Shown here in pieces: positions 1 through 64,000 of a stretch of DNA of 64,000 nt. The first letter of the stretch is position 1. Every line of letters starts with the position of its first letter. The translations under genes and the position numbers were made by a program. The stretch is taken from positions 2,356,001 through 2,420,000 of the forward strand of contig CP085323.1 in NCBI GenBank assembly GCA_022870745.1, given 5' to 3'. The notes under the pieces were generated by a model that searched no databases, was not told the DNA's origin, and saw only the letters and a program-made list of their open reading frames with translations. This stretch comes from Silvibacterium acidisoli (GTDB lineage: Bacteria > Acidobacteriota > Terriglobia > Terriglobales > Acidobacteriaceae).

Positions 1-709
1 CAGGCACGGTCGCGAGGCGCAGAACAGGTTCCAGCATCTTGCCGCCGGGGCGCCAGCGATTGATCTCTCCCACGCGCACGGCAATCATCTCGCTGGCGCG
101 CAGGGATCGTGTGCATCCGTCGACGGTCTGCATTTCAACCTCGAAGGGCTCGATCGGATGGCGCAGCAGCAGGTTGATGCCGCCGAAATAATAAGCGGCT
201 CTGCCACCCACGCGCTTGCCGTGACCGGTAGGAGCAAGGTTCATCAGCGCGGCGTGTACACCGATGCCTGCGGCTATGGCGAAGTACCAGTTCTTGTCCT
301 TCACATGGCCCGGAGTTTTGCAGGTGATCTTCCCGAGCGGAATGGAAACCGGCTCGCACTGAAATTGAAGCTCGGCCGCCGCGACGGGATCGCGCGGCAA
401 CCGCAGATTCTGAGCCAGCACATTGCCGGTGCCAAAGGGAATGATGCCAAGCGCTACGTCTGAGCCTGCAAGGCCTTGTATTACCTGGAAGATTGTTCCG
501 TCGCCGCCGCAGACGAAGATGGTATCGTAACCGGCCTTCACTGCGTCCTGTGCCTGCTCACCTGCCGAGTGGGCGGAGAGCGTGTCCTGCATGTCGACGG
601 TGCATCCAGAGCTGCGGAGGCGAGCGGCAATCTGTTCGACGATCATTCGTCGATTGCGGCGCTCCATCAACAGCGGATTCAGGAAGAAAAGAACACGGCG
701 CGTTTCCAA
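1..709 (-). CDS. Diacylglycerol/lipid kinase family protein (partial, 3' end outside window)
   Basis: The minus-strand frame reads a DAGK-catalytic-type protein (YegS/BmrU-like lipid kinase). After a short N-terminus come RRVLFFLNPL, then the nucleotide-binding GGDGT motif in FVCGGDGTIFQV, then IIPFGTGNVLAQNL, which is the second conserved block of the family. Later residues (GRAAYYFGG, GEINRWRPGGKM) run off the window, so the C-terminus is missing. I chose a TTG start at 709 because the frame has no ATG or GTG before the conserved NPL block; the frame is open further upstream but without a usual start, and no clear ribosome site is seen. Enzymes of this family phosphorylate membrane lipids such as diacylglycerol at the inner membrane face; the true substrate is not visible here. 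The gene lies downstream of a nitroreductase on the same strand, separated by a hairpin. Confidence 0.85.
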   Translation of the reverse strand, partial: METRRVLFFLNPLLMERRNRRMIVEQIAARLRSSGCTVDMQDTLSAHSAGEQAQDAVKAGYDTIFVCGGDGTIFQVIQGLAGSDVALGIIPFGTGNVLAQNLRLPRDPVAAAELQFQCEPVSIPLGKITCKTPGHVKDKNWYFAIAAGIGVHAALMNLAPTGHGKRVGGRAAYYFGGINLLLRHPIEPFEVEMQTVDGCTRSLRASEMIAVRVGEINRWRPGGKMLEPVLRLATVP

Positions 710-767
710 ACTATGAAGATAACTTTCTATGCCGCGTGGGCCGAATGAATAAAACGTAACAGTAATG

Positions 768-804
768 GCGGGAGAATCCTGATAGTGAACAGTGTTTCTC
801 CCGC
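768..804. terminator. Hairpin between nitroreductase and lipid kinase genes
   Basis: Perfect 9-bp arms GCGGGAGAA and TTCTCCCGC enclose a 19-base loop just downstream of the nitroreductase stop. No clear T-run follows on the minus strand, so it could be a weak terminator or an RNA-processing hairpin. Confidence 0.4.
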
Positions 805-815
805 TATCGAATCAA

Positions 816-1433
816 TCAGAAGGTGGCCGGCTTGTCCCAACCCGTAAAGACAAACTGATCGAGCGGCTTGCGCTGCCGGGGAGCCAGCTCCATCTTCTTG
901 AAGTGCTCCGGCAAGGTCTCGGGATCGCCGAGATATCCGAGGGCAGTAACGGCTCCCAGCTCGAAGTCGTCGGGAATCGAAAACAGGCTGCGAGCCTTGT
1001 CGCGATCGAATCCACCCATGGAGTGGGAATGCATGCCCAACGCCGTTGCCGCTAGCGAAAGATAGGTCGTCGCCGCGCCAGTGTCGTGGAGCTGGTAAGG
1101 ATTCGGTGAGCCGTTTTGCGTGAAGGTCTTTTTGCCTGCGGAAAGAATCAGCACCGGAGTATTCACGTTCCACTGCTGGTTCGGTTCGGCCAGGCTCTCA
1201 TAGATCTTCTTGTAGGTCTCGTCCCCTTTATGGCCGACGAGAAAGCGCCAGGGCTGCTCGTTATAAGAGGAGGCGGCCCAGCTTGCGGCTTCGAAAATCT
1301 TCTTCAGGTTCTCGGCGGAAACCGGCGTCGTTGCCAGGGCGCGAGGGCTCCAGCGCTGGAAAAGAATATCCGGTACACCCTCGATTGAGGGCGCATGCTT
1401 GAGACGTTCAAGCGAATCCTGTTTTTCTGACAA
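816..1433 (-). CDS. Nitroreductase family protein
   Basis: About 205 residues, the usual size for a FMN-dependent nitroreductase-fold oxidoreductase. Family signatures are the RWSPRAL block near the N-terminus, AASWAASSYNEQPWRFLV (FMN phosphate and dimer region) and the glycine-rich ALGMHSHSMGGFD segment that ends in a GYLGDPE motif. Such proteins are cytosolic homodimers that reduce nitro groups, quinones or related substrates with NAD(P)H; the physiological substrate is unknown. The frame is open to a TTG at 1487, but the TTG at 1433 is preceded by GGAG at 7-base spacing and gives the family-typical start (SEKQDSLERL), so I prefer 1433. It stands alone, with the lipid kinase downstream after a hairpin. 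Confidence 0.88.
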   Translation of the reverse strand: MSEKQDSLERLKHAPSIEGVPDILFQRWSPRALATTPVSAENLKKIFEAASWAASSYNEQPWRFLVGHKGDETYKKIYESLAEPNQQWNVNTPVLILSAGKKTFTQNGSPNPYQLHDTGAATTYLSLAATALGMHSHSMGGFDRDKARSLFSIPDDFELGAVTALGYLGDPETLPEHFKKMELAPRQRKPLDQFVFTGWDKPATF

Positions 1434-1606
1434 AGACTTTCTCCGTGGGAAGTTTCCCAACAGTTGTTTGGATTCCTCATCAGGCAAACCGATGTCAAAA
1501 TCCGCGAGATTTCGTGAAAGAAAAATAATGGGCTCTTCTGTTCGGCCGGCGCGGTGAGGCGCAATCGGTACGCAACCCGCTCAGGCCGTGGCTTCTCTCA
1601 CCTTTC

Positions 1607-1864
1607 ATGACACAAAAGAGCGCGGCAAAGACGAAGGCATATTCGAAGACCTCACGCTGCTGGCCCGGCTATGAGCCGGTTCCCGGCAAGGGCGAACATG
1701 AGGAAGGCAGCTGCCGCAAGAAGCCCGCCAGCCGCAATGGCGGCAAGAAGGTCGGCCGGGAAACGGCGCGCAAGGAACAAATCGCGAAGGGCGGCGCACG
1801 CGGCGCACAGGCTAAGAAGGCGACGCACCCAAGGCCACCGCGTAAAGGCCACGGTCACGCCTGA
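1607..1864 (+). CDS. Small basic protein with CWPGYEPVPGK motif
   Basis: An 85-residue Lys/Arg/Gly-rich protein. The core CWPGYEPVPGKGEHEEGSC resembles a short motif that recurs in small Lys-rich hypothetical proteins of many bacteria (CWxGYEPVPGKxxxxxGSC), here followed by a basic Lys/Ala/Gly tail. The function is unknown; basic composition would suit nucleic-acid binding, but that is inference. No membrane segment or signal peptide is visible. There is no strong ribosome site before the ATG at 1607, so the start is uncertain. A competing opposite-strand frame covers the same bases but has a low-complexity shadow look. Confidence 0.55.
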   Translation: MTQKSAAKTKAYSKTSRCWPGYEPVPGKGEHEEGSCRKKPASRNGGKKVGRETARKEQIAKGGARGAQAKKATHPRPPRKGHGHA

Positions 1865-2356
1865 GGTCTTTCCGGATTTTCCGGGTTCTCCACTATTCCA
1901 CAGCTTTCCACAGCCGTTGCACCGGTTCTGCGCCTTGTCGTGCCCGGTCTGGAGGCGTAGTTTCGGGAAGTGCGCCATCGAAATCGCCGGTGTACGCCGG
2001 TGTTCTGGCATCTCGCTACATCTCAAATCCGCGTCCTCCGCGAGAGACTCACGTTCTCCACAGGTAAATGTCTGGAATTGAAGCGTAGCGTTACTGTTTT
2101 CAATCTAAAATACAAGATGTTGTGGTTGGTTGTTGACATGCCCTATTAACAGAGGTACCTTCCCACTTGCGGCCCTAATATTTCTGCCGCATGGTTCGCT
2201 GGCAGTTGCAATTCTTCCCCAAACTTAGCCAAGTGAAACGGAGAGCTAAACTTAGCCTCCAGCGAGCATTGTCGTCTTTGCTTTTCCCGGTCGTTGGCTC
2301 CCATTGAGAGCTGTCGTGCCGTTATCTCAATTCGCAGTCCCCCTAGAGGAGTCTTC
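1865..2356. other. Intergenic leader region of nrdJ
   Basis: About 490 bases without a convincing gene. TCCACAG occurs three times (around 1900-1910 and 2058). Just before nrdJ, 2112-2123 reads ACAAGATGTTGT, which resembles a single NrdR-type operator half of the usual pair; I could not find a second box at the expected spacing. No cobalamin riboswitch pattern was recognised. Confidence 0.35.
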
Positions 2357-5596
<3,240 letters not shown>

Positions 5597-5616
5597 ACTC
5601 AGCATTGCTTGAAACT

Positions 5617-5648
5617 AAAAAGCCCGCTCTCCGGAGCGGGCTTTTTTA
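5617..5648 (+). terminator. Rho-independent terminator of nrdJ
   Basis: AGCCCGCTC/GAGCGGGCT stem with a TCCG loop, preceded by A-run and followed by TTTTTT. Confidence 0.92.
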
Positions 5649-5768
5649 GGCTGTCACTTAAATCTTGACGCGGCTCCGGCATCAAGGTAATGTCCAGACG
5701 ATCATCACCCGGGCCTCTCCCGACACTCCCTATCTGTTCAAAAATCCGACATTACCTGCGAGGGCGCT

Positions 5769-6890
5769 TTGATACTCTCCACGGGTCTCCCTGTTGCACC
5801 GACTGTACGGGCCAGAAAGTCGCGCCTTAAGAGTGTGCAGGCATGTCGTGCCTACGCCGTTCTGGGCGTCATTCTGAGTCATATCTCTGGTCTCGAAGAA
5901 CGCTACTTCCACTCGAACCATTGCCGGCTCTTTCGTGCCGGCAATATTGGCGTAGATGTGTTTTTTATCGTCAGCGGTTTAGTAATATCACTCGTTACAA
6001 CAGGTAAGTTCAGGGTTATCCGAAATGCTCTTACCTTTTTGTATCATCGCGTCGCGCGCATCTATCCGGTGTTCTGGTTTTACTTCATGATTGCGCTGGC
6101 TATCTTCCTGTACAAGCCGTCGCTGGTAAACGCCCTGGCTGGCCATAAACCGCATCTTTTGCGGGCCTTCCTGCTGATACCAAGCGAGTCGCCAAATCTG
6201 GTCGTGCAGTCGTGGTCATTGTCTTACGAGGTAGCCTTCTATCTTGTTTTTGGAGTGGCGATGTTATTGCTCTTGGAAAAATGGCTGCCCTATTTTCTTG
6301 GTGCGTGGGCTCTCGTCATCTTTCTTGTCGGAGCAATCCATATTCATCCCCCGCCAGTTATCGCTCTTCTCTCAAGCGCGTACGACCTTGAATTTATTGT
6401 CGGCTGCTGCCTCTTCCTGCTTTATCGGCGAGTAAGTTCAAACTCCTTTCGAGGAAGACTGGCAGTCTTAATGGCTGTGCTGTGCTTCCTTGGAGTGACC
6501 CTTTGGTGCGTAGTGGAGAACGCAGGTTCGATCGCACGAATCGATGAACGTCCATGGCTGAGGATCGCACTGTGGACTCCACCAGCGGCGTTGTTTGTCT
6601 GGGGAGCGATCGAACTGGAAGGGCATTCCCGATGGTTCGATCATCCGTGGATCGACGCCATCGGAGACTGGTCTTACTCGCTCTACCTTAGCCACATCAT
6701 CGTCATCGCCACGATAGGCCGGCCGCTTGCGGCGATCCTGCGGCATCTTCCGGGCGGCTTCATCCTCGCCTACATCATCATCATTCCCTGCGTGCTCGGC
6801 CTGGGCTATCTCAGCTTTCGCTTCCTCGAGCAACCACTGATGAAGTTTTTCTACAAGAGAACACCGAAACGTGAACACGCCACAGTCTGA
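5769..6890 (+). CDS. Acyltransferase 3 family membrane protein (OafA/YrhL type)
   Basis: A 373-residue polytopic inner-membrane O-acyltransferase. The N-terminal segment contains the family's RAYAVLGVILSHI histidine-bearing helix and GNIGVDVFFIVSGLVIS, the most conserved part of the fold; the RIYPVFWFYF segment is the RxxR-type motif region. Around ten hydrophobic segments can be traced to the C-terminus, ending in FRFLEQPLMKFF. Such enzymes transfer acyl groups from inside the cell to surface sugars (O-antigen, exopolysaccharide, peptidoglycan); the target is not visible. The start is TTG at 5769 with a weak GAGGG upstream. It is a single gene between two hairpin terminators. Confidence 0.9.
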   Translation: MILSTGLPVAPTVRARKSRLKSVQACRAYAVLGVILSHISGLEERYFHSNHCRLFRAGNIGVDVFFIVSGLVISLVTTGKFRVIRNALTFLYHRVARIYPVFWFYFMIALAIFLYKPSLVNALAGHKPHLLRAFLLIPSESPNLVVQSWSLSYEVAFYLVFGVAMLLLLEKWLPYFLGAWALVIFLVGAIHIHPPPVIALLSSAYDLEFIVGCCLFLLYRRVSSNSFRGRLAVLMAVLCFLGVTLWCVVENAGSIARIDERPWLRIALWTPPAALFVWGAIELEGHSRWFDHPWIDAIGDWSYSLYLSHIIVIATIGRPLAAILRHLPGGFILAYIIIIPCVLGLGYLSFRFLEQPLMKFFYKRTPKREHATV

Positions 6891-6951
6891 ATGCGGGCTA
6901 CGCGGAGCGCGGGTTTACATCCATGTATCTAGAGAATTGCGCGAACGAAAT

Positions 6952-6984
6952 AAAGCCCGCTCCGAAGAGCGGGCTTTTGTTTTG
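6952..6984. terminator. Bidirectional terminator between acyltransferase and phosphatase genes
   Basis: An 11-bp stem AAAGCCCGCTC/GAGCGGGCTTT with CGAA loop between convergent genes; T-rich on both sides, so it can serve both. Confidence 0.88.
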
Positions 6985-6985
6985 C

Positions 6986-7570
6986 TTATCCATTCCAGCG
7001 CAGAAGCGCGCGCGTGGTGCGTTCGAAGCCCAGTATGCACAACGAACTCGTTCCCAGCACCAGGTGCTTTGCCAGCGTGGGGTCATCGTTCAGCCAGCAG
7101 GCAGCAAGGATCCGAAGGATGTGTCCATGCGCGAAAAGAGCGACACGGCCCTCGAACTGCGATGCGGCGGCGATCACCTCTCGAGCCCGGTCCGCGGCCT
7201 GCTCGATGGATTCGCCTTCCGGGATGGAACTCGTCCAGATGGACCATCCGGGCGTGTCCTTTTGAATTTCTTTTGTTGTTTTGCCTTCGTAAATGCCGTA
7301 GTCCCATTCCTTGAGATTCGGCTCGATCACAGCGCTGCTATCCAGTCCGGCGAGGCGGCAGGTTTCGCGGGCGCGTTGCATGGGGCTGGTGAACACCGCG
7401 TCAAACTGTATGCCTTCCAGTCGAGGCTTGAGAGCGATCGCTGCTTTCTCGCCCTCAGCCGTCAGGGGGATGTCGGTGCGCCCTGTGTGCTGTCCGCTCT
7501 TGCTCCACTCCGTCTCTCCGTGACGGATGAGCCATATCTCAAGGGGGCGCGTGTTGCCCGAACCTGTCAT
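6986..7570 (-). CDS. Histidine phosphatase family protein (phosphoglycerate mutase-like)
   Basis: A 194-residue cytosolic member of the histidine phosphatase superfamily. LIRHGETEW carries the phospho-accepting His, TSPMQRARET the second Arg, DYGIYEGKT the acid/substrate region, and LFAHGHILRI the C-terminal catalytic His. The domain fills the whole protein. No residue identifies the substrate; relatives include cofactor-dependent mutases, sugar phosphatases and alpha-ribazole phosphatases. ATG 7570 follows AAAGGAGA at ideal spacing. It is transcribed alone, after a terminator that ends the upstream lipoprotein gene. Confidence 0.92.
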   Translation of the reverse strand: MTGSGNTRPLEIWLIRHGETEWSKSGQHTGRTDIPLTAEGEKAAIALKPRLEGIQFDAVFTSPMQRARETCRLAGLDSSAVIEPNLKEWDYGIYEGKTTKEIQKDTPGWSIWTSSIPEGESIEQAADRAREVIAAASQFEGRVALFAHGHILRILAACWLNDDPTLAKHLVLGTSSLCILGFERTTRALLRWNG

Positions 7571-7622
7571 AGATCTCCTTTAAGGAGAGTGTATTCAATT
7601 CCTCAACAAGGACGCTGAAATG

Positions 7623-7664
7623 GCAGATAAAAAGCCCGCTCCGATGAGCGGGCTTTTTATCTGC
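7623..7664. terminator. Terminator with 19-bp perfect stem
   Basis: GCAGATAAAAAGCCCGCTC pairs perfectly with its complement ending at 7664 around a CGAT loop. It lies just downstream of the lipoprotein gene on the minus strand; the poly-A/poly-T inside the stem makes it functional in either direction. Confidence 0.9.
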
Positions 7665-7676
7665 CTGAGAGCTCAA

Positions 7677-8297
7677 TTACTTCGGCAAATCCGATGCGCT
7701 CGGCCCCTGAACACTGGAGACCTGCCATCCATTGCTCGACTTCACCAGGGCCGCAGTGGCCGTCTGCTGACCGGACAGGTCGGCTGCCAGTGCAGGAAAT
7801 GCCGTTTTCGTTTCGGGGCTGGTTGCCCAGCCCGGCGCACCAGCAATGTCGTAGTGATAAGCAACGGAGTACTGGGTTGCATTCGGGTTATCCGGCGGAG
7901 TGTAGCTGTCGATGTTCGTCACTTCGCGAGGACCAACGCAGAAGTTGCCGTAGCCAGGCTGCGAAGGATCAGCCGTCCAGGTTGAACGGCCCTTGTCAGA
8001 GAGATCGTAGTTGTTGACCTGCTTCGATCCGATGAGGAAGCGCTTCTTTTCAGCGGACTGCCGCGTCAGCAGACCGGCATCGACCAGCGCGTCGAAGCCT
8101 TTCGTCTGATCGTCATTCGACGTATCGGCCTGTGCAGGAAATTTCACTGTTGTGGTCCATACACAGACAGGCTTTGCCTTGTAGTAATCATTGATCGCCG
8201 ACTTAAAGGCCATCTTGTCGACGGTGTTGGTCTTGCAGCCAGCGGCCATGAGCAATGTCGCACAGATGGCATACGTTGCGATTCTTGTTTTACGCAT
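7677..8297 (-). CDS. Putative lipoprotein of unknown function
   Basis: A 206-residue protein with a short basic N-terminus (MRKTRIATY), a hydrophobic core and the lipobox LMAAGC, so it is probably lipid-anchored outside the inner membrane. The mature part begins KTNTVDKMAFKSAINDYYKAKPVCVW and contains a segment FDALVDAGLL that looks like a small helical, winged-helix-like stretch, then YDLSDKGR. I do not recognise a named family with certainty. A GGGGGG-rich ribosome site lies about ten bases before the ATG. It sits between two hairpin terminators, so it is monocistronic. Confidence 0.75.
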   Translation of the reverse strand: MRKTRIATYAICATLLMAAGCKTNTVDKMAFKSAINDYYKAKPVCVWTTTVKFPAQADTSNDDQTKGFDALVDAGLLTRQSAEKKRFLIGSKQVNNYDLSDKGRSTWTADPSQPGYGNFCVGPREVTNIDSYTPPDNPNATQYSVAYHYDIAGAPGWATSPETKTAFPALAADLSGQQTATAALVKSSNGWQVSSVQGPSASDLPK

Positions 8298-8345
8298 CCA
8301 GAGAACCCCCCTTGGTAGTCGGTAGGATGCGTAAAGTTCAGGAAA

Positions 8346-8379
8346 CGATAAGACCCTCCACGCATGGAGGGTCTTATCG
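8346..8379. terminator. Long hairpin downstream of GH3 gene
   Basis: A 15-bp perfect stem (CGATAAGACCCTCCA and complement) with CGCA loop between the GH3 stop and the lipoprotein start. It lacks a long T-run but is the only candidate end signal for the GH3 transcript. Confidence 0.75.
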
Positions 8380-8391
8380 GCTCATGCCGCC

Positions 8392-11073
8392 CTAGCGGGC
8401 GACGGGCTTCGTTCCTTCGATGGTTAATTTTTCGCTCAGGCCCGGCTGCTCAGTGGTCGGCTGCTCGCCGCCCACAACGATCGTGTATTCGCCCGGACGC
8501 ACGGCGCGGTCGCCCGCTGCGTCCACCGTGCTCAACTGGCGCGGCGAAAGCTCGAAGCGAACATGCTCGGTTTCTCCCGGCGCTACATGAACACGCGTAA
8601 AGGCTTTCAGCGCCCGAACGGGAGCCAGATCGCTTGCCGGCGGAGTGATGTACAGTTCGGAGACTTCATCTCCCGCAATCTTGCCGTCATTCTTCACGTC
8701 GGCTTCTGCAAGCAGCGTGTCGCCGGCCTGCAGAGTGCTTTTCGACAGGTGCAGGTTGGAGTAGGTGAAATGGCTGTAGCTGAGTCCATAACCGAATGCG
8801 AAGAGCGGCTCACCCTTGAAGTAACGGTAGGTGCGGCCCTTCATCGCGTAGTCGTCGAATGCAGGTAGTTGATCGATGGACTTGTAGAAGGTCAGCGGCA
8901 GACGTCCCGACGGATTGTTCTTTCCGCTCAGGGTGTCGGCAATGGCCTGTCCGCCCACTTCGCCCGGATACCAGGCTTCGAGAATGGCCTGGGCATGTTC
9001 TTTGGCCCAGTTGACCGCAAGTGCGCTGCCATTCATTAGAACAACGACAAGCGGCTTGCCGGTCGCGCCTAGCTCTTCGAGAAGCTGGCGTTGCGCAGCA
9101 GGCAGTTGAATATCGGTACGGTCGCCACCGGCGAAGCCTTCCAGGTGCACCGGCATCTCTTCGCCTTCAAGATTCGGTGAAAGGCCAACGAAGGCAACGA
9201 CGACATCGGCCTGCTTCGCAATCGCGATAGCCTGCTGACGAAGGGAATCTGCAGGAGCCTTCCAGTTCAGTGTCGGTCCGGCGCCGAAACGGCCTCCGTC
9301 GTGGGAATAGTCCACGCGGAAGCTGTGCGGTTTCGTGTCCGTGAAATGCAGCGTGAAGTCAGGCAGGTCGCGGGAGTTGGCATCCTTCTCAAGCGTGTGC
9401 TGTGCTACCTGCTTGCCGTCGAGGTAGACGGTGTAGGCCTCGCGTGCGCCGCACGGGTAGCATCCGGCCAGCGAGAAGTTGAAGGGGATATCGCCGGCAG
9501 CCGGCGCGGTGATGGTGCCGGTCCAGCGCACGCTGAAGCTCATCAGTGTCGTGCCTGCAACCGGCGCCGCGGCATTCCAGTCGAAATCGATCTGCGGATC
9601 GACACGGCTCAGTGCAGGCTTTCCAGAGAAGTCGGCGGAGGCGAAGTACTCTCCCTTCAGGCCCTCCTCCTTCGAATGTGCGGACGGGTGCAACGCATTG
9701 CGCGGCACCGTGACGGCCAGGCCTTCCACGTAAGAAGAGCCTTCGGCGTACAGCACCTTCGCGCCCTTGAACTCGCTGCGGATGCCATCAATGGGCATGA
9801 CTGGGTGCGACGCGATGGCGTTGTAGTTGCCCTCAAGCGCCGCGATGGACGCGGCGTTGGGGCCGACGACGGCGATCGTGTGCACAGACGGCGCGAGCGG
9901 CAGCAGGTGATTCTCGTTCTTCAGCAGGACGATGGATTCATTCGCCGCTTTAAGGGCGAGCGCGCGATGTTCGGCGGAATCATCTTCGCTGAAAGGAATC
10001 TGCGCATAACGGACCTTGTCTGCCGGATCGAACATGCCCAGCCGGAAGCGGGCCATGAAGAGACGCTTCAACGCGACATCAATGTCGCTTTCCTTCACCA
10101 GGCCGTCCTTCACGGCCTTCGTCAGCGTCTTATAGGTCTCGCCACAGCTGATATCGGTTCCCGCCAGCAAGGCGGAAGCGGCTGCATGCTCGGCATCTGG
10201 TGAGTAGTGGTGTCCCCACTTCTCGTAGAAGTCGTCAATGGCTCCGCAATCGGAGGTGACGTAGCCCTTGAAGCCCCAATCCTTACGCAGATGTTCTTCG
10301 AGCAGCACGCGATTCGCGCAGGCCGGGTCACCGTCGATGCGGTTGTAAGCGCACATGAGGGATTCTGCATGACCCTCAGTAATTGTCGCGCGGAAGGCGG
10401 GAAGGTAGGTGTCTTCGAGATCGTATTTCGAGGGCTCAACGTTGAACTTGTGACGCGAGCTCTCCGGGCCGCTATGAACGGCGAAGTGCTTCGGAGTCGC
10501 GACCGTCTTCAGGTATTCGGAATCATCGCCCTGCAGGCCCTTTACGAACGAAACACCCAGACGGCTGGTCAGGTAAGGATCTTCGCCATAGGTCTCCTGG
10601 CCACGGCCCCAGCGGGGATCGCGAAAGATATTGATGTTGGGCGACCAGATGGTGAGTCCGTAATAGATGCTGTGGTTGTTCTCGCGCAGGGCCTGCTCAT
10701 ACTTGGCGCGGGCTTCGGTCGAGATGGTCGTGCCGATCTCTCCCAGCAATGTCGTGTCCCACGTTGCGGCCATGCCAATGGCCTGCGGAAAAACCGTCGC
10801 GTAGCCAGAGCGCGCAATACCGTGCAGGCCTTCGTTCCACCAGTCGTATGCGGGAACGCCGAGGCGTGGGATGGCTTCTGCGCCGTTGTCCATCTGCGAA
10901 ACTTTTTCCTCGAGCGTCATGCGGGAAACCAGGTCATCGACACGCCTGGAGGTCGGCAAGGATGGGTCTTGAAACGGAAACTTTGTTTGTGCCGAGGCAG
11001 CGGAGAGGGCAGTCAAAAAGCAGAGCAGCAGAAAAAGGCAGGAAAGCCGCGCAGGTATGGTGGTTCGAAGCAT
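8392..11073 (-). CDS. Glycoside hydrolase family 3 protein with PA14 insert (beta-glucosidase/xylosidase type)
   Basis: An 893-residue secreted glycosidase. A signal peptide (hydrophobic stretch ending ALSAASAQT) leads into the GH3 N-terminal barrel; the nucleophile Asp is in GYVTSDCGAIDDF, and AGTDISCGETYKTL is typical of the xylosidase/beta-glucosidase branch. The C-terminal sandwich begins near SIVLLKNENHLLPL. A PA14-like sugar-binding insert follows (KGEYFASADFSGKP through HSFRVDYSHDGG), then the second half of the sandwich with GEEMPVHLEGFAGGDRTD and a terminal fibronectin III-like domain. It likely removes terminal beta-linked glucose or xylose from plant oligosaccharides in the periplasm. 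The start has GGGAG about eleven bases upstream. Confidence 0.93.
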   Translation of the reverse strand: MLRTTIPARLSCLFLLLCFLTALSAASAQTKFPFQDPSLPTSRRVDDLVSRMTLEEKVSQMDNGAEAIPRLGVPAYDWWNEGLHGIARSGYATVFPQAIGMAATWDTTLLGEIGTTISTEARAKYEQALRENNHSIYYGLTIWSPNINIFRDPRWGRGQETYGEDPYLTSRLGVSFVKGLQGDDSEYLKTVATPKHFAVHSGPESSRHKFNVEPSKYDLEDTYLPAFRATITEGHAESLMCAYNRIDGDPACANRVLLEEHLRKDWGFKGYVTSDCGAIDDFYEKWGHHYSPDAEHAAASALLAGTDISCGETYKTLTKAVKDGLVKESDIDVALKRLFMARFRLGMFDPADKVRYAQIPFSEDDSAEHRALALKAANESIVLLKNENHLLPLAPSVHTIAVVGPNAASIAALEGNYNAIASHPVMPIDGIRSEFKGAKVLYAEGSSYVEGLAVTVPRNALHPSAHSKEEGLKGEYFASADFSGKPALSRVDPQIDFDWNAAAPVAGTTLMSFSVRWTGTITAPAAGDIPFNFSLAGCYPCGAREAYTVYLDGKQVAQHTLEKDANSRDLPDFTLHFTDTKPHSFRVDYSHDGGRFGAGPTLNWKAPADSLRQQAIAIAKQADVVVAFVGLSPNLEGEEMPVHLEGFAGGDRTDIQLPAAQRQLLEELGATGKPLVVVLMNGSALAVNWAKEHAQAILEAWYPGEVGGQAIADTLSGKNNPSGRLPLTFYKSIDQLPAFDDYAMKGRTYRYFKGEPLFAFGYGLSYSHFTYSNLHLSKSTLQAGDTLLAEADVKNDGKIAGDEVSELYITPPASDLAPVRALKAFTRVHVAPGETEHVRFELSPRQLSTVDAAGDRAVRPGEYTIVVGGEQPTTEQPGLSEKLTIEGTKPVAR

Positions 11074-11121
11074 GTTCTTCAGTCGCTCCCGGGGGATAAT
11101 ACCTCTTACGCTATCAAAAGA

Positions 11122-11151
11122 GGAAGGCCGCCGTTTTCCGGCGGCCTTTTC
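11122..11151. terminator. Terminator of trxB
   Basis: A 10-bp stem AAGGCCGCCG/CGGCGGCCTT with a five-base loop directly after the trxB stop. The T-run is better on the plus strand. Confidence 0.75.
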
Positions 11152-11169
11152 TTGAAAAGCGTTTCCGTC

Positions 11170-12105
11170 TCAGTGACCGTGCTCTTCGAGGTACTTCTCG
11201 ACTTCGAGGGCAGCCATGCAGCCCGATCCGGCGGCGGTGATGGCCTGGCGATAACGGCGGTCCTGCACATCTCCGCAAGCAAAAACGCCGGGCACGCGGG
11301 TGAAGACCTGGTCATGCGTCTTCACATAACCGTCTTCGTCGAGATCGATCTGGCCGGCAAACATCTTGGCGTTCGGTTCGTGGCCAATGCCGAGAAACAA
11401 ACCGCTGATAGGCAGTGTGCTCTCAGTACCGGTGACCGTGTCGCGCACGCGGATGCCGTGGACTTCCTTCTCCTCGACACCGAGCACTTCTTCGATGCGC
11501 GCATTCGAAAGGAACTCGATCTTGGGATGAGCGATTGCGCGCTCCAGCATGATGCGCGAAGCACGGAACTGCTCGCTGCGATGCACCAGCGTCACCTTGG
11601 TGGCAAAGCGGGTGAGGAACAGCGCTTCTTCCATGGCTGAATCGCCGCCGCCGACGACCGCGATCTCTTTCCCCGAAAAGAAGAAACCGTCGCAGGTCGC
11701 GCAGGAGCTGACGCCGTGGCCGATCAACGCCTGTTCCGAGGGCAGTCCGAGCCAGCGTGCCGATGCGCCGCTCGCGATGATCAGGGTGCGAGTGTGGATC
11801 GTATCGCTGCCGACGCGGAGCGTGAAGGGATGCTTCGAGAGGTCGGCGGAGACGAGATGTCCCATCCGGAACTCGGCGCCGAAGCGGGCCGCCTGCTGCT
11901 TCATATTCTCGATCAGCTGTGGGCCCTGGATGCCTTCAGGCCAGCCGGGAAAATTCTCGACCAGGGTGGTGATGGAAAGCTGTCCACCCGGCTCGTGCCC
12001 TTCAATGACAAGGGGCTTCAGGTTAGCGCGCGCTGCGTAGATGGCGGCAGTAAGTCCTGAGCAACCAGAACCCAGGATAACGGTGTCGCGAATGTTATCA
12101 GTCAT
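11170..12105 (-). CDS. trxB: Thioredoxin reductase (NADPH)
   Basis: A 311-residue low-molecular-weight thioredoxin reductase that passes electrons from NADPH through FAD and a disulfide to thioredoxin in the cytosol. Features in order: FAD site VILGSGCSGLTAAIYAARA (Cys-Ser where Pro-Ala is common), the GHEPGGQL loop, the redox disulfide SCATCDGFFF, the NADPH site VVGGGDSAMEEALFL, and the C-terminal FACGDVQDRRYRQAITAAGSGCMAA. I start at MTDN (12105) because the longer frame to 12165 only adds non-family residues; no strong ribosome site is visible before either. It is divergent from a small conserved-looking ORF. Confidence 0.95.
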   Translation of the reverse strand: MTDNIRDTVILGSGCSGLTAAIYAARANLKPLVIEGHEPGGQLSITTLVENFPGWPEGIQGPQLIENMKQQAARFGAEFRMGHLVSADLSKHPFTLRVGSDTIHTRTLIIASGASARWLGLPSEQALIGHGVSSCATCDGFFFSGKEIAVVGGGDSAMEEALFLTRFATKVTLVHRSEQFRASRIMLERAIAHPKIEFLSNARIEEVLGVEEKEVHGIRVRDTVTGTESTLPISGLFLGIGHEPNAKMFAGQIDLDEDGYVKTHDQVFTRVPGVFACGDVQDRRYRQAITAAGSGCMAALEVEKYLEEHGH

Positions 12106-12182
12106 AAGAAAGTGTCGTTTCGATTGTACCTGCTCGACGGGGCCTGAGCACCCGCCAAAGCACACAGAGATAAGATGATCCT

Positions 12183-12383
12183 ATGGCAAATTTGGCTCTA
12201 GTTTATGGATTGCGCCTGCTGCCGGCCGATGAAATCGCCGGAGCAGGAGAAGCGCTCGTTGAGCTCAAGAATGGCAACCAGGCACGCGTGACCATGCACC
12301 TGCTCGAAGGCTCGCGCGAGCAGATCGAGGCACAGCTCAAACAGAGTATCGACGCCTTCTTCGATTTCTTTCCGGAAATCTGA
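12183..12383 (+). CDS. Small hypothetical protein
   Basis: A 66-residue acidic protein (MANLALVYGLRLL...FFDFFPEI) with no signal peptide, membrane segment or Cys. The composition and a regular pattern of charged and hydrophobic residues look like a real folded small protein, with a C-terminal amphipathic helix (EGSREQIEAQLKQSIDAFFDFF). I do not recognise a family. It is divergent from trxB with only 77 bases between the starts, so the two may share regulation. No ribosome site is evident, so a leaderless message is possible. Confidence 0.6.
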   Translation: MANLALVYGLRLLPADEIAGAGEALVELKNGNQARVTMHLLEGSREQIEAQLKQSIDAFFDFFPEI

Positions 12384-12540
12384 CAATTACAACCTGCCCG
12401 CTTCCCGGAACGGGGCGGCATTCCAGCACAAGACCATTCCGGGCAGGCAGGCCGATTCCCTGTATGCAAATCCCTGCATAGCTCACCCCTTCATGGCGCA
12501 ATAAGAAGGAACCACGCCCAAGGCGGGTTCCGGAGGCGGC

Positions 12541-15474
12541 ATGAGGCAGGATTGTCTGGACTGGAAGCGGGTGCTGTTCGTTGCGCTTGTGGCCCTGCTC
12601 TGCCTGATCGCAGGCAGGGACGCTTATGCCGGTGGAACCCGCTGGACGGCTGGCTCGTCCTACTTTTCAGCTTCAGCAAAGGGCGTGCCCATCGTTTGGG
12701 CGGGGGGGAGCGTCAGATTCTTCCTCGACCAGGGCGCGCTCAGTACTACTGAGACATCGGCCCAGGCGAGCGCGATGGTAATCGCAGCGGCCAACGTATG
12801 GAATGCGGTCACCACGGCGGAGGTACAGATCGCCTACGCCGGTACGCTCTCGGAAGACGTGAGCGGGTTGAATGTCACGAATGCAAACGGGGTTTTGAGC
12901 GAACCTGCCGATATCCTACCGGCCGACACAGCCAGGCCCGTAGCCGTGATCTATGACGCCGATGGCTCGGTGATCGATGCGCTTTATGGCCAAGGAGCCA
13001 GCAACGCGGCGCGCTGCGACCAGAATGGCGTCATGGTGACCGTGGACAACTTCTCCACTGCGGGCAACATCGTGCACGCCACCATGATCGTGAACGGTCT
13101 CTGTTCGACGACTGCTGCCGGACTGGCGGTGCTGCCCTACCAGCTGGTGCGCGGCTTCGGGCAGGTGCTGGGACTCGACTGGTCGCAGGTGAACGAAGCG
13201 ATGTTTCTCGATAACCAGATCAGCACGGCGGGACTGGCAGGATGGCCTGTCATGCATCCCATCGAGCGGCTCTGCAACGCCACCGGGCTCACCTGCCTGC
13301 CGAACGGTACGACATTACGGCTCGACGATATCGCGGCGCTGAATCGTGCCTACCCGGTGACTTCGGCGAACCTGGGTGCGATTGCCGGCAAGGTTCTAAC
13401 CGCCGCCAACACCGTCTCCGTAAAAGGAACGGTCCAGTTCAAACGTGGGCAGGGAATGCAGGGCGTGAATGTTGTTCTGACGCCCTTCATCCCTGGCACC
13501 GATCTGCCCGATCTTCGCTATACGGTCAGCGCTGTGAGTGGAGCCGCCTTTCAGGGCCAGGCCGGCAACCCGGTAACCGGCATGACAGATGCGCAGGGCA
13601 ACGCACTGAACCGATTTGGCACGGACGATGAGACGATGGAGGGTTTTTTCGATCTCAGCGGCATTCCTCTGCCGGCTGGGGAAACGACGGCCAGTTATCA
13701 GCTGAGCCTCGAGGCCATCGATCCTTTGTACGTCGGGGCAAGTTCAGTTGGCCCTTACACCTCCAGCCAGGTCACACCCTCCGGAACCATGCCGACTCTG
13801 TCGTTGTCCGGGCTGACCGCCGGATCGAACCTGACCCAGAATATCGTGATCGAGAACTCGGCCGATGCTTCGGATTCGGCCGATGACGGGATCGAAACCC
13901 AGCCTGCGAACCTGTCGCCGAGCGGGCAGTGGACCTCGCGCCTTTCCGGTTACGGGCACACGAGCTGGCTGCAATGGCATGTGCATGCCAACCGCGTGTT
14001 CACGGTGGAGGCGATGACCTTCGATGACAGCAGCAGGCCGACGATTGAAAAGGCCGAGCCGGTGCTGGGGATCTGGAATGCGACCGACGCAACCCAGGAC
14101 CCTCCAGCCACGGCGACGGCAGAGCCGTTCAACGGCCTCGAAACAGGATTGACCACTTTGCCTGTAACGACGCTCTCCGAGGGCGAGGTACGCCTCGCAG
14201 TCTCGGATTTTCGCGGCGATGGACGACCGGATTATCTATACGGAGGCAGGGTGCTTTATGCCGATGCAGTAGCCCCCGCACGCCTCGGTTCGGGGGGCGG
14301 TCCGATCGTAATTGCAGGGTTGGGATTTCGGGTCGGCAATACGGTAACGGTGGGCGGAGTCGCAGCTACGGTCACCGGCATCGATCCCACCGAGATTACC
14401 GCAATTGCCCCACCTTCGAATGGGGTGACCGGCGATGTGGTCGTCGAGGTGCGGGACCCGCAGAGCTGGGGTGTCGCCATGATTCCGGACGGCCTGAGCT
14501 ACGATGCCCAGACCGGAGACGCCCTGGCGATTGTCACCGCTCCGCAGAACACGGTGGCGATGGATGTTCCGCTGCCCTTTACCGTGCAGGCGCGCGGCTC
14601 CGACGGTATGACACCGGCGGCGGGCGTGACCGTCAGCTACACCGTGACGCAGGGGCAGGCTGCTCTCGGGTGTGGACAGGCAACCTGCGAGATAACGACC
14701 GCAGGCGATGGAACTGCGACTGTAATGGTGCAGGCGACGACCGCAGTGCTGGCGCAGGTAACAGCCTCGCTTACAAACGGAGCGAGGATTCTGGCGGAAT
14801 TTACCGGTGGTGTGCCGCCGTCTATCAGCGCGGTTACGCCCAACCTTTATGTTGCGATCGGCGGGGCCGCGACCTGGCAGCCGCAGGGGCTGGTGTTGAG
14901 TCATGGCGCTCCAGCGGCAAATGAAATGGTGAGCTGGACTTCCGCGTCGAGCCGCATTACCACCCTCAGCAACACCAGCACGAGCGGCGCGAGCGGGATC
15001 GTGACCCAGCAGGTGCAGGTGAGTTCGCTGGCAGCTGGCGATGTCATTCCCGTGAACGCGTGTCTGGCAGAATCGGGATCGTGTGCCCAGTTCAATGTGA
15101 CAGCCGTCCACACAGAAACGGCTCTCCTGGTTCCGGAAAGCGGCACGAATCAGGAAGCCGTCTTACCGCAGGGGCTTGCTCCGGTCACAATCAAAGTGAC
15201 CGATGCCGTTGGCCACCCCATGGCTGGAGCGCCCGTCACATTCTATGAAACGCTCGAGGGCTGGACGCCAGCCTGTGCCCAGTACGGTCCCTGCCCAACC
15301 CCTCCCGTACTTCAGCAGCAAACGCTGCAGGGTATGTCAGTCGCAGATGGAACGGTCAGTTTTACGCCGTTATCGATTCCCGGCCAGCCGTCAAGGCTGT
15401 TTGTGACGGCGGTAACAGGAAGCTCCAGTTCATTGACCTTCGAGCTTCAGCAATATCCTGAACAAGGGCCTTGA
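12541..15474 (+). CDS. Large secreted protein with decayed metzincin-like N-domain and IPT/Ig-like repeats
   Basis: A 977-residue exported protein. A signal peptide (VLFVALVALLCLIAGRDAYA) is followed by a domain whose start (GGTRWTAGSSYFS...VRFFLDQGALS... NVWNAVTTAEVQIAY) resembles secreted matrixin-like metalloproteases. Where such enzymes carry HExxHxxGLxH, this one has RGFGQVLGLDWS, so all zinc ligands are replaced and it is probably not a peptidase. Then come a carboxypeptidase-regulatory/SdrD-like segment (GKVLTAANTVSVKG), an IPT/TIG domain (GGGPIVIAGLGFRVGNTVTVGGVAATV), and two or three bacterial Ig-like repeats (AGVTVSYTVTQGQAALGC; AGAPVTFYETLEG). A surface or extracellular binding role is inferred. 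GGAGG lies five bases before the ATG. Confidence 0.8.
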   Translation: MRQDCLDWKRVLFVALVALLCLIAGRDAYAGGTRWTAGSSYFSASAKGVPIVWAGGSVRFFLDQGALSTTETSAQASAMVIAAANVWNAVTTAEVQIAYAGTLSEDVSGLNVTNANGVLSEPADILPADTARPVAVIYDADGSVIDALYGQGASNAARCDQNGVMVTVDNFSTAGNIVHATMIVNGLCSTTAAGLAVLPYQLVRGFGQVLGLDWSQVNEAMFLDNQISTAGLAGWPVMHPIERLCNATGLTCLPNGTTLRLDDIAALNRAYPVTSANLGAIAGKVLTAANTVSVKGTVQFKRGQGMQGVNVVLTPFIPGTDLPDLRYTVSAVSGAAFQGQAGNPVTGMTDAQGNALNRFGTDDETMEGFFDLSGIPLPAGETTASYQLSLEAIDPLYVGASSVGPYTSSQVTPSGTMPTLSLSGLTAGSNLTQNIVIENSADASDSADDGIETQPANLSPSGQWTSRLSGYGHTSWLQWHVHANRVFTVEAMTFDDSSRPTIEKAEPVLGIWNATDATQDPPATATAEPFNGLETGLTTLPVTTLSEGEVRLAVSDFRGDGRPDYLYGGRVLYADAVAPARLGSGGGPIVIAGLGFRVGNTVTVGGVAATVTGIDPTEITAIAPPSNGVTGDVVVEVRDPQSWGVAMIPDGLSYDAQTGDALAIVTAPQNTVAMDVPLPFTVQARGSDGMTPAAGVTVSYTVTQGQAALGCGQATCEITTAGDGTATVMVQATTAVLAQVTASLTNGARILAEFTGGVPPSISAVTPNLYVAIGGAATWQPQGLVLSHGAPAANEMVSWTSASSRITTLSNTSTSGASGIVTQQVQVSSLAAGDVIPVNACLAESGSCAQFNVTAVHTETALLVPESGTNQEAVLPQGLAPVTIKVTDAVGHPMAGAPVTFYETLEGWTPACAQYGPCPTPPVLQQQTLQGMSVADGTVSFTPLSIPGQPSRLFVTAVTGSSSSLTFELQQYPEQGP

Positions 15475-15669
15475 TTTGTTCGATTTGCAGCAGGGAAGGT
15501 ACGGCTTGCCGGTTTGTGAGAGGCGGCGAAGATTGCGTCGAAAGATGGCCTGGGGAGCGCAACTCTCCGAGGGCATTCTGTGTCAGAGTGTATGAGACGC
15601 CGGGCAGTTCCTGATGGAACACGGCGGTTGATACGTGAACAGGATTTGCCGGAAAGGCTAGGCTCGACA

Positions 15670-17082
15670 ATGAATTCAGTGAGTGGCATGGTTCTCAGGC
15701 TAGGAAAGCAGGCGGTAGCCTGCACCCTTGTGTATTTCATGATTCCTTTGGGAGTGGCAGACGTTTTTGCCCAGGAGGCGCCGCCTCCGCCGCCACCGGA
15801 TCAACAGCAGCAGCAGCAGTACGACCAGCAGCAACAGTACCAGCAGGGCCCTGATCAGGGTGCGCCCGATCAGGAAGGCCCTCCACCGCAGCAGTGGAAT
15901 GCATTGAGTCCGGATCAGCTGGGCCAGATGGTTGCGCCGATCGCTCTCTATCCGGATTCGCTGGTCGCACAGATCCTTGCCGCGTCGACGTTTCCTTCGC
16001 AGGTCGTTGACGCGGACCGCTTCGTGCAGTCGCATCCGGGCGTTCCGCCGGACCAGCTCGGCCCGATGATCGACAGTATGCCCTGGGACCCCAGCGTGAA
16101 GGCGCTCGTGGCGTTTCCGTCGGTGCTCAGCAATCTCGACAAGAATCTCGACTGGACCAGCCAGCTTGGTAACGCGTACTACAACCAGCCGCAGGACGTG
16201 ATGGCCGCTGTGCAGACCATGCGTCAGCGGGCTTATCAGGCAGGCAATCTGCGCACGAACCAGCAGCTGGACGTCACCTACGATCCGGGCAATATCGTGA
16301 TTGCGCCTGTAAACCCGGCCGTCGTGTACGTGCCTTACTACAATCCCTGGGGTGTATACGGAGCCCCGATCGTCGCCTGGGGCGGCTACTATCCTCCACC
16401 CCGGCCGGCCGGCTTGTTCTTTGCTGCAGGCATTGGGCTGGGTTTTGGCATCGGTATCGCCATCGGTGGATGGAACCACTGGGGATGGGGATGGCACAAC
16501 TGGGGCATGGGATGGCATGACCGCACCGTCGTCTTCAACCGCAACGTGTACGTGTCACGCAGCGTGACGGTCGTCAACCACGGTTATTACGGACACTTCG
16601 ATCGTGCGCCCGGAGCCCGCGCCTTCAATAGAAACCTGGCAGTACGCTCGGGTGCCTACCACGGCGGTGGAAACTTTAACCGTCCTGGCGGAAATAACTT
16701 CAATCGCCCCGGGGGGAACAACTTCCATGGAAACGGCGGGAATAACTTTAACCGGCCTAGCGGCAATAATAATTTCAACCATCCGGGTGGCAACAACAAC
16801 TTCAATCGTCCCGGCGGAAACAATAATTTCAACCGCCCTTCGAACGGCGGCTTTAATGGAAACCGTCCCGGGGGATCGAACAACTTCAATCGGCCGAATA
16901 CGAACACGGCCCGGCCCAGCGGGGGAAGCAGCAACTTTAATCGTCCGAACAACAATGCTCGTCCGGCGATGAATAACTCCCACCCCACGGCCTCGCATCC
17001 GGCACCGCAGTCTCACGGATCTGCTCCTCATTCCAATGGAGGCGGTCACCCGAGCGGCGGCGGTGGTGGTCATCATAGGTAA
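15670..17082 (+). CDS. DUF3300 domain-containing secreted protein with Asn/Gly/Pro repeat tail
   Basis: A 470-residue protein. ATG 15670 gives a normal signal peptide (VACTLVYFMIPLGVADVFAQ); the frame is open from 15580 but the extra residues do not look like coding sequence. After a Pro/Gln-rich linker comes DUF3300: WNALSPDQLGQMVAPIALYPDSLVAQILAAS, then FPSVLSNLDKNLDW and YDPGNIVIAPVNPAVVYVPYYNPWGVYG. A Gly/Trp-rich segment (GGWNHWGWGWHNWGMGWHD) follows, and the last 150 residues are tandem NFNRPGG-type units. DUF3300 has no established function. A strong terminator closes the gene. Confidence 0.88.
   Translation: MNSVSGMVLRLGKQAVACTLVYFMIPLGVADVFAQEAPPPPPPDQQQQQQYDQQQQYQQGPDQGAPDQEGPPPQQWNALSPDQLGQMVAPIALYPDSLVAQILAASTFPSQVVDADRFVQSHPGVPPDQLGPMIDSMPWDPSVKALVAFPSVLSNLDKNLDWTSQLGNAYYNQPQDVMAAVQTMRQRAYQAGNLRTNQQLDVTYDPGNIVIAPVNPAVVYVPYYNPWGVYGAPIVAWGGYYPPPRPAGLFFAAGIGLGFGIGIAIGGWNHWGWGWHNWGMGWHDRTVVFNRNVYVSRSVTVVNHGYYGHFDRAPGARAFNRNLAVRSGAYHGGGNFNRPGGNNFNRPGGNNFHGNGGNNFNRPSGNNNFNHPGGNNNFNRPGGNNNFNRPSNGGFNGNRPGGSNNFNRPNTNTARPSGGSSNFNRPNNNARPAMNNSHPTASHPAPQSHGSAPHSNGGGHPSGGGGGHHR
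16668..16950 (+). repeat. Tandem NFNRPGG-coding repeat
   Basis: Roughly ten degenerate 21-27 base units encode [G/N]NNFNRP[G/S]G within the C-terminal tail of the DUF3300 protein. Codons vary between units, so selection is for the peptide rather than very recent DNA slippage. Confidence 0.85.
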
Positions 17083-17100
17083 AAATATCTTACCGGCAAT

Positions 17101-17137
17101 AAAAAGCGGATGGGCTTTAGCCCATCCGCTTTTCTAT
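17101..17137 (+). terminator. Rho-independent terminator of the DUF3300 gene
   Basis: An 11-bp stem AGCGGATGGGC/GCCCATCCGCT with TTTA loop, A-run before and TTTTC after. Confidence 0.92.
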
Positions 17138-17213
17138 TTCCGGGCCATAATAAAAGAGCGGCTTTGTTTCTAAAGTCGAGTGTATTTTGGGAATCTAAGC
17201 TCAGGGAGGAAAG

Positions 17214-18599
17214 ATGCCAGTGTTATCAGACCGGGTGGAAGTGCCCGCGATCGCAGAGAAGCGCAGACCTCGGGTCCTCATCATCGGGGGAGGCTTTGCA
17301 GGCACGCACGCCGCGAAGGCTTTGGCCAACCAGCCAGTAGATGTGACAGTTATCGATCGACGGAACCACTTTACTTTTCAACCACTTCTGTATCAGGTTG
17401 CGCTCGCCGTGCTCTCTCCGGCGAACATCGCATCGCCGATTCGCGCGATCGTAAGCGGCAAGCAGAATATCGAAGTGCTCATGGACGAAGTCGTTAAATT
17501 CGACCTTGATCGCAGGCAGGTTGACCTGAAGAGCGGCGCGCGAATGGAGTTCGATTACCTGGTGCTCGCGACCGGTGCGACGCACTCGTATTTCGGACAT
17601 GATGAGTGGGCGCAGAATGCTCCGGGTCTGAAGACGATCGAGGACGCCATCGAGATTCGCCGTCGAGTGCTGCTGGCGTTTGAACTGGCCGAGCGCCAGA
17701 TGCTGGAAACCGGATCGCACCCTCCGCTCGATTTCAACGTGATTGGCGGCGGACCTACGGGTGTGGAGCTGGCCGGCGCAATTTCCGACATTGCGAAGCG
17801 TTACATGTCCCACGACTTCCGCCACATCGATCCCACCAAGGCGCGGGTTCGCCTGATCGAGGGCGGTCCGCGCATTCTGGCTGCATACCCTGAAGAATTG
17901 TCTGGCAAAGCCGTGGAACAGCTGGCGAAGCTGGGCGTGGAAGTGCATACCGGTGTGCAGGTGACGGATATCCAGGAAGGCTACATCATGGCGGGCGAGA
18001 AGCGGATCAACTCCGTCGTGACGATCTGGGCTGCGGGTGTGCAGGCTTCTCCATTGGGCAAGATGCTGGGCGTGGAGACCGATCGCCGCGGTTGCGTGCT
18101 GGTGAACGAGACGCTGAACCCCAATGGGCATCCGGAAATCTTTGTCTGTGGAGATCTTGCGCACTTCGAGCAGGAAGGCAAGCAGATTCCCGGCGTGGCA
18201 CAGCCAGCTATGCAGATGGGCGACCATGTTGGCAAGATGATCAAGCAGGACCTGAGCGGACAGCGCCGGTCATCCTTCCGCTACTTCGACAAGGGCGACA
18301 TGGCGACCATCGGCCGCATGGCTGCCGTAGCGAGGATCAAGTGGCCCTTCAAGGCCAATTGGAGCGGGTTCCCGGCCTGGATTACCTGGCTGCTGATCCA
18401 CGTGCTGTTCCTCGTCGGGTTCAGGAACCGCGTTGCTGTCTTCTTCGACTGGATCTACAACTACTTCACCTTCACGCATGGCGCGCGCCTGATCACCGGC
18501 AGCCAGGATCTGCCGGGCTGGGACAGCCAGCCAGGCGTTCATGAGTCGGCGAAGACCACACCGCTTGACCAGAACTCACCGGGCGCACGCACAGCGTAA
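17214..18599 (+). CDS. ndh: Type II NADH:quinone oxidoreductase (NDH-2)
   Basis: A 461-residue FAD flavoprotein that oxidises NADH and reduces membrane quinone without pumping protons. The FAD-binding site is VLIIGGGFAGTHAAKAL; FQPLLYQVALAVLSPANIASPIR is the quinone-side family motif; NVIGGGPTGVELAGAI is the NADH-binding fold; TIWAAGVQASPLGK and FVCGDLAHFEQEGKQIPGVAQPAMQMG bind FAD near the C-terminal half. The C-terminal hydrophobic helix (WITWLLIHVLFLVGFRNRVAVFFDWIYNYF) anchors it to the inner membrane. A strong AGGGAGGA ribosome site precedes the ATG. Monocistronic; the next gene converges. Confidence 0.93.
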   Translation: MPVLSDRVEVPAIAEKRRPRVLIIGGGFAGTHAAKALANQPVDVTVIDRRNHFTFQPLLYQVALAVLSPANIASPIRAIVSGKQNIEVLMDEVVKFDLDRRQVDLKSGARMEFDYLVLATGATHSYFGHDEWAQNAPGLKTIEDAIEIRRRVLLAFELAERQMLETGSHPPLDFNVIGGGPTGVELAGAISDIAKRYMSHDFRHIDPTKARVRLIEGGPRILAAYPEELSGKAVEQLAKLGVEVHTGVQVTDIQEGYIMAGEKRINSVVTIWAAGVQASPLGKMLGVETDRRGCVLVNETLNPNGHPEIFVCGDLAHFEQEGKQIPGVAQPAMQMGDHVGKMIKQDLSGQRRSSFRYFDKGDMATIGRMAAVARIKWPFKANWSGFPAWITWLLIHVLFLVGFRNRVAVFFDWIYNYFTFTHGARLITGSQDLPGWDSQPGVHESAKTTPLDQNSPGARTA

Positions 18600-18605
18600 G
18601 GCGTT

Positions 18606-21332
18606 CTATCGGCTGGGATCGTAATTCAGATTCGGTCCCAGCCAACGTTCTACTTCGGCAAGTTCCATGCTCTTGCGCGTGTGATAGTCGACCACCTGAT
18701 CGCGGTCGATCTTGCCGACGTCGAAGTAGCGCGATTCCGGATGCGCAAAATAGAGCCCGCTCACGCTTGAGCCGGGCCACATGGCAAAAGATTCGGTAAG
18801 TTGAATGCCGGTGTTCTTCTCAACATCAAGCAGGCGCCAGATGGTGCCCTTTTCCGTGTGGTCGGGAGATGCCGGGTATCCGGGCGCGGGACGGATGCCG
18901 CGATAGCGCTCGCGGACAATGTCTTCGCGTGTCAGATTCTCTTCGCGGCCATAGCCCCACTCATCGCGCACGCGTTTGTGCAGGCATTCGGCGAAGGCTT
19001 CCGCCAGGCGATCGGCGATGGCCTCAGACATGATTATGTTGTAGTCATCGTGTTCGGCGCGGAAGCGTTCACAGAGTTCCTTGAGGCCGACGCCGCTCGT
19101 CACCGCAAACATGCCAACGTGGTCGCTGAGCCCCGTTTCCTTCGGCGCGATGAAGTCAGAGAGAGAACGGCAAGGCTCGCTGCCTTCACGGTTGGCCTGC
19201 TGGCGCAGGAAGTGGAGGCGTTCGAGAACCTCTTCTCTGGCCGCATCGGTGTAGAGCTCCACATCGTCGCCGGTTGCGTTTGCGGGGAAGAATCCGTAAA
19301 CAGCTTTTGCCGTCAGCAGCTTTTCCGCGATGATGCGGTCAAGCAACTCGTTGGCATCGGCGAAGATCTGGCGTGCCTGTTCGCCTTTTTTCCCGTCTTC
19401 GAGGATCTTGGGATAGCTGCCTTTCAACTCCCATGTATGGAAGAGCGGCGACCAGTCAATGAACTCACGCAGAGTGGTGAGAGGAAAGTCTTCCAGGACG
19501 TGCACGCCGGTAAAGGCGGGCATAGGAACATCCGCTGCGTTCCACTCTATAGGAGTGCGGCGTGAGCGCGCCTCTTCAATCGAGACCGTGCTCTGCTTCG
19601 GTGCGGCGTGTGTTCTGCGTACGTTCTCGTACTCGGCCTGATGTTGCGCGATGAAGTTCTCGCGGCTCTCTTCACTGAGCAGGCTGGTTGTGACAGGCAC
19701 GGCGCGGCTGGCGTCGAGCACGTGCACGATGGGCGCGCTGTAATGGGGCGCGATCTTGATGGCGGTGTGAGCGCGGCTGGTCGTGGCTCCGCCGATGAGC
19801 AGCGGAAGCTTCATCCCCTGGCGCTCCATCTCGCGCGCCACGTGAACCATTTCGTCGAGCGATGGAGTGATGAGTCCGCTCAGGCCGATGATGTCGGCTT
19901 TCTCGGTCCGTGCGCGTTCGAGAATCTTTTCCGAAGGCACCATCACGCCCATGTCGATGACTTCATAGTTGTTGCATGCGAGCACGACGCCCACGATGTT
20001 CTTACCGATGTCATGAACATCGCCTTTGACGGTAGCGAGAACGATCTTGCCCTGCGTTCTTACCTGCTGCCCTGCGGCTTCGGCTGCGCTCTTTTCGGCT
20101 TCCATGAAAGGGGTCAGCCACGCGACAGCCTTCTTCATGACGCGAGCCGACTTCACCACCTGGGGCAGAAACATTTTGCCCGCACCGAAGAGATCGCCGA
20201 CGACGCTCATGCCATCCATGAGCGGCCCTTCAATGACAGAGATGGGGCGGCCAAGCTTGACGCGAGCCTCTTCCGTATCCGTGTCGATATACGTGTCGAT
20301 GCCCTTGACGAGCGCATGGGCAAGGCGCTCCTCAACCGAACCGTTGCGCCACTCTTCAACCTTCTTCTCGCTGACGGCAGCGCCTGAGTCGGTGGCCTTG
20401 AGCTTCTCGCCGAAGTCGACCAGCCGCTCGGTTGCATCAGGACGGCGATTCAGCAGCACGTCTTCGACCAGCACCTTCAGCTCGGGCTCGATCTCTTCGT
20501 AGATCTCGAGCTGGCCCGCATTGACGATGCCCATGTCGAGGCCTGCGGCAATCGCGTGGTAAAGGAAGGCCGCATGCATCGCTTCGCGAACCTTGTTGTT
20601 GCCGCGGAAGCTGAAGGAGATGTTGGAAACGCCGCCGCTTACCTTGGCATGTGGCAGATTCTCCTTGATCCATTGCGTCGCGCGGATGAAGTCGACGGCA
20701 TAGTTGTTGTGCTCTTCCATGCCGGTCGCGACGGTGAGGATGTTCGGATCGAAGATGATGTCTTCGGGCGGAAAGCCGACTTCGTCGACGAGGATGTTGT
20801 AGGCGCGCTGGCAGATGCGGGTCTTGTCTTCGTAGGTTGCGGCCTGTCCCTGTTCGTCGAAGGCCATGACCACCGCCGCTGCGCCGTAGCGGCGGATGGT
20901 GCGGGCGTTTTGGAGAAACTTCTCCTTGCCTTCCTTCAGCGAGATCGAGTTGACGATGCCCTTGCCCTGCAGGCACTTGAGGCCGGCCTCGATCACCTCC
21001 CACTTGGAGGAGTCGACCATGAAGGGAACCTTCGCGACTTCTGGCTCCGACGCAAGCAGTTGCAGGAAGCGGGTCATCGCGGCTACGCCGTCGATCATGC
21101 CCTCATCCATGCAGATGTCGATGACGTTTGCGCCGTTCTCTACCTGCTGGCGTGCGACGCTTACGGCTTCTTCGTACTTGCCTTCCTTGACCAGCTTTGC
21201 GAAGCGCGGCGATCCGGCGACGTTGGTGCGCTCGCCGATCATGATGAAGACACCGGGCTGTTGCGTAAAAGGCTGCGAGCCGGAGAGACGAAGAGGGATT
21301 GCTTCTATGGTTTCTGCGATAGCTGCGGTCAT
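18606..21332 (-). CDS. metH: Methionine synthase, C-terminal part (folate, B12 and activation domains)
   Basis: A 908-residue polypeptide with the last three modules of cobalamin-dependent methionine synthase. Order: pterin-binding barrel ([19 protein letters not shown] ... [14 protein letters not shown]), B12 cap, B12-binding fold with the cobalt-ligating His in [17 protein letters not shown], and the AdoMet activation domain ([27 protein letters not shown] ... [19 protein letters not shown]). Methyl-tetrahydrofolate feeds the cobalamin, which methylates homocysteine bound by the partner protein. The ATG overlaps the stop of the upstream N-terminal ORF (ATGA), so the two are translationally coupled and together equal one full MetH of about 1280 residues. 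Confidence 0.95.
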
Positions 21333-22450
21333 GCCCTGATCTTTCCAAGAGCCGGTTCGGCGTGATGAGTGTGCAGGTGGCGTGGTGGACGCCCATCGAG
21401 CGCCTGCGCGATGGCGGCGATGTGTTCCGGCGTATTGCCGCAGCAGCCGCCTGCTATGTTGATCAGGCCGCCGCCTGCGAACTCGCCAAGATAGCGTGCC
21501 ATGTCTTCAGGCTTGAAGTCGAAGCCCGTCGGCGACAGGGGATTCGGCAGGCCAGCGTTGGGATAGGCGGAAATCGCCACGTCTGCTTTCTCGGAGAGCT
21601 CTTCGAGGAACGGATACATCAGGTCAGGACCGAGCGAGCAGTTGAGGCCCACAGACAGCGGGTTCACATGCTGCACGGCATTCCAGAAAGCTGCAACGGT
21701 CTGTGCGGAGATCATGGTCTCACCACCGCGTCCGACGGCGGCAGAGATCATGATGGGCAGCTCCTTGCCGTCCTCATCGAAGACTTCCTTGATGCCTACC
21801 AGCGCGGCCTTGGCATTCAGCGAGTCAAAGATGGTCTCGACGAGAAGCGTGTCCGATCCGCCTGCGATCAGGCCGCGGATCTGGTGCTTGTAGGCGTCCT
21901 TCACCTGGTCGAAGGTCACGACACGAAAGCCGGGATCGTCAGCGTCAGGCGAATTCGAAAGCGAGACGGTGAGCGGCCCGATGGCTCCGGCAACGAAGCG
22001 CTGGCGGCCTGTGGCGTTGGCGATGCGGTCGGCCCATTCGCGGCACTGGCGTGCAGACTGTTCGTTAATCTCCCACGCAAGGTCGTTGAGGAATGGCGTT
22101 TCGATGATCTTCTGGTAGAAAGCCGGATCCTTGCGGCCGCCGGTCTCGCGCGGATCGTCGACGAAGAACTCGCTCTGCGAGATGCTGGTCGCGCCGAAGG
22201 TGTTCGTCTCGATGATGTCGGCGCCGGCTTCGAGGAAGCGGCGATGGATGTCGCAGATCATCTCCGGCTGGGTCAGGCTGAAAAGGTCGCCGTTGTTCAG
22301 CAGGTCCTTCTGCGAGTCTTTGAAGCGATCTCCGCGTATGTCGGCTTCCGTCATCCCGTAGGTGCGGATGGTGGTGCCCATGGCGCCGTCGATGATCGCT
22401 ATGCGTTCGGAAAGAATCTTCGCAAGAGGATGTTGTTGTGCGGTCTTCAT
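21329..22450 (-). CDS. metH: Methionine synthase, N-terminal homocysteine-binding part
   Basis: A 373-residue homocysteine S-methyltransferase domain. The start has [17 protein letters not shown] and [15 protein letters not shown]; the zinc-thiolate site is formed by a Cys in VGLNCSLGP and the [11 protein letters not shown] pair near the C-terminus. This domain binds and activates homocysteine for methylation by the cobalamin domain on the next ORF. The frame is open to 22510, but ATG 22450 follows AGGGAC at a good distance and gives the natural [13 protein letters not shown] start. It overlaps the C-terminal part by four bases. The 290 bases upstream showed no SAM or cobalamin riboswitch pattern to my reading. 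Confidence 0.94.
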
Positions 22451-22740
22451 TTTGTCCCTGGTAAAACGAGCCAGAAGCGTAGAGCGAGTCAGAAATGGGT
22501 TGCTGCACAACCTTCGACTTCAGCGTGACACGCTGTCCGGCTATGGCATTGCCTGCGGCGTTATGCCGGGAGGCACTTCTATTGATTATCGCATTCACCG
22601 AAAGGATTCTTCGCCAGGCGGCACATCGGGTCGCAGATGTCGGGCGGGTTCTAACCTGCTGGCCTGCCGAAGCTTGCGCTTGCCATTCCACCCCCTGTCA
22701 GGTTCGAATAGCTGTCGCCGCAGAAACAGGGAGGGCAGCA

Positions 22741-23472
22741 TTGGCGATCACTCGAAGGCAGATGGTTTCAGGAGCGGCAATCGCGGCCGCGGTTGCTGCT
22801 GTGCCGTCCAGGGCGCAGGATACGGCGACGAAAAAGCAAAAGATCGTGGTCTGCGGAGGCCATCCAGGCGACCCTGAATATGGTTGCGGAGGCACGATCG
22901 CCCGGTTAACTGCTCTGGGGCACGAGGTGACGCTGCTGTATCTCAACGAGGGAGACTGGCCGCCAACCTCAGCAGCCGAGCGGCTTGAAGAAGCGCGGAA
23001 GGCGTGCGAGATCCTGAAGGCGAAGCGCCTGTATGCAGGGCAGAAGAACGGTCATGCGATTGTTGATGAGGAGCATTACGAGGCCTATCGCAAGGTACTT
23101 GAGCAGGTTAACCCGGATATCGTGCTGACCCACTGGCCGATCGATAACCACCGCGACCACCGCGCCTGCTGGAACCTGACCTACGACGCGTGGCTGCAGG
23201 GGAAGAAAAAGTTTGCACTCTACGCATACGAGGTCTCCGACGGCGAGGACACGCAGCAGTATTCGCCTGCGACTTATATCGACATTTCTTCGACTGAGGC
23301 AGTGAAGCGCGCCGCCTGCTATGCCCATGCTTCGCAGACGCCCGACCGCTACTACGCCATGCAGGATCAGGTAGCTGCCTTTCGTGGCATTGAGAGCGGG
23401 TCGCAGCGGGCAGAGGCGTTTTTCATGTTGCGGGGAAGCCCGTCGGATCTGTTGGCGGGGATTCTGCGCTGA
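22741..23472 (+). CDS. PIG-L family deacetylase (Tat-exported)
   Basis: A 243-residue LmbE/PIG-L fold protein. An N-terminal twin-Arg signal (TRRQMVSGAAIAAAVAAVPSRAQ) suggests export by Tat. The zinc motif normally HPDDE reads GHPGDPEYGCGG, and the C-terminal zinc ligands are in HWPIDNHRDHRACW. Enzymes of this family remove acetyl groups from GlcNAc-type substrates or mycothiol precursors; the substrate here is unknown. The frame is open from 22495, but TTG 22741 has GGGAGGG upstream and starts the signal peptide. Its promoter region is shared back to back with metH. Confidence 0.88.
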   Translation: MAITRRQMVSGAAIAAAVAAVPSRAQDTATKKQKIVVCGGHPGDPEYGCGGTIARLTALGHEVTLLYLNEGDWPPTSAAERLEEARKACEILKAKRLYAGQKNGHAIVDEEHYEAYRKVLEQVNPDIVLTHWPIDNHRDHRACWNLTYDAWLQGKKKFALYAYEVSDGEDTQQYSPATYIDISSTEAVKRAACYAHASQTPDRYYAMQDQVAAFRGIESGSQRAEAFFMLRGSPSDLLAGILR

Positions 23473-23541
23473 TCGCTGCTGAATGGCGTTGCCTGTTGGT
23501 GGTACCATTTCTGCGAGCTGACTCTCAGCCTCCGGAGGTTC

Positions 23542-24432
23542 ATGATGAACCCGTTTTCCCGCCGTGATTTTCTCAAGACCTCGCTTGCTGCCGGAACCAT
23601 GGCCAGCGTCGGTTCCGTCCCGCTCTATGGCGCGACGCCCGGCAGCGCGACAGACAAGGTGACCCTGGGCAAATCCGGTCTGCAGGTGACCCGGCTTGCC
23701 TTTGGAACCGGCACCAACAACGGACACGTTCAGGCCGAACTCGGACAAAAGGAGTTTAATCGGCTGGTTCACTACGCCTACGACCATGGCATCCGCTTCT
23801 ACGAGACCGCCGAGGCCTATGTAACTCCGGCCATGCTGGGCGAGGCGCTCAAGCCTTTTCCGCGCGACAGCTACCAGCTCATGACCAAGGTGACGACCGA
23901 TGAGGGCGTCGATCCACTGAAGCGCTTTGACGAAATGCGCAAGACTTCGCAGACCGATTACTTCGACATCATGCTGCTGCACTGGCAGCACACCTCGGAC
24001 TGGGTTTCGACCACCTCGCGTTGGCAGGATGGCGTGCTTGAAGCGCAACAGAAGCAGATGATTCATACTCGCGGCGCTTCTGTTCATGGTCTTCCGGCGC
24101 TGCGCCAGATGCCCGGCAACCAGTGGCTGCAGGTGGCGATGATCCGCATGAATCACAACGGGACGCGCATGGACGGCCCGACTTATGCGGACAACAACAA
24201 CCCGGACAATGTGTCTGAAGTTGTCGCTCACGTTCGGCAGGTAAAGAAAGATGGCATGGGCGTGATCAGCATGAAGCTTGTCGGCGCCGGAGATTTTACG
24301 AAGCACGAAGATCGCCTCGCTGCCATGCGCTACGCTTTCAATCACGCCGGCATCGATGCCGCGACCGTGGGCTTCAAGAATACGCAGGAGATCGACGAAG
24401 CGATCAGCAACATCAACCAGGCGCTGGCATAG
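23542..24432 (+). CDS. Tat-exported aldo/keto reductase family protein
   Basis: A 296-residue protein with a twin-arginine signal (SRRDFLKTSLAAG) followed by an aldo/keto reductase barrel: LGKSGLQVTRLAFGTGT, DHGIRFYETAEAY (Asp/Tyr catalytic region where family members have DTAExY), YFDIMLLHW and GFKNTQEIDEAI near the C-terminus. The family uses NADPH to reduce carbonyls; Tat export of a folded, cofactor-loaded barrel is common in this phylum. GGAGG precedes two adjacent ATGs (23542 and 23545). It ends at a clear terminator and has a related sugar-hydrolase gene downstream. Confidence 0.9.
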   Translation: MMNPFSRRDFLKTSLAAGTMASVGSVPLYGATPGSATDKVTLGKSGLQVTRLAFGTGTNNGHVQAELGQKEFNRLVHYAYDHGIRFYETAEAYVTPAMLGEALKPFPRDSYQLMTKVTTDEGVDPLKRFDEMRKTSQTDYFDIMLLHWQHTSDWVSTTSRWQDGVLEAQQKQMIHTRGASVHGLPALRQMPGNQWLQVAMIRMNHNGTRMDGPTYADNNNPDNVSEVVAHVRQVKKDGMGVISMKLVGAGDFTKHEDRLAAMRYAFNHAGIDAATVGFKNTQEIDEAISNINQALA

Positions 24433-24449
24433 CGTCCTGCGCTCGTCTT

Positions 24450-24481
24450 GAAAAGAGGCGGCCTCGCGGTCGCCTCTTTTC
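24450..24481 (+). terminator. Terminator after aldo/keto reductase gene
   Basis: An 11-bp stem GAAAAGAGGCG/CGCCTCTTTTC with a ten-base loop. Confidence 0.85.
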
Positions 24482-24513
24482 ATGTCAGATGATTTCGACT
24501 TAAGGGAGAAGGA

Positions 24514-25692
24514 ATGATTAAGGCTGTTTTTGCTGCTTTACTTGCACTGGTTTCTTTCGGATTTGCAGAGGCGCAGTCCCCGGCTGAACACCCAATCATG
24601 GGATGGAACAGCTGGAACCATTTCGGAGGCAAAGTCACCGACGCCGATGTGCGTTCAGCAGCGGATCAGCTCGTCAGCACAGGCATGCGCGACGCTGGAT
24701 ATGTCTACGTGAACTTGGACGATACCTGGCAGGGCAAGCGCGACGCGAACGGCATCATTCATCCGAATGAGCGCTTCCCTGACATGAAAGCGCTCGCGGA
24801 TTACGTGCATTCGAAAGGGCTGAAGTTCGGCATTTATTCCTCGCCGGGTGCGAAAACCTGCGGAGGATATGAAGGCAGCCTCGGTCACGAAACACAGGAT
24901 GCGCAGACCTATGCGAAGTGGGGCGTCGATTTTCTGAAGTACGATCTCTGCTCGTACCAGGACGACATGGAGAAGATACGCGAGGCGCATCCCGATGATG
25001 CCGATGCTGAGTTCAGGGCGATGATCGAGGCGTATCGCAAGATGGGCGACGCGCTGAAGGCAACCGGGCGGCCGATTGTCTATAGCCTCTGCCAGTACGG
25101 TCTCGCCGAGCCCTGGAAGTTTGGCCCGCAGGTGAAGGGCCAGATGTGGCGCACGACCGACGATATCTCCGATAACTACTACCGCATGATGTTGATCGCC
25201 TATGCAAATGTTCCCATCGCATCCTTTTCGGGGCCGGGACACTGGAACGATCCGGACATGCTCGAGATCGGCAACGGCGGCATGAAGTTCTCGGAATACC
25301 GCACGCACATGACTCTCTGGGTGATGATGAGCGCGCCATTGCTCGCAGGGAATGATCTCAGCAAAATGTCTGAAGAGGATCGCAGCCTGTTGATGAACCG
25401 CGAGGCGATTGCCATCGATCAGGACGCGCTGGGAAAATCCGCGGAACGGATCTGGCAGCGGGGAGATATCAGCTTTTGGAAGAAGCCGCTCGCCGATGGA
25501 TCGACGGCAGTTGCCGTGGTCAGCGCCGATGCAAGTCCGCGAGATATTTTGCTCGACTTAGCCGACGCAGGTCTGGGTTCAGGCGCGACCGTTCACGATG
25601 TCTGGTCAGGAAAAGACCTGGGACGCTGGCCGGTGCGTCATGCCATGCGGATGGAACCGCACAGTGCGCAGTTGTGGGTGCTGCGAAAATAA
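24514..25692 (+). CDS. Glycoside hydrolase family 27 alpha-galactosidase
   Basis: A 392-residue secreted hydrolase with signal peptide ALLALVSFGFAEAQS. GH27 hallmarks are MGWNSWNHFGG at the mature N-terminus, YVNLDDTWQGKRD, the nucleophile Asp in VDFLKYDLCSY, and the acid/base Asp in WRTTDDISDNYYRM; GHWNDPDMLEIGNGGM is also typical. The short C-terminal beta domain ends HSAQLWVLRK. It cleaves terminal alpha-galactose from plant galacto-oligosaccharides or galactomannan, fitting the GH3 enzyme elsewhere in the window. AGGGAGAAGG lies just before the ATG. Confidence 0.94.
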   Translation: MIKAVFAALLALVSFGFAEAQSPAEHPIMGWNSWNHFGGKVTDADVRSAADQLVSTGMRDAGYVYVNLDDTWQGKRDANGIIHPNERFPDMKALADYVHSKGLKFGIYSSPGAKTCGGYEGSLGHETQDAQTYAKWGVDFLKYDLCSYQDDMEKIREAHPDDADAEFRAMIEAYRKMGDALKATGRPIVYSLCQYGLAEPWKFGPQVKGQMWRTTDDISDNYYRMMLIAYANVPIASFSGPGHWNDPDMLEIGNGGMKFSEYRTHMTLWVMMSAPLLAGNDLSKMSEEDRSLLMNREAIAIDQDALGKSAERIWQRGDISFWKKPLADGSTAVAVVSADASPRDILLDLADAGLGSGATVHDVWSGKDLGRWPVRHAMRMEPHSAQLWVLRK

Positions 25693-25894
25693 CAGCTTTC
25701 ACAAACTGATGGCGAATGAGTAGGTTGAAGCTTCTTCGTATACAGTTGCGGGCTGCAAACTTATAATTCTGGGTCTGACGCAGGATCAGCCGCCGAACCG
25801 CCGCTATTGTCACAAGCTGACTGGTAGCAATCCTCTGCGTGGCCACGGAATCGGAGATAAATCTCACGCACCTGTGCGGCTCAGGAGCTAAGCC

Positions 25895-27937
25895 ATGAGC
25901 ACTCCTACTCGCGTAGTCGCTTCAACCGGGCCGGCTGCGAAGCGCAAGCCGGTTCCGGCGCACGCGAACACTGTCGAAACGCACGCCGGTCTGCGCGCTC
26001 CCTCACCTGCCTCTACACGTTTCCCTGACGGCAGAAGAACCATCCCCGTAAGCCATCAGTCGGATGCGGCGGAGCAGGAAGCGATGCATTCCGGCTTAAG
26101 GCTTTCGCGGCCGGAATCAGCCGTGGCTGCACGGCCTCATTCGTCACATGCGCGTGTGGACGCGGAGCAGATTAGCCCGGCACTTGCCTCTCCGTCGCAT
26201 CCGCTCAATCGTGAGACGCGTGAAGGTCTCGAATCGATCTTCCGATATGACTTCAGTGCTGTCCGTGTTCACTCCGGAGACGTCGCCGCGGAATCTGCGA
26301 GTGCGCTGAAGGCCAGGGCGTATACCTACGGCAAACACATCGTTTTCGGTCCTGGAGCTTATCAGCCTGACACGGTGAGCGGCCGGCGCCTGCTCGCGCA
26401 CGAGTTGACGCATGTGATGCAGCAGGACGCCGGCGTTCCCATGCTGCAGCGAGCGCCATATAACGAAACCCATGGCCCCCTGACGGAAGCGGAAGAAGCG
26501 GAAGAGACCTGGTATCAGGAGATGGGTGTTGAGGAGGCATTCTCCGATCCCGCTTTCGAGCAGGATTTCGGTCAATCACTCGAAGAGTTGATGGGGCAGT
26601 CGCTGACGGCGGAAGAGATACATCGCCAGCTGCTGGTGCGGCGCGCGCAGCCTCTGAGCGCTTCCGCGTATCAGGCGGGCGATCCTGTGATGACTCTGGC
26701 TAATATGAAACGCCAGATCCGCAACACGCAGGCAAGGATCCGGACAAGAAACCGCAGGCTCGCCGGGCTGAAAAAACAAGGAGCTGCCAAGGCCGAGATC
26801 GACGCTGTCAAGACCGAGATTTCTTCGCTCGAAGCAGAAGTGAAGGCGATCAAGACAGCGCGTGATCGTCTGCCGAAGTCGTTGGCCTTTTCGACGCCAG
26901 GCGCGGGCGCCCCGGCAGGCACAGGCGCGATTACCTACGCTGGCATCCAGGTAGAGACGGCGCAGGGAACGCGGATCGCGATTGAATTCGCAGAGACGAC
27001 TTCAACAGAGCACGCCGAAGAAGTCATCATTCGCCAGCTCGAAACCAGACTGACCCCGCAACAGCTTCATGGAGCGCGGCTCACTGTCGTCGGCGATCAG
27101 GTGGTTTGCGGCGAGCGTTGCGTGCCTGCTCTACGGCAATTTGCCGAACATTATGGAGTGGAGTCGGTCGACGGCGTCGTCTTTCAGAGAGCCGAGATTC
27201 TGCCTGCCAATTTCATCGGGCCGCCTGAGCTTGCTTCGCCCCGTACCTCGCTGCGCACGATGACGCAGGCAAGCAGCGAGGGCAGACCGCTGGTGAGGCG
27301 CGACACATCCATCTATCGCAGGCCGCCCTCATCTTCGGGACCTCCTGTCAGCTCAGGGGCAGCCGGAGAGTCGGTTGTAAAGGGGGCAGAACAGCAGGTA
27401 GTGAAGGGAGCGGAACAGCAGGTTGTGAAGACTGCCGAATGCACTGGCACAGCGGAAGCCCGCGTCATTCTTCGCGGGCTGCTGGAAGGCTTCAAGGCGG
27501 AGTTGAAGAGCGTTACCTGGGCCAAGGTCGCCCGCTTCGGCAAAAGCTTTGTGAAAGAAGGCATCAAGGGGTACGCAACTGCCAAGGCTGTTGAATGGAT
27601 CATCGGAGAAAGCGCGCTCGACAACGACCTTGCCGCCCTCGATGCTGCGAACCATGCGCCGCATAACAATACGGCAGAGAAAATCTCAGACTTCGAAAAG
27701 GAAGCTCTCAGTTTTCTTCCTCCGGAGATTGCCATTCCGCTTGCGGCTGATATCAAGACCATCAACCCATTGAGCGCGGAGTTTATCTATCAGGCCACGG
27801 TGCAGGAGAACCAGCGCAACTGGGAGAAGTTCAAAGAGGAGTATGGCGACTCCGATGACGCCGCGCAACTCTACGACCAGGGCCAGAAAGCGGCGGATGA
27901 CTGGTATAACGGCGTGAATGTACTTGGCACCCCGTAA
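25895..27937 (+). CDS. DUF4157 protein with deaminase-like toxin domain (candidate eCIS effector)
   Basis: A 680-residue protein. Residues 105-180 match DUF4157: LNRETREGLESIFRYDFSAVRVHSG, YTYGKHIVFGPGAY and the zinc-protease motif HELTH at 169-173. DUF4157 is known from proteins linked to extracellular contractile injection systems. A coiled-coil stretch (about 270-325) leads to a block with alternating strands and helices: ITYAGIQVE, RIAIEFAE, TEHAEEVIIRQLE (His373, Glu375), RLTVVGDQVVCGERC (Cys405, Cys409), then FAEHYGVESVDGVVF. This order fits a zinc-dependent deaminase fold (HAE then CxxxC). A short KGAEQQVV direct repeat (27375-27435) and a largely helical C-terminus follow. No signal peptide; no contractile apparatus genes nearby. 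Function as an effector is inference. Confidence 0.75.
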   Translation: MSTPTRVVASTGPAAKRKPVPAHANTVETHAGLRAPSPASTRFPDGRRTIPVSHQSDAAEQEAMHSGLRLSRPESAVAARPHSSHARVDAEQISPALASPSHPLNRETREGLESIFRYDFSAVRVHSGDVAAESASALKARAYTYGKHIVFGPGAYQPDTVSGRRLLAHELTHVMQQDAGVPMLQRAPYNETHGPLTEAEEAEETWYQEMGVEEAFSDPAFEQDFGQSLEELMGQSLTAEEIHRQLLVRRAQPLSASAYQAGDPVMTLANMKRQIRNTQARIRTRNRRLAGLKKQGAAKAEIDAVKTEISSLEAEVKAIKTARDRLPKSLAFSTPGAGAPAGTGAITYAGIQVETAQGTRIAIEFAETTSTEHAEEVIIRQLETRLTPQQLHGARLTVVGDQVVCGERCVPALRQFAEHYGVESVDGVVFQRAEILPANFIGPPELASPRTSLRTMTQASSEGRPLVRRDTSIYRRPPSSSGPPVSSGAAGESVVKGAEQQVVKGAEQQVVKTAECTGTAEARVILRGLLEGFKAELKSVTWAKVARFGKSFVKEGIKGYATAKAVEWIIGESALDNDLAALDAANHAPHNNTAEKISDFEKEALSFLPPEIAIPLAADIKTINPLSAEFIYQATVQENQRNWEKFKEEYGDSDDAAQLYDQGQKAADDWYNGVNVLGTP

Positions 27938-28026
27938 GCGTCTTCCCTTTCTTGTTCGAATAAATTTCGGGGTCACGCGCATCTCATGTAGAGGGAAGCA
28001 GTACTTCAACAATTCGAGGTGTAAAG

Positions 28027-28302
28027 ATGCGTTTGTCTCGTCCTGTCTTCATGTTGTTTCTTTTCTCCGCATTGATCGTGCCTGTTGCTCCGGCCTTTTC
28101 ACTGCAGGACGCAAACCAGAGCACGGCATCGTCGCAATCGGATAAGGATGCAAAGCAGCAGGAAAAAGACCAGAAGAAGCAGCTGAAGGCGCAGGAAAAG
28201 GCTGGAAAGGCCAAAGCCAAAGCTGCAAAGGCCCAGGAAAAAGCAATGGACGCGCAGGATAAGGCCGCGAAAGCCCAGCAGGACGCTTCGAAAGCCCAGT
28301 AA
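28027..28302 (+). CDS. Small secreted Lys/Ala/Gln-rich coiled protein
   Basis: A 91-residue protein with a signal peptide (MRLSRPVFMLFLFSALIVPVAPAFS) and a mature part built almost only of K, A, Q, D and E in heptad-like order (KAKAAKAQEKAMDAQDKAAKAQ), so a single long helix or coiled coil is expected. GAGGTGTAAAG precedes the ATG. Family unknown; similar Lys/Ala-rich exported peptides are common in this phylum as far as I know. It is the last flank gene before the island boundary. Confidence 0.7.
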   Translation: MRLSRPVFMLFLFSALIVPVAPAFSLQDANQSTASSQSDKDAKQQEKDQKKQLKAQEKAGKAKAKAAKAQEKAMDAQDKAAKAQQDASKAQ

Positions 28303-28365
28303 TTCGCCGGGCAATTGGGGGTAGATTCAGCTTTAGCTGGAAGACTCGGAAAAAGCCTGATTCGA

Positions 28366-28389
28366 ATGGTCGGGGCGGAGGGATTCGAA
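28366..28389 (+). repeat. Island left attachment repeat (tRNA-Pro 3' fragment)
   Basis: Identical over 24 bases to 46809-46832. The sequence match stops at 28390 (G versus C), where the tRNA T-loop continues only at the right end, so this copy is the non-functional remnant. Confidence 0.9.
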
Positions 28390-28531
28390 GGCTCCTACAC
28401 CCGTGATCGCTATGCCGTTTACTTTGTGAAATTTAGCTGCAAAACCACTCAATTTGAAGGGTTTGCCAGAATTCTTAGACGTACCCTTCTGTCCCGGATT
28501 TTCTCACCAACGGACAGTTTTTCGCAAGATT

Positions 28532-28553
28532 TTCGTATCACTTCGTATCACCC
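28532..28553 (+). repeat. Paired TTCGTATCAC motif, left end
   Basis: Two head-to-tail copies of TTCGTATCAC followed by CC. The same pair, with two extra T between units, is found at 46745-46768. Likely integrase arm-type binding sites. Confidence 0.65.
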
Positions 28554-28754
28554 AATCGCTCAAATCCGAGGTGGAGGGAGCCTGCACTCAGCCCCCGCAA
28601 TATTGGTTCCCAGAGGTGTTGTTCATTTTTTGTGCTTGTTCGTGAAACACGAACAGCAGCAGAGCCTGAACAGCACGGGTATGACGGAATCTGCAGAAAC
28701 AAAATTCTTCCCGCGAATACTGGGCAAACGTGCAGTTCGATATCGGAGGAAAAC

Positions 28755-30002
28755 TCACCGCACCAGGAGGGGGACCGACTTCATGTGGGCCGTTATCAGG
28801 CGGCGAGTCTCCCGATCCAGCGGAAGTTCTTTCTGGAGTGTAGGCCAGAGTGCCATGATTCTCTCTATGGTCTCACGGGCGGTTTCAAGCACGAGCTTAC
28901 TAGGAACCTGTGCTTTTTGTGCAAAGCGTTCCATCAATGCCCAATCCAATTGGCTGGTGGCCTTCTCTTTGGCAATAGACAAGGCCAAGCGATCATCTGC
29001 GATATAGCGCACGGTAGACACGAAATCGTAGGCTGGGGAGAGTTGCGGCGTGTGGCCGTCGGGATAGATAAGGGACCAGTTCTTCAAGTGCATGTCATTG
29101 TTTCCGATGACCGCATTGAAGACGAGCCGTCGAATGAACTCGGTGAACTGTATCTCATCCGTTAGACGCCATAGATCGGCGCCCATATTGGTGTAGCTGT
29201 AGTTCTTGTATTTGGCTTCGGGAAACTGCCCATATATCTGGTTGAAATCCTCGATATGGATGCGTTTTCCCTTCGCGCCACGGTCAAATCGGCGGATGTA
29301 ATAGGCATTCCCTTTCAACAGCCGCCATTGTTCTGGAACGCCATCGATCCGGTCCATAGGGAGCAGGCCAACCTCCGGCACTTGTATGCCTACTTCACCC
29401 GCGAACTGCATCATGGAGTATTCGTTTTCGGGCAGATTCGGATACGCTGCGGACGGCAGCTTTATGATCCAGTGTTCACCCTGCCTGGAAGCGGGGATAG
29501 AGAGTTGCCGATTCGGATTGCCAACCGCCGAGAGCTTCAACTGGACGCCGGCGAGTGAAAATCTCAGAACATCCTTGCCGACCTTCGTGCGTACTTCAGT
29601 AGGGGTGCTTTGGGCAGGCGGAAGTGCGCGGCCTTCGGTGTCGTGAACGGTGATGGCCCCCGGCAGGTCATTGCCGAGAAGCCACAACAAAAAGAACTCT
29701 CTCTGCGCGTTCATATCGCCGTGCTCGGCGATATATTGCCGCAACTGTCCTTCGGGCAGAAGATTAGAAAAGAATGGAGGCAGTCGGCGCGTTACTGGCC
29801 GAACATCGGTTCGAAGCTCCCCGTAGGCATCGTAGAAACTCAAGCTCAGAACAGGCCGGTTCTGATCGGCAATATAGGCTGCATCGAAGACAAAAAGATT
29901 CTGGTCGTTCGGCAGGTTCGTAATCGTGCCAACAACGGTCCCAGAGAGACGTACCTCCAGGACGGAAGGCCGACTGGCGTTAATTGTTTTCTTCGTCGGC
30001 AT
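28755..30002 (-). CDS. hipA: HipA family toxin kinase
   Basis: A 415-residue HipA-like Ser/Thr kinase. The N-terminal half has the HipA-N pattern (ADQNRPVLSLSFYDAYG ... RRLPPFFSNLLPEG), and the kinase core has WIIKLPS (Lys), GNNDMHLKNWSLI (catalytic Asp, Asn) and LSPAYDFVSTV (DFG-like Asp). In HipBA modules the kinase phosphorylates a translation factor such as GltX and causes growth arrest unless bound by HipB. The ATG overlaps the hipB end by 23 bases, so the pair is coupled. All key motifs are intact. Confidence 0.93.
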   Translation of the reverse strand: MPTKKTINASRPSVLEVRLSGTVVGTITNLPNDQNLFVFDAAYIADQNRPVLSLSFYDAYGELRTDVRPVTRRLPPFFSNLLPEGQLRQYIAEHGDMNAQREFFLLWLLGNDLPGAITVHDTEGRALPPAQSTPTEVRTKVGKDVLRFSLAGVQLKLSAVGNPNRQLSIPASRQGEHWIIKLPSAAYPNLPENEYSMMQFAGEVGIQVPEVGLLPMDRIDGVPEQWRLLKGNAYYIRRFDRGAKGKRIHIEDFNQIYGQFPEAKYKNYSYTNMGADLWRLTDEIQFTEFIRRLVFNAVIGNNDMHLKNWSLIYPDGHTPQLSPAYDFVSTVRYIADDRLALSIAKEKATSQLDWALMERFAQKAQVPSKLVLETARETIERIMALWPTLQKELPLDRETRRLITAHMKSVPLLVR

Positions 30003-30297
30003 CTTCCGGCACTCCTCCTGCTAGAGATGAGCTGCTTTCGGTAGGCACTTTTGAATAGCCTCCATCGGCTACATGCTCCACCAGTGCTCGTACGGCTGGC
30101 ACAAGACGTTTGGGAATGAGCATGGGTTCGAGGCCCAAAACCCGCGCCATCTCCAGTAAAGTAGACACACGCAGATCGCCGCCGCGTTCGATTCGGGAGA
30201 CGGAGCTTTGCGGTTGGCCGATACGCTTCCCCAAGTCGCCCTGGGTAAAATTCCTAGCCTCACGAGCCTGACGGATTTGATTCTGAATATATGCCAT
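29980..30297 (-). CDS. hipB: HipB family antitoxin, XRE-type regulator
   Basis: A 105-residue protein with a helix-turn-helix in its first 60 residues (IRQAREARNFTQGDLGKRIGQPQSSVSRIERGGDLRVSTLLEMARVLG) and an acidic disordered tail (PEDADEENN). It should bind HipA and repress its own operon. The promoter region carries spaced inverted repeats GATATA-N11-TATATC (30300-30322) and ATATAT pairs, suitable as operators. Order hipB then hipA is the standard one. Confidence 0.92.
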   Translation of the reverse strand: MAYIQNQIRQAREARNFTQGDLGKRIGQPQSSVSRIERGGDLRVSTLLEMARVLGLEPMLIPKRLVPAVRALVEHVADGGYSKVPTESSSSLAGGVPEDADEENN

Positions 30298-30340
30298 ACG
30301 ATATACCTGCTTAGAATATATCTTATAACATATATGACTG
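30298..30340. promoter_or_regulatory. Probable hipBA operator/promoter
   Basis: GATATA...TATATC at 30300-30322 (11-base spacer) and, overlapping it, ATATATCTTATAACATATAT at 30316-30335. HipB-type repressors bind such spaced short palindromes; binding here is inferred. Confidence 0.5.
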
Positions 30341-30687
30341 CAAATCCCGCTTCGGTTCTGGAAGAATTCTCTATTCGGAGAAAATAGAGTTCTGCGATTG
30401 ACCAGCGAGTCGAAAGCTAACTACCTAAGAAGGCGCATAATACTTCCGAGGAATAATCCACGGGTGAAGTGTCAGACCAGGCGCATCGACAGACATGGAA
30501 TGTCGTATTGATTGCTGCCAGATGGGGCCTGAAAGCCTACCGAAAAGGCAGGGTGATACAGTACGCCTTGTAGTGATATCCGATATTCGGTCATCTTCAG
30601 GACTGGCGGATAAAACACGTAATCCTTTCCAAGGTTCCGCCGCGGCAATTTGTACAATCGGATGGTCAATCAAAAGGAGAGCTTTCA
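30341..30687. other. Intergenic region between hipB and the membrane-peptide gene
   Basis: About 350 A+T-rich bases in which I see no reliable gene. A 99-codon minus-strand frame (30425-30724) overlaps the next gene and has no family features. AAAGGAGA at its end is the ribosome site of the next gene. Confidence 0.6.
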
Positions 30688-30939
30688 TTGAATGTGAAGA
30701 TATTGCTGTGTTCGGCTCTGCCAATTGGAATCCTCCTGGTGTTTGGCGGATTTTTTGTTCTGATTTACGTCATTCCAAAGGCAGGAAAGAAGTATAAAGA
30801 CTCGGAAAGCAGAACCGAGTTCTATTCGGTTCGCGCCGCGTATTGGTCAGTTTTAACCGGTCTCTTCGTGCTGATTGTATCCGTAGTCACCTTAGCTTCT
30901 TCCTATGCAATAAGTATTGGTATAGGAGGCAAGCGATGA
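30688..30939 (+). CDS. Small two-transmembrane protein
   Basis: An 83-residue protein with two hydrophobic helices (ILLCSALPIGILLVFGGFFV and VLTGLFVLIVSVVTLASSYA) joined by a charged loop (PKAGKKYKDSESRTEF). It starts at TTG 30688 with AAAGGAGA seven bases upstream. The stop overlaps the next ATG (ATGA), coupling it to a dCTP-deaminase-like gene that itself ends in a membrane helix. Unknown family; a membrane partner of the next protein is a reasonable guess. Confidence 0.72.
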   Translation: MNVKILLCSALPIGILLVFGGFFVLIYVIPKAGKKYKDSESRTEFYSVRAAYWSVLTGLFVLIVSVVTLASSYAISIGIGGKR

Positions 30940-31610
30940 GCTTTCTTGCGAAGGGGGATATTGAAGACTATATCGATCGAGGGGAGTTAATTAAGCTTCC
31001 CCACGACGGCGGTGATCATGAGAGTGTTGATAAAAACAATATCAACCAATCATCTTATGATCTTTGTCTTGGTAAGGAAATCTATATGGTGGGTAATGCT
31101 GCACCGCAAATCCTGACGAAAGACATGCCGTACGCCACGCTCATTCCTGGGCAGTTTGCAATTTTAACGACACACGAAATTGTCTCTCTGCCAAACGAGC
31201 TGCTTGCATTCATTTCCCTTAAGAGCACATATAAATTTCAAGGCTTAGTAAATATCTCCGGTTTTCATGTAGATCCAACTTTTGAAGGGAAACTTCGTTT
31301 TGGAGTTCAAAATGTTGGTCCATCAGACATTCGCCTCAAATGCGGGGAGCCAACATTTACCATTTTCTTCTCGACACTTTCCTCTGACCGAACAGGAAAG
31401 TCACGCAAGGATAATGGAAACACACACTTCCGGCCCTCAAAAAATGGAATACGGCTGCAAGATGTTCAATTGCTCGGAGGCGGAAGCTTGACACTGGCGA
31501 GTCTTCATAATGAAGTGGAGCGACTGTCAACACTGGTGAAGATATACGGAGGACTCGCAATTGCGGCACTTGTAGCGTTAATAGTGGATCTGTTGCAGAG
31601 GATGCACTGA
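30936..31610 (+). CDS. dCTP deaminase/dUTPase-fold protein with C-terminal membrane helix
   Basis: A 224-residue protein. The trimeric dCTP deaminase/dUTPase fold is indicated by INQSSYDLCLGKEIYMVG near residue 35, FISLKSTYKFQGLVNISG and HVDPTFEGKLRFGVQNVGPSDIRL, matching the family's active-site blocks (S-R/K-S-S and H-V-D-P-x-[FW]-x-G). Unlike housekeeping enzymes it ends in a charged linker and one hydrophobic helix (YGGLAIAALVALIVDLL), so it may be membrane-tethered. GGAGG precedes the ATG, which overlaps the 2-TM peptide gene. Stand-alone dCTP deaminases in islands are known anti-phage factors that deplete dCTP; that role is inferred here. It converges on the thymidylate-synthase-like gene with 20 bases between. 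Confidence 0.82.
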   Translation: MSFLAKGDIEDYIDRGELIKLPHDGGDHESVDKNNINQSSYDLCLGKEIYMVGNAAPQILTKDMPYATLIPGQFAILTTHEIVSLPNELLAFISLKSTYKFQGLVNISGFHVDPTFEGKLRFGVQNVGPSDIRLKCGEPTFTIFFSTLSSDRTGKSRKDNGNTHFRPSKNGIRLQDVQLLGGGSLTLASLHNEVERLSTLVKIYGGLAIAALVALIVDLLQRMH

Positions 31611-31630
31611 CACGATAGTTTTCAGAACGA

Positions 31631-32647
31631 TCATCGATTATCCAGTTTCCGATAACTTGTCCGTTCATGCCAACGTTTCGACGCAAGCGACAAAAGCGGA
31701 TTTGTGCATCTACCAGATAGATCATTCGCCAGCTGATCGTAGCCTCTGCGCCTGGCACTGTCAGCTGCGACAATCAAGAGCATGTTGCGCACTGCTGGAG
31801 TGCCTGGAGACACTGCAATATCCACGATATCGTTCTCTCTAAGTCCAGGGGCTATCAGTTCATTGACGGCTTTATTTAGGCTTGACCATATTGAGTCCGA
31901 CATGTCTTTGGGTAATAGCAAATTGTCTTCACTTGTCGGCGCATCTAGGGGAATACGAGAAGTTACATTCTCTAAATCACGTTCGTAAACATGTAAGCTA
32001 TCGCTCAATTGAGTGTAAGAGCCCATCGCTACGCCAAGCCAGCCGGCAAGTAACTCCTGCAGCATGGTGAATTGTACGAAGTTATATGGAGTGCCGCGAA
32101 ACAGGTCATTGCTCCTCATAACCTGTGTCCAATACAACTTCCCATTCCTCAGTTTGAGCATGGAGCAAAGGTTACATGGAACATCCGCCGAAGTCGGACT
32201 TCCATCCGCCAGAGGTATATCCGTATTGGCATCCCAGATTTGCAGAACAGCCTGTCTGGAATGAGGATTGCGTGCCAAAGCAGAACAAGCGCGCTCCAAT
32301 TGATCCACACCGAAGTGGTTGCGCAGCCTATATCCGTAAGCTCCAGGGTAAGACACACCAGCGCCTGCAAACTTTGGCAGGCGAGGATTGAAGAAGTTTA
32401 GGTATGCCGAATCTTGACGACCCGCGACAATTCCAATAACCTCAACGATGGCAAAAGGAGCACTCATAGCTGGGTATCTGGATACGACCCAGCGCTGGCG
32501 CGGATCGCGAATTACGAAAGCGGCTGGCAATAACTCCCACGCAGAACCTCCTCGCCCCGGTTGCAGGGTACAGTTTTCGCGGATTACGAACTCTTCCGCC
32601 GCTTTTTGCCACGCTTGGTCCGCAGTGCGACCATCAAATATTTCCAG
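31631..32647 (-). CDS. Thymidylate synthase / dUMP hydroxymethylase family protein
   Basis: A thymidylate-synthase-fold enzyme of 338 residues if translation starts at the CTG at 32647, which follows GGAGG by six bases. The shorter TTG start at 32530 would cut off part of the fold (AWELLPAAFVIRDPRQR). Catalytic features: nucleophile Cys158 in DVPCNL, RSND at 178-181, PYN with Asn189, and HVY at 219-221. The retained Asn and His-x-Tyr indicate dUMP rather than dCMP as substrate. In this operon context it could make 5-hydroxymethyl-dUMP for base hypermodification rather than plain dTMP, but sequence alone cannot decide. It is the last gene of the operon and converges with the dCTP-deaminase-like gene. 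Confidence 0.85.
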   Translation of the reverse strand: MEIFDGRTADQAWQKAAEEFVIRENCTLQPGRGGSAWELLPAAFVIRDPRQRWVVSRYPAMSAPFAIVEVIGIVAGRQDSAYLNFFNPRLPKFAGAGVSYPGAYGYRLRNHFGVDQLERACSALARNPHSRQAVLQIWDANTDIPLADGSPTSADVPCNLCSMLKLRNGKLYWTQVMRSNDLFRGTPYNFVQFTMLQELLAGWLGVAMGSYTQLSDSLHVYERDLENVTSRIPLDAPTSEDNLLLPKDMSDSIWSSLNKAVNELIAPGLRENDIVDIAVSPGTPAVRNMLLIVAADSARRRGYDQLANDLSGRCTNPLLSLASKRWHERTSYRKLDNR

Positions 32648-32669
32648 ACTGCACCTCCAGAAAAGGCTA

Positions 32670-33952
32670 TCAAATCGTTTGTTTAGCGTTGGATGTTATT
32701 TCTGGTGTAAGGATTTGCTTGAACACCTCCCTCGAGAGGCCAGATTGAAACGGTAGTCCTTCGTCTTCAAATCGGCAACTCGGATTCCGAAGTAGGACAC
32801 CCACATACCCAAACGCGTCCGCACTGACCGAGATGGTGCCGTATGACGAAAGGTAGACTCCGGCGATATGGTCCGCACCAGTTTGAAAAAAGAGATAGCC
32901 AGCTAGGAGCGCCGCCTTGTCTTTGAAGTGTGGAAGTGTAAGGTCTGCTGAACTAATGTCATTGTGCTGCAAAGCGATGAATCCAGGTAGATCTGACGGT
33001 AGCTGCATCGCCGCTTTTTTCATCGCATCCAACTGAGCCTTCGAGGGATCATCAGGCTTTTCGCTCCGCATGATTACGATCAACCTTCCTGTTTCCATCT
33101 GAATTCCAGCAAGATGGCAATTTTGACCGAACTTCCGTTGCGCTTCCTTATACAAGCTCTGCTCTGTTGCATTTGCAGAATCTGCAAATGCAGCAGAATA
33201 CAGTTCCCGCGTGATCGTAAAGTTGGGTCGGTTCACAGTCACGATCTCACTCGCAATAATCAAATGCTTTGTCGCCTCTATCAGAGCGTTGCGCTCAGGC
33301 GTCACAGACGGGAGACGATCGTTGAGCGTGATAATGATCACTTCGCTAACATCTAGGCCTGAGGCTCGCGCTGACAATTCGGGCAACACCGCGTGCATGA
33401 ACTCGTAGAATCCTTTTCTATGGATCTTTCTGCCAGCATCGCTGATAATGCCTTGCACTCAATGGCGCCTGTACATCTGCCCTTTTGGAACACCAGATCC
33501 GCATTCCCCGAGCCTTCTAGGTCGGGGAAACTTACGTCATATTCACCGGATACAAGTTGAGCGGCTAACTCCATCTCTTGGTATACGGAAGCAAACCCAG
33601 TGGTGGCCTGGAGAGCGTCCCTCAATCGGCCTTCGAGTGCCTTCCTCCCTCGATCCGAGAGAGACTTGTGAACCTCTACCACCGTCTGACAGAATCGAAG
33701 TGCACGGATTGAAATAGGATTTGACGCAAGTTCCGGCCCCATGCCTACTAGTCCGCGAGCGGACATTTCATCGGCGATTTGCAACTCGAGCCAGTGATAA
33801 TCAGAAGCGATCCGTTCACAGTACGGCGATGAAAGACCTGCCCGTCGGATCTCACCCGTTCGTTTATCCCAGAGGCGAGCGCCAACCAATGCGATAAATT
33901 CAGGGACATACCCGCGCAAGATCCAAGGTTCATTCACAATCCGAAATCGCAT
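32670..33952 (-). pseudogene. PD-(D/E)XK nuclease-like gene interrupted by a frameshift
   Basis: Two overlapping frames (33952 down to 33353, and 33458 down to 32670) form one protein of about 427 residues if one base is restored near 33441-33446. The first frame gives MRFRIVNEPWILRGY..., then GNADLVFQ and the nuclease-type motif AIECKALS; the second continues DAGRKIHRKGFYEFMHAVLPEL to the end. Asp in ADLVF with Glu-x-Lys in ECK is the PD-(D/E)XK catalytic pattern. The summed length (1283 bases) is one short of a multiple of three. No homopolymer marks the site. It may be a true mutation, programmed recoding, or a sequencing error. The family is unnamed; a nuclease acting on DNA that lacks the neighbouring enzymes' modification would fit. 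Confidence 0.72.
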
Positions 33953-34006
33953 GGTGACACACTATCTTCAGTAGATCGGCTACATTAGTCCTTGTTGATT
34001 TGAGGA

Positions 34007-35692
34007 CTATCGGCCAGCAGTCCGTTGTCGCGCAATTTTTGCGTTGATTCCCCATTTGGGCGGATACCAATAGTCAATTGGCGCTGATGTGGCTCTGAAT
34101 TTCTGTTTGATTCGGGTTCTCAATGAAGCTCCCGTGATTTCGGGATGGAAGACGCGAGAATACTTGTCGACCTCGCAGAATAGATTTTGACAGTCGATGA
34201 GTTGTAGCGGCCTACCCCATAGCGACTTGAAGTTTATTCCCAGCCGTTCAAATTCAGCCTCTTGTCGGTCAGCGATGACTCGGATTATGTCCGCTTCCGA
34301 AAGCCCTCCGAGCGACGCAAAGCACTTGGAAATCCCCCCTTTGGCTCCGGGCCCAGGCACTACAAATTGCATCTCAGAGAAATCAGTTAAGGTGCTGTAA
34401 TTCAAATCTGTCACGTACTGGTAGGCGAGAAAATCGCCAATCATCGGATACGACCGCAGCAAGGTGAATGCGTCGAGCATCGTTTTGCTGCCTGCGACTT
34501 GCAATGGGAGTTCGTCTTCCATCATCTGCTGTAATAGCCGTAGATGGGACCGATGCTTTCGCGTCGTCCCAAACGCCTTGCTTCCTGACGGCATAATGTA
34601 CGCTGCTGAATAGATTGTTGTGCCGCCGTTGATCGCTCGCGAAAGGACGGCATCATAAGTATCGTAGTCAAAATCTCTATACGAGATTTGGCCCAGAGTC
34701 GCTTCCAAGAGACGCCATGTCTCTACTTTGTTGAACAGCTTAAACAAAATCGTCCGGAAGAAAAGTTCTTCTTCTGACTGATCACCCTCGTATATGACCT
34801 CCTTGATCAGGAATTGGCTGACGCGGTCGGATGCTCTATAGGCATTGGTGAATTTGAATTCAGAGAAGATGCTGTCGGTTGTCCAAGGGGGGGCTTGACC
34901 TCCGAGCCGTCTAAAGAAAATATCCTGCCGCTCCGCCGCGAAGCGCCAATACGTATCGTAGGCGACTGTTGGAACGGCTGGAGAAAGTGCGTTCGCGATA
35001 GTGATCCCTTGCGACCCAATCCTTATGCCCTTCTTCGCGGTCAAGTGCAACGTCATTTGACTATTTGTTTCGATCTGGGTCTGAGGTTGACTCGATCCAT
35101 CAATGGCTGGAACGAGGAGCGAAATTGCCTCTTGAACAGATCGGTCATTATCGACAATGATCACTGGGGCAAGTTTTTCATCTAGCGCAAGATCGGCGTA
35201 TAGATCGCGCCATCGTTCCCATGTTCGTCGGCTTTCCGGGCGCAGTGGCTCCTTTCGACGGATAAGGAAGATGGTTGCGGGAAGGAACCCTTCCCATGCG
35301 GCGATCTCGATCTGAATCATCTGACTAAGAGCGTTGCTACTAATCCCAGATGCCAATCCGTAAACTTTTGTGGACCACCAAAACCTATCCAAGACGATGG
35401 AGATACCAGCACGCAAGGCGGGCAAAATGATGGATTCGATTGCGTCGAGATGCGCCGCAATATGCATGAGCTGCATACTCAACGGTTTTATGTGCGCGAC
35501 TCCATGCGATTGAGGGTCATGATGTAGATCGTAGACTAGTTTTCCTAATGTTGCGTCCTCTCTACCAGGAAAGGAAAGACGTTGCGCACGAATACCCTTC
35601 TCGTTCAACAGCGCGGTGAATTGCTCCGACAGTTCGGTTTTACCCACCCCGTCCGGTCCTTCAAACACAAATAGCTGTCCAACTTGCTGCAC
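34007..35692 (-). CDS. dTMP kinase fused to alpha-glutamyl/putrescinyl thymine pyrophosphorylase-like domain
   Basis: A 561-residue fusion. Residues 1-200 are a thymidylate-kinase-like P-loop kinase: Walker A EGPDGVGKT at 11-19, then VLDRFWWSTKVYG (DRF/Y motif) and an Arg-rich lid. Residues from about 235 on (TYWRFAAERQDIFFRR, FKFTNAYRASDRVSQFLIKEVIY, ILFKLFNKVETWRLLE, SYPMIGDFLAYQYVTDLNYS, VPGPGAKGG) match my memory of the aGPT-pyrophosphorylase (ADDT) family, HhH-glycosylase-fold enzymes predicted to build hypermodified thymines. The kinase could phosphorylate 5-hydroxymethyl-dUMP or modified DNA bases. GTG 35692 overlaps the upstream stop by one base (TAGTG). Confidence 0.82.
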   Translation of the reverse strand: MQQVGQLFVFEGPDGVGKTELSEQFTALLNEKGIRAQRLSFPGREDATLGKLVYDLHHDPQSHGVAHIKPLSMQLMHIAAHLDAIESIILPALRAGISIVLDRFWWSTKVYGLASGISSNALSQMIQIEIAAWEGFLPATIFLIRRKEPLRPESRRTWERWRDLYADLALDEKLAPVIIVDNDRSVQEAISLLVPAIDGSSQPQTQIETNSQMTLHLTAKKGIRIGSQGITIANALSPAVPTVAYDTYWRFAAERQDIFFRRLGGQAPPWTTDSIFSEFKFTNAYRASDRVSQFLIKEVIYEGDQSEEELFFRTILFKLFNKVETWRLLEATLGQISYRDFDYDTYDAVLSRAINGGTTIYSAAYIMPSGSKAFGTTRKHRSHLRLLQQMMEDELPLQVAGSKTMLDAFTLLRSYPMIGDFLAYQYVTDLNYSTLTDFSEMQFVVPGPGAKGGISKCFASLGGLSEADIIRVIADRQEAEFERLGINFKSLWGRPLQLIDCQNLFCEVDKYSRVFHPEITGASLRTRIKQKFRATSAPIDYWYPPKWGINAKIARQRTAGR

Positions 35693-36483
35693 TATGCCGC
35701 CTCTTGCTCATGAAGTTCTAGAATCTGATTAAGGGAATCCTTTAATGGCTTTAGACCTGACTTGGTATACCCCTCGCCGGATGGAAGCTTGAGCGACGAT
35801 GCGATGCAAGTGACATGGGCGAGGTGCAATCCCATCTGCTGAGCCATGAAACGGCCAAGCCAGCAAAGCCCCAGATAATTGCCATAGGCCTTGGGCATGT
35901 GGTGCTGAAGTGCATAAAAGCCTGTGACTTGCAAATCGCCATCAGAAGCGTTGAATGCCACTTGTTGAAGACATGGGAAGCCGCGCCTAGGACTGTTAGT
36001 GTGATCGCAAGTTGGGTCAAAGATTGCCGCCTGCAACGCGCTGTGTCGATGGTTGCCGCCATTGAAGGTATGTATGACGTGAGCCAACTGGTTTATGGGC
36101 TTCATCTCTGGAGGTGCACCTATTGGTTTGTAGGATGTCATGCGCCTGAAGTAGACGCCTTTGCTATTGGCGGGGCACTTAGAGATCGTCTTCCAAATGC
36201 GTTCATAGCGCTCATAGAGAATCTTCGCATTCTCCGTCGTACTAGGAGTCCACAACGAATTCGGAAATATCGTGCTCGCAATTGTGCGGCATGTCTGCTT
36301 ATTCACTCCATCGATGGCTTCCTGAACGCCGAGTACCTCACGCGGAAGTGAACGCTCGTCGAAGTCGGATATCGAGATAACCGCCGGAGATAGGTCGGAG
36401 ACGCCCGGTTGCATCAAATGGTTAAACACTTCGATCCATGCAACTGACAGATTTTGACTCTTCGCAACATAGAGCTTACTCAT
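35692..36483 (-). CDS. Divergent thymidylate-synthase-superfamily protein
   Basis: A 263-residue protein not obviously a normal ThyA, but its C-terminal half keeps the thymidylate-synthase layout: RRGFPCLQQVAF (Cys171 where the nucleophile belongs), LQVTGFYALQHHMPKAYGNYLGLCWLGRFMAQQMGL (the strand-helix block with Asn in the PFN position). The RS-x-D pair and the His-x-Tyr motif are replaced, so the chemistry is probably altered. ATG 36483 follows GGAGGTTGAGG and overlaps the ImmA/IrrE gene by eight bases; the stop overlaps the dTMP-kinase-fusion GTG. A second TS-fold enzyme in the same operon suggests two-step work on dUMP. Function is inferred. Confidence 0.68.
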   Translation of the reverse strand: MSKLYVAKSQNLSVAWIEVFNHLMQPGVSDLSPAVISISDFDERSLPREVLGVQEAIDGVNKQTCRTIASTIFPNSLWTPSTTENAKILYERYERIWKTISKCPANSKGVYFRRMTSYKPIGAPPEMKPINQLAHVIHTFNGGNHRHSALQAAIFDPTCDHTNSPRRGFPCLQQVAFNASDGDLQVTGFYALQHHMPKAYGNYLGLCWLGRFMAQQMGLHLAHVTCIASSLKLPSGEGYTKSGLKPLKDSLNQILELHEQEAA

Positions 36484-37342
36484 CCTCAACCTCCTCAAGA
36501 TGGCGAAACATTGCCAGGCCCTTGAATTCCTTACGACTAACGCGAATGTATTGCGCCCAAGTGGTGTGCGGCAGAGTGGCCCGGCCGATACCTGGCCTGA
36601 TGGCCTTCACCAAGCATCCACCCGGAAAATTTCGCACTTGCGTGACGTTGTTGCCTTCAACCTGAAAGCTGCTGGGCAAAAGGATAAGATCGTCCACGCG
36701 GGCGTCAATCGGCCGACCGTTCCAGCATTCATCAACCAGCACGAGATGTTCTTTGGTCTTTTCGCCGAGTATAGATTCGCGAATCTGAGGCAACTTAATC
36801 TGCTCGAGATCAGCAGCTTTTTGCCGAGTGAGAAGTTCCATACCGAGGTGCAGATGACGAATCAAGGTTACGTATCCGACTCCTAGCCATGACGCAATCC
36901 GGTAGCACTGCTCCGCTGATAGATTCTTCACATTCCATCCACGAGCGGCCAGGCCCCGCAACAGTGTCGTCTTCGGCATCAGGAGTTCGGATGCGAAGCA
37001 ATTAGCTTCAAACTCTTTCGGGTCGTAGCGGCGATTGTTCCCCCGTTCCTCCACGAGCTCGTCAAACTGCTCACCGTGACCGTAGATGTGGTGGCCTAAT
37101 TCGTGGGCACAGGTAAATGATTGGCGTCCTTGCGGGCGTAACGACGAAACGACAATTACAGGTTTCCCTGGTGAATAGACGCCTTCTGCAGATGGCAATG
37201 GTGCGAACCGGACTTCAATGCCCATCTCAATGGCTAGATCGAATACGTTGCATGGGGCGCCAGAAGCAATGTTGCCCTGTTTACGGGCTTTCAGGGCAGC
37301 GGAAGAAGCCCTGAGCGCAAGTCTCTGGCGCTCTGGATTCAT
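36476..37342 (-). CDS. ImmA/IrrE family metallo-endopeptidase
   Basis: A 288-residue zinc peptidase. TCAHELGHHIYGHGEQFD holds HExxH, and the downstream Glu is in YDPKEFEANCFASELLMP, the usual third ligand region. A SLGVGYVT-like segment and the 'long C-terminal half' are typical of ImmA partners that cleave or derepress an XRE repressor. The regulator is encoded just upstream and the two genes overlap by ATGA. In mobile elements this pair senses damage or infection and switches an operon; here it sits inside the nucleotide-modification operon, which it probably controls. Confidence 0.9.
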   Translation of the reverse strand: MNPERQRLALRASSAALKARKQGNIASGAPCNVFDLAIEMGIEVRFAPLPSAEGVYSPGKPVIVVSSLRPQGRQSFTCAHELGHHIYGHGEQFDELVEERGNNRRYDPKEFEANCFASELLMPKTTLLRGLAARGWNVKNLSAEQCYRIASWLGVGYVTLIRHLHLGMELLTRQKAADLEQIKLPQIRESILGEKTKEHLVLVDECWNGRPIDARVDDLILLPSSFQVEGNNVTQVRNFPGGCLVKAIRPGIGRATLPHTTWAQYIRVSRKEFKGLAMFRHLEEVEDE

Positions 37343-37686
37343 TTCGGCTCCTTCGTTTTCCGGATCATTTGGAGGAGCGACATCAACTGATCCAAATCCT
37401 GATCCTTCATCTTCGAGAGTTCGCGGGCGGCAAGTAGAATCCGATCTTCTGCGGCATCCGTATCATCCGGAGTACCAATTAACCATTCGACGCCGACGCG
37501 GTAGAGCGCCGCGAATCTTGTCAGTTCTTCTCCTGACACTTTCCGTCGGCCCGCCTCGATCTCGGTTACAGTCGGGCGGTGAAGATTTAGTATTTTTGCA
37601 ACTTGTCCCTGGCTCAATCCGGCCGCTTCGCGGGCAGTACGCAGTCGGCCAGCTATCTCCACCCTGATGTTCTCGTGGGTACTCAA
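37339..37686 (-). CDS. XRE-family HTH transcriptional regulator
   Basis: A 115-residue repressor-type protein. The helix-turn-helix lies at residues 12-65 (LRTAREAAGLSQGQVAKIL, HRPTVTEIEAGRRKVSGEEL) with a C-terminal helical segment (EDRILLAARELSKMKDQDLDQLMSLL). TTG start overlapping the upstream acyl-carrier-like stop (TTGA), and ATGA overlap with the ImmA/IrrE gene downstream. It is the likely binder of the palindrome upstream of the operon. Confidence 0.9.
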   Translation of the reverse strand: MSTHENIRVEIAGRLRTAREAAGLSQGQVAKILNLHRPTVTEIEAGRRKVSGEELTRFAALYRVGVEWLIGTPDDTDAAEDRILLAARELSKMKDQDLDQLMSLLQMIRKTKEPK

Positions 37687-37964
37687 GCTGTCACCTTTGA
37701 CACAGCGGAAAGAAGAGAAGCAATCTGTGCAATGGCGAGAGGTTCGCCTGTTTCCTTGTCCTTAAAGATGGTATCGACTGCACAGGAAATCCCGAGACGC
37801 TCTTCTAACACCAAAGTGGTTTCAATACCGAGCAAACTATCGAAGAAATCTAAGTCCAGAAGTGGTTTAGTGCCTTGAGTAATTTCGGAAGAGTCAGTGC
37901 CCAATCCTTCCTGCAACTCCTCTAAAGTTGCAATGATTACCCCTTGAACCTCAAGCTCGCTCAT
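37683..37964 (-). CDS. Acyl carrier protein-like protein
   Basis: A 93-residue acidic helical protein. LDLDFFDSLLGIETTLVLEERLG carries the Asp-Ser-Leu phosphopantetheine attachment motif of carrier proteins, flanked by the expected helices I (IIATLEELQEGLG) and IV. It is the first gene of the seven-gene operon and has GAGGTGA before its ATG. No acyl-activating enzyme is in the island, so its acyl or aminoacyl partner is unknown. A carrier protein in a predicted base-modification operon hints that an activated group is handed to the modified base, but this is speculation. Confidence 0.78.
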   Translation of the reverse strand: MSELEVQGVIIATLEELQEGLGTDSSEITQGTKPLLDLDFFDSLLGIETTLVLEERLGISCAVDTIFKDKETGEPLAIAQIASLLSAVSKVTA

Positions 37965-37989
37965 GACGTCACCTCAACTCGCTCATTCC

Positions 37990-38006
37990 GGTAAGAAAAT
38001 CTTACC
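37990..38006. promoter_or_regulatory. Palindromic operator upstream of the operon
   Basis: GGTAAGA-AAA-TCTTACC, perfect 7-bp arms, 26 bases before the first ATG. A possible -35 TTTACA lies 19 bases before TAAGAT inside the palindrome, so repressor binding would block the promoter. The neighbouring XRE protein is the obvious binder. Confidence 0.6.
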
Positions 38007-38072
38007 ACATATGACAAGAACCATGTAAAGAGGCAAATTTAGGCCTGTCCGACTTTATCTATACTTCAATAT

Positions 38073-38720
38073 CTAACGCAAAGAGCTACCTTTACCTGAA
38101 TAGCGCTTGTCGCTTTGATCGAAGTCGAAGGGGTCGCCTGTGACAATGTTGCGGGTGTTCTTGAAGTCAGTGCTGAGCCAACGAAGGAAGGTTGAGCATT
38201 GCAAACCTGTGAAAACTCGATGTCCGATACCATTCTTATATCCGAGCACCGTTAGTACATCGGGTGCAACAGTAGGTGCAGTCACTCCAAAATAGAAATA
38301 GTCACGAGACACAAGAACCCTGTCTGCACTTGTATCCTTATTGATGTTCAGTGGATTCGGTGTTCCGTCTGGGTTACTATGATGTGAATCTAACTGTTGC
38401 CAGTGTTCGTTCGGCTGATCGCGATGATAGATGTTATCGCCAACCATCATGACGCTACTGCCATTCCTCACGGGGCGCTTGTCGAAATATTCTAAGCTGG
38501 TCCAATATTCGTTGAACGACAACGTTTCTGTTACTCGCATCGCATAAACGCATCGGCCAGTGGCTTTTAACCGCGAGCCGCCCATACCGACCACCCAATC
38601 GTCCACCTGCGCCTTCGCCCGAATACGAGGCATGCAAGTTGCAAGAGTGCAGCAGCCATGAAACGGATTGGGAGCGAAACCAAAGTCACGGTCGACAACG
38701 TACATGTAGACCTTTGCCAC
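38073..38720 (-). CDS. Nmad2-type nucleotide-modification-associated domain protein
   Basis: A 215-residue protein matching my memory of 'nucleotide modification associated domain 2': YMYVVDRDFGFAPNPFHGCCTLATCMPRIRAKAQVDDWVVGMGG, then FNEYWTSLEYFDKRP, VGDNIYHR, DYFYFGV and FTGLQCSTFLRWL. The Cys-rich start and the GMGGSRLK turn are distinctive. The family is predicted to act with base-modifying enzymes, biochemistry unknown to me. GTG 38720 is used (ATG 38705 possible). It directly follows a TIR gene with only three bases between. Confidence 0.75.
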   Translation of the reverse strand: MAKVYMYVVDRDFGFAPNPFHGCCTLATCMPRIRAKAQVDDWVVGMGGSRLKATGRCVYAMRVTETLSFNEYWTSLEYFDKRPVRNGSSVMMVGDNIYHRDQPNEHWQQLDSHHSNPDGTPNPLNINKDTSADRVLVSRDYFYFGVTAPTVAPDVLTVLGYKNGIGHRVFTGLQCSTFLRWLSTDFKNTRNIVTGDPFDFDQSDKRYSGKGSSLR

Positions 38721-38723
38721 GGC

Positions 38724-39209
38724 TCAGCACACCCTCGTCGTATTCGGGTGAACAGCTTCTCGCGTCGTTCCGTCCGAATTCTGAAATTGGTTGCTCTTGC
38801 CCTCGATAGCGTCGATGATACTGTCCGTGTTCCAAGCGACGACAGCTGATCCGTAGCGCTCTAACGCTGCCGGCTTTTCAGCATCAGTTCCACCGTAAGC
38901 GTATACGCCGACGATCCGTTTGCCCTGCTTAGCCGCCTGGGTAATCTCCCAATCTACCCAGGGGCGGGTATGTGTGTCTTTCCCTATTAAAACCACTACG
39001 GTGGAGGCCCAGGAGATCTTCATGCGAAGAAGACGACGGATCGTCTCGTCCTTTACGCGTCCCTCATCCATCCGACGTTGGTTTGCGGGTTTCATCCGAA
39101 CGGAGCTGTTTCGGACATCGCTACCAGTTTTGTTTAAAAGGTCTGTGAGTTGATCAACTTTGTTATCGTCGGCGTGATGGTGGCTGATGAAAACGTGGCG
39201 TCGAGTCAT
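38724..39209 (-). CDS. TIR-like (DUF1863/ThsB-type) domain protein
   Basis: A 161-residue single-domain protein. RHVFISHHHADDNKVDQLTDLL starts the TIR fold, and VVVLIGKDTHTRPWVDWEITQAAKQGKRIVGVYAY contains the catalytic-region Glu. The MTH538 TIR-like family includes Thoeris ThsB, which makes a NAD-derived signal during phage infection. ATG 39209 follows GGAG at six-base spacing (the frame is open to 39230). It is coupled to the Nmad2 gene downstream; a second TIR gene lies 150 bases upstream on the same strand. Confidence 0.85.
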   Translation of the reverse strand: MTRRHVFISHHHADDNKVDQLTDLLNKTGSDVRNSSVRMKPANQRRMDEGRVKDETIRRLLRMKISWASTVVVLIGKDTHTRPWVDWEITQAAKQGKRIVGVYAYGGTDAEKPAALERYGSAVVAWNTDSIIDAIEGKSNQFQNSDGTTREAVHPNTTRVC

Positions 39210-39362
39210 TCTGGGCTCCGAAGGCTTCACAACTCATATATTCCATTCCGGACGCCCTGCGTGGGCACACGCAATGTCGATCAAATCAATATTGTATTCG
39301 CCTTGTGTTCGCCAAGGCAAGAAGCTGGATCGATAGGGCGAAGAACGTGACCAGGCTGACCT

Positions 39363-39950
39363 CTATTTCACCCAATTTGCAAAATTATTGAAGCCGTCGT
39401 TCGAACTCCAGTCATACACCGAATAAAAGTTTGAGAAGTTGAAGCCTTTGCCGCCGTACGGATCTGAAACTTGATTACAGGCGTATGTCGCCGCCCCGTC
39501 AATCTTTTCGTAACGAACCCAGTTTCCGTTGACAACCTCCCATAGGGTCGCTTCGCGACCGTCGTCGGAGAATCTCACACCGACATATGTGAAGGGGTTC
39601 GGGCCGAGAGATTTGGTCAAGCCGTCCCGCCCCTTTATGGAATTGATGTGAACGCCGAAGACATGATTTCCACGCTTGAAACTCTTCAATACTTCATACC
39701 GAACCCAAGGCCGGGACCAAGTCTGCGAACCGATCAAAACGCAAGAATTAGAGGTATTTTCCAGGCCTTCATTGATGAGCCGCTTTAGTGCAGGGTCACC
39801 GCCCTGGCTTTTTGTTCGCTCCCAAAGCGACGCGTCGTAGAAACCTGCGACCTCGCGGTCAGGTTTCGTCAACCAATGATTGCGAACCACGTTTGCACGA
39901 AAATCGATCACATCTTGATAGTGAAAGCTGAAGAACACTCGATTCGCCAT
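39363..39950 (-). CDS. TIR-like (DUF1863/ThsB-type) domain protein
   Basis: A 195-residue protein starting RVFFSFHYQDVIDFRANVVRNHW, close to the consensus of Thoeris ThsB proteins as I know them, then SNSCVLIGSQTWSRPWVRYEVLKSFKRGNHVFGVHINSI with the conserved Glu. The C-terminal 70 residues (GVRFSDDGREATLWEVVNGNWVRYEKIDG...) are an extension common in this family. TIR proteins of this class convert NAD to cyclic ADP-ribose isomers. No SIR2- or macro-domain ThsA is present in the island. It is divergent from the TIR-SLOG pair. Confidence 0.87.
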   Translation of the reverse strand: MANRVFFSFHYQDVIDFRANVVRNHWLTKPDREVAGFYDASLWERTKSQGGDPALKRLINEGLENTSNSCVLIGSQTWSRPWVRYEVLKSFKRGNHVFGVHINSIKGRDGLTKSLGPNPFTYVGVRFSDDGREATLWEVVNGNWVRYEKIDGAATYACNQVSDPYGGKGFNFSNFYSVYDWSSNDGFNNFANWVK

Positions 39951-40131
39951 GGTCGTCTTTCTAATTCAATCAGTCCTCTGTGTTGGTCATTGGCATGTGA
40001 AGGCTTCTCGATGGCACCGTTTCCTCGGAAGAACGTATCATGGTGTTCATCGTCGCATAGACAGGCATGGTCACGTTCGGGCGAATCGCCGGTACTTACC
40101 CGAAAGGACGTGATCCTGCTACGGTTTCCAA

Positions 40132-41478
40132 ATGTCTTCCGGGCTTCCAACCGTTAAACGAGGAAATTTCCAAGGCGGTATCATGGCACTTCAAGGTGGC
40201 GCACAACTGATTTTTCAGTGTGAAAAGCCGGACGGCACTTTCGAATGCCTCGGCTTCGTCGGTATTCCGGTCGTCAACCCCGTCTTTCTGGTCTTCTGTT
40301 CTGCCGGCACTTCGAGTGCGAGAACCGATCTCTCCTCCTTGCGCAACGATTTTCTCAGCCGATTGCAGGCACTTTCACCCAGCCTAAAGGCAGTTCCCGC
40401 TCCATGTGGCGGATTCGCCGGTGCTCCTGACCACTGTCACGCGCTTCAGGAGCCCGACTGTCAAAAAGTTCTGGTGATCGTCGGGGATGTGTCGCAGCCT
40501 CTATCGATGCAGTCGTATTACACGACGTGGCTGAATGGGGATCCCAGTTATCGAATTCTACCGATCTTCCGTAAAGCGGTCAGAATTTCTGTAAGCGCCT
40601 TGCTGCCGTCGGCTCTCCATCACATCAACGTGGAGTTCTGGTCAACACACATAGGGCAGACGCTCCCAACGATCCTAAGCCTGTCGAACCTGACACCTTC
40701 TTGTCCCCGAATCTTTATAAGCTATCGACAGAAGGATTCGGCAGCGCTAGCGATGCAACTGTTTGATGCGCTTTCGCACGCGGGTTTTGAAACCTTCCTC
40801 GATCATTTTCGCATTCCCCCTGGCGTCAATTTTCAGGCGAGACTCACACAAGAGCTCGGCGACAAATCGATGGTGTTGCTCATTGAGTCAGCAGACATCC
40901 TCGGATCAGATTGGACAATATACGAGATTAATGTGGCGAAGACGTGCTCGCTCGGGGTTTTCGCCCTCCACATGCCAAACGGCGTGATGGTTCCAGGAAT
41001 TGACCCGTCAGTCCGCATGTCTGTTTCAGACTCTGATTTCCAGAGTGGAGCCTTTTCCTCCACGTCCGAATTGGTTCAAGGTGTTCTCACCGCAGTGGTC
41101 GATCGCGCAAAGGCTGAGCATGATCGGGCTCTCATTCGACGTCGTCAAATCTTGCACGACTCGCTCGAAGGAGCTTTAGCCTCCGAAGGGGTGGTTCTCG
41201 CGGCATTAACGCCGCGCGGAATGGTGCCAGTGACCTCGAAAAAGGGTACCGAATACTTGGTCTGGCTTACTCCACGTCCCCCAGAACTCTTAGATTTTCA
41301 CAGCGTTCACGGATCAACAGTTCCACCGGTTAAGGGTGTGGTAATAGGTCTTTCGCGACTCATGGAGCCAGCACGCCTCGAACAAACGACTTGGCTAGCT
41401 GGTTTGTCCCAGATCACGATGATCGAAGAAGGACAGCTTAAGAAAGCTGCCGAAGCAATTGCTAAGGGAACGTTATGA
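40132..41478 (+). CDS. TIR-domain protein paired with SLOG protein
   Basis: A 448-residue protein in three parts. Residues 1-185 are an unrecognised domain (AQLIFQCEKPDGTFECLGFVGIPV ... CQKVLVIVGDVSQPL). Residues about 195-310 are a classical TIR: PRIFISYRQKDSAALAMQLFDALSHAGFETFLD and MVLLIESADILGSDWTIYEINVAK with the catalytic Glu in YEI. The rest (about 330-448) has LLDFHSVHG and GLSRLMEPARLEQTTWLAGLSQITMIEEGQ. The start is uncertain: ATG 40132, or ATG 40183. The stop overlaps the SLOG gene (ATGA), so the two act together, probably TIR as signal maker and SLOG as sensor. Confidence 0.86.
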   Translation: MSSGLPTVKRGNFQGGIMALQGGAQLIFQCEKPDGTFECLGFVGIPVVNPVFLVFCSAGTSSARTDLSSLRNDFLSRLQALSPSLKAVPAPCGGFAGAPDHCHALQEPDCQKVLVIVGDVSQPLSMQSYYTTWLNGDPSYRILPIFRKAVRISVSALLPSALHHINVEFWSTHIGQTLPTILSLSNLTPSCPRIFISYRQKDSAALAMQLFDALSHAGFETFLDHFRIPPGVNFQARLTQELGDKSMVLLIESADILGSDWTIYEINVAKTCSLGVFALHMPNGVMVPGIDPSVRMSVSDSDFQSGAFSSTSELVQGVLTAVVDRAKAEHDRALIRRRQILHDSLEGALASEGVVLAALTPRGMVPVTSKKGTEYLVWLTPRPPELLDFHSVHGSTVPPVKGVVIGLSRLMEPARLEQTTWLAGLSQITMIEEGQLKKAAEAIAKGTL

Positions 41479-42263
41479 CAACTTCCTTCAAGAAAGTCGG
41501 GCACAGTCTCCGTGGAAAGACAATCTTTCTCTCGGCTAGTATTCCAAAGCTTGAACGTGCAAAACGGTTTCTCAGGGTGCCGGACGCGGCATTCGAAATT
41601 GAACAGGCAGTCATAAGCCTTGCCCGAGCTGTGTTTAGTGAAGGTGGACGTTTGGTGTTTGGTGGGCATCCCGCAATATCCCCACTGGTAGCAATGGTGG
41701 TAGGCGAGTATCGAGAACCTAGACTCGCAGAAAGCGTGGAAGAGCGCCATGCCGCCCCGATAGAGATTTTTCAGTCCCGAGCATTCGATGGATATCTTCC
41801 CGACGAGACTTTACTCATGTATAGGCTCGGCCATGCGTCTATTACGTGGGTCGAACCCGTCGACGAAGAACGATATGATCCCAAGTCGGAGGACGATGAG
41901 ACTCCCTGCCCCAAAAGCATGGAAAGGATGCGCGCGAGAATGCTCGATCAGAGCGCTCCAGACGCGATGGTATGCATCGGAGGTATGGAGGGTGTCGAAT
42001 CCGAAGTCAAGATGATGCTGGAAAGGCGACCGCAAACACCGATTTATGTACTAGAGCGAACCGGCGGCGCAGCTAGATTACTGCGTGATTCCTACCCAGG
42101 AAATGTGCGATTAATCGATACAGAAATCATTGAGCGCGTTGAGAAGCTTCGGGCGGAACTGCGGCCCAGAAATACCCCTGTTCAAGATACGGAACATCGC
42201 GCACTTATCCCTTATCCGCTAGTCATGCAAACGATCGTGGAAGAGATTTCAAATCAGAACTGA
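41475..42263 (+). CDS. SLOG-domain protein (TIR-associated)
   Basis: A 262-residue Rossmann-like SLOG protein. GKTIFLSASIPKLERAKRF opens the fold; GGRLVFGGHPAISPLVAMV supplies the Gly-rich nucleotide loop; APDAMVCIGGMEGVESEVKMMLER is the second SLOG signature (GGMxGVxxE); PIYVLERTGGAARLL closes it. SLOG domains bind nucleotide-derived ligands, as in ThsA, where they sense the cyclic ADP-ribose signal. No SIR2, nuclease or membrane effector is fused, so the output is unclear. Coupled to the TIR gene by ATGA. Confidence 0.83.
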   Translation: MTTSFKKVGHSLRGKTIFLSASIPKLERAKRFLRVPDAAFEIEQAVISLARAVFSEGGRLVFGGHPAISPLVAMVVGEYREPRLAESVEERHAAPIEIFQSRAFDGYLPDETLLMYRLGHASITWVEPVDEERYDPKSEDDETPCPKSMERMRARMLDQSAPDAMVCIGGMEGVESEVKMMLERRPQTPIYVLERTGGAARLLRDSYPGNVRLIDTEIIERVEKLRAELRPRNTPVQDTEHRALIPYPLVMQTIVEEISNQN

Positions 42264-42432
42264 CACGATGAGCGACGTCGTTGACCAGCAGAATGACGCT
42301 GCAAATCAACATTACGTCTCGTAAGTCAGTTGTGGATTACTTTTCAGCAGACTCGAATCGTATCCTATAAAGCGTTGCCCTAGATCGGGGCATGAGCAAG
42401 CTCGACAATTAATTGGAGGAAAACGCAAAGTT

Positions 42433-42654
42433 TTGTCAAGAAAATCGCAAGAAACAGCACCTGATGCTGTCGTCAAGAAACGGCTCCTGAATGTAAACGA
42501 GGCTGCTCAATACCTGGGTTCTACCGTTAATACTCTTCATAAGAAGAGAAGTTTACGGGAAATTCCCTTCGTCAAAATTGGCCGCTCATTACGGTTCGAC
42601 ATAAAAGCTTTGGATCTTTTTATCGAACAAAACACCGTAGAGACTCTCGATTAG
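42433..42654 (+). CDS. Excisionase/AlpA-like HTH protein
   Basis: A 73-residue MerR-like winged helix of the excisionase family: RLLNVNEAAQYLGSTVNTLHKKRSLREIPFVKIGRSLRFDIKALDLFIEQN. Such proteins act as recombination directionality factors or regulators in islands. TTG start at 42433; GGAGG lies 13 bases upstream, rather far, so the exact start is uncertain. It may control excision together with the integrase or the other HTH gene at 44148. Confidence 0.82.
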   Translation: MSRKSQETAPDAVVKKRLLNVNEAAQYLGSTVNTLHKKRSLREIPFVKIGRSLRFDIKALDLFIEQNTVETLD

Positions 42655-42687
42655 GGAAAGGTGAATCCGAACTTCACCTAAACGGCG

Positions 42688-42728
42688 TTCATGTCATTGC
42701 CGCGTTCGGAATGCGGCAATGACATGAA
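42688..42728. repeat. 16-bp perfect inverted repeat
   Basis: Arms 42688-42703 and 42713-42728 (TTCATGTCATTGCCGC and its complement) around a nine-base loop, just after the HTH gene. No T-run follows. Each arm contains an ATG that could start the next ORF. Confidence 0.9.
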
Positions 42729-42900
42729 TACCGACAAGTCGATCCTGACAAAGGTCGTAGTCTCTGCACCGCTACAGTCCCCCTCACCAGGATCGACGTT
42801 TTATGCTGAAGCCGAAATGGCGCTGAAGGCCCTTCAAGAGACCTATGAACGCAGGTGCAAAAAGATTGCCGAGCAGGGGAAAAATAAGGGCACATTCTAG
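42724..42900 (+). CDS. Small hypothetical island protein
   Basis: A 58-residue protein from ATG 42724 (MNTDKSILTKVVVSAPLQS...), or 69 residues from ATG 42691 inside the other arm of the inverted repeat. The C-terminal half is a charged helix (AEAEMALKALQETYERRCKKIAEQGKNK). No family recognised. A 179-codon frame on the other strand covers the same place; I consider this plus-strand ORF more likely because of its normal composition, but neither is certain. Confidence 0.4.
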   Translation: MNTDKSILTKVVVSAPLQSPSPGSTFYAEAEMALKALQETYERRCKKIAEQGKNKGTF

Positions 42901-43295
42901 ACCCTAGCTGATACCTCGCAGTACCACTCAGGACATCTGAAATTTGCGGTAATGATTTGCCCGTTAATTGCGATACTGATTCTAAATAACTTAGCGAACA
43001 CGCCTGCGATTTTATAGGAATGCCGGTAGATTTCGGACAAACTAGGTTTCCCATAGAAATATAAGGACTTACTTGCTTTTTTTTGCGGAGAATCCGGGTC
43101 TTCGACGCCGGCCTTTTCAGGGCCACGCTCTCTCGCACGCGAAAATCAGGCGAAACCAGAGAGCACCTAAATTCTCGCTTATGCTTGTGGATTACAGATC
43201 TCACATTGTTGTGATTGATTAGGTCCACGCCGTCTGAAGCGCTGAGAGAGTCTCCTTCCAGTTGATTTTTCGCAGTATCCGAAAGCTATTTCCGG
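42901..43295. other. Non-coding A+T-rich island segment
   Basis: About 395 bases between two converging genes. An ACTTAC-TTGC-TTTTTTTT stretch (around 43068-43083) could be a terminator element. I see no gene, repeat or tRNA here. Confidence 0.5.
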
Positions 43296-44048
43296 CTACT
43301 GCGCGAATTCAGGTTTTTCATGCTCAATTAGTTTCATCCTCCGGAAATTGCTTTCAATCCCAAATGGGATTAGCTTTTTTAGCCTACTGCGTTCTCCAAG
43401 CAGAATGTGATAGTGAACTCCCTCCAATGCCCCTAAGTCTTCCAGAGCGTGCAAGCTAAAGCTACGCGAGTAGTTCTTTAGAAAGAAATGAACTTCAAGC
43501 ATTGGCCAAGCAGCTTTCTCGAAGTCCGAACTCAGCTTCCGCCTAGGACCGTATGAAAAACGATATCGGGCTTGATAGAGCTTTTGAAATTCCTCTTGAT
43601 TGGTGGTTACAGGCTGCAACTCCAGAGCAATGTCGATATCCCCCAAACGCTCCTTGTCTGAAAGCATGCTGCCAAAAAGAACTACGCTCTCGATTTTGTA
43701 GGCAAACATCTTTTTATCGTTAGCCTGCCACACGCGGTTCATGAACTCCTGGAGGAGTCGTTCAGCCGTTTTGCGTGTAATGGGCCTTGCGGCTGACGCA
43801 CTTGCTAACTTCTGGCCTTGCCTGGTGACCTCATATGCAGGCCCATCCACTGCTCCATGGAGATTAGCCACGCTCAAATATCCGATGTCGATCATGTTGT
43901 GAATAAAGCGTTCCGCCTCAGTCGAACGGAGATTCAAGCCCTCCTCGGCCTCTGACGGCTGAAAGTAAGTGAAACGATATCTGCGGATAAAATTGCGTAC
44001 CTGCAGAGCGGGATAGTCGGCGATGAGTTGATCCGAAGTAATTTTCAT
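43296..44048 (-). CDS. Nucleotidyltransferase-domain protein with N-terminal winged helix
   Basis: A 250-residue protein. The first 90 residues look like a winged helix (ALQVRNFIRRYRFTYFQPSEAEEG ... ERFIHNMIDIGYLSVA). Then IESVVLFGSMLSDKERLGDIDIALEL is the minimal nucleotidyltransferase motif (GS...D-x-D). The C-terminal half is helical. Similar proteins act as MNT-like antitoxins or as regulators, but no HEPN partner is adjacent. ATG 44048 is chosen; the frame is open to a TTG at 44084, and a GGAGG lies 13 bases before the ATG. Confidence 0.75.
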   Translation of the reverse strand: MKITSDQLIADYPALQVRNFIRRYRFTYFQPSEAEEGLNLRSTEAERFIHNMIDIGYLSVANLHGAVDGPAYEVTRQGQKLASASAARPITRKTAERLLQEFMNRVWQANDKKMFAYKIESVVLFGSMLSDKERLGDIDIALELQPVTTNQEEFQKLYQARYRFSYGPRRKLSSDFEKAAWPMLEVHFFLKNYSRSFSLHALEDLGALEGVHYHILLGERSRLKKLIPFGIESNFRRMKLIEHEKPEFAQ

Positions 44049-44147
44049 GGCGAAGATATTGCCTCCATTTCGAAATTCGGTCAAATGTCCTGCAAGGCAT
44101 ACATTGGGCGATGGTTCACAGCAGTACCCAATCGATTCTGGCCCGGG

Positions 44148-44414
44148 CTATCGATATACGCGACGCTGGCTAATACGCCCCTTCAGTTGGATCGAACGTG
44201 AGATTGGCTGCATATGATCCATACGGGATTGGCTTTTAAGCCATTCAGAAATATCATGAGGATCGAATCGTATTGAGCTTGAGATCTTAAGAGAAGGGAT
44301 TTGGCCCCTCGCGGCCATTCTGTAGACCTTCTTGACCGAGACATCCAGGATTCGAGCGACCTCCGCGGCGCGGAGAGCTTCTTTCTTACTTTCAACAATT
44401 TCGGCTAAGATCAT
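44148..44414 (-). CDS. Excisionase-like HTH protein
   Basis: An 88-residue winged-helix protein: ALRAAEVARILDVSVKKVYRMAARGQIPSLKISSSIRFDPHDISEWLKSQ, the helix-turn-helix 17/excisionase pattern. ATG 44414 has GGAGGAAGA directly upstream. A second such protein is encoded at 42433 on the other strand. It may set integrase direction or regulate the nearby nucleotidyltransferase gene. Confidence 0.83.
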   Translation of the reverse strand: MILAEIVESKKEALRAAEVARILDVSVKKVYRMAARGQIPSLKISSSIRFDPHDISEWLKSQSRMDHMQPISRSIQLKGRISQRRVYR

Positions 44415-44581
44415 TCTTCCTCCGTAGTCCTCACGAGAAGTAAGGTTTGGAGAACATCTCACCGCATGGAAATTCGGTCAAATTCAAGCGACAAATGGGC
44501 GAGGAGGACGCCTCAAAAGGGTTTTTGGCGCGCCCTTCCTTCAGGTTTTACCGATGGGAACGCAACAGGTAGCCTTGACCT

Positions 44582-45043
44582 ATGAATACGAGTAAAGCCG
44601 ACATCAAACCCAATCACGGATTGATAGAGGAGAGCCTGCAACGGCTACAGAGCATTCAGGAAATCTTCAAAGGAGAGAAATGGCTTACGGCCGAGATACT
44701 GAATCAACTACAGGAGGAGCCTCCCTCAAACCAGTCGCTTCCTGCCGACGACTGGAAGCAGCAGGGCAGAATCTTCAGTGTCACATTTGAGGGGAAGGAG
44801 TATTTTCCCTGTTATGAATTTGATGCTGCCTATCAACCGTTTCCCTTAATCAGGGATGTTCTTGCGGCCTTCGGTCCTGTTGCTGACACATGGAAGATCG
44901 CTGCATGGTTTCACTATCCCAATGGATGGATCGTTGAGTCTGGGGACAAGGGCATCAAACCCATAGCCCCCAAAGACGCATTGGATCGCTGCGATGATCT
45001 CATGAAAGCGCTCGAGAAGCGCAAGGGAACGTACGTCTCATGA
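44582..45043 (+). CDS. MbcA/ParS/Xre-antitoxin-like protein
   Basis: A 153-residue protein whose second half (FSVTFEGKEYFPCYEFDAAYQPFPLIRDVLAAFGPVADTWKIAAWFHYPNGWI) resembles the C-terminal domain of MbcA/ParS/Xre-type antitoxins that partner RES toxins (pattern [FY]PxxQFD...W...WF..PN.WL). No RES toxin is found next to it; the following gene is a DUF433 protein. No strong ribosome site. The antitoxin role is inferred only from resemblance. Confidence 0.6.
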   Translation: MNTSKADIKPNHGLIEESLQRLQSIQEIFKGEKWLTAEILNQLQEEPPSNQSLPADDWKQQGRIFSVTFEGKEYFPCYEFDAAYQPFPLIRDVLAAFGPVADTWKIAAWFHYPNGWIVESGDKGIKPIAPKDALDRCDDLMKALEKRKGTYVS

Positions 45044-45198
45044 TGTAGCCAATTTAAAGGATTGCATGACATCTCGCATGTTGGCCTCAGCAGCGCGGCC
45101 CTTCACCCGATCTGGAGCGTCATGAGAGCCAAAACGAAACTGCATGTATTCACAATCTCGTGATCTACAATCTTCTTTCAAGGGGGAGCCGAGCGTAT

Positions 45199-45522
45199 AT
45201 GGATCGACTAGAAGAAGCTCGTGCAATCGTAGTTGAAGACCCCGAGATTCTGAGCGGAACCCCGGTGATCAAAGGTACTCGTGTTCCGGTCCATGACATC
45301 GCCGCCTTATTTGACGCAGGAACTCCTGTAGACGAGATATTGAAGTGTTATCCAAGCGTAAAGCAAAGACACGTTGAACTCGCATCAGTCTATGCACAGA
45401 CGTTTCCTGCTCCGAAAAGACCAAAGGAGTCTTTTGTCGATCTTAAGCACGTGAAAGTGCTGAAGAGGGCGCGACTGTCTTTGCGTTCATCGAGCGATAG
45501 TCTCGACAAGACTATCTCATAG
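45199..45522 (+). CDS. DUF433 domain-containing protein
   Basis: A 107-residue protein. VVEDPEILSGTPVIKGTRVPVHDIAALFDAGTPVDEILKCYPSVKQRHVELASVYAQ is the DUF433 motif, a small helix-turn-helix-like domain often paired with PIN-type toxins (VapB45-like). No PIN gene is adjacent. ATG 45199 has a GGGGGAG-type ribosome site; the frame is open from 45160. The last residues overlap the end of the integrase gene by 11 bases on the opposite strand. Confidence 0.83.
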   Translation: MDRLEEARAIVVEDPEILSGTPVIKGTRVPVHDIAALFDAGTPVDEILKCYPSVKQRHVELASVYAQTFPAPKRPKESFVDLKHVKVLKRARLSLRSSSDSLDKTIS

Positions 45523-46723
45523 CGATTTCCCTTGGCTCAGTCGATAGATGCGGCCGCATTCTCTTGTGAGCGGCGAAGCTCACGTTTACCTTCTCGATCA
45601 TGGCTTGATTTCTGGCCGGCTTTAGATAGCGGATGATGCTCTCCAGATTGGTTTGCCCCATCCAGGTCATTACCGTTCTGAGATCGACACCAGCCTGCAG
45701 GTGAGTCGTCGCAAAGGTCGCCCGAAACTTGTGGAGCCAGAACTCATCGGGGTTCAACGTGGCTTTCCTGGCATTTCGCTTGAGAGCACGCAGCATGTGC
45801 TTGTCGCGTGAATTGTTTGCAGTGCTGAAGACCAACGAATGGGCCGACGCGCGTGATGTAGGCAGGGACTTGCGATGAGCTTCAAGTATCGCGAGCAGTT
45901 CGTCCGGCACAGGAACTTCCCGTTCTTTATAGGCCTTCGGTGTCCAGTTGAACTGTGGCTTCCAGCGCATCTCGATGATGTTGGCGTTGAAGCGGACATT
46001 ATTCCAGGTGACGTGCATGGCCTCCTGCTCTCGAAAGCCACTCATCAAAAAGAAGTCGTAGAGCGTGCTGTGATACGACGAGCAGACTGCGTGGAGCTTC
46101 GACAGTTCCTCTTCCTCATAGATCGAAACCTCCTGCTCGATAAAGCGAGGATGGTCATTCTTGCCGATCAGCTTCGGCACGCCCTGAGTCTGCAGGAAGG
46201 TGAGCACATCGGCAAACTTGTTGTGTACGGTTCGCGGCGAGAGCTTCTTCGTATCGCGGAGGAAAGCAGCAAAACGTAGGAGATCTTTTCGCTCGACCTC
46301 ATCCAAAAATCTCTTGCCGCAGGACTCCTGAAAATACCGCAAGGAGACGCGGTATCCGATCCAGGTTTTTCTGTGCCTGCTGAGTTGGATCTCTTCGAGA
46401 AAGTCATCTACCGCAGAACTGATTCGCAGACGAGAGTCATCATCAATGGGATTGGCAACGACAAGCCCCGATGCGAGTGCATCCAGCTCTCTTTGCTTTC
46501 GAACTCGACAGTTGTAAGCGGCGGTCGCGTCGCTGCCAACCGAGACGCGTGTGCGCTTTCCGTCCTCGGTCCAGTCAAGGTAGTAAGCACCTTCGGGATG
46601 CTTCTCTTGGTGCCCATCGACCATCACTGAATCGGGTTTGATGCGGCCGTTAGAACCGACGACGACCGGGCAATAGCGCTTGCCCTCCGGGGTGTCGACA
46701 CGTTTGGTGATATTCACCTGCAT
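45512..46723 (-). CDS. int: Tyrosine recombinase/integrase of the island
   Basis: A 403-residue integrase. The N-terminal SAM-like core-binding region lies at about residues 100-190 (DDFLEEIQLSRHRKTWIGYRVSLRYFQE) and the catalytic domain follows: FFLMSGFREQEAMHVTW (Arg I), the beta-hairpin Lys region (KPQFNWTPKAYKEREVPVP), HKFRATFATTHLQAG (HxxR) and IIRYLKP with the nucleophile Tyr. The position usually His in LGH is Gln in WMGQTN. ATG 46723 follows GGAAGG (the frame is open to 46774). It sits directly beside tRNA-Pro, as expected for an integrase that uses the tRNA 3' end. Confidence 0.93.
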   Translation of the reverse strand: MQVNITKRVDTPEGKRYCPVVVGSNGRIKPDSVMVDGHQEKHPEGAYYLDWTEDGKRTRVSVGSDATAAYNCRVRKQRELDALASGLVVANPIDDDSRLRISSAVDDFLEEIQLSRHRKTWIGYRVSLRYFQESCGKRFLDEVERKDLLRFAAFLRDTKKLSPRTVHNKFADVLTFLQTQGVPKLIGKNDHPRFIEQEVSIYEEEELSKLHAVCSSYHSTLYDFFLMSGFREQEAMHVTWNNVRFNANIIEMRWKPQFNWTPKAYKEREVPVPDELLAILEAHRKSLPTSRASAHSLVFSTANNSRDKHMLRALKRNARKATLNPDEFWLHKFRATFATTHLQAGVDLRTVMTWMGQTNLESIIRYLKPARNQAMIEKVNVSFAAHKRMRPHLSTEPREIAMR

Positions 46724-46744
46724 GGGACCTTCCCACGGCAAAGT

Positions 46745-46768
46745 TCGTATCACTTTTCGTATCACCCC
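46745..46768 (+). repeat. Paired TTCGTATCAC motif, right end
   Basis: Two copies of TTCGTATCAC separated by two extra bases, upstream of the integrase start, same orientation as the pair at 28532. Candidate integrase arm sites and autoregulatory site. Confidence 0.65.
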
Positions 46769-46808
46769 TCCCACACTCGGTCAAAAGTATTGATGGGAAA
46801 TAGGTTAG

Positions 46809-46832
46809 ATGGTCGGGGCGGAGGGATTCGAA
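46809..46832 (+). repeat. Island right attachment repeat within tRNA-Pro
   Basis: Identical to 28366-28389; covers the 3' acceptor strand, discriminator, CCA and part of the T arm of tRNA-Pro. Confidence 0.9.
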
Positions 46833-46886
46833 CCCCCGACCCTCTGCTCCCAAAGCAGATGCGCTACCAGACTGCGCTACGCCCCG
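46810..46886 (-). tRNA. tRNA-Pro(UGG)
   Basis: A 77-base cloverleaf including the encoded CCA. Acceptor CGGGGCG pairs with CGCCCCG; the anticodon stem TCTGC/GCAGA encloses loop TTTGGGA, anticodon UGG; T arm GGGGGTTCGAATCCC. It is intact because the island's integration restored its 3' end. Confidence 0.97.
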
Positions 46887-46933
46887 ACTTTTCCGATTGT
46901 ATCGCAGGATAGCCGGCGGATTGGCTGTGTTTG

Positions 46934-47476
46934 CTAGTAGTGCAGCCGCAGCCACTCTGCCAGCCAGATCAATACCAGTACGGGTAACGCGAAGATGGCG
47001 GCGAGAATGGCCAGCACCAGTCCAAGGAAGATGAAATCTTTCCAGGTGTGGCGGCGGGGTTCAGCGAGATGCCGCACCATGAGGGCATAGTTCCTGCGGT
47101 TTGCCTTCCAGGCGATGTCGAAAATGTCGCCGAGGAAGGGTATCGCTCCGATAAGGACGTCGATCGCGAGGTTCACGACCATTCTCGCCAGTCCGATATA
47201 AGGCACGCCGCGTAGCCAGGCAGCGACGATGAGGATGCAGGAGGCGAGGCCGGAGAGCACGTCTCCCAGTCCGGGAACAAAGCCGATGATGCCGTCGAGG
47301 CCGAAGCGGATGGAAGTGCCGGGGATGCGGAACCAGTCGTCCAGCAGATGTGAGAGCAGGTCAAGATTTTCGTCGGAGAACCAGCGGCCGCTGGCGCGCG
47401 AAAAGGGACGCCTTGAAAAAGAGCTGACGGAACGGCCTTCCGGCTCAAGAATCTCGGGTTCTGGGTGGCTGGACAT
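46934..47476 (-). CDS. DUF4112 domain-containing membrane protein
   Basis: A 180-residue protein. DUF4112 is indicated by LLDDWFRIPGTSIRFGLDGIIGFVPGLGDVLSGLAS and the repeat-like VNLAIDVLIGAIPFLGDIFDIAWKANRRN. Hydrophobic helices in the middle and at the C-terminus (FIFLGLVLAILAAIFALPVLVLIWLAEWL) suggest a membrane location. Function unknown. It lies between tRNA-Pro and tRNA-His and starts at ATG 47476. Confidence 0.88.
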   Translation of the reverse strand: MSSHPEPEILEPEGRSVSSFSRRPFSRASGRWFSDENLDLLSHLLDDWFRIPGTSIRFGLDGIIGFVPGLGDVLSGLASCILIVAAWLRGVPYIGLARMVVNLAIDVLIGAIPFLGDIFDIAWKANRRNYALMVRHLAEPRRHTWKDFIFLGLVLAILAAIFALPVLVLIWLAEWLRLHY

Positions 47477-47516
47477 GTCCTTGTAGTGGTTTGGATGCTA
47501 CAATCTAACTCTGTAT

Positions 47517-47592
47517 GGCGGCTATAGTTCAGCGGCAGAACGCCGGTTTGTGGCACCGGATGTCGCGGGTTCGATCCCCGCTAGCCGCCCCA
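47517..47592 (+). tRNA. tRNA-His(GUG)
   Basis: An eight-base-pair acceptor GGCGGCTA/TAGCCGCC, including the His-specific extra G at -1, and encoded CCA. Anticodon stem CCGGT/ACCGG, loop TTGTGGC, anticodon GUG; T arm GCGGGTTCGATCCCCGC. Confidence 0.97.
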
Positions 47593-47626
47593 TACAACAG
47601 GGCTATCGCCCGCGGCTGACCAGCCT

Positions 47627-48373
47627 GTGAGCAGCGTCGCCCGGCGTGGCAAAAACCCAGGAAAAATCTATATCGGTTGTTCCGGCTGGGCTTATCCCTC
47701 CTGGAAACCCGACTTTTATCCGGCAACCGCTCCGACGAAGCGCCTGCTGGAATTCTATGCAGCTCGCCTCAATTCCGTCGAGGTCAACTACACCTTCCGC
47801 AGTTTGCCTTCTGAGAAAACTGTAGAGGGTTGGCTGGCGGCAACTAGCGAAGATTTCCGGTTTTCGTTCAAGGCCCCGCAGAGGATCACGCATATTCTGC
47901 GCCTGAAAAACTGTGCGAAGCCGCTCGAAGAGTTTTACGCCGCGATACGGCCTGTAGCGGATGCCAGCCGGTTGGGCGCGATCCTTTTCCAATTGCCTCC
48001 GAATATGAAGGCCGACTTCGAACGGCTGGCAGCTTTTCTTTCGGAAGCTGCGAGCGAGGGCTGGCGGCTGGCCTTTGAGTTTCGGCATGAATCGTGGTTT
48101 AGCGAAGAGACCTACGCACTGCTGCGAGAGCATGGCGTTGCGCTGTGCGTGGCCGAAAGCGACGAGCTGGCGACTCCGGCTATTTCTACCGCTGGCTTCA
48201 GTTGCTATCGCCTGCGCAAGTCGGAATACTCGGATAACGACCTGGCCGCTATCGAGCGAAAGCTGCGGTCGGACGCAGTGAGGGGCGATGTGTTTGCGTA
48301 CTTCAAGCATGAAGAAGAACCAACCGGCGCTTTGCGTGCGCTGCATGTGACGGAAAGACTTCAGACAAAATGA
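47627..48373 (+). CDS. DUF72 domain-containing protein
   Basis: A 248-residue protein of the YecE/DUF72 barrel family: IYIGCSGWAYPSWKPDFYP at the start, RLNSVEVNYTFRSLPSEKTVEGW, FSFKAPQRITH, ILFQLPPNMK, LAFEFRHESWF and YFKHEEEPTGALRA at the end. Function is not established. GTG start at 47627, 35 bases after tRNA-His. It overlaps the hydrolase gene by ATGA, forming a three-gene operon. Confidence 0.9.
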   Translation: MSSVARRGKNPGKIYIGCSGWAYPSWKPDFYPATAPTKRLLEFYAARLNSVEVNYTFRSLPSEKTVEGWLAATSEDFRFSFKAPQRITHILRLKNCAKPLEEFYAAIRPVADASRLGAILFQLPPNMKADFERLAAFLSEAASEGWRLAFEFRHESWFSEETYALLREHGVALCVAESDELATPAISTAGFSCYRLRKSEYSDNDLAAIERKLRSDAVRGDVFAYFKHEEEPTGALRALHVTERLQTK

Positions 48374-49413
48374 GCAGCACACTTCTCACAGAACAGAGTC
48401 TCCGGCAGTGGCTTACTGACTTCAGGCCGCGCCGCTTCCTTGCGAATGCGCACCTGCAGACGCTGGCCGGAAACTTTCTGCGCCGCGATATCACGCTTCC
48501 TCAGCCGCAACGAATGCTGGTGGAGGTCGAAGGGCCGGTGGCGGGTTATGGCTCCACGCTCGTCGCGTGCGATTGCCATTGGCAGCCGGAAGAGGTTCGC
48601 AAGCAGCGGCTGACGATGGTGCTGGTGCATGGGCTGGAAGGATCGTCCAACTCCCGCTACGTGTTGGGCAATACCGCGCGTGCGCTTGCTGCCGGCTGCA
48701 ACGTCGTTCGTATGAACATGCGCAGCTGCGGCGGCACGGATGAGATTTCTCCCACGATCTATCACTCTGGACGATCGGAAGATGTCGCCGCTGTTGTGCG
48801 TGCGATCGTCGAGCAGCATCAGCTGGAATCGATCGCGCTGGTTGGTTATTCGATGGGCGGCAACCTGGTGCTGAAGTATCTGGGCGAGGCAGCTGACGGA
48901 AGCGTGCCGCAGGTGAAAGCCGCGGTGGGTGTCTCTCCGCTGATGGATCTTGCCGTATCCTCGGCTGCATTGCACGAGCCGCAAAATCGTATCTATGAAT
49001 GGCACTTTTTACGGTCGATGACGGGGCGCCTGCGCCGCAAGGCCGCGATGTATCCCCGGCTCTATGCGGATGCGGCGATCGACAAGATCAAAACCATGCG
49101 CGACTTCGATCAGCACATCGTAGCGCGCTATGGGAACTTCGCCGATGCCGACGATTATTACTACAGCGTCGCCAGTTCGCAGTATGCCGCTAGTTTTCAC
49201 GTGCCCACTCTCATCATTCATTCGCTCGATGACCCGTTCATCCGCATGCTGCCTGAGACCCGCATGGCTCTGGAGACGAATCCTGCAGTGACTCTGATCG
49301 AGACGCAGAAGGGTGGTCACTGCGCGTTTCTTGCTTCGGGCGCAAACGATGATGGGCGCTGGGCCGAGACAACGCTGCTTGGCTATCTGCTGGAACACGC
49401 CAGTGGAAGCTGA
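48370..49413 (+). CDS. YheT family alpha/beta hydrolase
   Basis: A 347-residue esterase-like protein. RRFLANAHLQTLAGNFLRR is the N-terminal family signature; VLVHGLEGSSNSRYV holds the oxyanion loop; GYSMGGNLVLKYLGE is the nucleophile elbow; SLDDPFI and GGHCAFL carry the Asp and His of the triad. Substrate unknown. It overlaps the DUF72 gene by four bases and the next ORF by eleven. Confidence 0.9.
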   Translation: MSSTLLTEQSLRQWLTDFRPRRFLANAHLQTLAGNFLRRDITLPQPQRMLVEVEGPVAGYGSTLVACDCHWQPEEVRKQRLTMVLVHGLEGSSNSRYVLGNTARALAAGCNVVRMNMRSCGGTDEISPTIYHSGRSEDVAAVVRAIVEQHQLESIALVGYSMGGNLVLKYLGEAADGSVPQVKAAVGVSPLMDLAVSSAALHEPQNRIYEWHFLRSMTGRLRRKAAMYPRLYADAAIDKIKTMRDFDQHIVARYGNFADADDYYYSVASSQYAASFHVPTLIIHSLDDPFIRMLPETRMALETNPAVTLIETQKGGHCAFLASGANDDGRWAETTLLGYLLEHASGS

Positions 49414-49957
49414 CTGGGAAGCAGAAATCGGCGAAGACCTGCCGAAGATCGAGCTGCCGTGGAGCGGCTATGTCGATCTTCGGCAGGATGCTTCGGCGAT
49501 CGATCGGATCGAAGAAGCGGTCCGCCATCCCGCCCTTGCGGAGGCACTGCAAAGGTTGAATGCGGCGGAGTCGTCGCTGGTGACGGCAAAGTGCGATGTG
49601 TGGCTGGCGGAAGAGCCGGTCGATGGGTATGAGTTCGATGCCGGGCCTCATGACGCGCAGGTGGCCCTCGCTTCGTACATCGATGTGATGCTGCGCGACG
49701 CCCCATCATTTGGCGTCTACGAAGCGATTGCCCGGAAGCTGGTGGCCGCTCTCCATAAGGAACCGCTGAAGAACGGACGCGTTGACTGCATTTTGCGCGG
49801 CGCCTGGATTGACGGGGCAGACGGCTTCGGCATGACGCTTTACGTCACAGGCTGCGGAGCCGATGCGGTGGCCGCCGAAGAGCGATGGAAGGCTGTGCTG
49901 CGACGCGCTGTAGACGCTACAATAGCCGCAGCACTCCTTATCAGGGCGGGCGAGTAG
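49403..49957 (+). CDS. Hypothetical protein, last gene of the DUF72-hydrolase operon
   Basis: A 184-residue acidic protein from GTG 49403 (EADWEAEIGEDLPKIELPWSGYVDLRQDASAIDRIEEAV...). No signal peptide or membrane segment; a C-terminal Ala-rich segment (VLRRAVDATIAAALLIRAGE) is helical. No family recognised. It overlaps the hydrolase gene by eleven bases. Its stop codon (TAG, 49955-49957) lies inside the tRNA-Arg gene, an unusual overlap. Confidence 0.72.
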   Translation: MEADWEAEIGEDLPKIELPWSGYVDLRQDASAIDRIEEAVRHPALAEALQRLNAAESSLVTAKCDVWLAEEPVDGYEFDAGPHDAQVALASYIDVMLRDAPSFGVYEAIARKLVAALHKEPLKNGRVDCILRGAWIDGADGFGMTLYVTGCGADAVAAEERWKAVLRRAVDATIAAALLIRAGE

Positions 49958-50024
49958 CTCAATTGGATAGAGCACCGACCTTCTAAGTCGGGGGTTACAG
50001 GTTCGATCCCTGTCTCGCCTACCA
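49948..50024 (+). tRNA. tRNA-Arg(UCU)
   Basis: A 77-base cloverleaf with CCA. Acceptor GGGCGAG pairs with CTCGCCT (G-U at the first pair); anticodon stem CCGAC/GTCGG, loop CTTCTAA, anticodon UCU; T arm ACAGGTTCGATCCCTGT. Confidence 0.97.
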
Positions 50025-50072
50025 GCAAAATCCGCGAAGTGCGAAGTTTTCACGGTAATGCGCAGTTCAAAA

Positions 50073-50110
50073 GCAAAGGGCCTTCGATTTATCGAAGGCC
50101 CTTTGCTTTT
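50073..50110. terminator. Bidirectional terminator
   Basis: A perfect stem of about 15 bp (GCAAAGGGCCTTCGA and complement) with TTTA loop, then CTTTTT. It separates tRNA-Arg from the convergent TonB receptor gene. Confidence 0.92.
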
Positions 50111-50121
50111 TGTGCGTAAGG

Positions 50122-52710
50122 TTATTTTCCGCGGTTGGGGAAGATGCCCATGCGGAAGGTGACCATATAGCTGCGCCCCGAGGTCAGGCTTAGCTGATCG
50201 AGCGGCGATGCCGCGGTGGTTGCGATGTAGCTCGATCCGTTGACGGCTGTCGCGCCGTTGCTCGAGGCTACGTCGAGAATGCTTTCGTCATTGAACAGGT
50301 TGTTGATGCTGAACCCGATCTTCGACTCATCGAAGAACGAGTGCTTGCGGATGGTGTAGTTCAGCATGAGATTTACATTGCTGAAGGCCGGGTCGTAGAC
50401 CTGGTTATGGAAGCTGCCGTTGTCGTTGTAGTGATCGCCGACACGCTTCTCGATGACGCCCACATCGAAGCCGTGGTCCTGGTAGGTCACAGCCAGCGAC
50501 TGGGTATAAGAGGGCGTATCCGCAACATAGAGGTTTGAAGGAACACCCGTGCCTGTGTAGGTGGCCTTATTCACCGTGCCGTTGGCGTAGACGTGGAATC
50601 CATATCCGACGGCGACATTCGTCTCGGCTTCAAATCCCTTTGTGATGGAGTCGGGTCCGAGGTAGTACTCGTTGTTATCGTAGGCCGGGTTATTAGGGTT
50701 CGCGACGGCGAGAGAAATGTAGTTGTTCTGGAACTTGACGCGGAATACATCGGCATCGAGGGTGAAGCGGTTTGTCTTCAGAACCGTGCCGGCCTGATAG
50801 GTGGTGGTCTGGGTCGGCTTCGGGAGCTGGCTTACTTCCTGACCGCCTCCGGCCACATCGAAGGTAGAGCTGGGAGGAATCTCTGCTCCCTTGCCGAACT
50901 GAGCGTAAGCGGACCAGTTCCTGAGGATGCGATAGTTGCCTTCTGCTGACGGCAGGTTGCTGCCGAAGCCGCCGAAGGAGGTGATCGATGTCGCGCCGTT
51001 CAGCTTACCGACTGTTTTGCCGTCGTCGGCGTACTGGGTGAGATTCATCGTGTAATAGGCTTCCTTGTCACCCGCGGTGATGGTCAGCCGTTTTGTGGCA
51101 TGCCACTCGTACTCGATGAACGGGTTGTAGGAATTGGTGTAGAAGCGCTCGTGGAAGTTCGGCAGCGCCTGGTCTTCATGAGTCAGCGGGTTTGATGGAA
51201 ACTGGTAGCGGTTGGTCGTAGCCCATTCGTACCAGAGGCCAGTGCGAAAGACGCCATATTTCGAAATCTGGCTGGCGGTGGCTGTTTCACCGTATTTGCG
51301 GTAGCTGTTGAGCTTGTCGACAGCGCAGGGCAGATAGGAATAGCCCTTCTTCGTTTTCGGGGTAGAGCAGTTCGCTTCAGTGATGAAGCCGGTGGAACTG
51401 TTGGGGCCAGTCGCCAGACCCGTTGTGTCGTTGGGGTTGTCGTTCGCGTAGTACTGCGCGTTGTTGTAGCTGTACGTATATGGCTTTGCGTCGATCATCC
51501 AGCCGCGGCCCAGGAAGGAGCGGACGCCGACGTATTCGAAATCGGTAGGCACGCTGTAGTAGTTATAAGGCTGATAGAAAGCGCTCGTCGGATCGTTCTT
51601 CTGCAGCAGGTAGTTCCATCCGTAGTTTTCGACCTGGGCGCGCAGAGGCGGATTGTTGGGCGTGTTGTTATAAAGGCGGATGACGCCGCTATAACCGGTG
51701 ATGGTGGTCTTATCGGAAGGGTTATAGAGAACCTTGATGTCGCCGCCGTCACGCTCCTGCGTGTTGTAGGTCTCGAAGCCATCCGAGGTCATGCGATGCA
51801 CGTCGAGAGTCAGGCCGATCTTCTTACCTGGCCCGATCATTCCAGTGCTGTATTTGCCGTCGATCAGCAGCGTATTGAAGGAGCCATAGGAAACCTGCGG
51901 CTGTATGGACTGCTCCTGCGGAACATCGGGGGAGATCAGGTTGATAGAGCCGCCGAAGGTGCTGGGGCCGATGGTGGAAGCGGTTCCCGGGCTGCGGTCG
52001 AAGTCCACGCTGCCGATCCATAGACCCGGAAAAAAGGCCCAGGAGTGATGGGTCGGCGTGTTCGTATCGTCGAAAGGAATGCCGTCCCAGGTGATGTCGT
52101 AGTCGCCGTCAGGAAAGCCGCGGAAGTAGGTAGTTCCCTGGCCGAGGCCGATGCCGTTCGAGTTGTAGCTGAAGGTGCCGGGGGCGATCTGGATGATCTC
52201 TGTGTAATCCGAGGTTGGCGGCGTGAATTCGCGAATGAACTTGCTGCCGATTTCGGACTTCGGGGCTTCCGTGTCCAGCGAACCCTGGGAAAGACCTTCC
52301 TGTGCGGCGAGCGAATCGCCGGCGAGGGCCCGCACTTCCACGTTCTCGGATGACGAAGCGACCTTCATTTGTACGGGGACGTGCAATGACTTGCCGCCAT
52401 TGAGTGAGACCTGGCTTTGCGTGACGCTTTGGAAACCCTGTGCCGAGATGGTGATGTCATAGCTGCCGTCGGCTACTCCGGTTGCGTAGAAGCGGCCCTG
52501 ATCGTCGGTGACCACCTGCTGATCGGTGCCAGTGGCACGGTTGCGGATGTGAACCTCCGCTTTCTGAATGGCGTTTCCGTGCGCGTCCATCACCGAGCCG
52601 GTGATCGAGCCACCGGTCGCGGTCTGTGCCATGAGCAGCGATGAGGCAGCGAGGATTGCCGTTGCGGTGCCAGTCCATGCAAAGGATCTGCGTCCAGGGA
52701 TGCGTATCAA
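50122..52710 (-). CDS. TonB-dependent receptor with carboxypeptidase-regulatory domain
   Basis: An 862-residue outer-membrane receptor. After the signal peptide (FAWTGTATAILAASSLLMAQ) comes a carboxypeptidase-like regulatory domain (GSITGSVMDAHGNAIQKAEVHIRNRATG ... YDITISAQGFQS), then the plug (TDYTEIIQIAPGTFSYNSNG, YFRGFPDGDYDITWDGIPF, IGPSTFGGSINLISPD) and a 22-strand barrel ending with YMVTFRMGIF. TonB energy drives import of siderophores, cobalamin or glycans; the ligand is not visible. TTG 52710 follows GGAGG at five bases; the frame is open to GTG 52743. Confidence 0.93.
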   Translation of the reverse strand: MIRIPGRRSFAWTGTATAILAASSLLMAQTATGGSITGSVMDAHGNAIQKAEVHIRNRATGTDQQVVTDDQGRFYATGVADGSYDITISAQGFQSVTQSQVSLNGGKSLHVPVQMKVASSSENVEVRALAGDSLAAQEGLSQGSLDTEAPKSEIGSKFIREFTPPTSDYTEIIQIAPGTFSYNSNGIGLGQGTTYFRGFPDGDYDITWDGIPFDDTNTPTHHSWAFFPGLWIGSVDFDRSPGTASTIGPSTFGGSINLISPDVPQEQSIQPQVSYGSFNTLLIDGKYSTGMIGPGKKIGLTLDVHRMTSDGFETYNTQERDGGDIKVLYNPSDKTTITGYSGVIRLYNNTPNNPPLRAQVENYGWNYLLQKNDPTSAFYQPYNYYSVPTDFEYVGVRSFLGRGWMIDAKPYTYSYNNAQYYANDNPNDTTGLATGPNSSTGFITEANCSTPKTKKGYSYLPCAVDKLNSYRKYGETATASQISKYGVFRTGLWYEWATTNRYQFPSNPLTHEDQALPNFHERFYTNSYNPFIEYEWHATKRLTITAGDKEAYYTMNLTQYADDGKTVGKLNGATSITSFGGFGSNLPSAEGNYRILRNWSAYAQFGKGAEIPPSSTFDVAGGGQEVSQLPKPTQTTTYQAGTVLKTNRFTLDADVFRVKFQNNYISLAVANPNNPAYDNNEYYLGPDSITKGFEAETNVAVGYGFHVYANGTVNKATYTGTGVPSNLYVADTPSYTQSLAVTYQDHGFDVGVIEKRVGDHYNDNGSFHNQVYDPAFSNVNLMLNYTIRKHSFFDESKIGFSINNLFNDESILDVASSNGATAVNGSSYIATTAASPLDQLSLTSGRSYMVTFRMGIFPNRGK

Positions 52711-53024
52711 GTCTTCCTCCAAAAGGTGACCGGTGAGAGCCACGGTCTCGGCACAACGTATCCGGGGTGTGTAAACAAACCGTTACAAGAGTTGGCTGGG
52801 TGGACTCGTCCGCGATGGCCGCAGCTCGAAAGATCTCTCGGGCTTCTGATCCGCTTCCGCCGAAACAATGAAAAATCCCGGAAGAGCAGCCACTTCGGCA
52901 CGCGAAACCATGGGGAGGAAGGGCGTTCCGCTTCCGATAAGGGCGGCAAGATATCCTGCCCGCACGAGGTTTCATTGCCACCGTTCTTAAGAACTCTTTC
53001 AGGTCTGGTAGCGGGTTTTCGCCC
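52711..53024. other. Divergent intergenic region
   Basis: About 315 bases between the TonB receptor start and a divergent phosphatase. It should hold both promoters; I could not pick out convincing -10/-35 pairs, and no repeat or RNA is recognised. Confidence 0.5.
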
Positions 53025-53648
53025 ATGGTTGCGCGATACCGTCCGCCCATGTCAGGCTGTGCACATATGCGTCCAGCCCTGCGTTCATTTGTTTCCTCGT
53101 TGCTGTTCGTTCTTGCTTTCTGTGCTTCTGCCAATGCCTGGGCGCAGGATCAGCTTGCCAATACGACGGTCCTGATCGTGCGTCACGCGGAAAAGCCGAA
53201 GGAAGGCCCCAGCCTTACCCCTCAAGGATTCGCGCGTGCGCAGGCCTACGCGCACTACTTTGCGCCGTTCCATCTTGACGGCAGGCCCTTTGCGATCAAC
53301 GCTCTTTACGCGGGGCACGATTCCAAAAACAGCATGCGCCCGCGCTTGACGCTGGAGCCGCTCAGCCAAGCGCTGCATCTTCCTTTGAACACGGACTTTG
53401 AGACCGAAGCGCCGGATGCGCTCGCGGCGAATCTGCGCTCTTCACCGCATGGCGATCACATTCTGATTGCATGGCGGCACGGCAAGATTCCCGCGCTGGT
53501 AACAGCGTTGGGCGGCGATCCGGCGCAGCTGATTCCTGGCTCGAAATGGCCAGACGATACCTATGATTGGGTGCTGGTTCTGCGCTATGACAAGCAGGGC
53601 CGGCTAGCCGGGGAGCAGCGCATACAGGAGCCGGCGCTGCTGCCCTGA
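53025..53648 (+). CDS. Secreted histidine phosphatase family protein
   Basis: A 207-residue protein with a signal peptide (LRSFVSSLLFVLAFCASANAWAQ) and the branch-1 phosphatase motif LIVRHAEKP. SRPxLT-like TLEPLSQAL and LIAWRHGKIPAL (second catalytic His) follow. The role is unknown; periplasmic phosphatase is the best guess. The start is uncertain: 53025, or ATG 53049 or 53067 inside the signal peptide; no ribosome site is visible. Confidence 0.83.
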   Translation: MVARYRPPMSGCAHMRPALRSFVSSLLFVLAFCASANAWAQDQLANTTVLIVRHAEKPKEGPSLTPQGFARAQAYAHYFAPFHLDGRPFAINALYAGHDSKNSMRPRLTLEPLSQALHLPLNTDFETEAPDALAANLRSSPHGDHILIAWRHGKIPALVTALGGDPAQLIPGSKWPDDTYDWVLVLRYDKQGRLAGEQRIQEPALLP

Positions 53649-53662
53649 ATTCGCGAAAGGCT

Positions 53663-55099
53663 TTACGAGTGGCTTTGGAGAGCGCGTTCTGAGTCATCAC
53701 TCCGTACCAGTGGAACACGGATGGTGAAGACCGAACCCTGAAGTGGAGTGCTCTCCACGGTCAGCTCCGCGCGATGGGCATCGGCGATCCACCGCGCGAT
53801 GGAAAGGCCGAGCCCCATGCCGGCTTTCATGGTGCGCTCGCGCAGGTCGGCCTGGTAAAAGCGATCGAAGATCTGCCGCCGCGTATCCTGCGACATTCCG
53901 ATTCCATTGTCTTTCACGCGCAGCAGCGCGTGATTCTTCTCCGCATCGAGCGCGACGGATACTTCACCGAATTCGGGTGTGAACTTGATGGCGTTGTCGA
54001 GCAGGATGCCAAGCAATCGTTGCAGAAGCAGCTTGTCGCCTTCAATGTGAACGGACTCGACTGGCAGGCTCCAGTCCAGCATGATGTGGTTCGCATCGGC
54101 AACGTCTTCCACCCGCCGGCATCCGCTTACAACAAGCTCGCAGAGATCCACGCGCTCCAGTGACATCTCGTGAACGAAGTTATCGCTGCGGGCCATGGAG
54201 AGCAGCGCGTCGAGCAGCGTGGTTGCCGTGCGGCATTCGGTGGCAATGCGCTCGAGATCCTCACGGTATTCATCGTCGGTGCGTTTGCGGTTAAGGGAGA
54301 GCTGCGCGGTGGCCAGCATCACCGTAATTGAGGTGCGGAGGTCGTGCGAAGCATCGGCGGAGAACTGGCTGAGCCGCTTGACCGCCGCCTCCAGACGCGC
54401 AAGCAGCTGGTTCCATGCAATGGCGAGTTGTTGCACTTCGTCCTTCGCGGGAGGAACGGGCAGCCGCGCAGAGAGGTTGCCGATACCGATGCCGACCGCG
54501 GCGCGGGTCATGCGGTCGACAGGCTCCATGGCACGCCGGCTTAGGAAGTAGCCGCAGATCAGGGCAAGTACGAAGATGACGGGCATGAGCAGCAGCAGTG
54601 CGCGCTGGTACGCGGCCAGTACGTCGAACTCTTCCTCGAGAGAGCTGCCCACGTAGAGGGTCATTGGCTCTCCCGCAATCTCGACCTGGTGGCACATGAC
54701 CAGGGCGACGCCCCCGTCGATGCTCCTTAGGAAGAATGAGCGCTCGGTGCATGGATGTTTGTAAGGCGCGGCCCATGAAGCCAGCTGCGGAGCCTGAGGG
54801 AAGAGCAGGGAGTTATCGGCGCGGCGTAGCTCAAACAGGTTTCCCTCGTGTGTAACCAGGGCATAGTTCGCGAGTTGTTTCTTAAGCGGATCTCCCACGC
54901 CCTGTGCGTGATCTGCCTCAAGCATGTGGAGAAGGCGCGTCTCGCGTCCGAGCAGATGCGATTGCTTTTCGACCAGCAGGCCGTGCCTCAGAATGCCATA
55001 GGAGACCACGCCAAACAGCACCGCTCCGAGGAAGATGACGGCCAGATGCCACAGGGTAAGCCGTGCGCGAATCGAAAGTTTCTGCAGCTTATTCAGCAA
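53663..55099 (-). CDS. Sensor histidine kinase (HAMP, HisKA, HATPase)
   Basis: A 478-residue membrane kinase. Two helices (LWHLAVIFLGAVLFGVVSYGIL and LLLMPVIFVLALICGYFL) flank a periplasmic sensor domain of about 150 residues. A HAMP domain follows (RRAMEPVDRMTRAAVGIGIGNLSARL), then the phospho-acceptor H-box SADASHDLRTSI and the ATPase with LLDNAIKF (N), VKDNGIGM (G1) and GMGLGLSIA (G2). It begins at TTG 55099 and overlaps the response regulator gene by eleven bases, so the pair is coupled. The signal sensed is unknown. Confidence 0.93.
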   Translation of the reverse strand: MLNKLQKLSIRARLTLWHLAVIFLGAVLFGVVSYGILRHGLLVEKQSHLLGRETRLLHMLEADHAQGVGDPLKKQLANYALVTHEGNLFELRRADNSLLFPQAPQLASWAAPYKHPCTERSFFLRSIDGGVALVMCHQVEIAGEPMTLYVGSSLEEEFDVLAAYQRALLLLMPVIFVLALICGYFLSRRAMEPVDRMTRAAVGIGIGNLSARLPVPPAKDEVQQLAIAWNQLLARLEAAVKRLSQFSADASHDLRTSITVMLATAQLSLNRKRTDDEYREDLERIATECRTATTLLDALLSMARSDNFVHEMSLERVDLCELVVSGCRRVEDVADANHIMLDWSLPVESVHIEGDKLLLQRLLGILLDNAIKFTPEFGEVSVALDAEKNHALLRVKDNGIGMSQDTRRQIFDRFYQADLRERTMKAGMGLGLSIARWIADAHRAELTVESTPLQGSVFTIRVPLVRSDDSERALQSHS

Positions 55100-55763
55100 C
55101 GAAGATATACCCCGTACCGTGAACCGTGCGAATCAGCGGCTTTGTCTCAGAGCGGTCTTCGAGCTTCGCGCGCAGGCTGTGGATGTAAACATCGAGAGTG
55201 TTTTCCTTTACTCCGTTTGCGTCGTCCCAGGCAGCCTCGATAAGTTCCTCGCGTGAGGTCACCAGGCCGCTGCGGCGCATAAGCACGTCGAGTAACTCGG
55301 TCTGCTTGCGGGTAAGGGGAATCTGGCGTCCATTGCGTGTGGCCAGGCGGCGCGGGCGGTCGAGTGTTACGCCGCCGGCCTGCAGCAGAAAGCTCTGAGC
55401 GGGCAGTGCCCGCCTCGCTATGGCGCCCACACGGGCGATGAGAATCTTGAGCAGAAATGGCTTGACGAGGTAGTCATCCACGCCGAGATCGAAGGCCCGA
55501 AGCACCTTGGGCACCGCGTCTACCGCGGTAAGCATGAGAATCGGGGTGCGGCAGTGGCGTCCGCGTACCGTTTCCAGCACCTGGAAGCCGTCCATGCCGG
55601 GGAGGTAGATGTCGAGCAGCGCGGCATCGTATTCGCCCGCAAGCATCATTGCAGCGCCTTCAACTCCATCGTAGGAAACGGAGACGCTGTGCCCCTCTTC
55701 GCGCAGGCCTCGTTCGACCAGACCTGCAATGCGTTTGTCATCTTCGATCAACAGAACATTCAT
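55089..55763 (-). CDS. OmpR-family response regulator
   Basis: A 224-residue two-domain regulator. The receiver has LLIEDDKRIAG, phosphorylation site Asp in ALLDIYLPGMDGFQ, Thr in MLTAVD and LVKPF. The C-terminal winged helix is OmpR/PhoB type (LTRKQTELLDVLMRRSGLVTSREELIEAAWD ... YIHSLRAKLEDRSETKPLIRTVHGTGYIFVA). ATG 55763 gives the natural MNVLLIED start (the frame is open to 55790). Partner of the kinase that follows. Confidence 0.94.
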   Translation of the reverse strand: MNVLLIEDDKRIAGLVERGLREEGHSVSVSYDGVEGAAMMLAGEYDAALLDIYLPGMDGFQVLETVRGRHCRTPILMLTAVDAVPKVLRAFDLGVDDYLVKPFLLKILIARVGAIARRALPAQSFLLQAGGVTLDRPRRLATRNGRQIPLTRKQTELLDVLMRRSGLVTSREELIEAAWDDANGVKENTLDVYIHSLRAKLEDRSETKPLIRTVHGTGYIFVAE

Positions 55764-55872
55764 GGTGCGTAGCTCACAGTAAGCCACCATGTTGTTTCAG
55801 TTATGTGAATATGGGATTTGGTAAAGCCGGCAGGCTGCGTTAAGAAGAGACCAGATCGATCGCTGATACAGA

Positions 55873-55903
55873 AGGGCACGCCAGGTTTTCAGTGGCGTGC
55901 CCT
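55873..55903. terminator. Hairpin after the PLC-like gene
   Basis: AGGGCACGCCA/TGGCGTGCCCT, 11 bp, with a nine-base loop just past the PLC-like gene stop on the minus strand. No strong T-run. Confidence 0.7.
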
Positions 55904-55910
55904 CTTTCGG

Positions 55911-57044
55911 TTAGTGCTTCGCGGCTAGATCGCTATCGGTGCAACCATTGGGTTTCAGTACCGGGTTGCAGCGTGCTACCGCATTTCCGGGCAGTTCCAC
56001 CTCGTAGCCGGACGGCGCTTTTTCTGCCGCCGGATAGTCAGTGCTGATGATCTGTGCGCCGGTCTTCAGCACTACATCGCGGCGCGATGTATCGTTTACC
56101 GGGGCCTGCTTGCCAGGCTCATCCGAACGTGTGCGGACCAGGTATCCCTGCTTCACCAGCGCGTCGATTTCTTCTGGTGTGCCATCGTTCTGCTCGGTGA
56201 AGGCTGCATCCGGCGCGCCGGGAACCGCGTTGGTGAACAGCACGCGACCCTTCAGCGAAGGATGACCCTCGGTGTAGATGGGCTCTGCATTCCGCTGATC
56301 CATCAGGAAGACGACCTTGCCGCGAGCCTCTTTCAAGGTCGGCCATTTGCCGGCGAGGATCGCTTCGTTCAACGTCGCATACTTTCCGCGTACATCGTCT
56401 GGCGTGATGAGTTCGCTCTCAGGAAAAACCGAGCGAATTTCTTTGTCCAGGGCGTCGAAGGTTTCGGGTGTCCATTCTTCCGGCGTCACCGTGGGGAAGT
56501 TTACCTTTAGCTTGCCGCGCTTGGTTTCGATGAGCAGGAAGACCGGCAGGTGATGAGGATGGGCCTTCGACCACTTGCGTACCTCGGCCAGGCAGGCGGT
56601 GAAGGGTTCGCAGCGGCTGCGGTAGTCGATGTCCTGCACATGCATTACTTTGAAGCCCGGCTTGTCCATCACGTGGTCCGGGTCGAACGGCGGGTCGGCC
56701 GGGAGCCCTGACTGCGCAAGCATTTCCTGGCCATACGGATGCGCAAAGAGACCGCCCTTCGTGTCCGCGAAGACATCGATTTCGAGCTGGCGCACGCCGC
56801 CGTCGAGTTGTGCCGTGAGCGAAGGATGGCTGTAGTTCAAGCCCTCATAAACCTTGGGGTTCTTTTCCTTCCACATCTTCGCCGCGCTGGGCGCAAAGCC
56901 GGCATGATAGCTGTTGTGCGTTCCGATTACCTGGATCTGATTCATTCGCACGTTGTCATCGTTCGGTGCGGCTGCCATAGCTGTACCAGCTGCCACGCAC
57001 AATGCGATGGCGCACGCCTGTTGCATCCATTCTGCTTTTGCCAC
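55911..57044 (-). CDS. Secreted Ca2+-dependent phosphoinositide PLC-like protein
   Basis: A 377-residue exported enzyme. Signal peptide CAIALCVAAGTAMAAA; the catalytic-type motif VIGTHNSYHAGF is followed by GVRQLEIDVFADTKGG, KVMHVQDIDYRSRC and FLLIETKRGKL, the metal-binding elements of the PI-PLC-like barrel; STDYPAAEKAP near the end is also typical. It would cleave phosphodiesters in inositol lipids or similar glycerophosphodiesters. GTG start at 57044 with AAGGA seven bases upstream. A terminator separates it from the upstream TonB receptor gene. Confidence 0.88.
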   Translation of the reverse strand: MAKAEWMQQACAIALCVAAGTAMAAAPNDDNVRMNQIQVIGTHNSYHAGFAPSAAKMWKEKNPKVYEGLNYSHPSLTAQLDGGVRQLEIDVFADTKGGLFAHPYGQEMLAQSGLPADPPFDPDHVMDKPGFKVMHVQDIDYRSRCEPFTACLAEVRKWSKAHPHHLPVFLLIETKRGKLKVNFPTVTPEEWTPETFDALDKEIRSVFPESELITPDDVRGKYATLNEAILAGKWPTLKEARGKVVFLMDQRNAEPIYTEGHPSLKGRVLFTNAVPGAPDAAFTEQNDGTPEEIDALVKQGYLVRTRSDEPGKQAPVNDTSRRDVVLKTGAQIISTDYPAAEKAPSGYEVELPGNAVARCNPVLKPNGCTDSDLAAKH

Positions 57045-57070
57045 GTCACTATCCTTTCGAGTTCACAAGA

Positions 57071-57107
57071 AAAAGGCTCCGCACAAGAGGTTATCTTTTG
57101 CGGAGCC
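57071..57107 (-). terminator. Terminator of the Oar-like receptor gene
   Basis: A 9-bp stem GGCTCCGCA/TGCGGAGCC, and on the minus strand TTTTTCTTG follows. Confidence 0.88.
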
Positions 57108-57128
57108 AGGGTTTCACAACGGTTTCTG

Positions 57129-60100
57129 TTAGAAAGTGATCTTACCTGCAACCTGAAGCTGACGCGCAGGGAAGGCTGAGGTGATGCTGCCGAAGGTGGA
57201 ATCGCTACGGTTGTTATCCGGGTTCGCGTAGTTTACATGGTTGAGGGCGTTGAAAGCCTCACCGCGCAGGTCGAAGTGCGTATGGTCATTCCAGAGCTGG
57301 AAGCTCTTGTGCAGACCCAGGTTGAGCGAGTTGTACTCCTGGTCACGGATCGAGTTACGACCCGAGTTGCCAAGCGAAGACTGCGCGGCGGTCGGAACGG
57401 AGACCGTGCTCGAATTCAGGTAACCGTTTAGCGACGTTGCCGTCTTGGTCCAGGCGCTCTTATTGTTCTTCGGATTGCCGGTGACGTAGGGGTGATAGAC
57501 GAGGATATCGCTGATGTCCTGGCTGGCGTTATCCGAGTAGGTCAGGTTGACCGGCGCGCCGCTGGTGGCCGTGTTGGTGGCAGTCACCTGCCAATCGCCC
57601 AGGGCCATCTGCACCCAGCGGTTTGCACCGCCGCCCCACTGGCGATTCTTGCCATAAGGGAGGTCATACACAACGGTCAGAGTGTCGTTGATGGGCTGGT
57701 TATAAGCCGACTGGCCCACGTTGTATGAGGGGTTGCCAAGCACGATGCGGGAGTTATCGCCGTTCGGTGTATCGAGGTGACCGGAAGCGTTGTCGATCGC
57801 ATGCTCCCAGGTAAACGCGTTCAGGAAGTAAAGGCCGTACGAGGTGCGGTGTTCCCACTTCGCCTGCATCGAGTTGAAGCGCAGGAAGCCATCCGGAAGC
57901 GAAACTTCGATACCGGTAAAGTTGGTGATCGGACGACGCGCCTGAAGGCTCAAAGTACCATTTGGTGCGTTGAGAGCAGCCTGGTTCTGATCAGCCAGCA
58001 CCCAGAGGTGTACGCCATGCGAGCCGACGTAGCTCAGAGTGAAGGTGTCGTTCTTGCCAAATTCCTGCTGTACGTCGACATGCCAGCTCTGAACATAACC
58101 GGTGGGTATGTCCTTCGGGATGTAACGGGTTTCAGCCAGCAGCGTGCTGAAGTTGGACGAACTTACAAAGTTGGTGGGGTAGCCCTGGGCAACCGTGCGG
58201 AAGCAACCCTGGTAGTTCTGATCGGTGCAAAGCGGTTGCGTGGTGCCGGAGGCTGCGTACGGCGCTACCTGCGTGATCGAGGAGTTGACGATGTAGGGAC
58301 CGTTGTAGGCCAGCAGGTTTTCGCCGCCTTCACGGTTGAACTGGTCATAGCTGATGCCATAAGCCGCACGAATAACTGTCGTCGGACGTGCTTGGTAGGC
58401 AAAACCGAAGTTCGGAGCAAAGTCCTTCATCGGCATGTTGACCAGAGCGCGGTCATACAGCGAACCACTCTTCGCCTGCACCAGCGTATTCGTGTCGGGA
58501 TCAAAGTTTGCCAGGTGATTGCCGCTCACATAAGCCGGCGTTGCCAGCTCCCAGCGGAGACCTGCGTTGATCGTCAGCTTGGGACCGACCTTGAAGTCGT
58601 CCTGAGCGTAGAAGAAGTGCATACGCTGGTGCTGGTTGATGACGACATGGTTGTTGAGCTGATACGTTGCACGGGCACCGGTGAGGAAGTCGGTGAGGTA
58701 CGCGGCCTGCGAGACCTCGGTAGAGATGTTGGGGTCACTGCTGGTAGGGGTGCCATACTTCGAGAAAGCACCGTTGAAGGTTTCCGAGCCGTAGACCGGG
58801 TTGAAGTCATCGATTTCGGTATTCAGTGAGAGGAATTCCCAGCCGAACTTCAGCGAGTGGCGACCCTTCAACCAGGTGTAGTTGATCTTCGGATCGATCA
58901 CGAAGGGATTCTGGAACTGCGGATTCGAGTTCTGAGCACCCCAGGAAGTAAAGCCTTGCACATTCTCCGAGCTAAGCGCACGGATGACGGAAGTATCGGT
59001 CGGCAGACCCGGGATACCAGCCTGCGCATTCAGGCTCTCTTGGCCCGCCAGGTAAGGCGTTTTGCCACCCTGCGTCCAGGTGAATCCGATACGTGCATCG
59101 ACAATCTGGTTCTGCGTGAAGGAGTGCGTGACGCCGGCAGCGATCTGCTGGTTGTACGCGTGGATGGTGCCGTTGCCGCCGCCGCCAGCCAGTCCGGGAA
59201 TGGACGAAGCGTCGACGATATCGCCCTTGTGCTTGCTGTAGCGACCGAAGATGGTGGTCCTCGGGCTCATGAAGTAGTCCAGACGGCCATCGCCCTTGTT
59301 GTCAGTAAGAGTTGCTACAGGGGTTCCGACGTAGTTGGTAGTGGCGTAATTCTGCGTGGTGTTGGCATTGGGCTGGGGCAGGGCAGCGAAGACCAGCTTG
59401 GCCAGCGGCGTCCAGTCCGACTGCGGAACCTGACCATTTGTGTACACAGTACCGGTGATGGGGTTACGGAGCGGAATCGGAGTGCCCGAATTGTCCTTGA
59501 AGATGCCCTGCAGCTGGTTAGAAGTCGGGATGGTCGCCGTGGTGTAGGAACCCTGCGACTGGCGGTTGCCTTCATAGTCGGCGAAGAAGAAGAGCTTGTC
59601 CTTGAGGATGGGACCGCCTACAGCTCCACCGAACTGGTTGCGGATCAGGGTCGGCTTCGACTTTGCAACGAAGGGGCCCTCCGCGTTCATGTCGGTATTA
59701 CGGTTGTACTCCCACACGCTGCCGTGAAACTGATTGCTGCCGCTCTTGATCGAGACGTTGATCACAGCGCCGGAAGCGCGTCCGAACTCGGCCGAGTAGT
59801 TATTCGTCTGCACCTGGAACTGATCGATCGCGTCCGGGGAAGGAGGAATGGCCTGGTTCGAGAAGCCCTGGTTCGACGTGCCGTAGGCGTTGTTATCGAG
59901 ACCGTCGAGCAGGAAGTTGTTGAACTCCGAACGCTGGCCGTTCACGTTGAACGAGGCGTCGCGGCTGGTTACCGTCTGGTTCTCGAGGACGTTGGTATGT
60001 ACACCAGGGACCAGCGTGGCCAGATCGGCATAAGCGCGACCATTCAGCGGCAGGTTCACAACTTCGGAGTGGTTGATGATCGTCGACGAATCGCTCGTCT

Positions 60101-60527
60101 CAGTCTGGAGAGCGGTTACTCCACCGCTGACCGTGACGGTCTCTGACTTGCTGCCTGCCTGCAGGCTTACGTCCACGCGTTGACGGGCATTGACCTGTAC
60201 GCTGAACGGCTTGGTAACGGATTCCGCAAAACCATCAGCGGACGAATCGATCTTGTATTCGCCGACCTTAACGTCGGTAAATTCATAGTGGCCCTGACCA
60301 TCGGCTGTAACCGTGACCATTGTGCCGGTGGCGATGTTGATCAGTTCCACCTTGCTGTTAGCGATCGCAGCGCCGCTTGAATCACGCACATAACCAAGAA
60401 CCGAGGAGGTCTCAAACTGCGCGTATACGGGGAGCGTCGTGACCATACCCAAAAGCAACAGCCCGCTCAGCAGCCGGCCTCGGCCGTGCTTCGCAGGTAT
60501 AAGGGAACTACATTTTTTGCCTAGCAA
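57129..60527 (-). CDS. Oar-like TonB-dependent receptor
   Basis: A 1132-residue outer-membrane protein of the Oar type abundant in Acidobacteriota. Signal peptide LLSGLLLLGMVTTLPVYAQ; carboxypeptidase-regulatory domain (SSVLGYVRDSSGAAIANSKVELINIATG ... YKIDSSADGF); plug (VVNLPLNGRAYADLATLVPGV, FNVNGQRSEFNNFLLDGLDNN, SAEFGRASGAVINVSIKSGSNQFHGSVWEY) and large barrel ending FPARQLQVAGKITF. Probable glycan or peptide uptake. TTG start at 60527 after a GAAGAAGAG ribosome site. A LacI-type palindrome lies about 290 bases upstream. Confidence 0.94.
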   Translation of the reverse strand: MLGKKCSSLIPAKHGRGRLLSGLLLLGMVTTLPVYAQFETSSVLGYVRDSSGAAIANSKVELINIATGTMVTVTADGQGHYEFTDVKVGEYKIDSSADGFAESVTKPFSVQVNARQRVDVSLQAGSKSETVTVSGGVTALQTETSDSSTIINHSEVVNLPLNGRAYADLATLVPGVHTNVLENQTVTSRDASFNVNGQRSEFNNFLLDGLDNNAYGTSNQGFSNQAIPPSPDAIDQFQVQTNNYSAEFGRASGAVINVSIKSGSNQFHGSVWEYNRNTDMNAEGPFVAKSKPTLIRNQFGGAVGGPILKDKLFFFADYEGNRQSQGSYTTATIPTSNQLQGIFKDNSGTPIPLRNPITGTVYTNGQVPQSDWTPLAKLVFAALPQPNANTTQNYATTNYVGTPVATLTDNKGDGRLDYFMSPRTTIFGRYSKHKGDIVDASSIPGLAGGGGNGTIHAYNQQIAAGVTHSFTQNQIVDARIGFTWTQGGKTPYLAGQESLNAQAGIPGLPTDTSVIRALSSENVQGFTSWGAQNSNPQFQNPFVIDPKINYTWLKGRHSLKFGWEFLSLNTEIDDFNPVYGSETFNGAFSKYGTPTSSDPNISTEVSQAAYLTDFLTGARATYQLNNHVVINQHQRMHFFYAQDDFKVGPKLTINAGLRWELATPAYVSGNHLANFDPDTNTLVQAKSGSLYDRALVNMPMKDFAPNFGFAYQARPTTVIRAAYGISYDQFNREGGENLLAYNGPYIVNSSITQVAPYAASGTTQPLCTDQNYQGCFRTVAQGYPTNFVSSSNFSTLLAETRYIPKDIPTGYVQSWHVDVQQEFGKNDTFTLSYVGSHGVHLWVLADQNQAALNAPNGTLSLQARRPITNFTGIEVSLPDGFLRFNSMQAKWEHRTSYGLYFLNAFTWEHAIDNASGHLDTPNGDNSRIVLGNPSYNVGQSAYNQPINDTLTVVYDLPYGKNRQWGGGANRWVQMALGDWQVTATNTATSGAPVNLTYSDNASQDISDILVYHPYVTGNPKNNKSAWTKTATSLNGYLNSSTVSVPTAAQSSLGNSGRNSIRDQEYNSLNLGLHKSFQLWNDHTHFDLRGEAFNALNHVNYANPDNNRSDSTFGSITSAFPARQLQVAGKITF

Positions 60528-61129
60528 CTCTTCTTCTCTTTTCTGCGCAGAAGTTCGCTACCCGCGGGTGGCGGTTTCTGTGCATTGCGTTGTTCGGAAT
60601 GTTTCAGGCCCCTCCGCGGGCCTAACAAACTTTGCGGAGGCGCATCGTAAGGCTCCCCAGTCGATTTAGACAATGGATCGCCCAGCTGATCTCAAGCTAC
60701 CGAAGCACGATGAAAAGGAGATTACAAACGGCAAGCGAATCTGTGCACAATGGTAATGAAATCAACGAATTGAACCCAAAGCGAGGCATTGTAACCCGCT
60801 TATATTTGCCCTGCGAAACGTTTCGACCGCGATGTCCTCTTCTTCTGCGTCAAGACTGTGTCGCATTTGCGTGTGATACCACGTCTAGGTTTACTGTCTC
60901 CGGTAGATCAAAGCAGCCGATCGCAACGTTGCGAAATTGTTCTCGCCGGGGGATTTAATTCAACTGGCCAGCACCTGGCGTGGCACTCCGATGATGTCCT
61001 GAATTAGTGCAGGCCGTTACGCGCTCACCTGTCACTGCACATTCATCGATCGATTTTCGAGATCGATCCGGAACATTCTGGCGATGAGAGCAGGATATCT
61101 GCACTACTCTCCGGTGGCTTGCGATTGCT
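60528..61129. other. Regulatory region upstream of the Oar-like receptor
   Basis: About 600 bases with no gene. It carries CGAAACGTTTCG (60814-60825), a perfect 12-bp palindrome, and on the minus strand a possible promoter TTCGCA-N18-TACAAT (-10 at 60788-60793), which would give a leader of about 260 bases. Confidence 0.55.
60814..60825. promoter_or_regulatory. LacI-family-like operator
   Basis: The perfect palindrome CGAAACGTTTCG has the central CG and A/T-rich arms usual for LacI/GalR-family sites, and overlaps the inferred -35 element of the Oar-like receptor promoter. Confidence 0.45.
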
Positions 61130-62239
61130 TCAGGAGTGCCCGGCGGTCGCGGCGTCGAAGAGGCGACAGTAGTTGCCTCCTCCGATCTTGCCGATCTCTT
61201 CCGGTTTGAATCCCTGGCGAAGCATCTCCGCTGCGAGCTCGCGGAAGAGTCCTCCGTTGTGATTCGGCCAGATCTCGTTGGTGTTGGGCTGGTCCTGGTG
61301 CCCGGTGATGTCGCTGTCAGTGCCGATGCCCACGTGGTCGACGCCGATGGCATCGACCATCATCTTGATGCCTTGTACGCACTCTTCAATGGTGTCGGCG
61401 ACATGGATCCACACGCCTACGACTCCGCCCGCATTTGCTACCACACGCGCATGCTCGGCACTGATAAGGTGAGGAGCCATGCCGCGGGGAATCGGTTTAT
61501 TTCCGGGACGTTTATCCATGCTGGTGTGCGAAACAAGAATGGGCTTCGTCGCGACCTTGAGCGCGCCCTGTATCGTCTCGGGGCTGGCATGCGCCAGGTC
61601 GACGAGAATCCCAAGCCGGTTGCACTCACGGATGACGTCCGCTCCAAAGGGAGTCAGGCCGCCGAGATGCGCGGGCCGGGTGTAGACATCGCCCAGCGGT
61701 CTGACAACATCGTCTTTTTCGTGAAGGAGCTGTAGCTGACGCAGCCCACGCTTATAGACCTCCTCCACTCGCTCCAGGCGGCCTTCGAGAAACTGCGCAC
61801 CTTCACAGGACTGCACAATGGTCGGCTGCCGCTTTTCGTGTGCGGCCTTCAGGTCGTGCAGGTTCAAGGCGCGGCGCATATTCCCATGCTTGAGCTCTTC
61901 ATCGAGCCACGCGAGGCCGTTCATGAAGTGCCCATAGGCATCGCCCGGTTGCTCCAGCTTCGAGAAGTCGAGCGCGAACGCGGCGGAGATTGCGGTGAAT
62001 CCCGACCGCCGGATGGCGCCGCCCAGGTCGGGTATGGAATCCGAAGGCTGCGGCGGATGATCCAGTTGCACCTGGGCGTGATTGTGCATGTCGATGGAGA
62101 TGTATTTCGCGAGGATCTGCTCAACGCGAGGATCGTCCGTCGCGGCTGCCAAGGCAGCGGGGCCAAGCAGCGCACTGCCGGCGGATGCGGCTGCGAGGGA
62201 CTGCAGGAATGTGCGACGCGACAGGGCTGATCCGTTCAT
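61130..62239 (-). CDS. Tat-exported membrane dipeptidase (peptidase M19 family)
   Basis: A 369-residue metal-dependent dipeptidase. Twin-arginine signal LSRRTFLQSLAAASAG; metal-binding SIDMHNHAQV (His-x-His-like), LVDLAHASPETI and LVSHTSMDKR, and GIGTDSDITGH near the C-terminus. It hydrolyses dipeptides, often with D-residues, in the periplasm. ATG 62239 has GGAGAC upstream (the frame is open to 62251). Alone in its transcript, with the rfbG-like gene upstream on the same strand. Confidence 0.91.
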   Translation of the reverse strand: MNGSALSRRTFLQSLAAASAGSALLGPAALAAATDDPRVEQILAKYISIDMHNHAQVQLDHPPQPSDSIPDLGGAIRRSGFTAISAAFALDFSKLEQPGDAYGHFMNGLAWLDEELKHGNMRRALNLHDLKAAHEKRQPTIVQSCEGAQFLEGRLERVEEVYKRGLRQLQLLHEKDDVVRPLGDVYTRPAHLGGLTPFGADVIRECNRLGILVDLAHASPETIQGALKVATKPILVSHTSMDKRPGNKPIPRGMAPHLISAEHARVVANAGGVVGVWIHVADTIEECVQGIKMMVDAIGVDHVGIGTDSDITGHQDQPNTNEIWPNHNGGLFRELAAEMLRQGFKPEEIGKIGGGNYCRLFDAATAGHS

Positions 62240-62294
62240 TTTTGTCTCCATGGATCTTTAGACGGTCAAAAGCTTTGTCGCGGACATTCGGAGC

Positions 62295-63269
62295 TTAGTG
62301 GCTGGCGAAGTGATCGCGATACCACTCAACGGTCTCGCGAATTGCCTCTTCCATGCCATAAACCGGCTTCCATCCCAAGCGTTCCTTCGCCTTCGAGGCA
62401 TCGAGATACTGCTCGCGAATTTCAGACGACGCAATGTTCTGGATGACCGGCTTTAGATCCGTGCGGTCCATGATGCGCAGCGTCATGTGTACTATATCGA
62501 GCACGGTCAGCCGTTCGCCGAGGCTGAAGTTGAAGGCCTCACCGCTGATTGAGCTGTCTTCGGCAAGCTTCTCGCCGAGCACGAGGTAGCATTCGGCTGC
62601 ATCCTTCACGTAGAGGAAGTCGCGCACGAATTTTCCATCGCTGCGAATGACAAAAGGCTCGTCTGCCAGCGTTGCCTTGACCAATCCTGGAATGGTCCGG
62701 CTGAAGTTGAGATCGCCGCCGCCGAAGAGATTGCCGCAGCGGGCAATCGCGGTCTTCACACCATAAGTCGCGGCGTACATCTGCGAGATGAGATCCGTGC
62801 ACGACTTCGAAACGTCGTACGGGTAGCGGCCCTGCAGCGGATGCGTTTCGAGATAAGGCAGGCTCTCGCTCGAGCCGTAAGCCTTGTCCGATGACGCCAC
62901 GACGACATTCGATTTGCCTGCGAGACGGCAGGCTTCGAGCACGTTCCACGTTCCCATCACGTTGGCGCGCAGCGTGCCGACGGGGTCGAGCTTGGCTACC
63001 TGCACCAGCGGTTGTGCGGCGAGATGAAAGACGGTATGCGGCTCGTACTCGGCGATAGCGCGCTGCATGGTAGGCAGCGATTCGAGATCACCGGAGACGA
63101 TGGCGACCTGTTCGAGCAGTCCTTCCCGCACGGCCATGCTCTTCGGAGCCTGGTCGCGGACGAGCGCGACGATCTCCGCCCCTTCGCGCAGCAGCGCCTT
63201 TACGAGCCATCCACCCATCAGGCCGGTCGCGCCGGTCACAAATACACGTTTTCCCTGCCAGTAACCCAA
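62295..63269 (-). CDS. rfbG: CDP-glucose 4,6-dehydratase-like NAD-dependent epimerase/dehydratase
   Basis: A 324-residue extended SDR enzyme. The NAD site is VFVTGATGLMGGWLVKALL; the catalytic motif is YPYDVSKSCTDLI (YxxxK), with SSDKAYGSS carrying the Ser/Thr region; the C-terminal sugar-nucleotide part ends WYRDHFASH. The SSDKAYG and WLVKALL features are those of CDP-glucose 4,6-dehydratases, which convert CDP-glucose to CDP-4-keto-6-deoxyglucose for surface dideoxysugars. A TTG at 63269, six bases after GGAG, starts it; the frame is open to 63335. The rfbF-like gene is divergent, 83 bases away. Confidence 0.86.
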   Translation of the reverse strand: MGYWQGKRVFVTGATGLMGGWLVKALLREGAEIVALVRDQAPKSMAVREGLLEQVAIVSGDLESLPTMQRAIAEYEPHTVFHLAAQPLVQVAKLDPVGTLRANVMGTWNVLEACRLAGKSNVVVASSDKAYGSSESLPYLETHPLQGRYPYDVSKSCTDLISQMYAATYGVKTAIARCGNLFGGGDLNFSRTIPGLVKATLADEPFVIRSDGKFVRDFLYVKDAAECYLVLGEKLAEDSSISGEAFNFSLGERLTVLDIVHMTLRIMDRTDLKPVIQNIASSEIREQYLDASKAKERLGWKPVYGMEEAIRETVEWYRDHFASH

Positions 63270-63352
63270 GTCTCTCTCCTGCCCGCGTGATCGTCTATGG
63301 CCGCGCGTCCGTCTAAAAGAATAGGTTACATTCACTGGAGGAGAGTTCGTAC

Positions 63353-64000
63353 GTGGCAGTTAAATCGCTGGCCGATCAGGACATGAAAGTCGTCATTCTT
63401 TGCGGAGGAAAGGGCTCGCGAATCTATCCCTTTTCAGAGTATTTCCCGAAGCCGATGATGCCGGTCAACGGCCGCCCCATCCTTGTCCACCTGATGCACA
63501 TCTATGCCCGGCAGGGCGTACGCCGCTTCGTGCTCGCAGCAGGACACCGCAAGGAGATGCTGCTCGATTACTTCGACGGCCGCTTTCCCGAGTGGGAGAT
63601 CGAGATTCTCGACACCGGTACGGAAGCCGATACCGGCGATCGCGTCTATTCCTGCCTGGATCGCGTAGGCGATCGCTTCTTCGTGACCTACGGTGACGGC
63701 TTAGGAAGCATTAATCTGCAGGCACTGCTGGACTTTCATATCGCCAGCGGCGGCCTGGCAACGGTCACAGCCGTGCCGCTGCGTTCCCAGTACGGGACGC
63801 TGCAGTTCAACGAGCAGCAGCAGGTGGAAAGCTTTACGGAAAAGCCGATTATCCGCGACTCGTGGATCAATGCCGGCTTTTTTGTTTTCGATAAGAAGGT
63901 CGCGGAGCACTGGGCCGGGCACAGCCTTGAGTCAGACCTGCTGCCGCATCTCGCCGCAGAGCGCCAGCTCTATACCTATCTGCACGACGGTTTCTGGAAG
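63353..64000 (+). CDS. rfbF: Glucose-1-phosphate cytidylyltransferase-like protein (partial, 3' end outside window)
   Basis: 216 codons are visible. From MKVVILCGGKGSRIYPFSEYFPKPMMPVNGRPIL it shows the nucleotidyltransferase signature GGKGSR...PKPM; FFVTYGDGLGSIN has the metal Asp; FTEKPIIRDSWINAGFFVF is the sugar-binding part. With the adjacent dehydratase, it fits CDP-glucose synthesis. The GTG at 63353 follows GGAGGAGAG, ten bases away; ATG 63383 is an alternative. It continues past the window end. Confidence 0.87.
   Translation, partial: MAVKSLADQDMKVVILCGGKGSRIYPFSEYFPKPMMPVNGRPILVHLMHIYARQGVRRFVLAAGHRKEMLLDYFDGRFPEWEIEILDTGTEADTGDRVYSCLDRVGDRFFVTYGDGLGSINLQALLDFHIASGGLATVTAVPLRSQYGTLQFNEQQQVESFTEKPIIRDSWINAGFFVFDKKVAEHWAGHSLESDLLPHLAAERQLYTYLHDGFWK

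Follow-up and report, generated by a model that had tools for sequence, protein, structure and literature searches.

What does a bacterium do with the enzymes that phages use to hypermodify thymine? Phages are known to shield themselves from bacterial nucleases by hypermodifying thymine. The core families of this chemistry are found in Silvibacterium acidisoli in a bacterial operon that is widespread and mobile and seems to be regulated. All coordinates below are positions in the window, the whole 64,000-nt stretch of contig CP085323.1 (GCA_022870745.1) that was analysed. The minus-strand chain of seven genes at 31631..37964, as described in the original prediction, was confirmed in position, overlaps and profile matches. 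Its first five genes are chained, with overlaps of 4 nt between the carrier protein and XRE genes, 4 nt between XRE and ImmA, 23 nt between ImmA and TS2 in its longest frame (8 nt if TS2 starts at ATG 36483), and 1 nt between TS2 and a kinase fusion. The carrier-like, XRE, ImmA/IrrE, divergent TS-fold and dUMP-type TS identities proposed for its members were each backed by profile searches or a structure model. That the operon makes a modified thymidine stood in part, as TS-fold, kinase and aGPT-Pplase-family enzymes do occur together and recur across phyla, but the role then assigned to a nuclease did not. Our preferred reading, tentative and falling a little short of an even chance, is that of a mobile, inducible anti-phage operon which makes modified thymine and writes it.

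The kinase fusion and TS1

The fusion protein (34007..35692, minus strand) joins an N-terminal thymidylate-kinase-like P-loop domain (Thymidylate_kin PF02223, 1.7e-11) to a C-terminal domain matching Pfam HMUDK_hel (PF18723, 2.2e-109; 365.6 bits against a cut-off of 25), the helical part of the phage 5-hydroxymethyl-dU DNA kinase. It had been called a dTMP-kinase/aGPT-pyrophosphorylase-like fusion, which is a fair name since by gene order the C-terminal family is the aGPT-Pplase1 of older papers, and two phage records matching HMUDK_hel are also labelled aGPT-Pplase1 or "clade 1"; the possibility that the C-terminus belonged to an unrelated family was thus settled in favour of the predicted one. 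The N-terminal domain gave no match to the P-loop kinase family PF18748 in the Pfam scan, and the P-loop neighbour in phage PaMx11 likewise fell under the PF18748 cut-off, so that not every member of the group shows this match. No match to PF18724 (ADDT, aGPT-Pplase2) at E <= 1 was found among the ten window proteins scanned. The best fold match of the HMUDK_hel domain was the phage 5-PmdU glycinyltransferase gp46, and the second, tied in Z, was a queuine salvage enzyme (DUF2419). We infer that the HMUDK_hel domain places the fusion in the 5-hmdU DNA kinase group, with a predicted ability to phosphorylate hmdU in DNA.

TS1 (31631..32647, minus strand; PF00303, 7e-19) probably starts, judging by homology, at CTG 32647 behind a GGAGG, giving a protein of 338 aa. 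Its BLAST scores were 131 bits to PaMx11, 118 to Goe9 gp29, 107 to M6, 100 to Det7 and 47 to E. coli ThyA; TS1 is thus closest to TS-type enzymes of hmdU phages, one of which, Goe9 gp29, is annotated as a deoxyuridylate hydroxymethyltransferase. The catalytic C146 and the substrate contacts R126, R166, D169, N177 (the dUMP-type Asn), H207 and Y209 are present (R21 lies outside the shorter frame), and the position of R127 is occupied by Q, as in Goe9 and Det7. TS1 and three hmdU-phage enzymes share D143/N147, in contrast to the L143/H147 of ThyA and 44RR td. In a tree, a split with 99% SH-aLRT support separated TS1, the hmdU-phage, E. coli-cluster and dCMP enzymes from ThyA/td, a result to be read with a long-branch warning and with two ThyA-type references. 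As TS1 is the sole PF00303 match in the host genome and a candidate gene of the ThyX family lies elsewhere in it, the housekeeping role probably does not fall to TS1. Its residues and relatives suggest that TS1 is probably a dUMP hydroxymethylase, yielding hmdUMP rather than dTMP.

A kinase of this group might instead act on hmdU already present in the DNA of an invading phage and silence it. In a published study, treatment of an hmdU template with 5-HMUDK brought in vitro transcription down to 37% of that of unmodified DNA, and its authors suggested a role in defence against such phages (PMC6457204). Nonetheless, TS1, the TMPK-like domain and a dCTP-deaminase-like protein would be needless if the phage supplied the hmdU, and TS1 was found in 24 of 81 neighbourhoods, so that this explanation appears quite improbable.

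TS2 and the carrier protein

In TS2 (35692..36498, minus strand) the only profile match was to TIGR03283 (7.5e-10, under that profile's cut-off), and the predicted structure has the TS fold. It retains its catalytic Cys and the Asn that reads uracil, but the contacts to the phosphate and sugar of dUMP are lost, and the ThyA contacts R166, H207 and Y209 are missing. The CMP hydroxymethylase MilA was its best fold match, but at 15% identity.

The first gene of the operon (37683..37964, minus strand; 93 aa) encodes a true acyl carrier protein (ACP) by its sequence. Its PP-binding match (2.4e-4) scored 21.7 bits against a Pfam cut-off of 20.8, with matches at E <= 1 in 13 of 25 family members, and the attachment serine, Ser43 within F-D-S, was invariant in all 54 aligned members. 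In a PDB profile search, the 60 of 112 matches listed were all ACPs or complex-I ACP subunits, the best listed at 1.5e-7. The protein is predicted to carry 4'-phosphopantetheine, and a phosphopantetheinyl transferase (AcpS) family was found in 30 of 81 neighbourhoods, 28 of which also had the ACP. The ACP was present in 59 of 66 loci with TS2 and in none of the 15 loci lacking it (59/63 against 0/12 once loci cut by contig ends were removed). This coupling and the operator described below are apparently new elements, at least to us. The carrier protein, a PPTase lying close by in many loci and the altered TS-fold enzyme suggest a base chemistry of which narrow literature term searches found no published account.

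Since ACP, PPTase, a TS-fold enzyme, a kinase and radical SAM proteins are usual parts of clusters making nucleoside natural products, and MilA heads the fold matches of TS2, a small antibiotic-like nucleoside could be the product. We consider this slightly less probable still than an attack on hmdU phages, as neither a transporter nor a synthetase was seen among the recurring families that could be identified (those in fewer than five loci being mostly unassigned), and as a defence-type regulator pair belongs to the operon and several loci place it on conjugative plasmids and next to toxin-antitoxin genes.

Nuclease-like gene, operator and spread

Two overlapping minus-strand frames, 33353..33952 and 32670..33458, correspond to the N-terminal and C-terminal parts of a single gene that is intact, at 431-437 aa, in loci L081 and L067 (43% identity to residues 1-181 and 36% identity to residues 171-394 of the L081 protein, respectively), so that the gene is either frame-broken here or affected by a sequencing error. 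The claim of a PD-(D/E)XK-like nuclease survives as a nuclease-like gene within the operon, its PD-(D/E)XK label being given by eye for a protein with no Pfam match. Among the 80 related neighbourhoods the gene was found in two and was not seen in 78 within the flanks examined. The original prediction had the nuclease acting on unmodified DNA in a defence akin to restriction-modification; the version weighed here pairs a nuclease that cuts such DNA with constant modification of the cell's own. In its favour are the position of the gene inside the operon and the intact relatives that L067 and L081 carry close to theirs, but the frame break and the rarity of the gene mean that an intact cognate endonuclease is not kept together with the modifier. 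This explanation is unlikely on both counts, and the repressor/protease pair and conserved palindrome described next suit induction rather than constant self-modification.

The second and third genes encode an XRE-type repressor (37339..37686, minus strand; HTH_31, 3e-14) and an ImmA/IrrE metallopeptidase (36476..37342, minus strand; Peptidase_M78, 1e-19). Regulators of the capH/capP (XRE-ImmA) type serve CBASS and further defence systems, and the same gene pair is present here (PADLOC capH 7e-13, capP 1e-21), with the difference that it forms part of a thymine-enzyme operon and has a conserved palindrome of its own. HExxH was found in all 62 ImmA family members longer than 200 aa. The operator-like palindrome GTAAGAnnnTCTTAC (37991..38005, no strand assigned) lies upstream of the first gene. 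It occurred with at most 2 mismatches in 12 in 53 of the 59 loci tested (34 perfect), against 4 of 1083 controls (none perfect). The motif had been derived from 13 of these loci; in the remaining 46 it was within 2 mismatches in 40 and perfect in 24. The exact site occurs once in the 5.36 Mb host genome, ahead of the operon, and many of the relatives, inspected by eye, have it overlapping a -10-like hexamer. The predicted peptidase-controlled derepression thus finds its regulator pair and site in place, and the likeness to capH/capP suggests the XRE binding, the cleavage and the signal. The palindrome offers a direct handle on what switches the operon on.

The survey covered 80 fetched related loci from 15 named phyla, or 81 neighbourhoods counting the window. 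The gene set is mobile and recurs in near-constant order across unrelated bacteria: carrier protein, XRE, ImmA, TS2 and HMUDK_hel, usually followed by MazG, TS1 or radical SAM. In a comparison of homologous neighbourhoods, the carrier, XRE, ImmA and TS2 genes did accompany the fusion repeatedly; the nuclease did not, and TS1 did so in under a third of cases. TS1, HMUDK_hel and the DCD protein have phage relatives, and the operon might be what is left of genes by which a phage protected itself, serving no purpose in bacteria. This is very improbable, as across phyla the HMUDK_hel members from bacteria share 59-72% identity with that of the window, against 35% for the best phage record among the 40 of 490 matches listed, and as the palindrome is conserved along with the order of the genes and their coupling.

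Proposed action and related systems

In the anti-phage operon that we favor, XRE would keep the operon repressed by binding the palindrome ahead of the carrier gene, until ImmA removes this repressor upon a damage- or infection-type signal. TS1 would then make 5-hydroxymethyl-dUMP, and the TMPK-like domain, with the DCD protein where present, may drive hmdUMP towards hmdUTP or supply kinase activity, as family and residues suggest. HMUDK_hel with the P-loop would act on the modified base within freshly synthesised DNA, and the branch of TS2 and carrier protein, whose coupling is shown by co-occurrence, may add or supply a further group by way of the phosphopantetheine. DNA copied during infection would carry modified T, hindering the phage. 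A bolder version, which we regard as doubtful, is that the operon carries out a DNA base modification dependent on a carrier protein, the first of its kind: TS2 would join the uracil methylene to an ACP-held group (or thiol), HMUDK_hel would help to place the product in DNA, and release by ImmA upon infection would give immunity by inducible poisoning of new DNA with modified T, with no cutting.

The dCTP-deaminase-like (DCD) protein (30843..31610, plus strand; PF22769, 3e-15) is convergent with TS1 and has a C-terminal hydrophobic stretch recognised by eye; its family was found in 25 of 81 neighbourhoods, the window included. On the other side lie Nmad2, or nucleotide modification associated domain 2 (38073..38720, minus strand; PF18753, 3.6e-73), and, adjoining it, a ThsB-like TIR protein (38724..39230, minus strand; PF08937, 1e-21), found in 12 and 13 of the 81 neighbourhoods respectively, again with the window included; they may form an extra arm in such loci. 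These neighbors also allow a modified thymidine nucleotide, possibly carrier-bound, to be a soluble immune signal or polymerase poison instead of a DNA mark, sensed by the TIR/SLOG genes that adjoin the operon here. Enzymes of the MazG and DCD families have free nucleotides as substrates, small-molecule chemistry is the usual setting for ACPs, and the queuine salvage enzyme tied with gp46 is in keeping with such a product. Set against this, the phage relatives of HMUDK_hel sit in DNA-modification cassettes, gp46 is its top fold match, and 68 of 81 loci had no relative of this TIR family in the flanks examined. A soluble product is, on balance, rather unlikely.

Two of the nearest described systems combine these families. 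Phages M6 and PaMx11 carry cassettes for thymidine hypermodification that include TS, P-loop kinase and HMUDK_hel genes; relatives of their ADDT, PLP, FAD and radical-SAM proteins were not found in the 81 bacterial neighbourhoods. The bacterial operons have instead ACP and TS2 together with the regulator pair, and in many cases MazG and AcpS. An E. coli cluster (L094, L095) carries TS, a nucleotide kinase, HMUDK_hel, TIR and Nmad2, all of them with counterparts in the window (TIR at 1.2e-51), but by annotation its two records show no ACP, XRE, ImmA or TS2 within 12 kb, and the L095 kinase is a DNMK (PF21448), as opposed to the fused TMPK-like domain here. The legend of validated anti-phage systems in the DefensePredictor report abbreviates TS, dNMPk, 5hmdUk and NMAD (PMC13092281, 2026). 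Going by these legend abbreviations, both for its identity and for its make-up as a single unit, the E. coli cluster is probably that validated unit, a smaller relative for which the available part of the report gives no mechanism. Of the domains so read from the legend, TS1, HMUDK_hel and Nmad2 are present in the window and the kinase is of the TMPK type, not DNMK. Absent from the original prediction were the operator, the link between carrier protein and AcpS, the neighbouring TIR and Nmad2 genes, and the relative in E. coli.

Gene content of the operon and its relatives

The minus-strand gene chain at 31631-37964 was borne out as described in the original prediction, with Pfam domains for PP-binding, HTH, Peptidase_M78, Thymidylate_kin with HMUDK_hel, and Thymidylat_synt, while the search gave none at E <= 1 for TS2 and both nuclease frames. 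The sole profile match of TS2, the divergent thymidylate-synthase-fold enzyme, was TIGR03283 (7.5e-10, below that model's cut-off). The aGPT-Pplase-like label for the C-terminus of the fusion was upheld, as HMUDK_hel (PF18723) corresponds to aGPT-Pplase1 of M6-like phages judging by the gene orders of phages SN1 and M6. In M6 the P-loop gene gp054 adjoins gp055, the HMUDK_hel protein, and gp051 is the ADDT; in the available text on SN1, a nucleotide kinase adjoins aGPT-Pplase1 and aGPT-Pplase2 lies at the far end (PMC9476957).

At least 214 HMUDK_hel relatives were confirmed in a scan of genome contigs, and the best 80 (59-72% identity to the window) were compared. Within the available flanks of these and the window (n=81), TS2 was found in 66 neighbourhoods, ImmA in 63, XRE in 60, ACP in 59, MazG in 47, the AcpS family in 30, DCD in 25, TS1 in 24, TIRa in 13, Nmad2 in 12, radical SAM in 9 and the nuclease in 3, with the TMPK domain fused in 22 and solely a separate gene in 11. 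It was also proposed that the nuclease gives the operon a restriction-modification-like function; this reading fails, because within these flanks the gene was found in just 2 of the 80 relatives and is not intact in the window. The complete ACP, XRE, ImmA and TS2 set occurs in 57/81 loci. Median gaps, measured from longest-frame starts, were -4 nt for ACP/XRE (n=50 pairs), XRE/ImmA (n=60) and TS2/HMUDK_hel (n=58), and -23 nt for ImmA/TS2 (n=61). HMUDK_hel is followed immediately, on its own strand, by MazG at 34 loci, by TS1 at 18 and by radical SAM at 8; MazG and TS1 occur together in 4/81 neighbourhoods, radical SAM never with either, and 5/81 are without all three. TMPK is present in 20/24 TS1 loci versus 11/47 MazG loci.

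TS1 has an apparent CTG start (32647) preceded by GGAGG, and the majority of its relatives start one codon or more upstream of it. Proteins of one cluster, 720-771 aa long, adjoin TS1 in the related loci L053 (13297-15525), L039, L055 and L066; for the L053 member Pfam gave metallophosphoesterase (3e-9) and TS (3e-5, slightly below cut-off). Elsewhere in the window's genome (G000:C1:196693-198111), a single frame of 562 aa matches the ThyX family in two segments, an apparent duplication of the domain.

Carrier protein and regulator pair

ACP accompanies TS2 in 59/66 loci and occurs in 0/15 without it (Fisher 2e-11), or in 59/63 and 0/12 once loci cut by contig ends are dropped (7e-11), with loci treated as independent in both tests. 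The family is divergent (mean column identity 19%, 25 members), with PP-binding at E <= 1 in 13/25 members, and the attachment Ser is conserved in 54/54 aligned sequences, in L082 without its usual sequence context. The 25-member profile matched 112 PDB sequences at E <= 10 (best 1.5e-7), the best 60 all being ACPs or complex-I subunits that are themselves ACPs. An AcpS-family gene (PF01648, 4.7e-15 in L068) lies convergent and immediately behind MazG in 20 loci; two genes with a PF01648 domain lie elsewhere in the genome of the window. Behind the AcpS gene, the cyanobacterial loci L023, L029, L033, L043 and L046 carry genes of a single cluster, of which the L029 member matches DUF1643 (3e-54).

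Near the first gene, the palindrome GTAAGAnnnTCTTAC was found in 53/59 testable loci at <= 2/12 mismatches, 34 perfect, and was not found at that threshold in 6, while random stretches from those loci gave 4/1083 and 0 perfect. The motif was derived from 13 of the 59; among the other 46, 40 had it at <= 2 mismatches and 24 perfectly. The copy at 37991-38005 is the sole exact one in the window's genome. HExxH is present in 62/62 ImmA relatives longer than 200 aa, and the likeness of XRE/ImmA to capH/capP suggests that the ImmA protease would remove the XRE repressor.

Distribution, mobility and E. coli relatives

Phylum was named for 75/80 loci (15 names), and a quick tree needs a raw count of 28 changes of phylum label, which is compatible with frequent horizontal transfer. 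HMUDK_hel occurs in 7/396 sampled genomes of the window's phylum, counting its own, and in 21/72,556 plasmid records. Of five plasmid regions inspected, those from Sinorhizobium, Allocoleopsis and Nostoc, whose plasmids are each typed as conjugative, have the order HTH-ImmA-TS-HMUDK_hel-pyrophosphohydrolase in independent annotation, and in one of them the first gene is annotated 'acyl carrier protein'. The block is absent from the Parabacteroides region (38% identity), which holds TIR, HMUDK_hel and radical SAM, and from the Acinetobacter region (40% identity), where HMUDK_hel is annotated as two pieces. The best phage record, among the best 40 of 490 matches, has 35% identity.

At the DNA level, locus L074 of Pseudomonas matched 16/5426 E. 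coli genomes, in every case through a single 97-base stretch of the Nmad2 part. In the two records inspected, TS, P-loop, HMUDK_hel, TIR and Nmad2 are consecutive and adjoin conjugation genes (Pfam in L095: DNMK 2.8e-10, HMUDK_hel 4e-53). Every gene of this cluster has a counterpart in the window, which additionally has the ACP-XRE-ImmA-TS2 block. In the available text of DefensePredictor, units validated in E. coli against phages include 5-hydroxymethyluracil kinase and thymidylate synthase domains, the Fig. 3C legend carries the labels TS, dNMPk, 5hmdUk and NMAD, and aGPT-Pplase, MazG and MazG-C are listed in systems predicted only (PMC13092281). From the legend labels we infer that these four form one unit, namely the E. 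coli cluster.

Proposed mechanism and nearby genes

Phages of the SPO1 type replace T by hmdU (5-hydroxymethyl-dU) with a TS1/TMPK/DCD/MazG-like enzyme set, and TS1, TMPK and DCD, with MazG at other loci, resemble that kind of set. Phage hmdU-DNA kinase genes pair HMUDK_hel with a P-loop gene, an arrangement that the operon resembles. The best reading is that of an inducible operon which would write a mark of the hmdU-kinase type onto DNA synthesised during infection, with the ACP/TS2 branch perhaps contributing an additional group; all steps beyond gene identity are those that we infer. As given in the available text of PMC6457204, in vitro transcription by E. coli RNA polymerase was 37% of unmodified DNA on a 5-HMUDK-treated hmdU template, whereas hmdU alone increased it to about 350%.

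A HipBA-type pair near the operon (28755-30297, minus strand) consists of an HTH gene and, downstream of it, a HipA-like kinase (HipA_C 5e-51). A second ThsB-like TIR gene (39363-39950, 5e-18) is found together with a TIR_2 protein (40132-41478, plus strand), overlapped by a SLOG-family gene (41475-42263, LD_cluster3 1.5e-24); several TIR genes adjoin the E. coli cluster in L095 too, as at 39363-42263. An AbiEii-type toxin cluster lies near the operon in L050, L053, L057, L067, L071, L078 and L081 (Pfam checked in L057), with an AbiEi/DUF6088-type partner in 5/7 (checked in L081).
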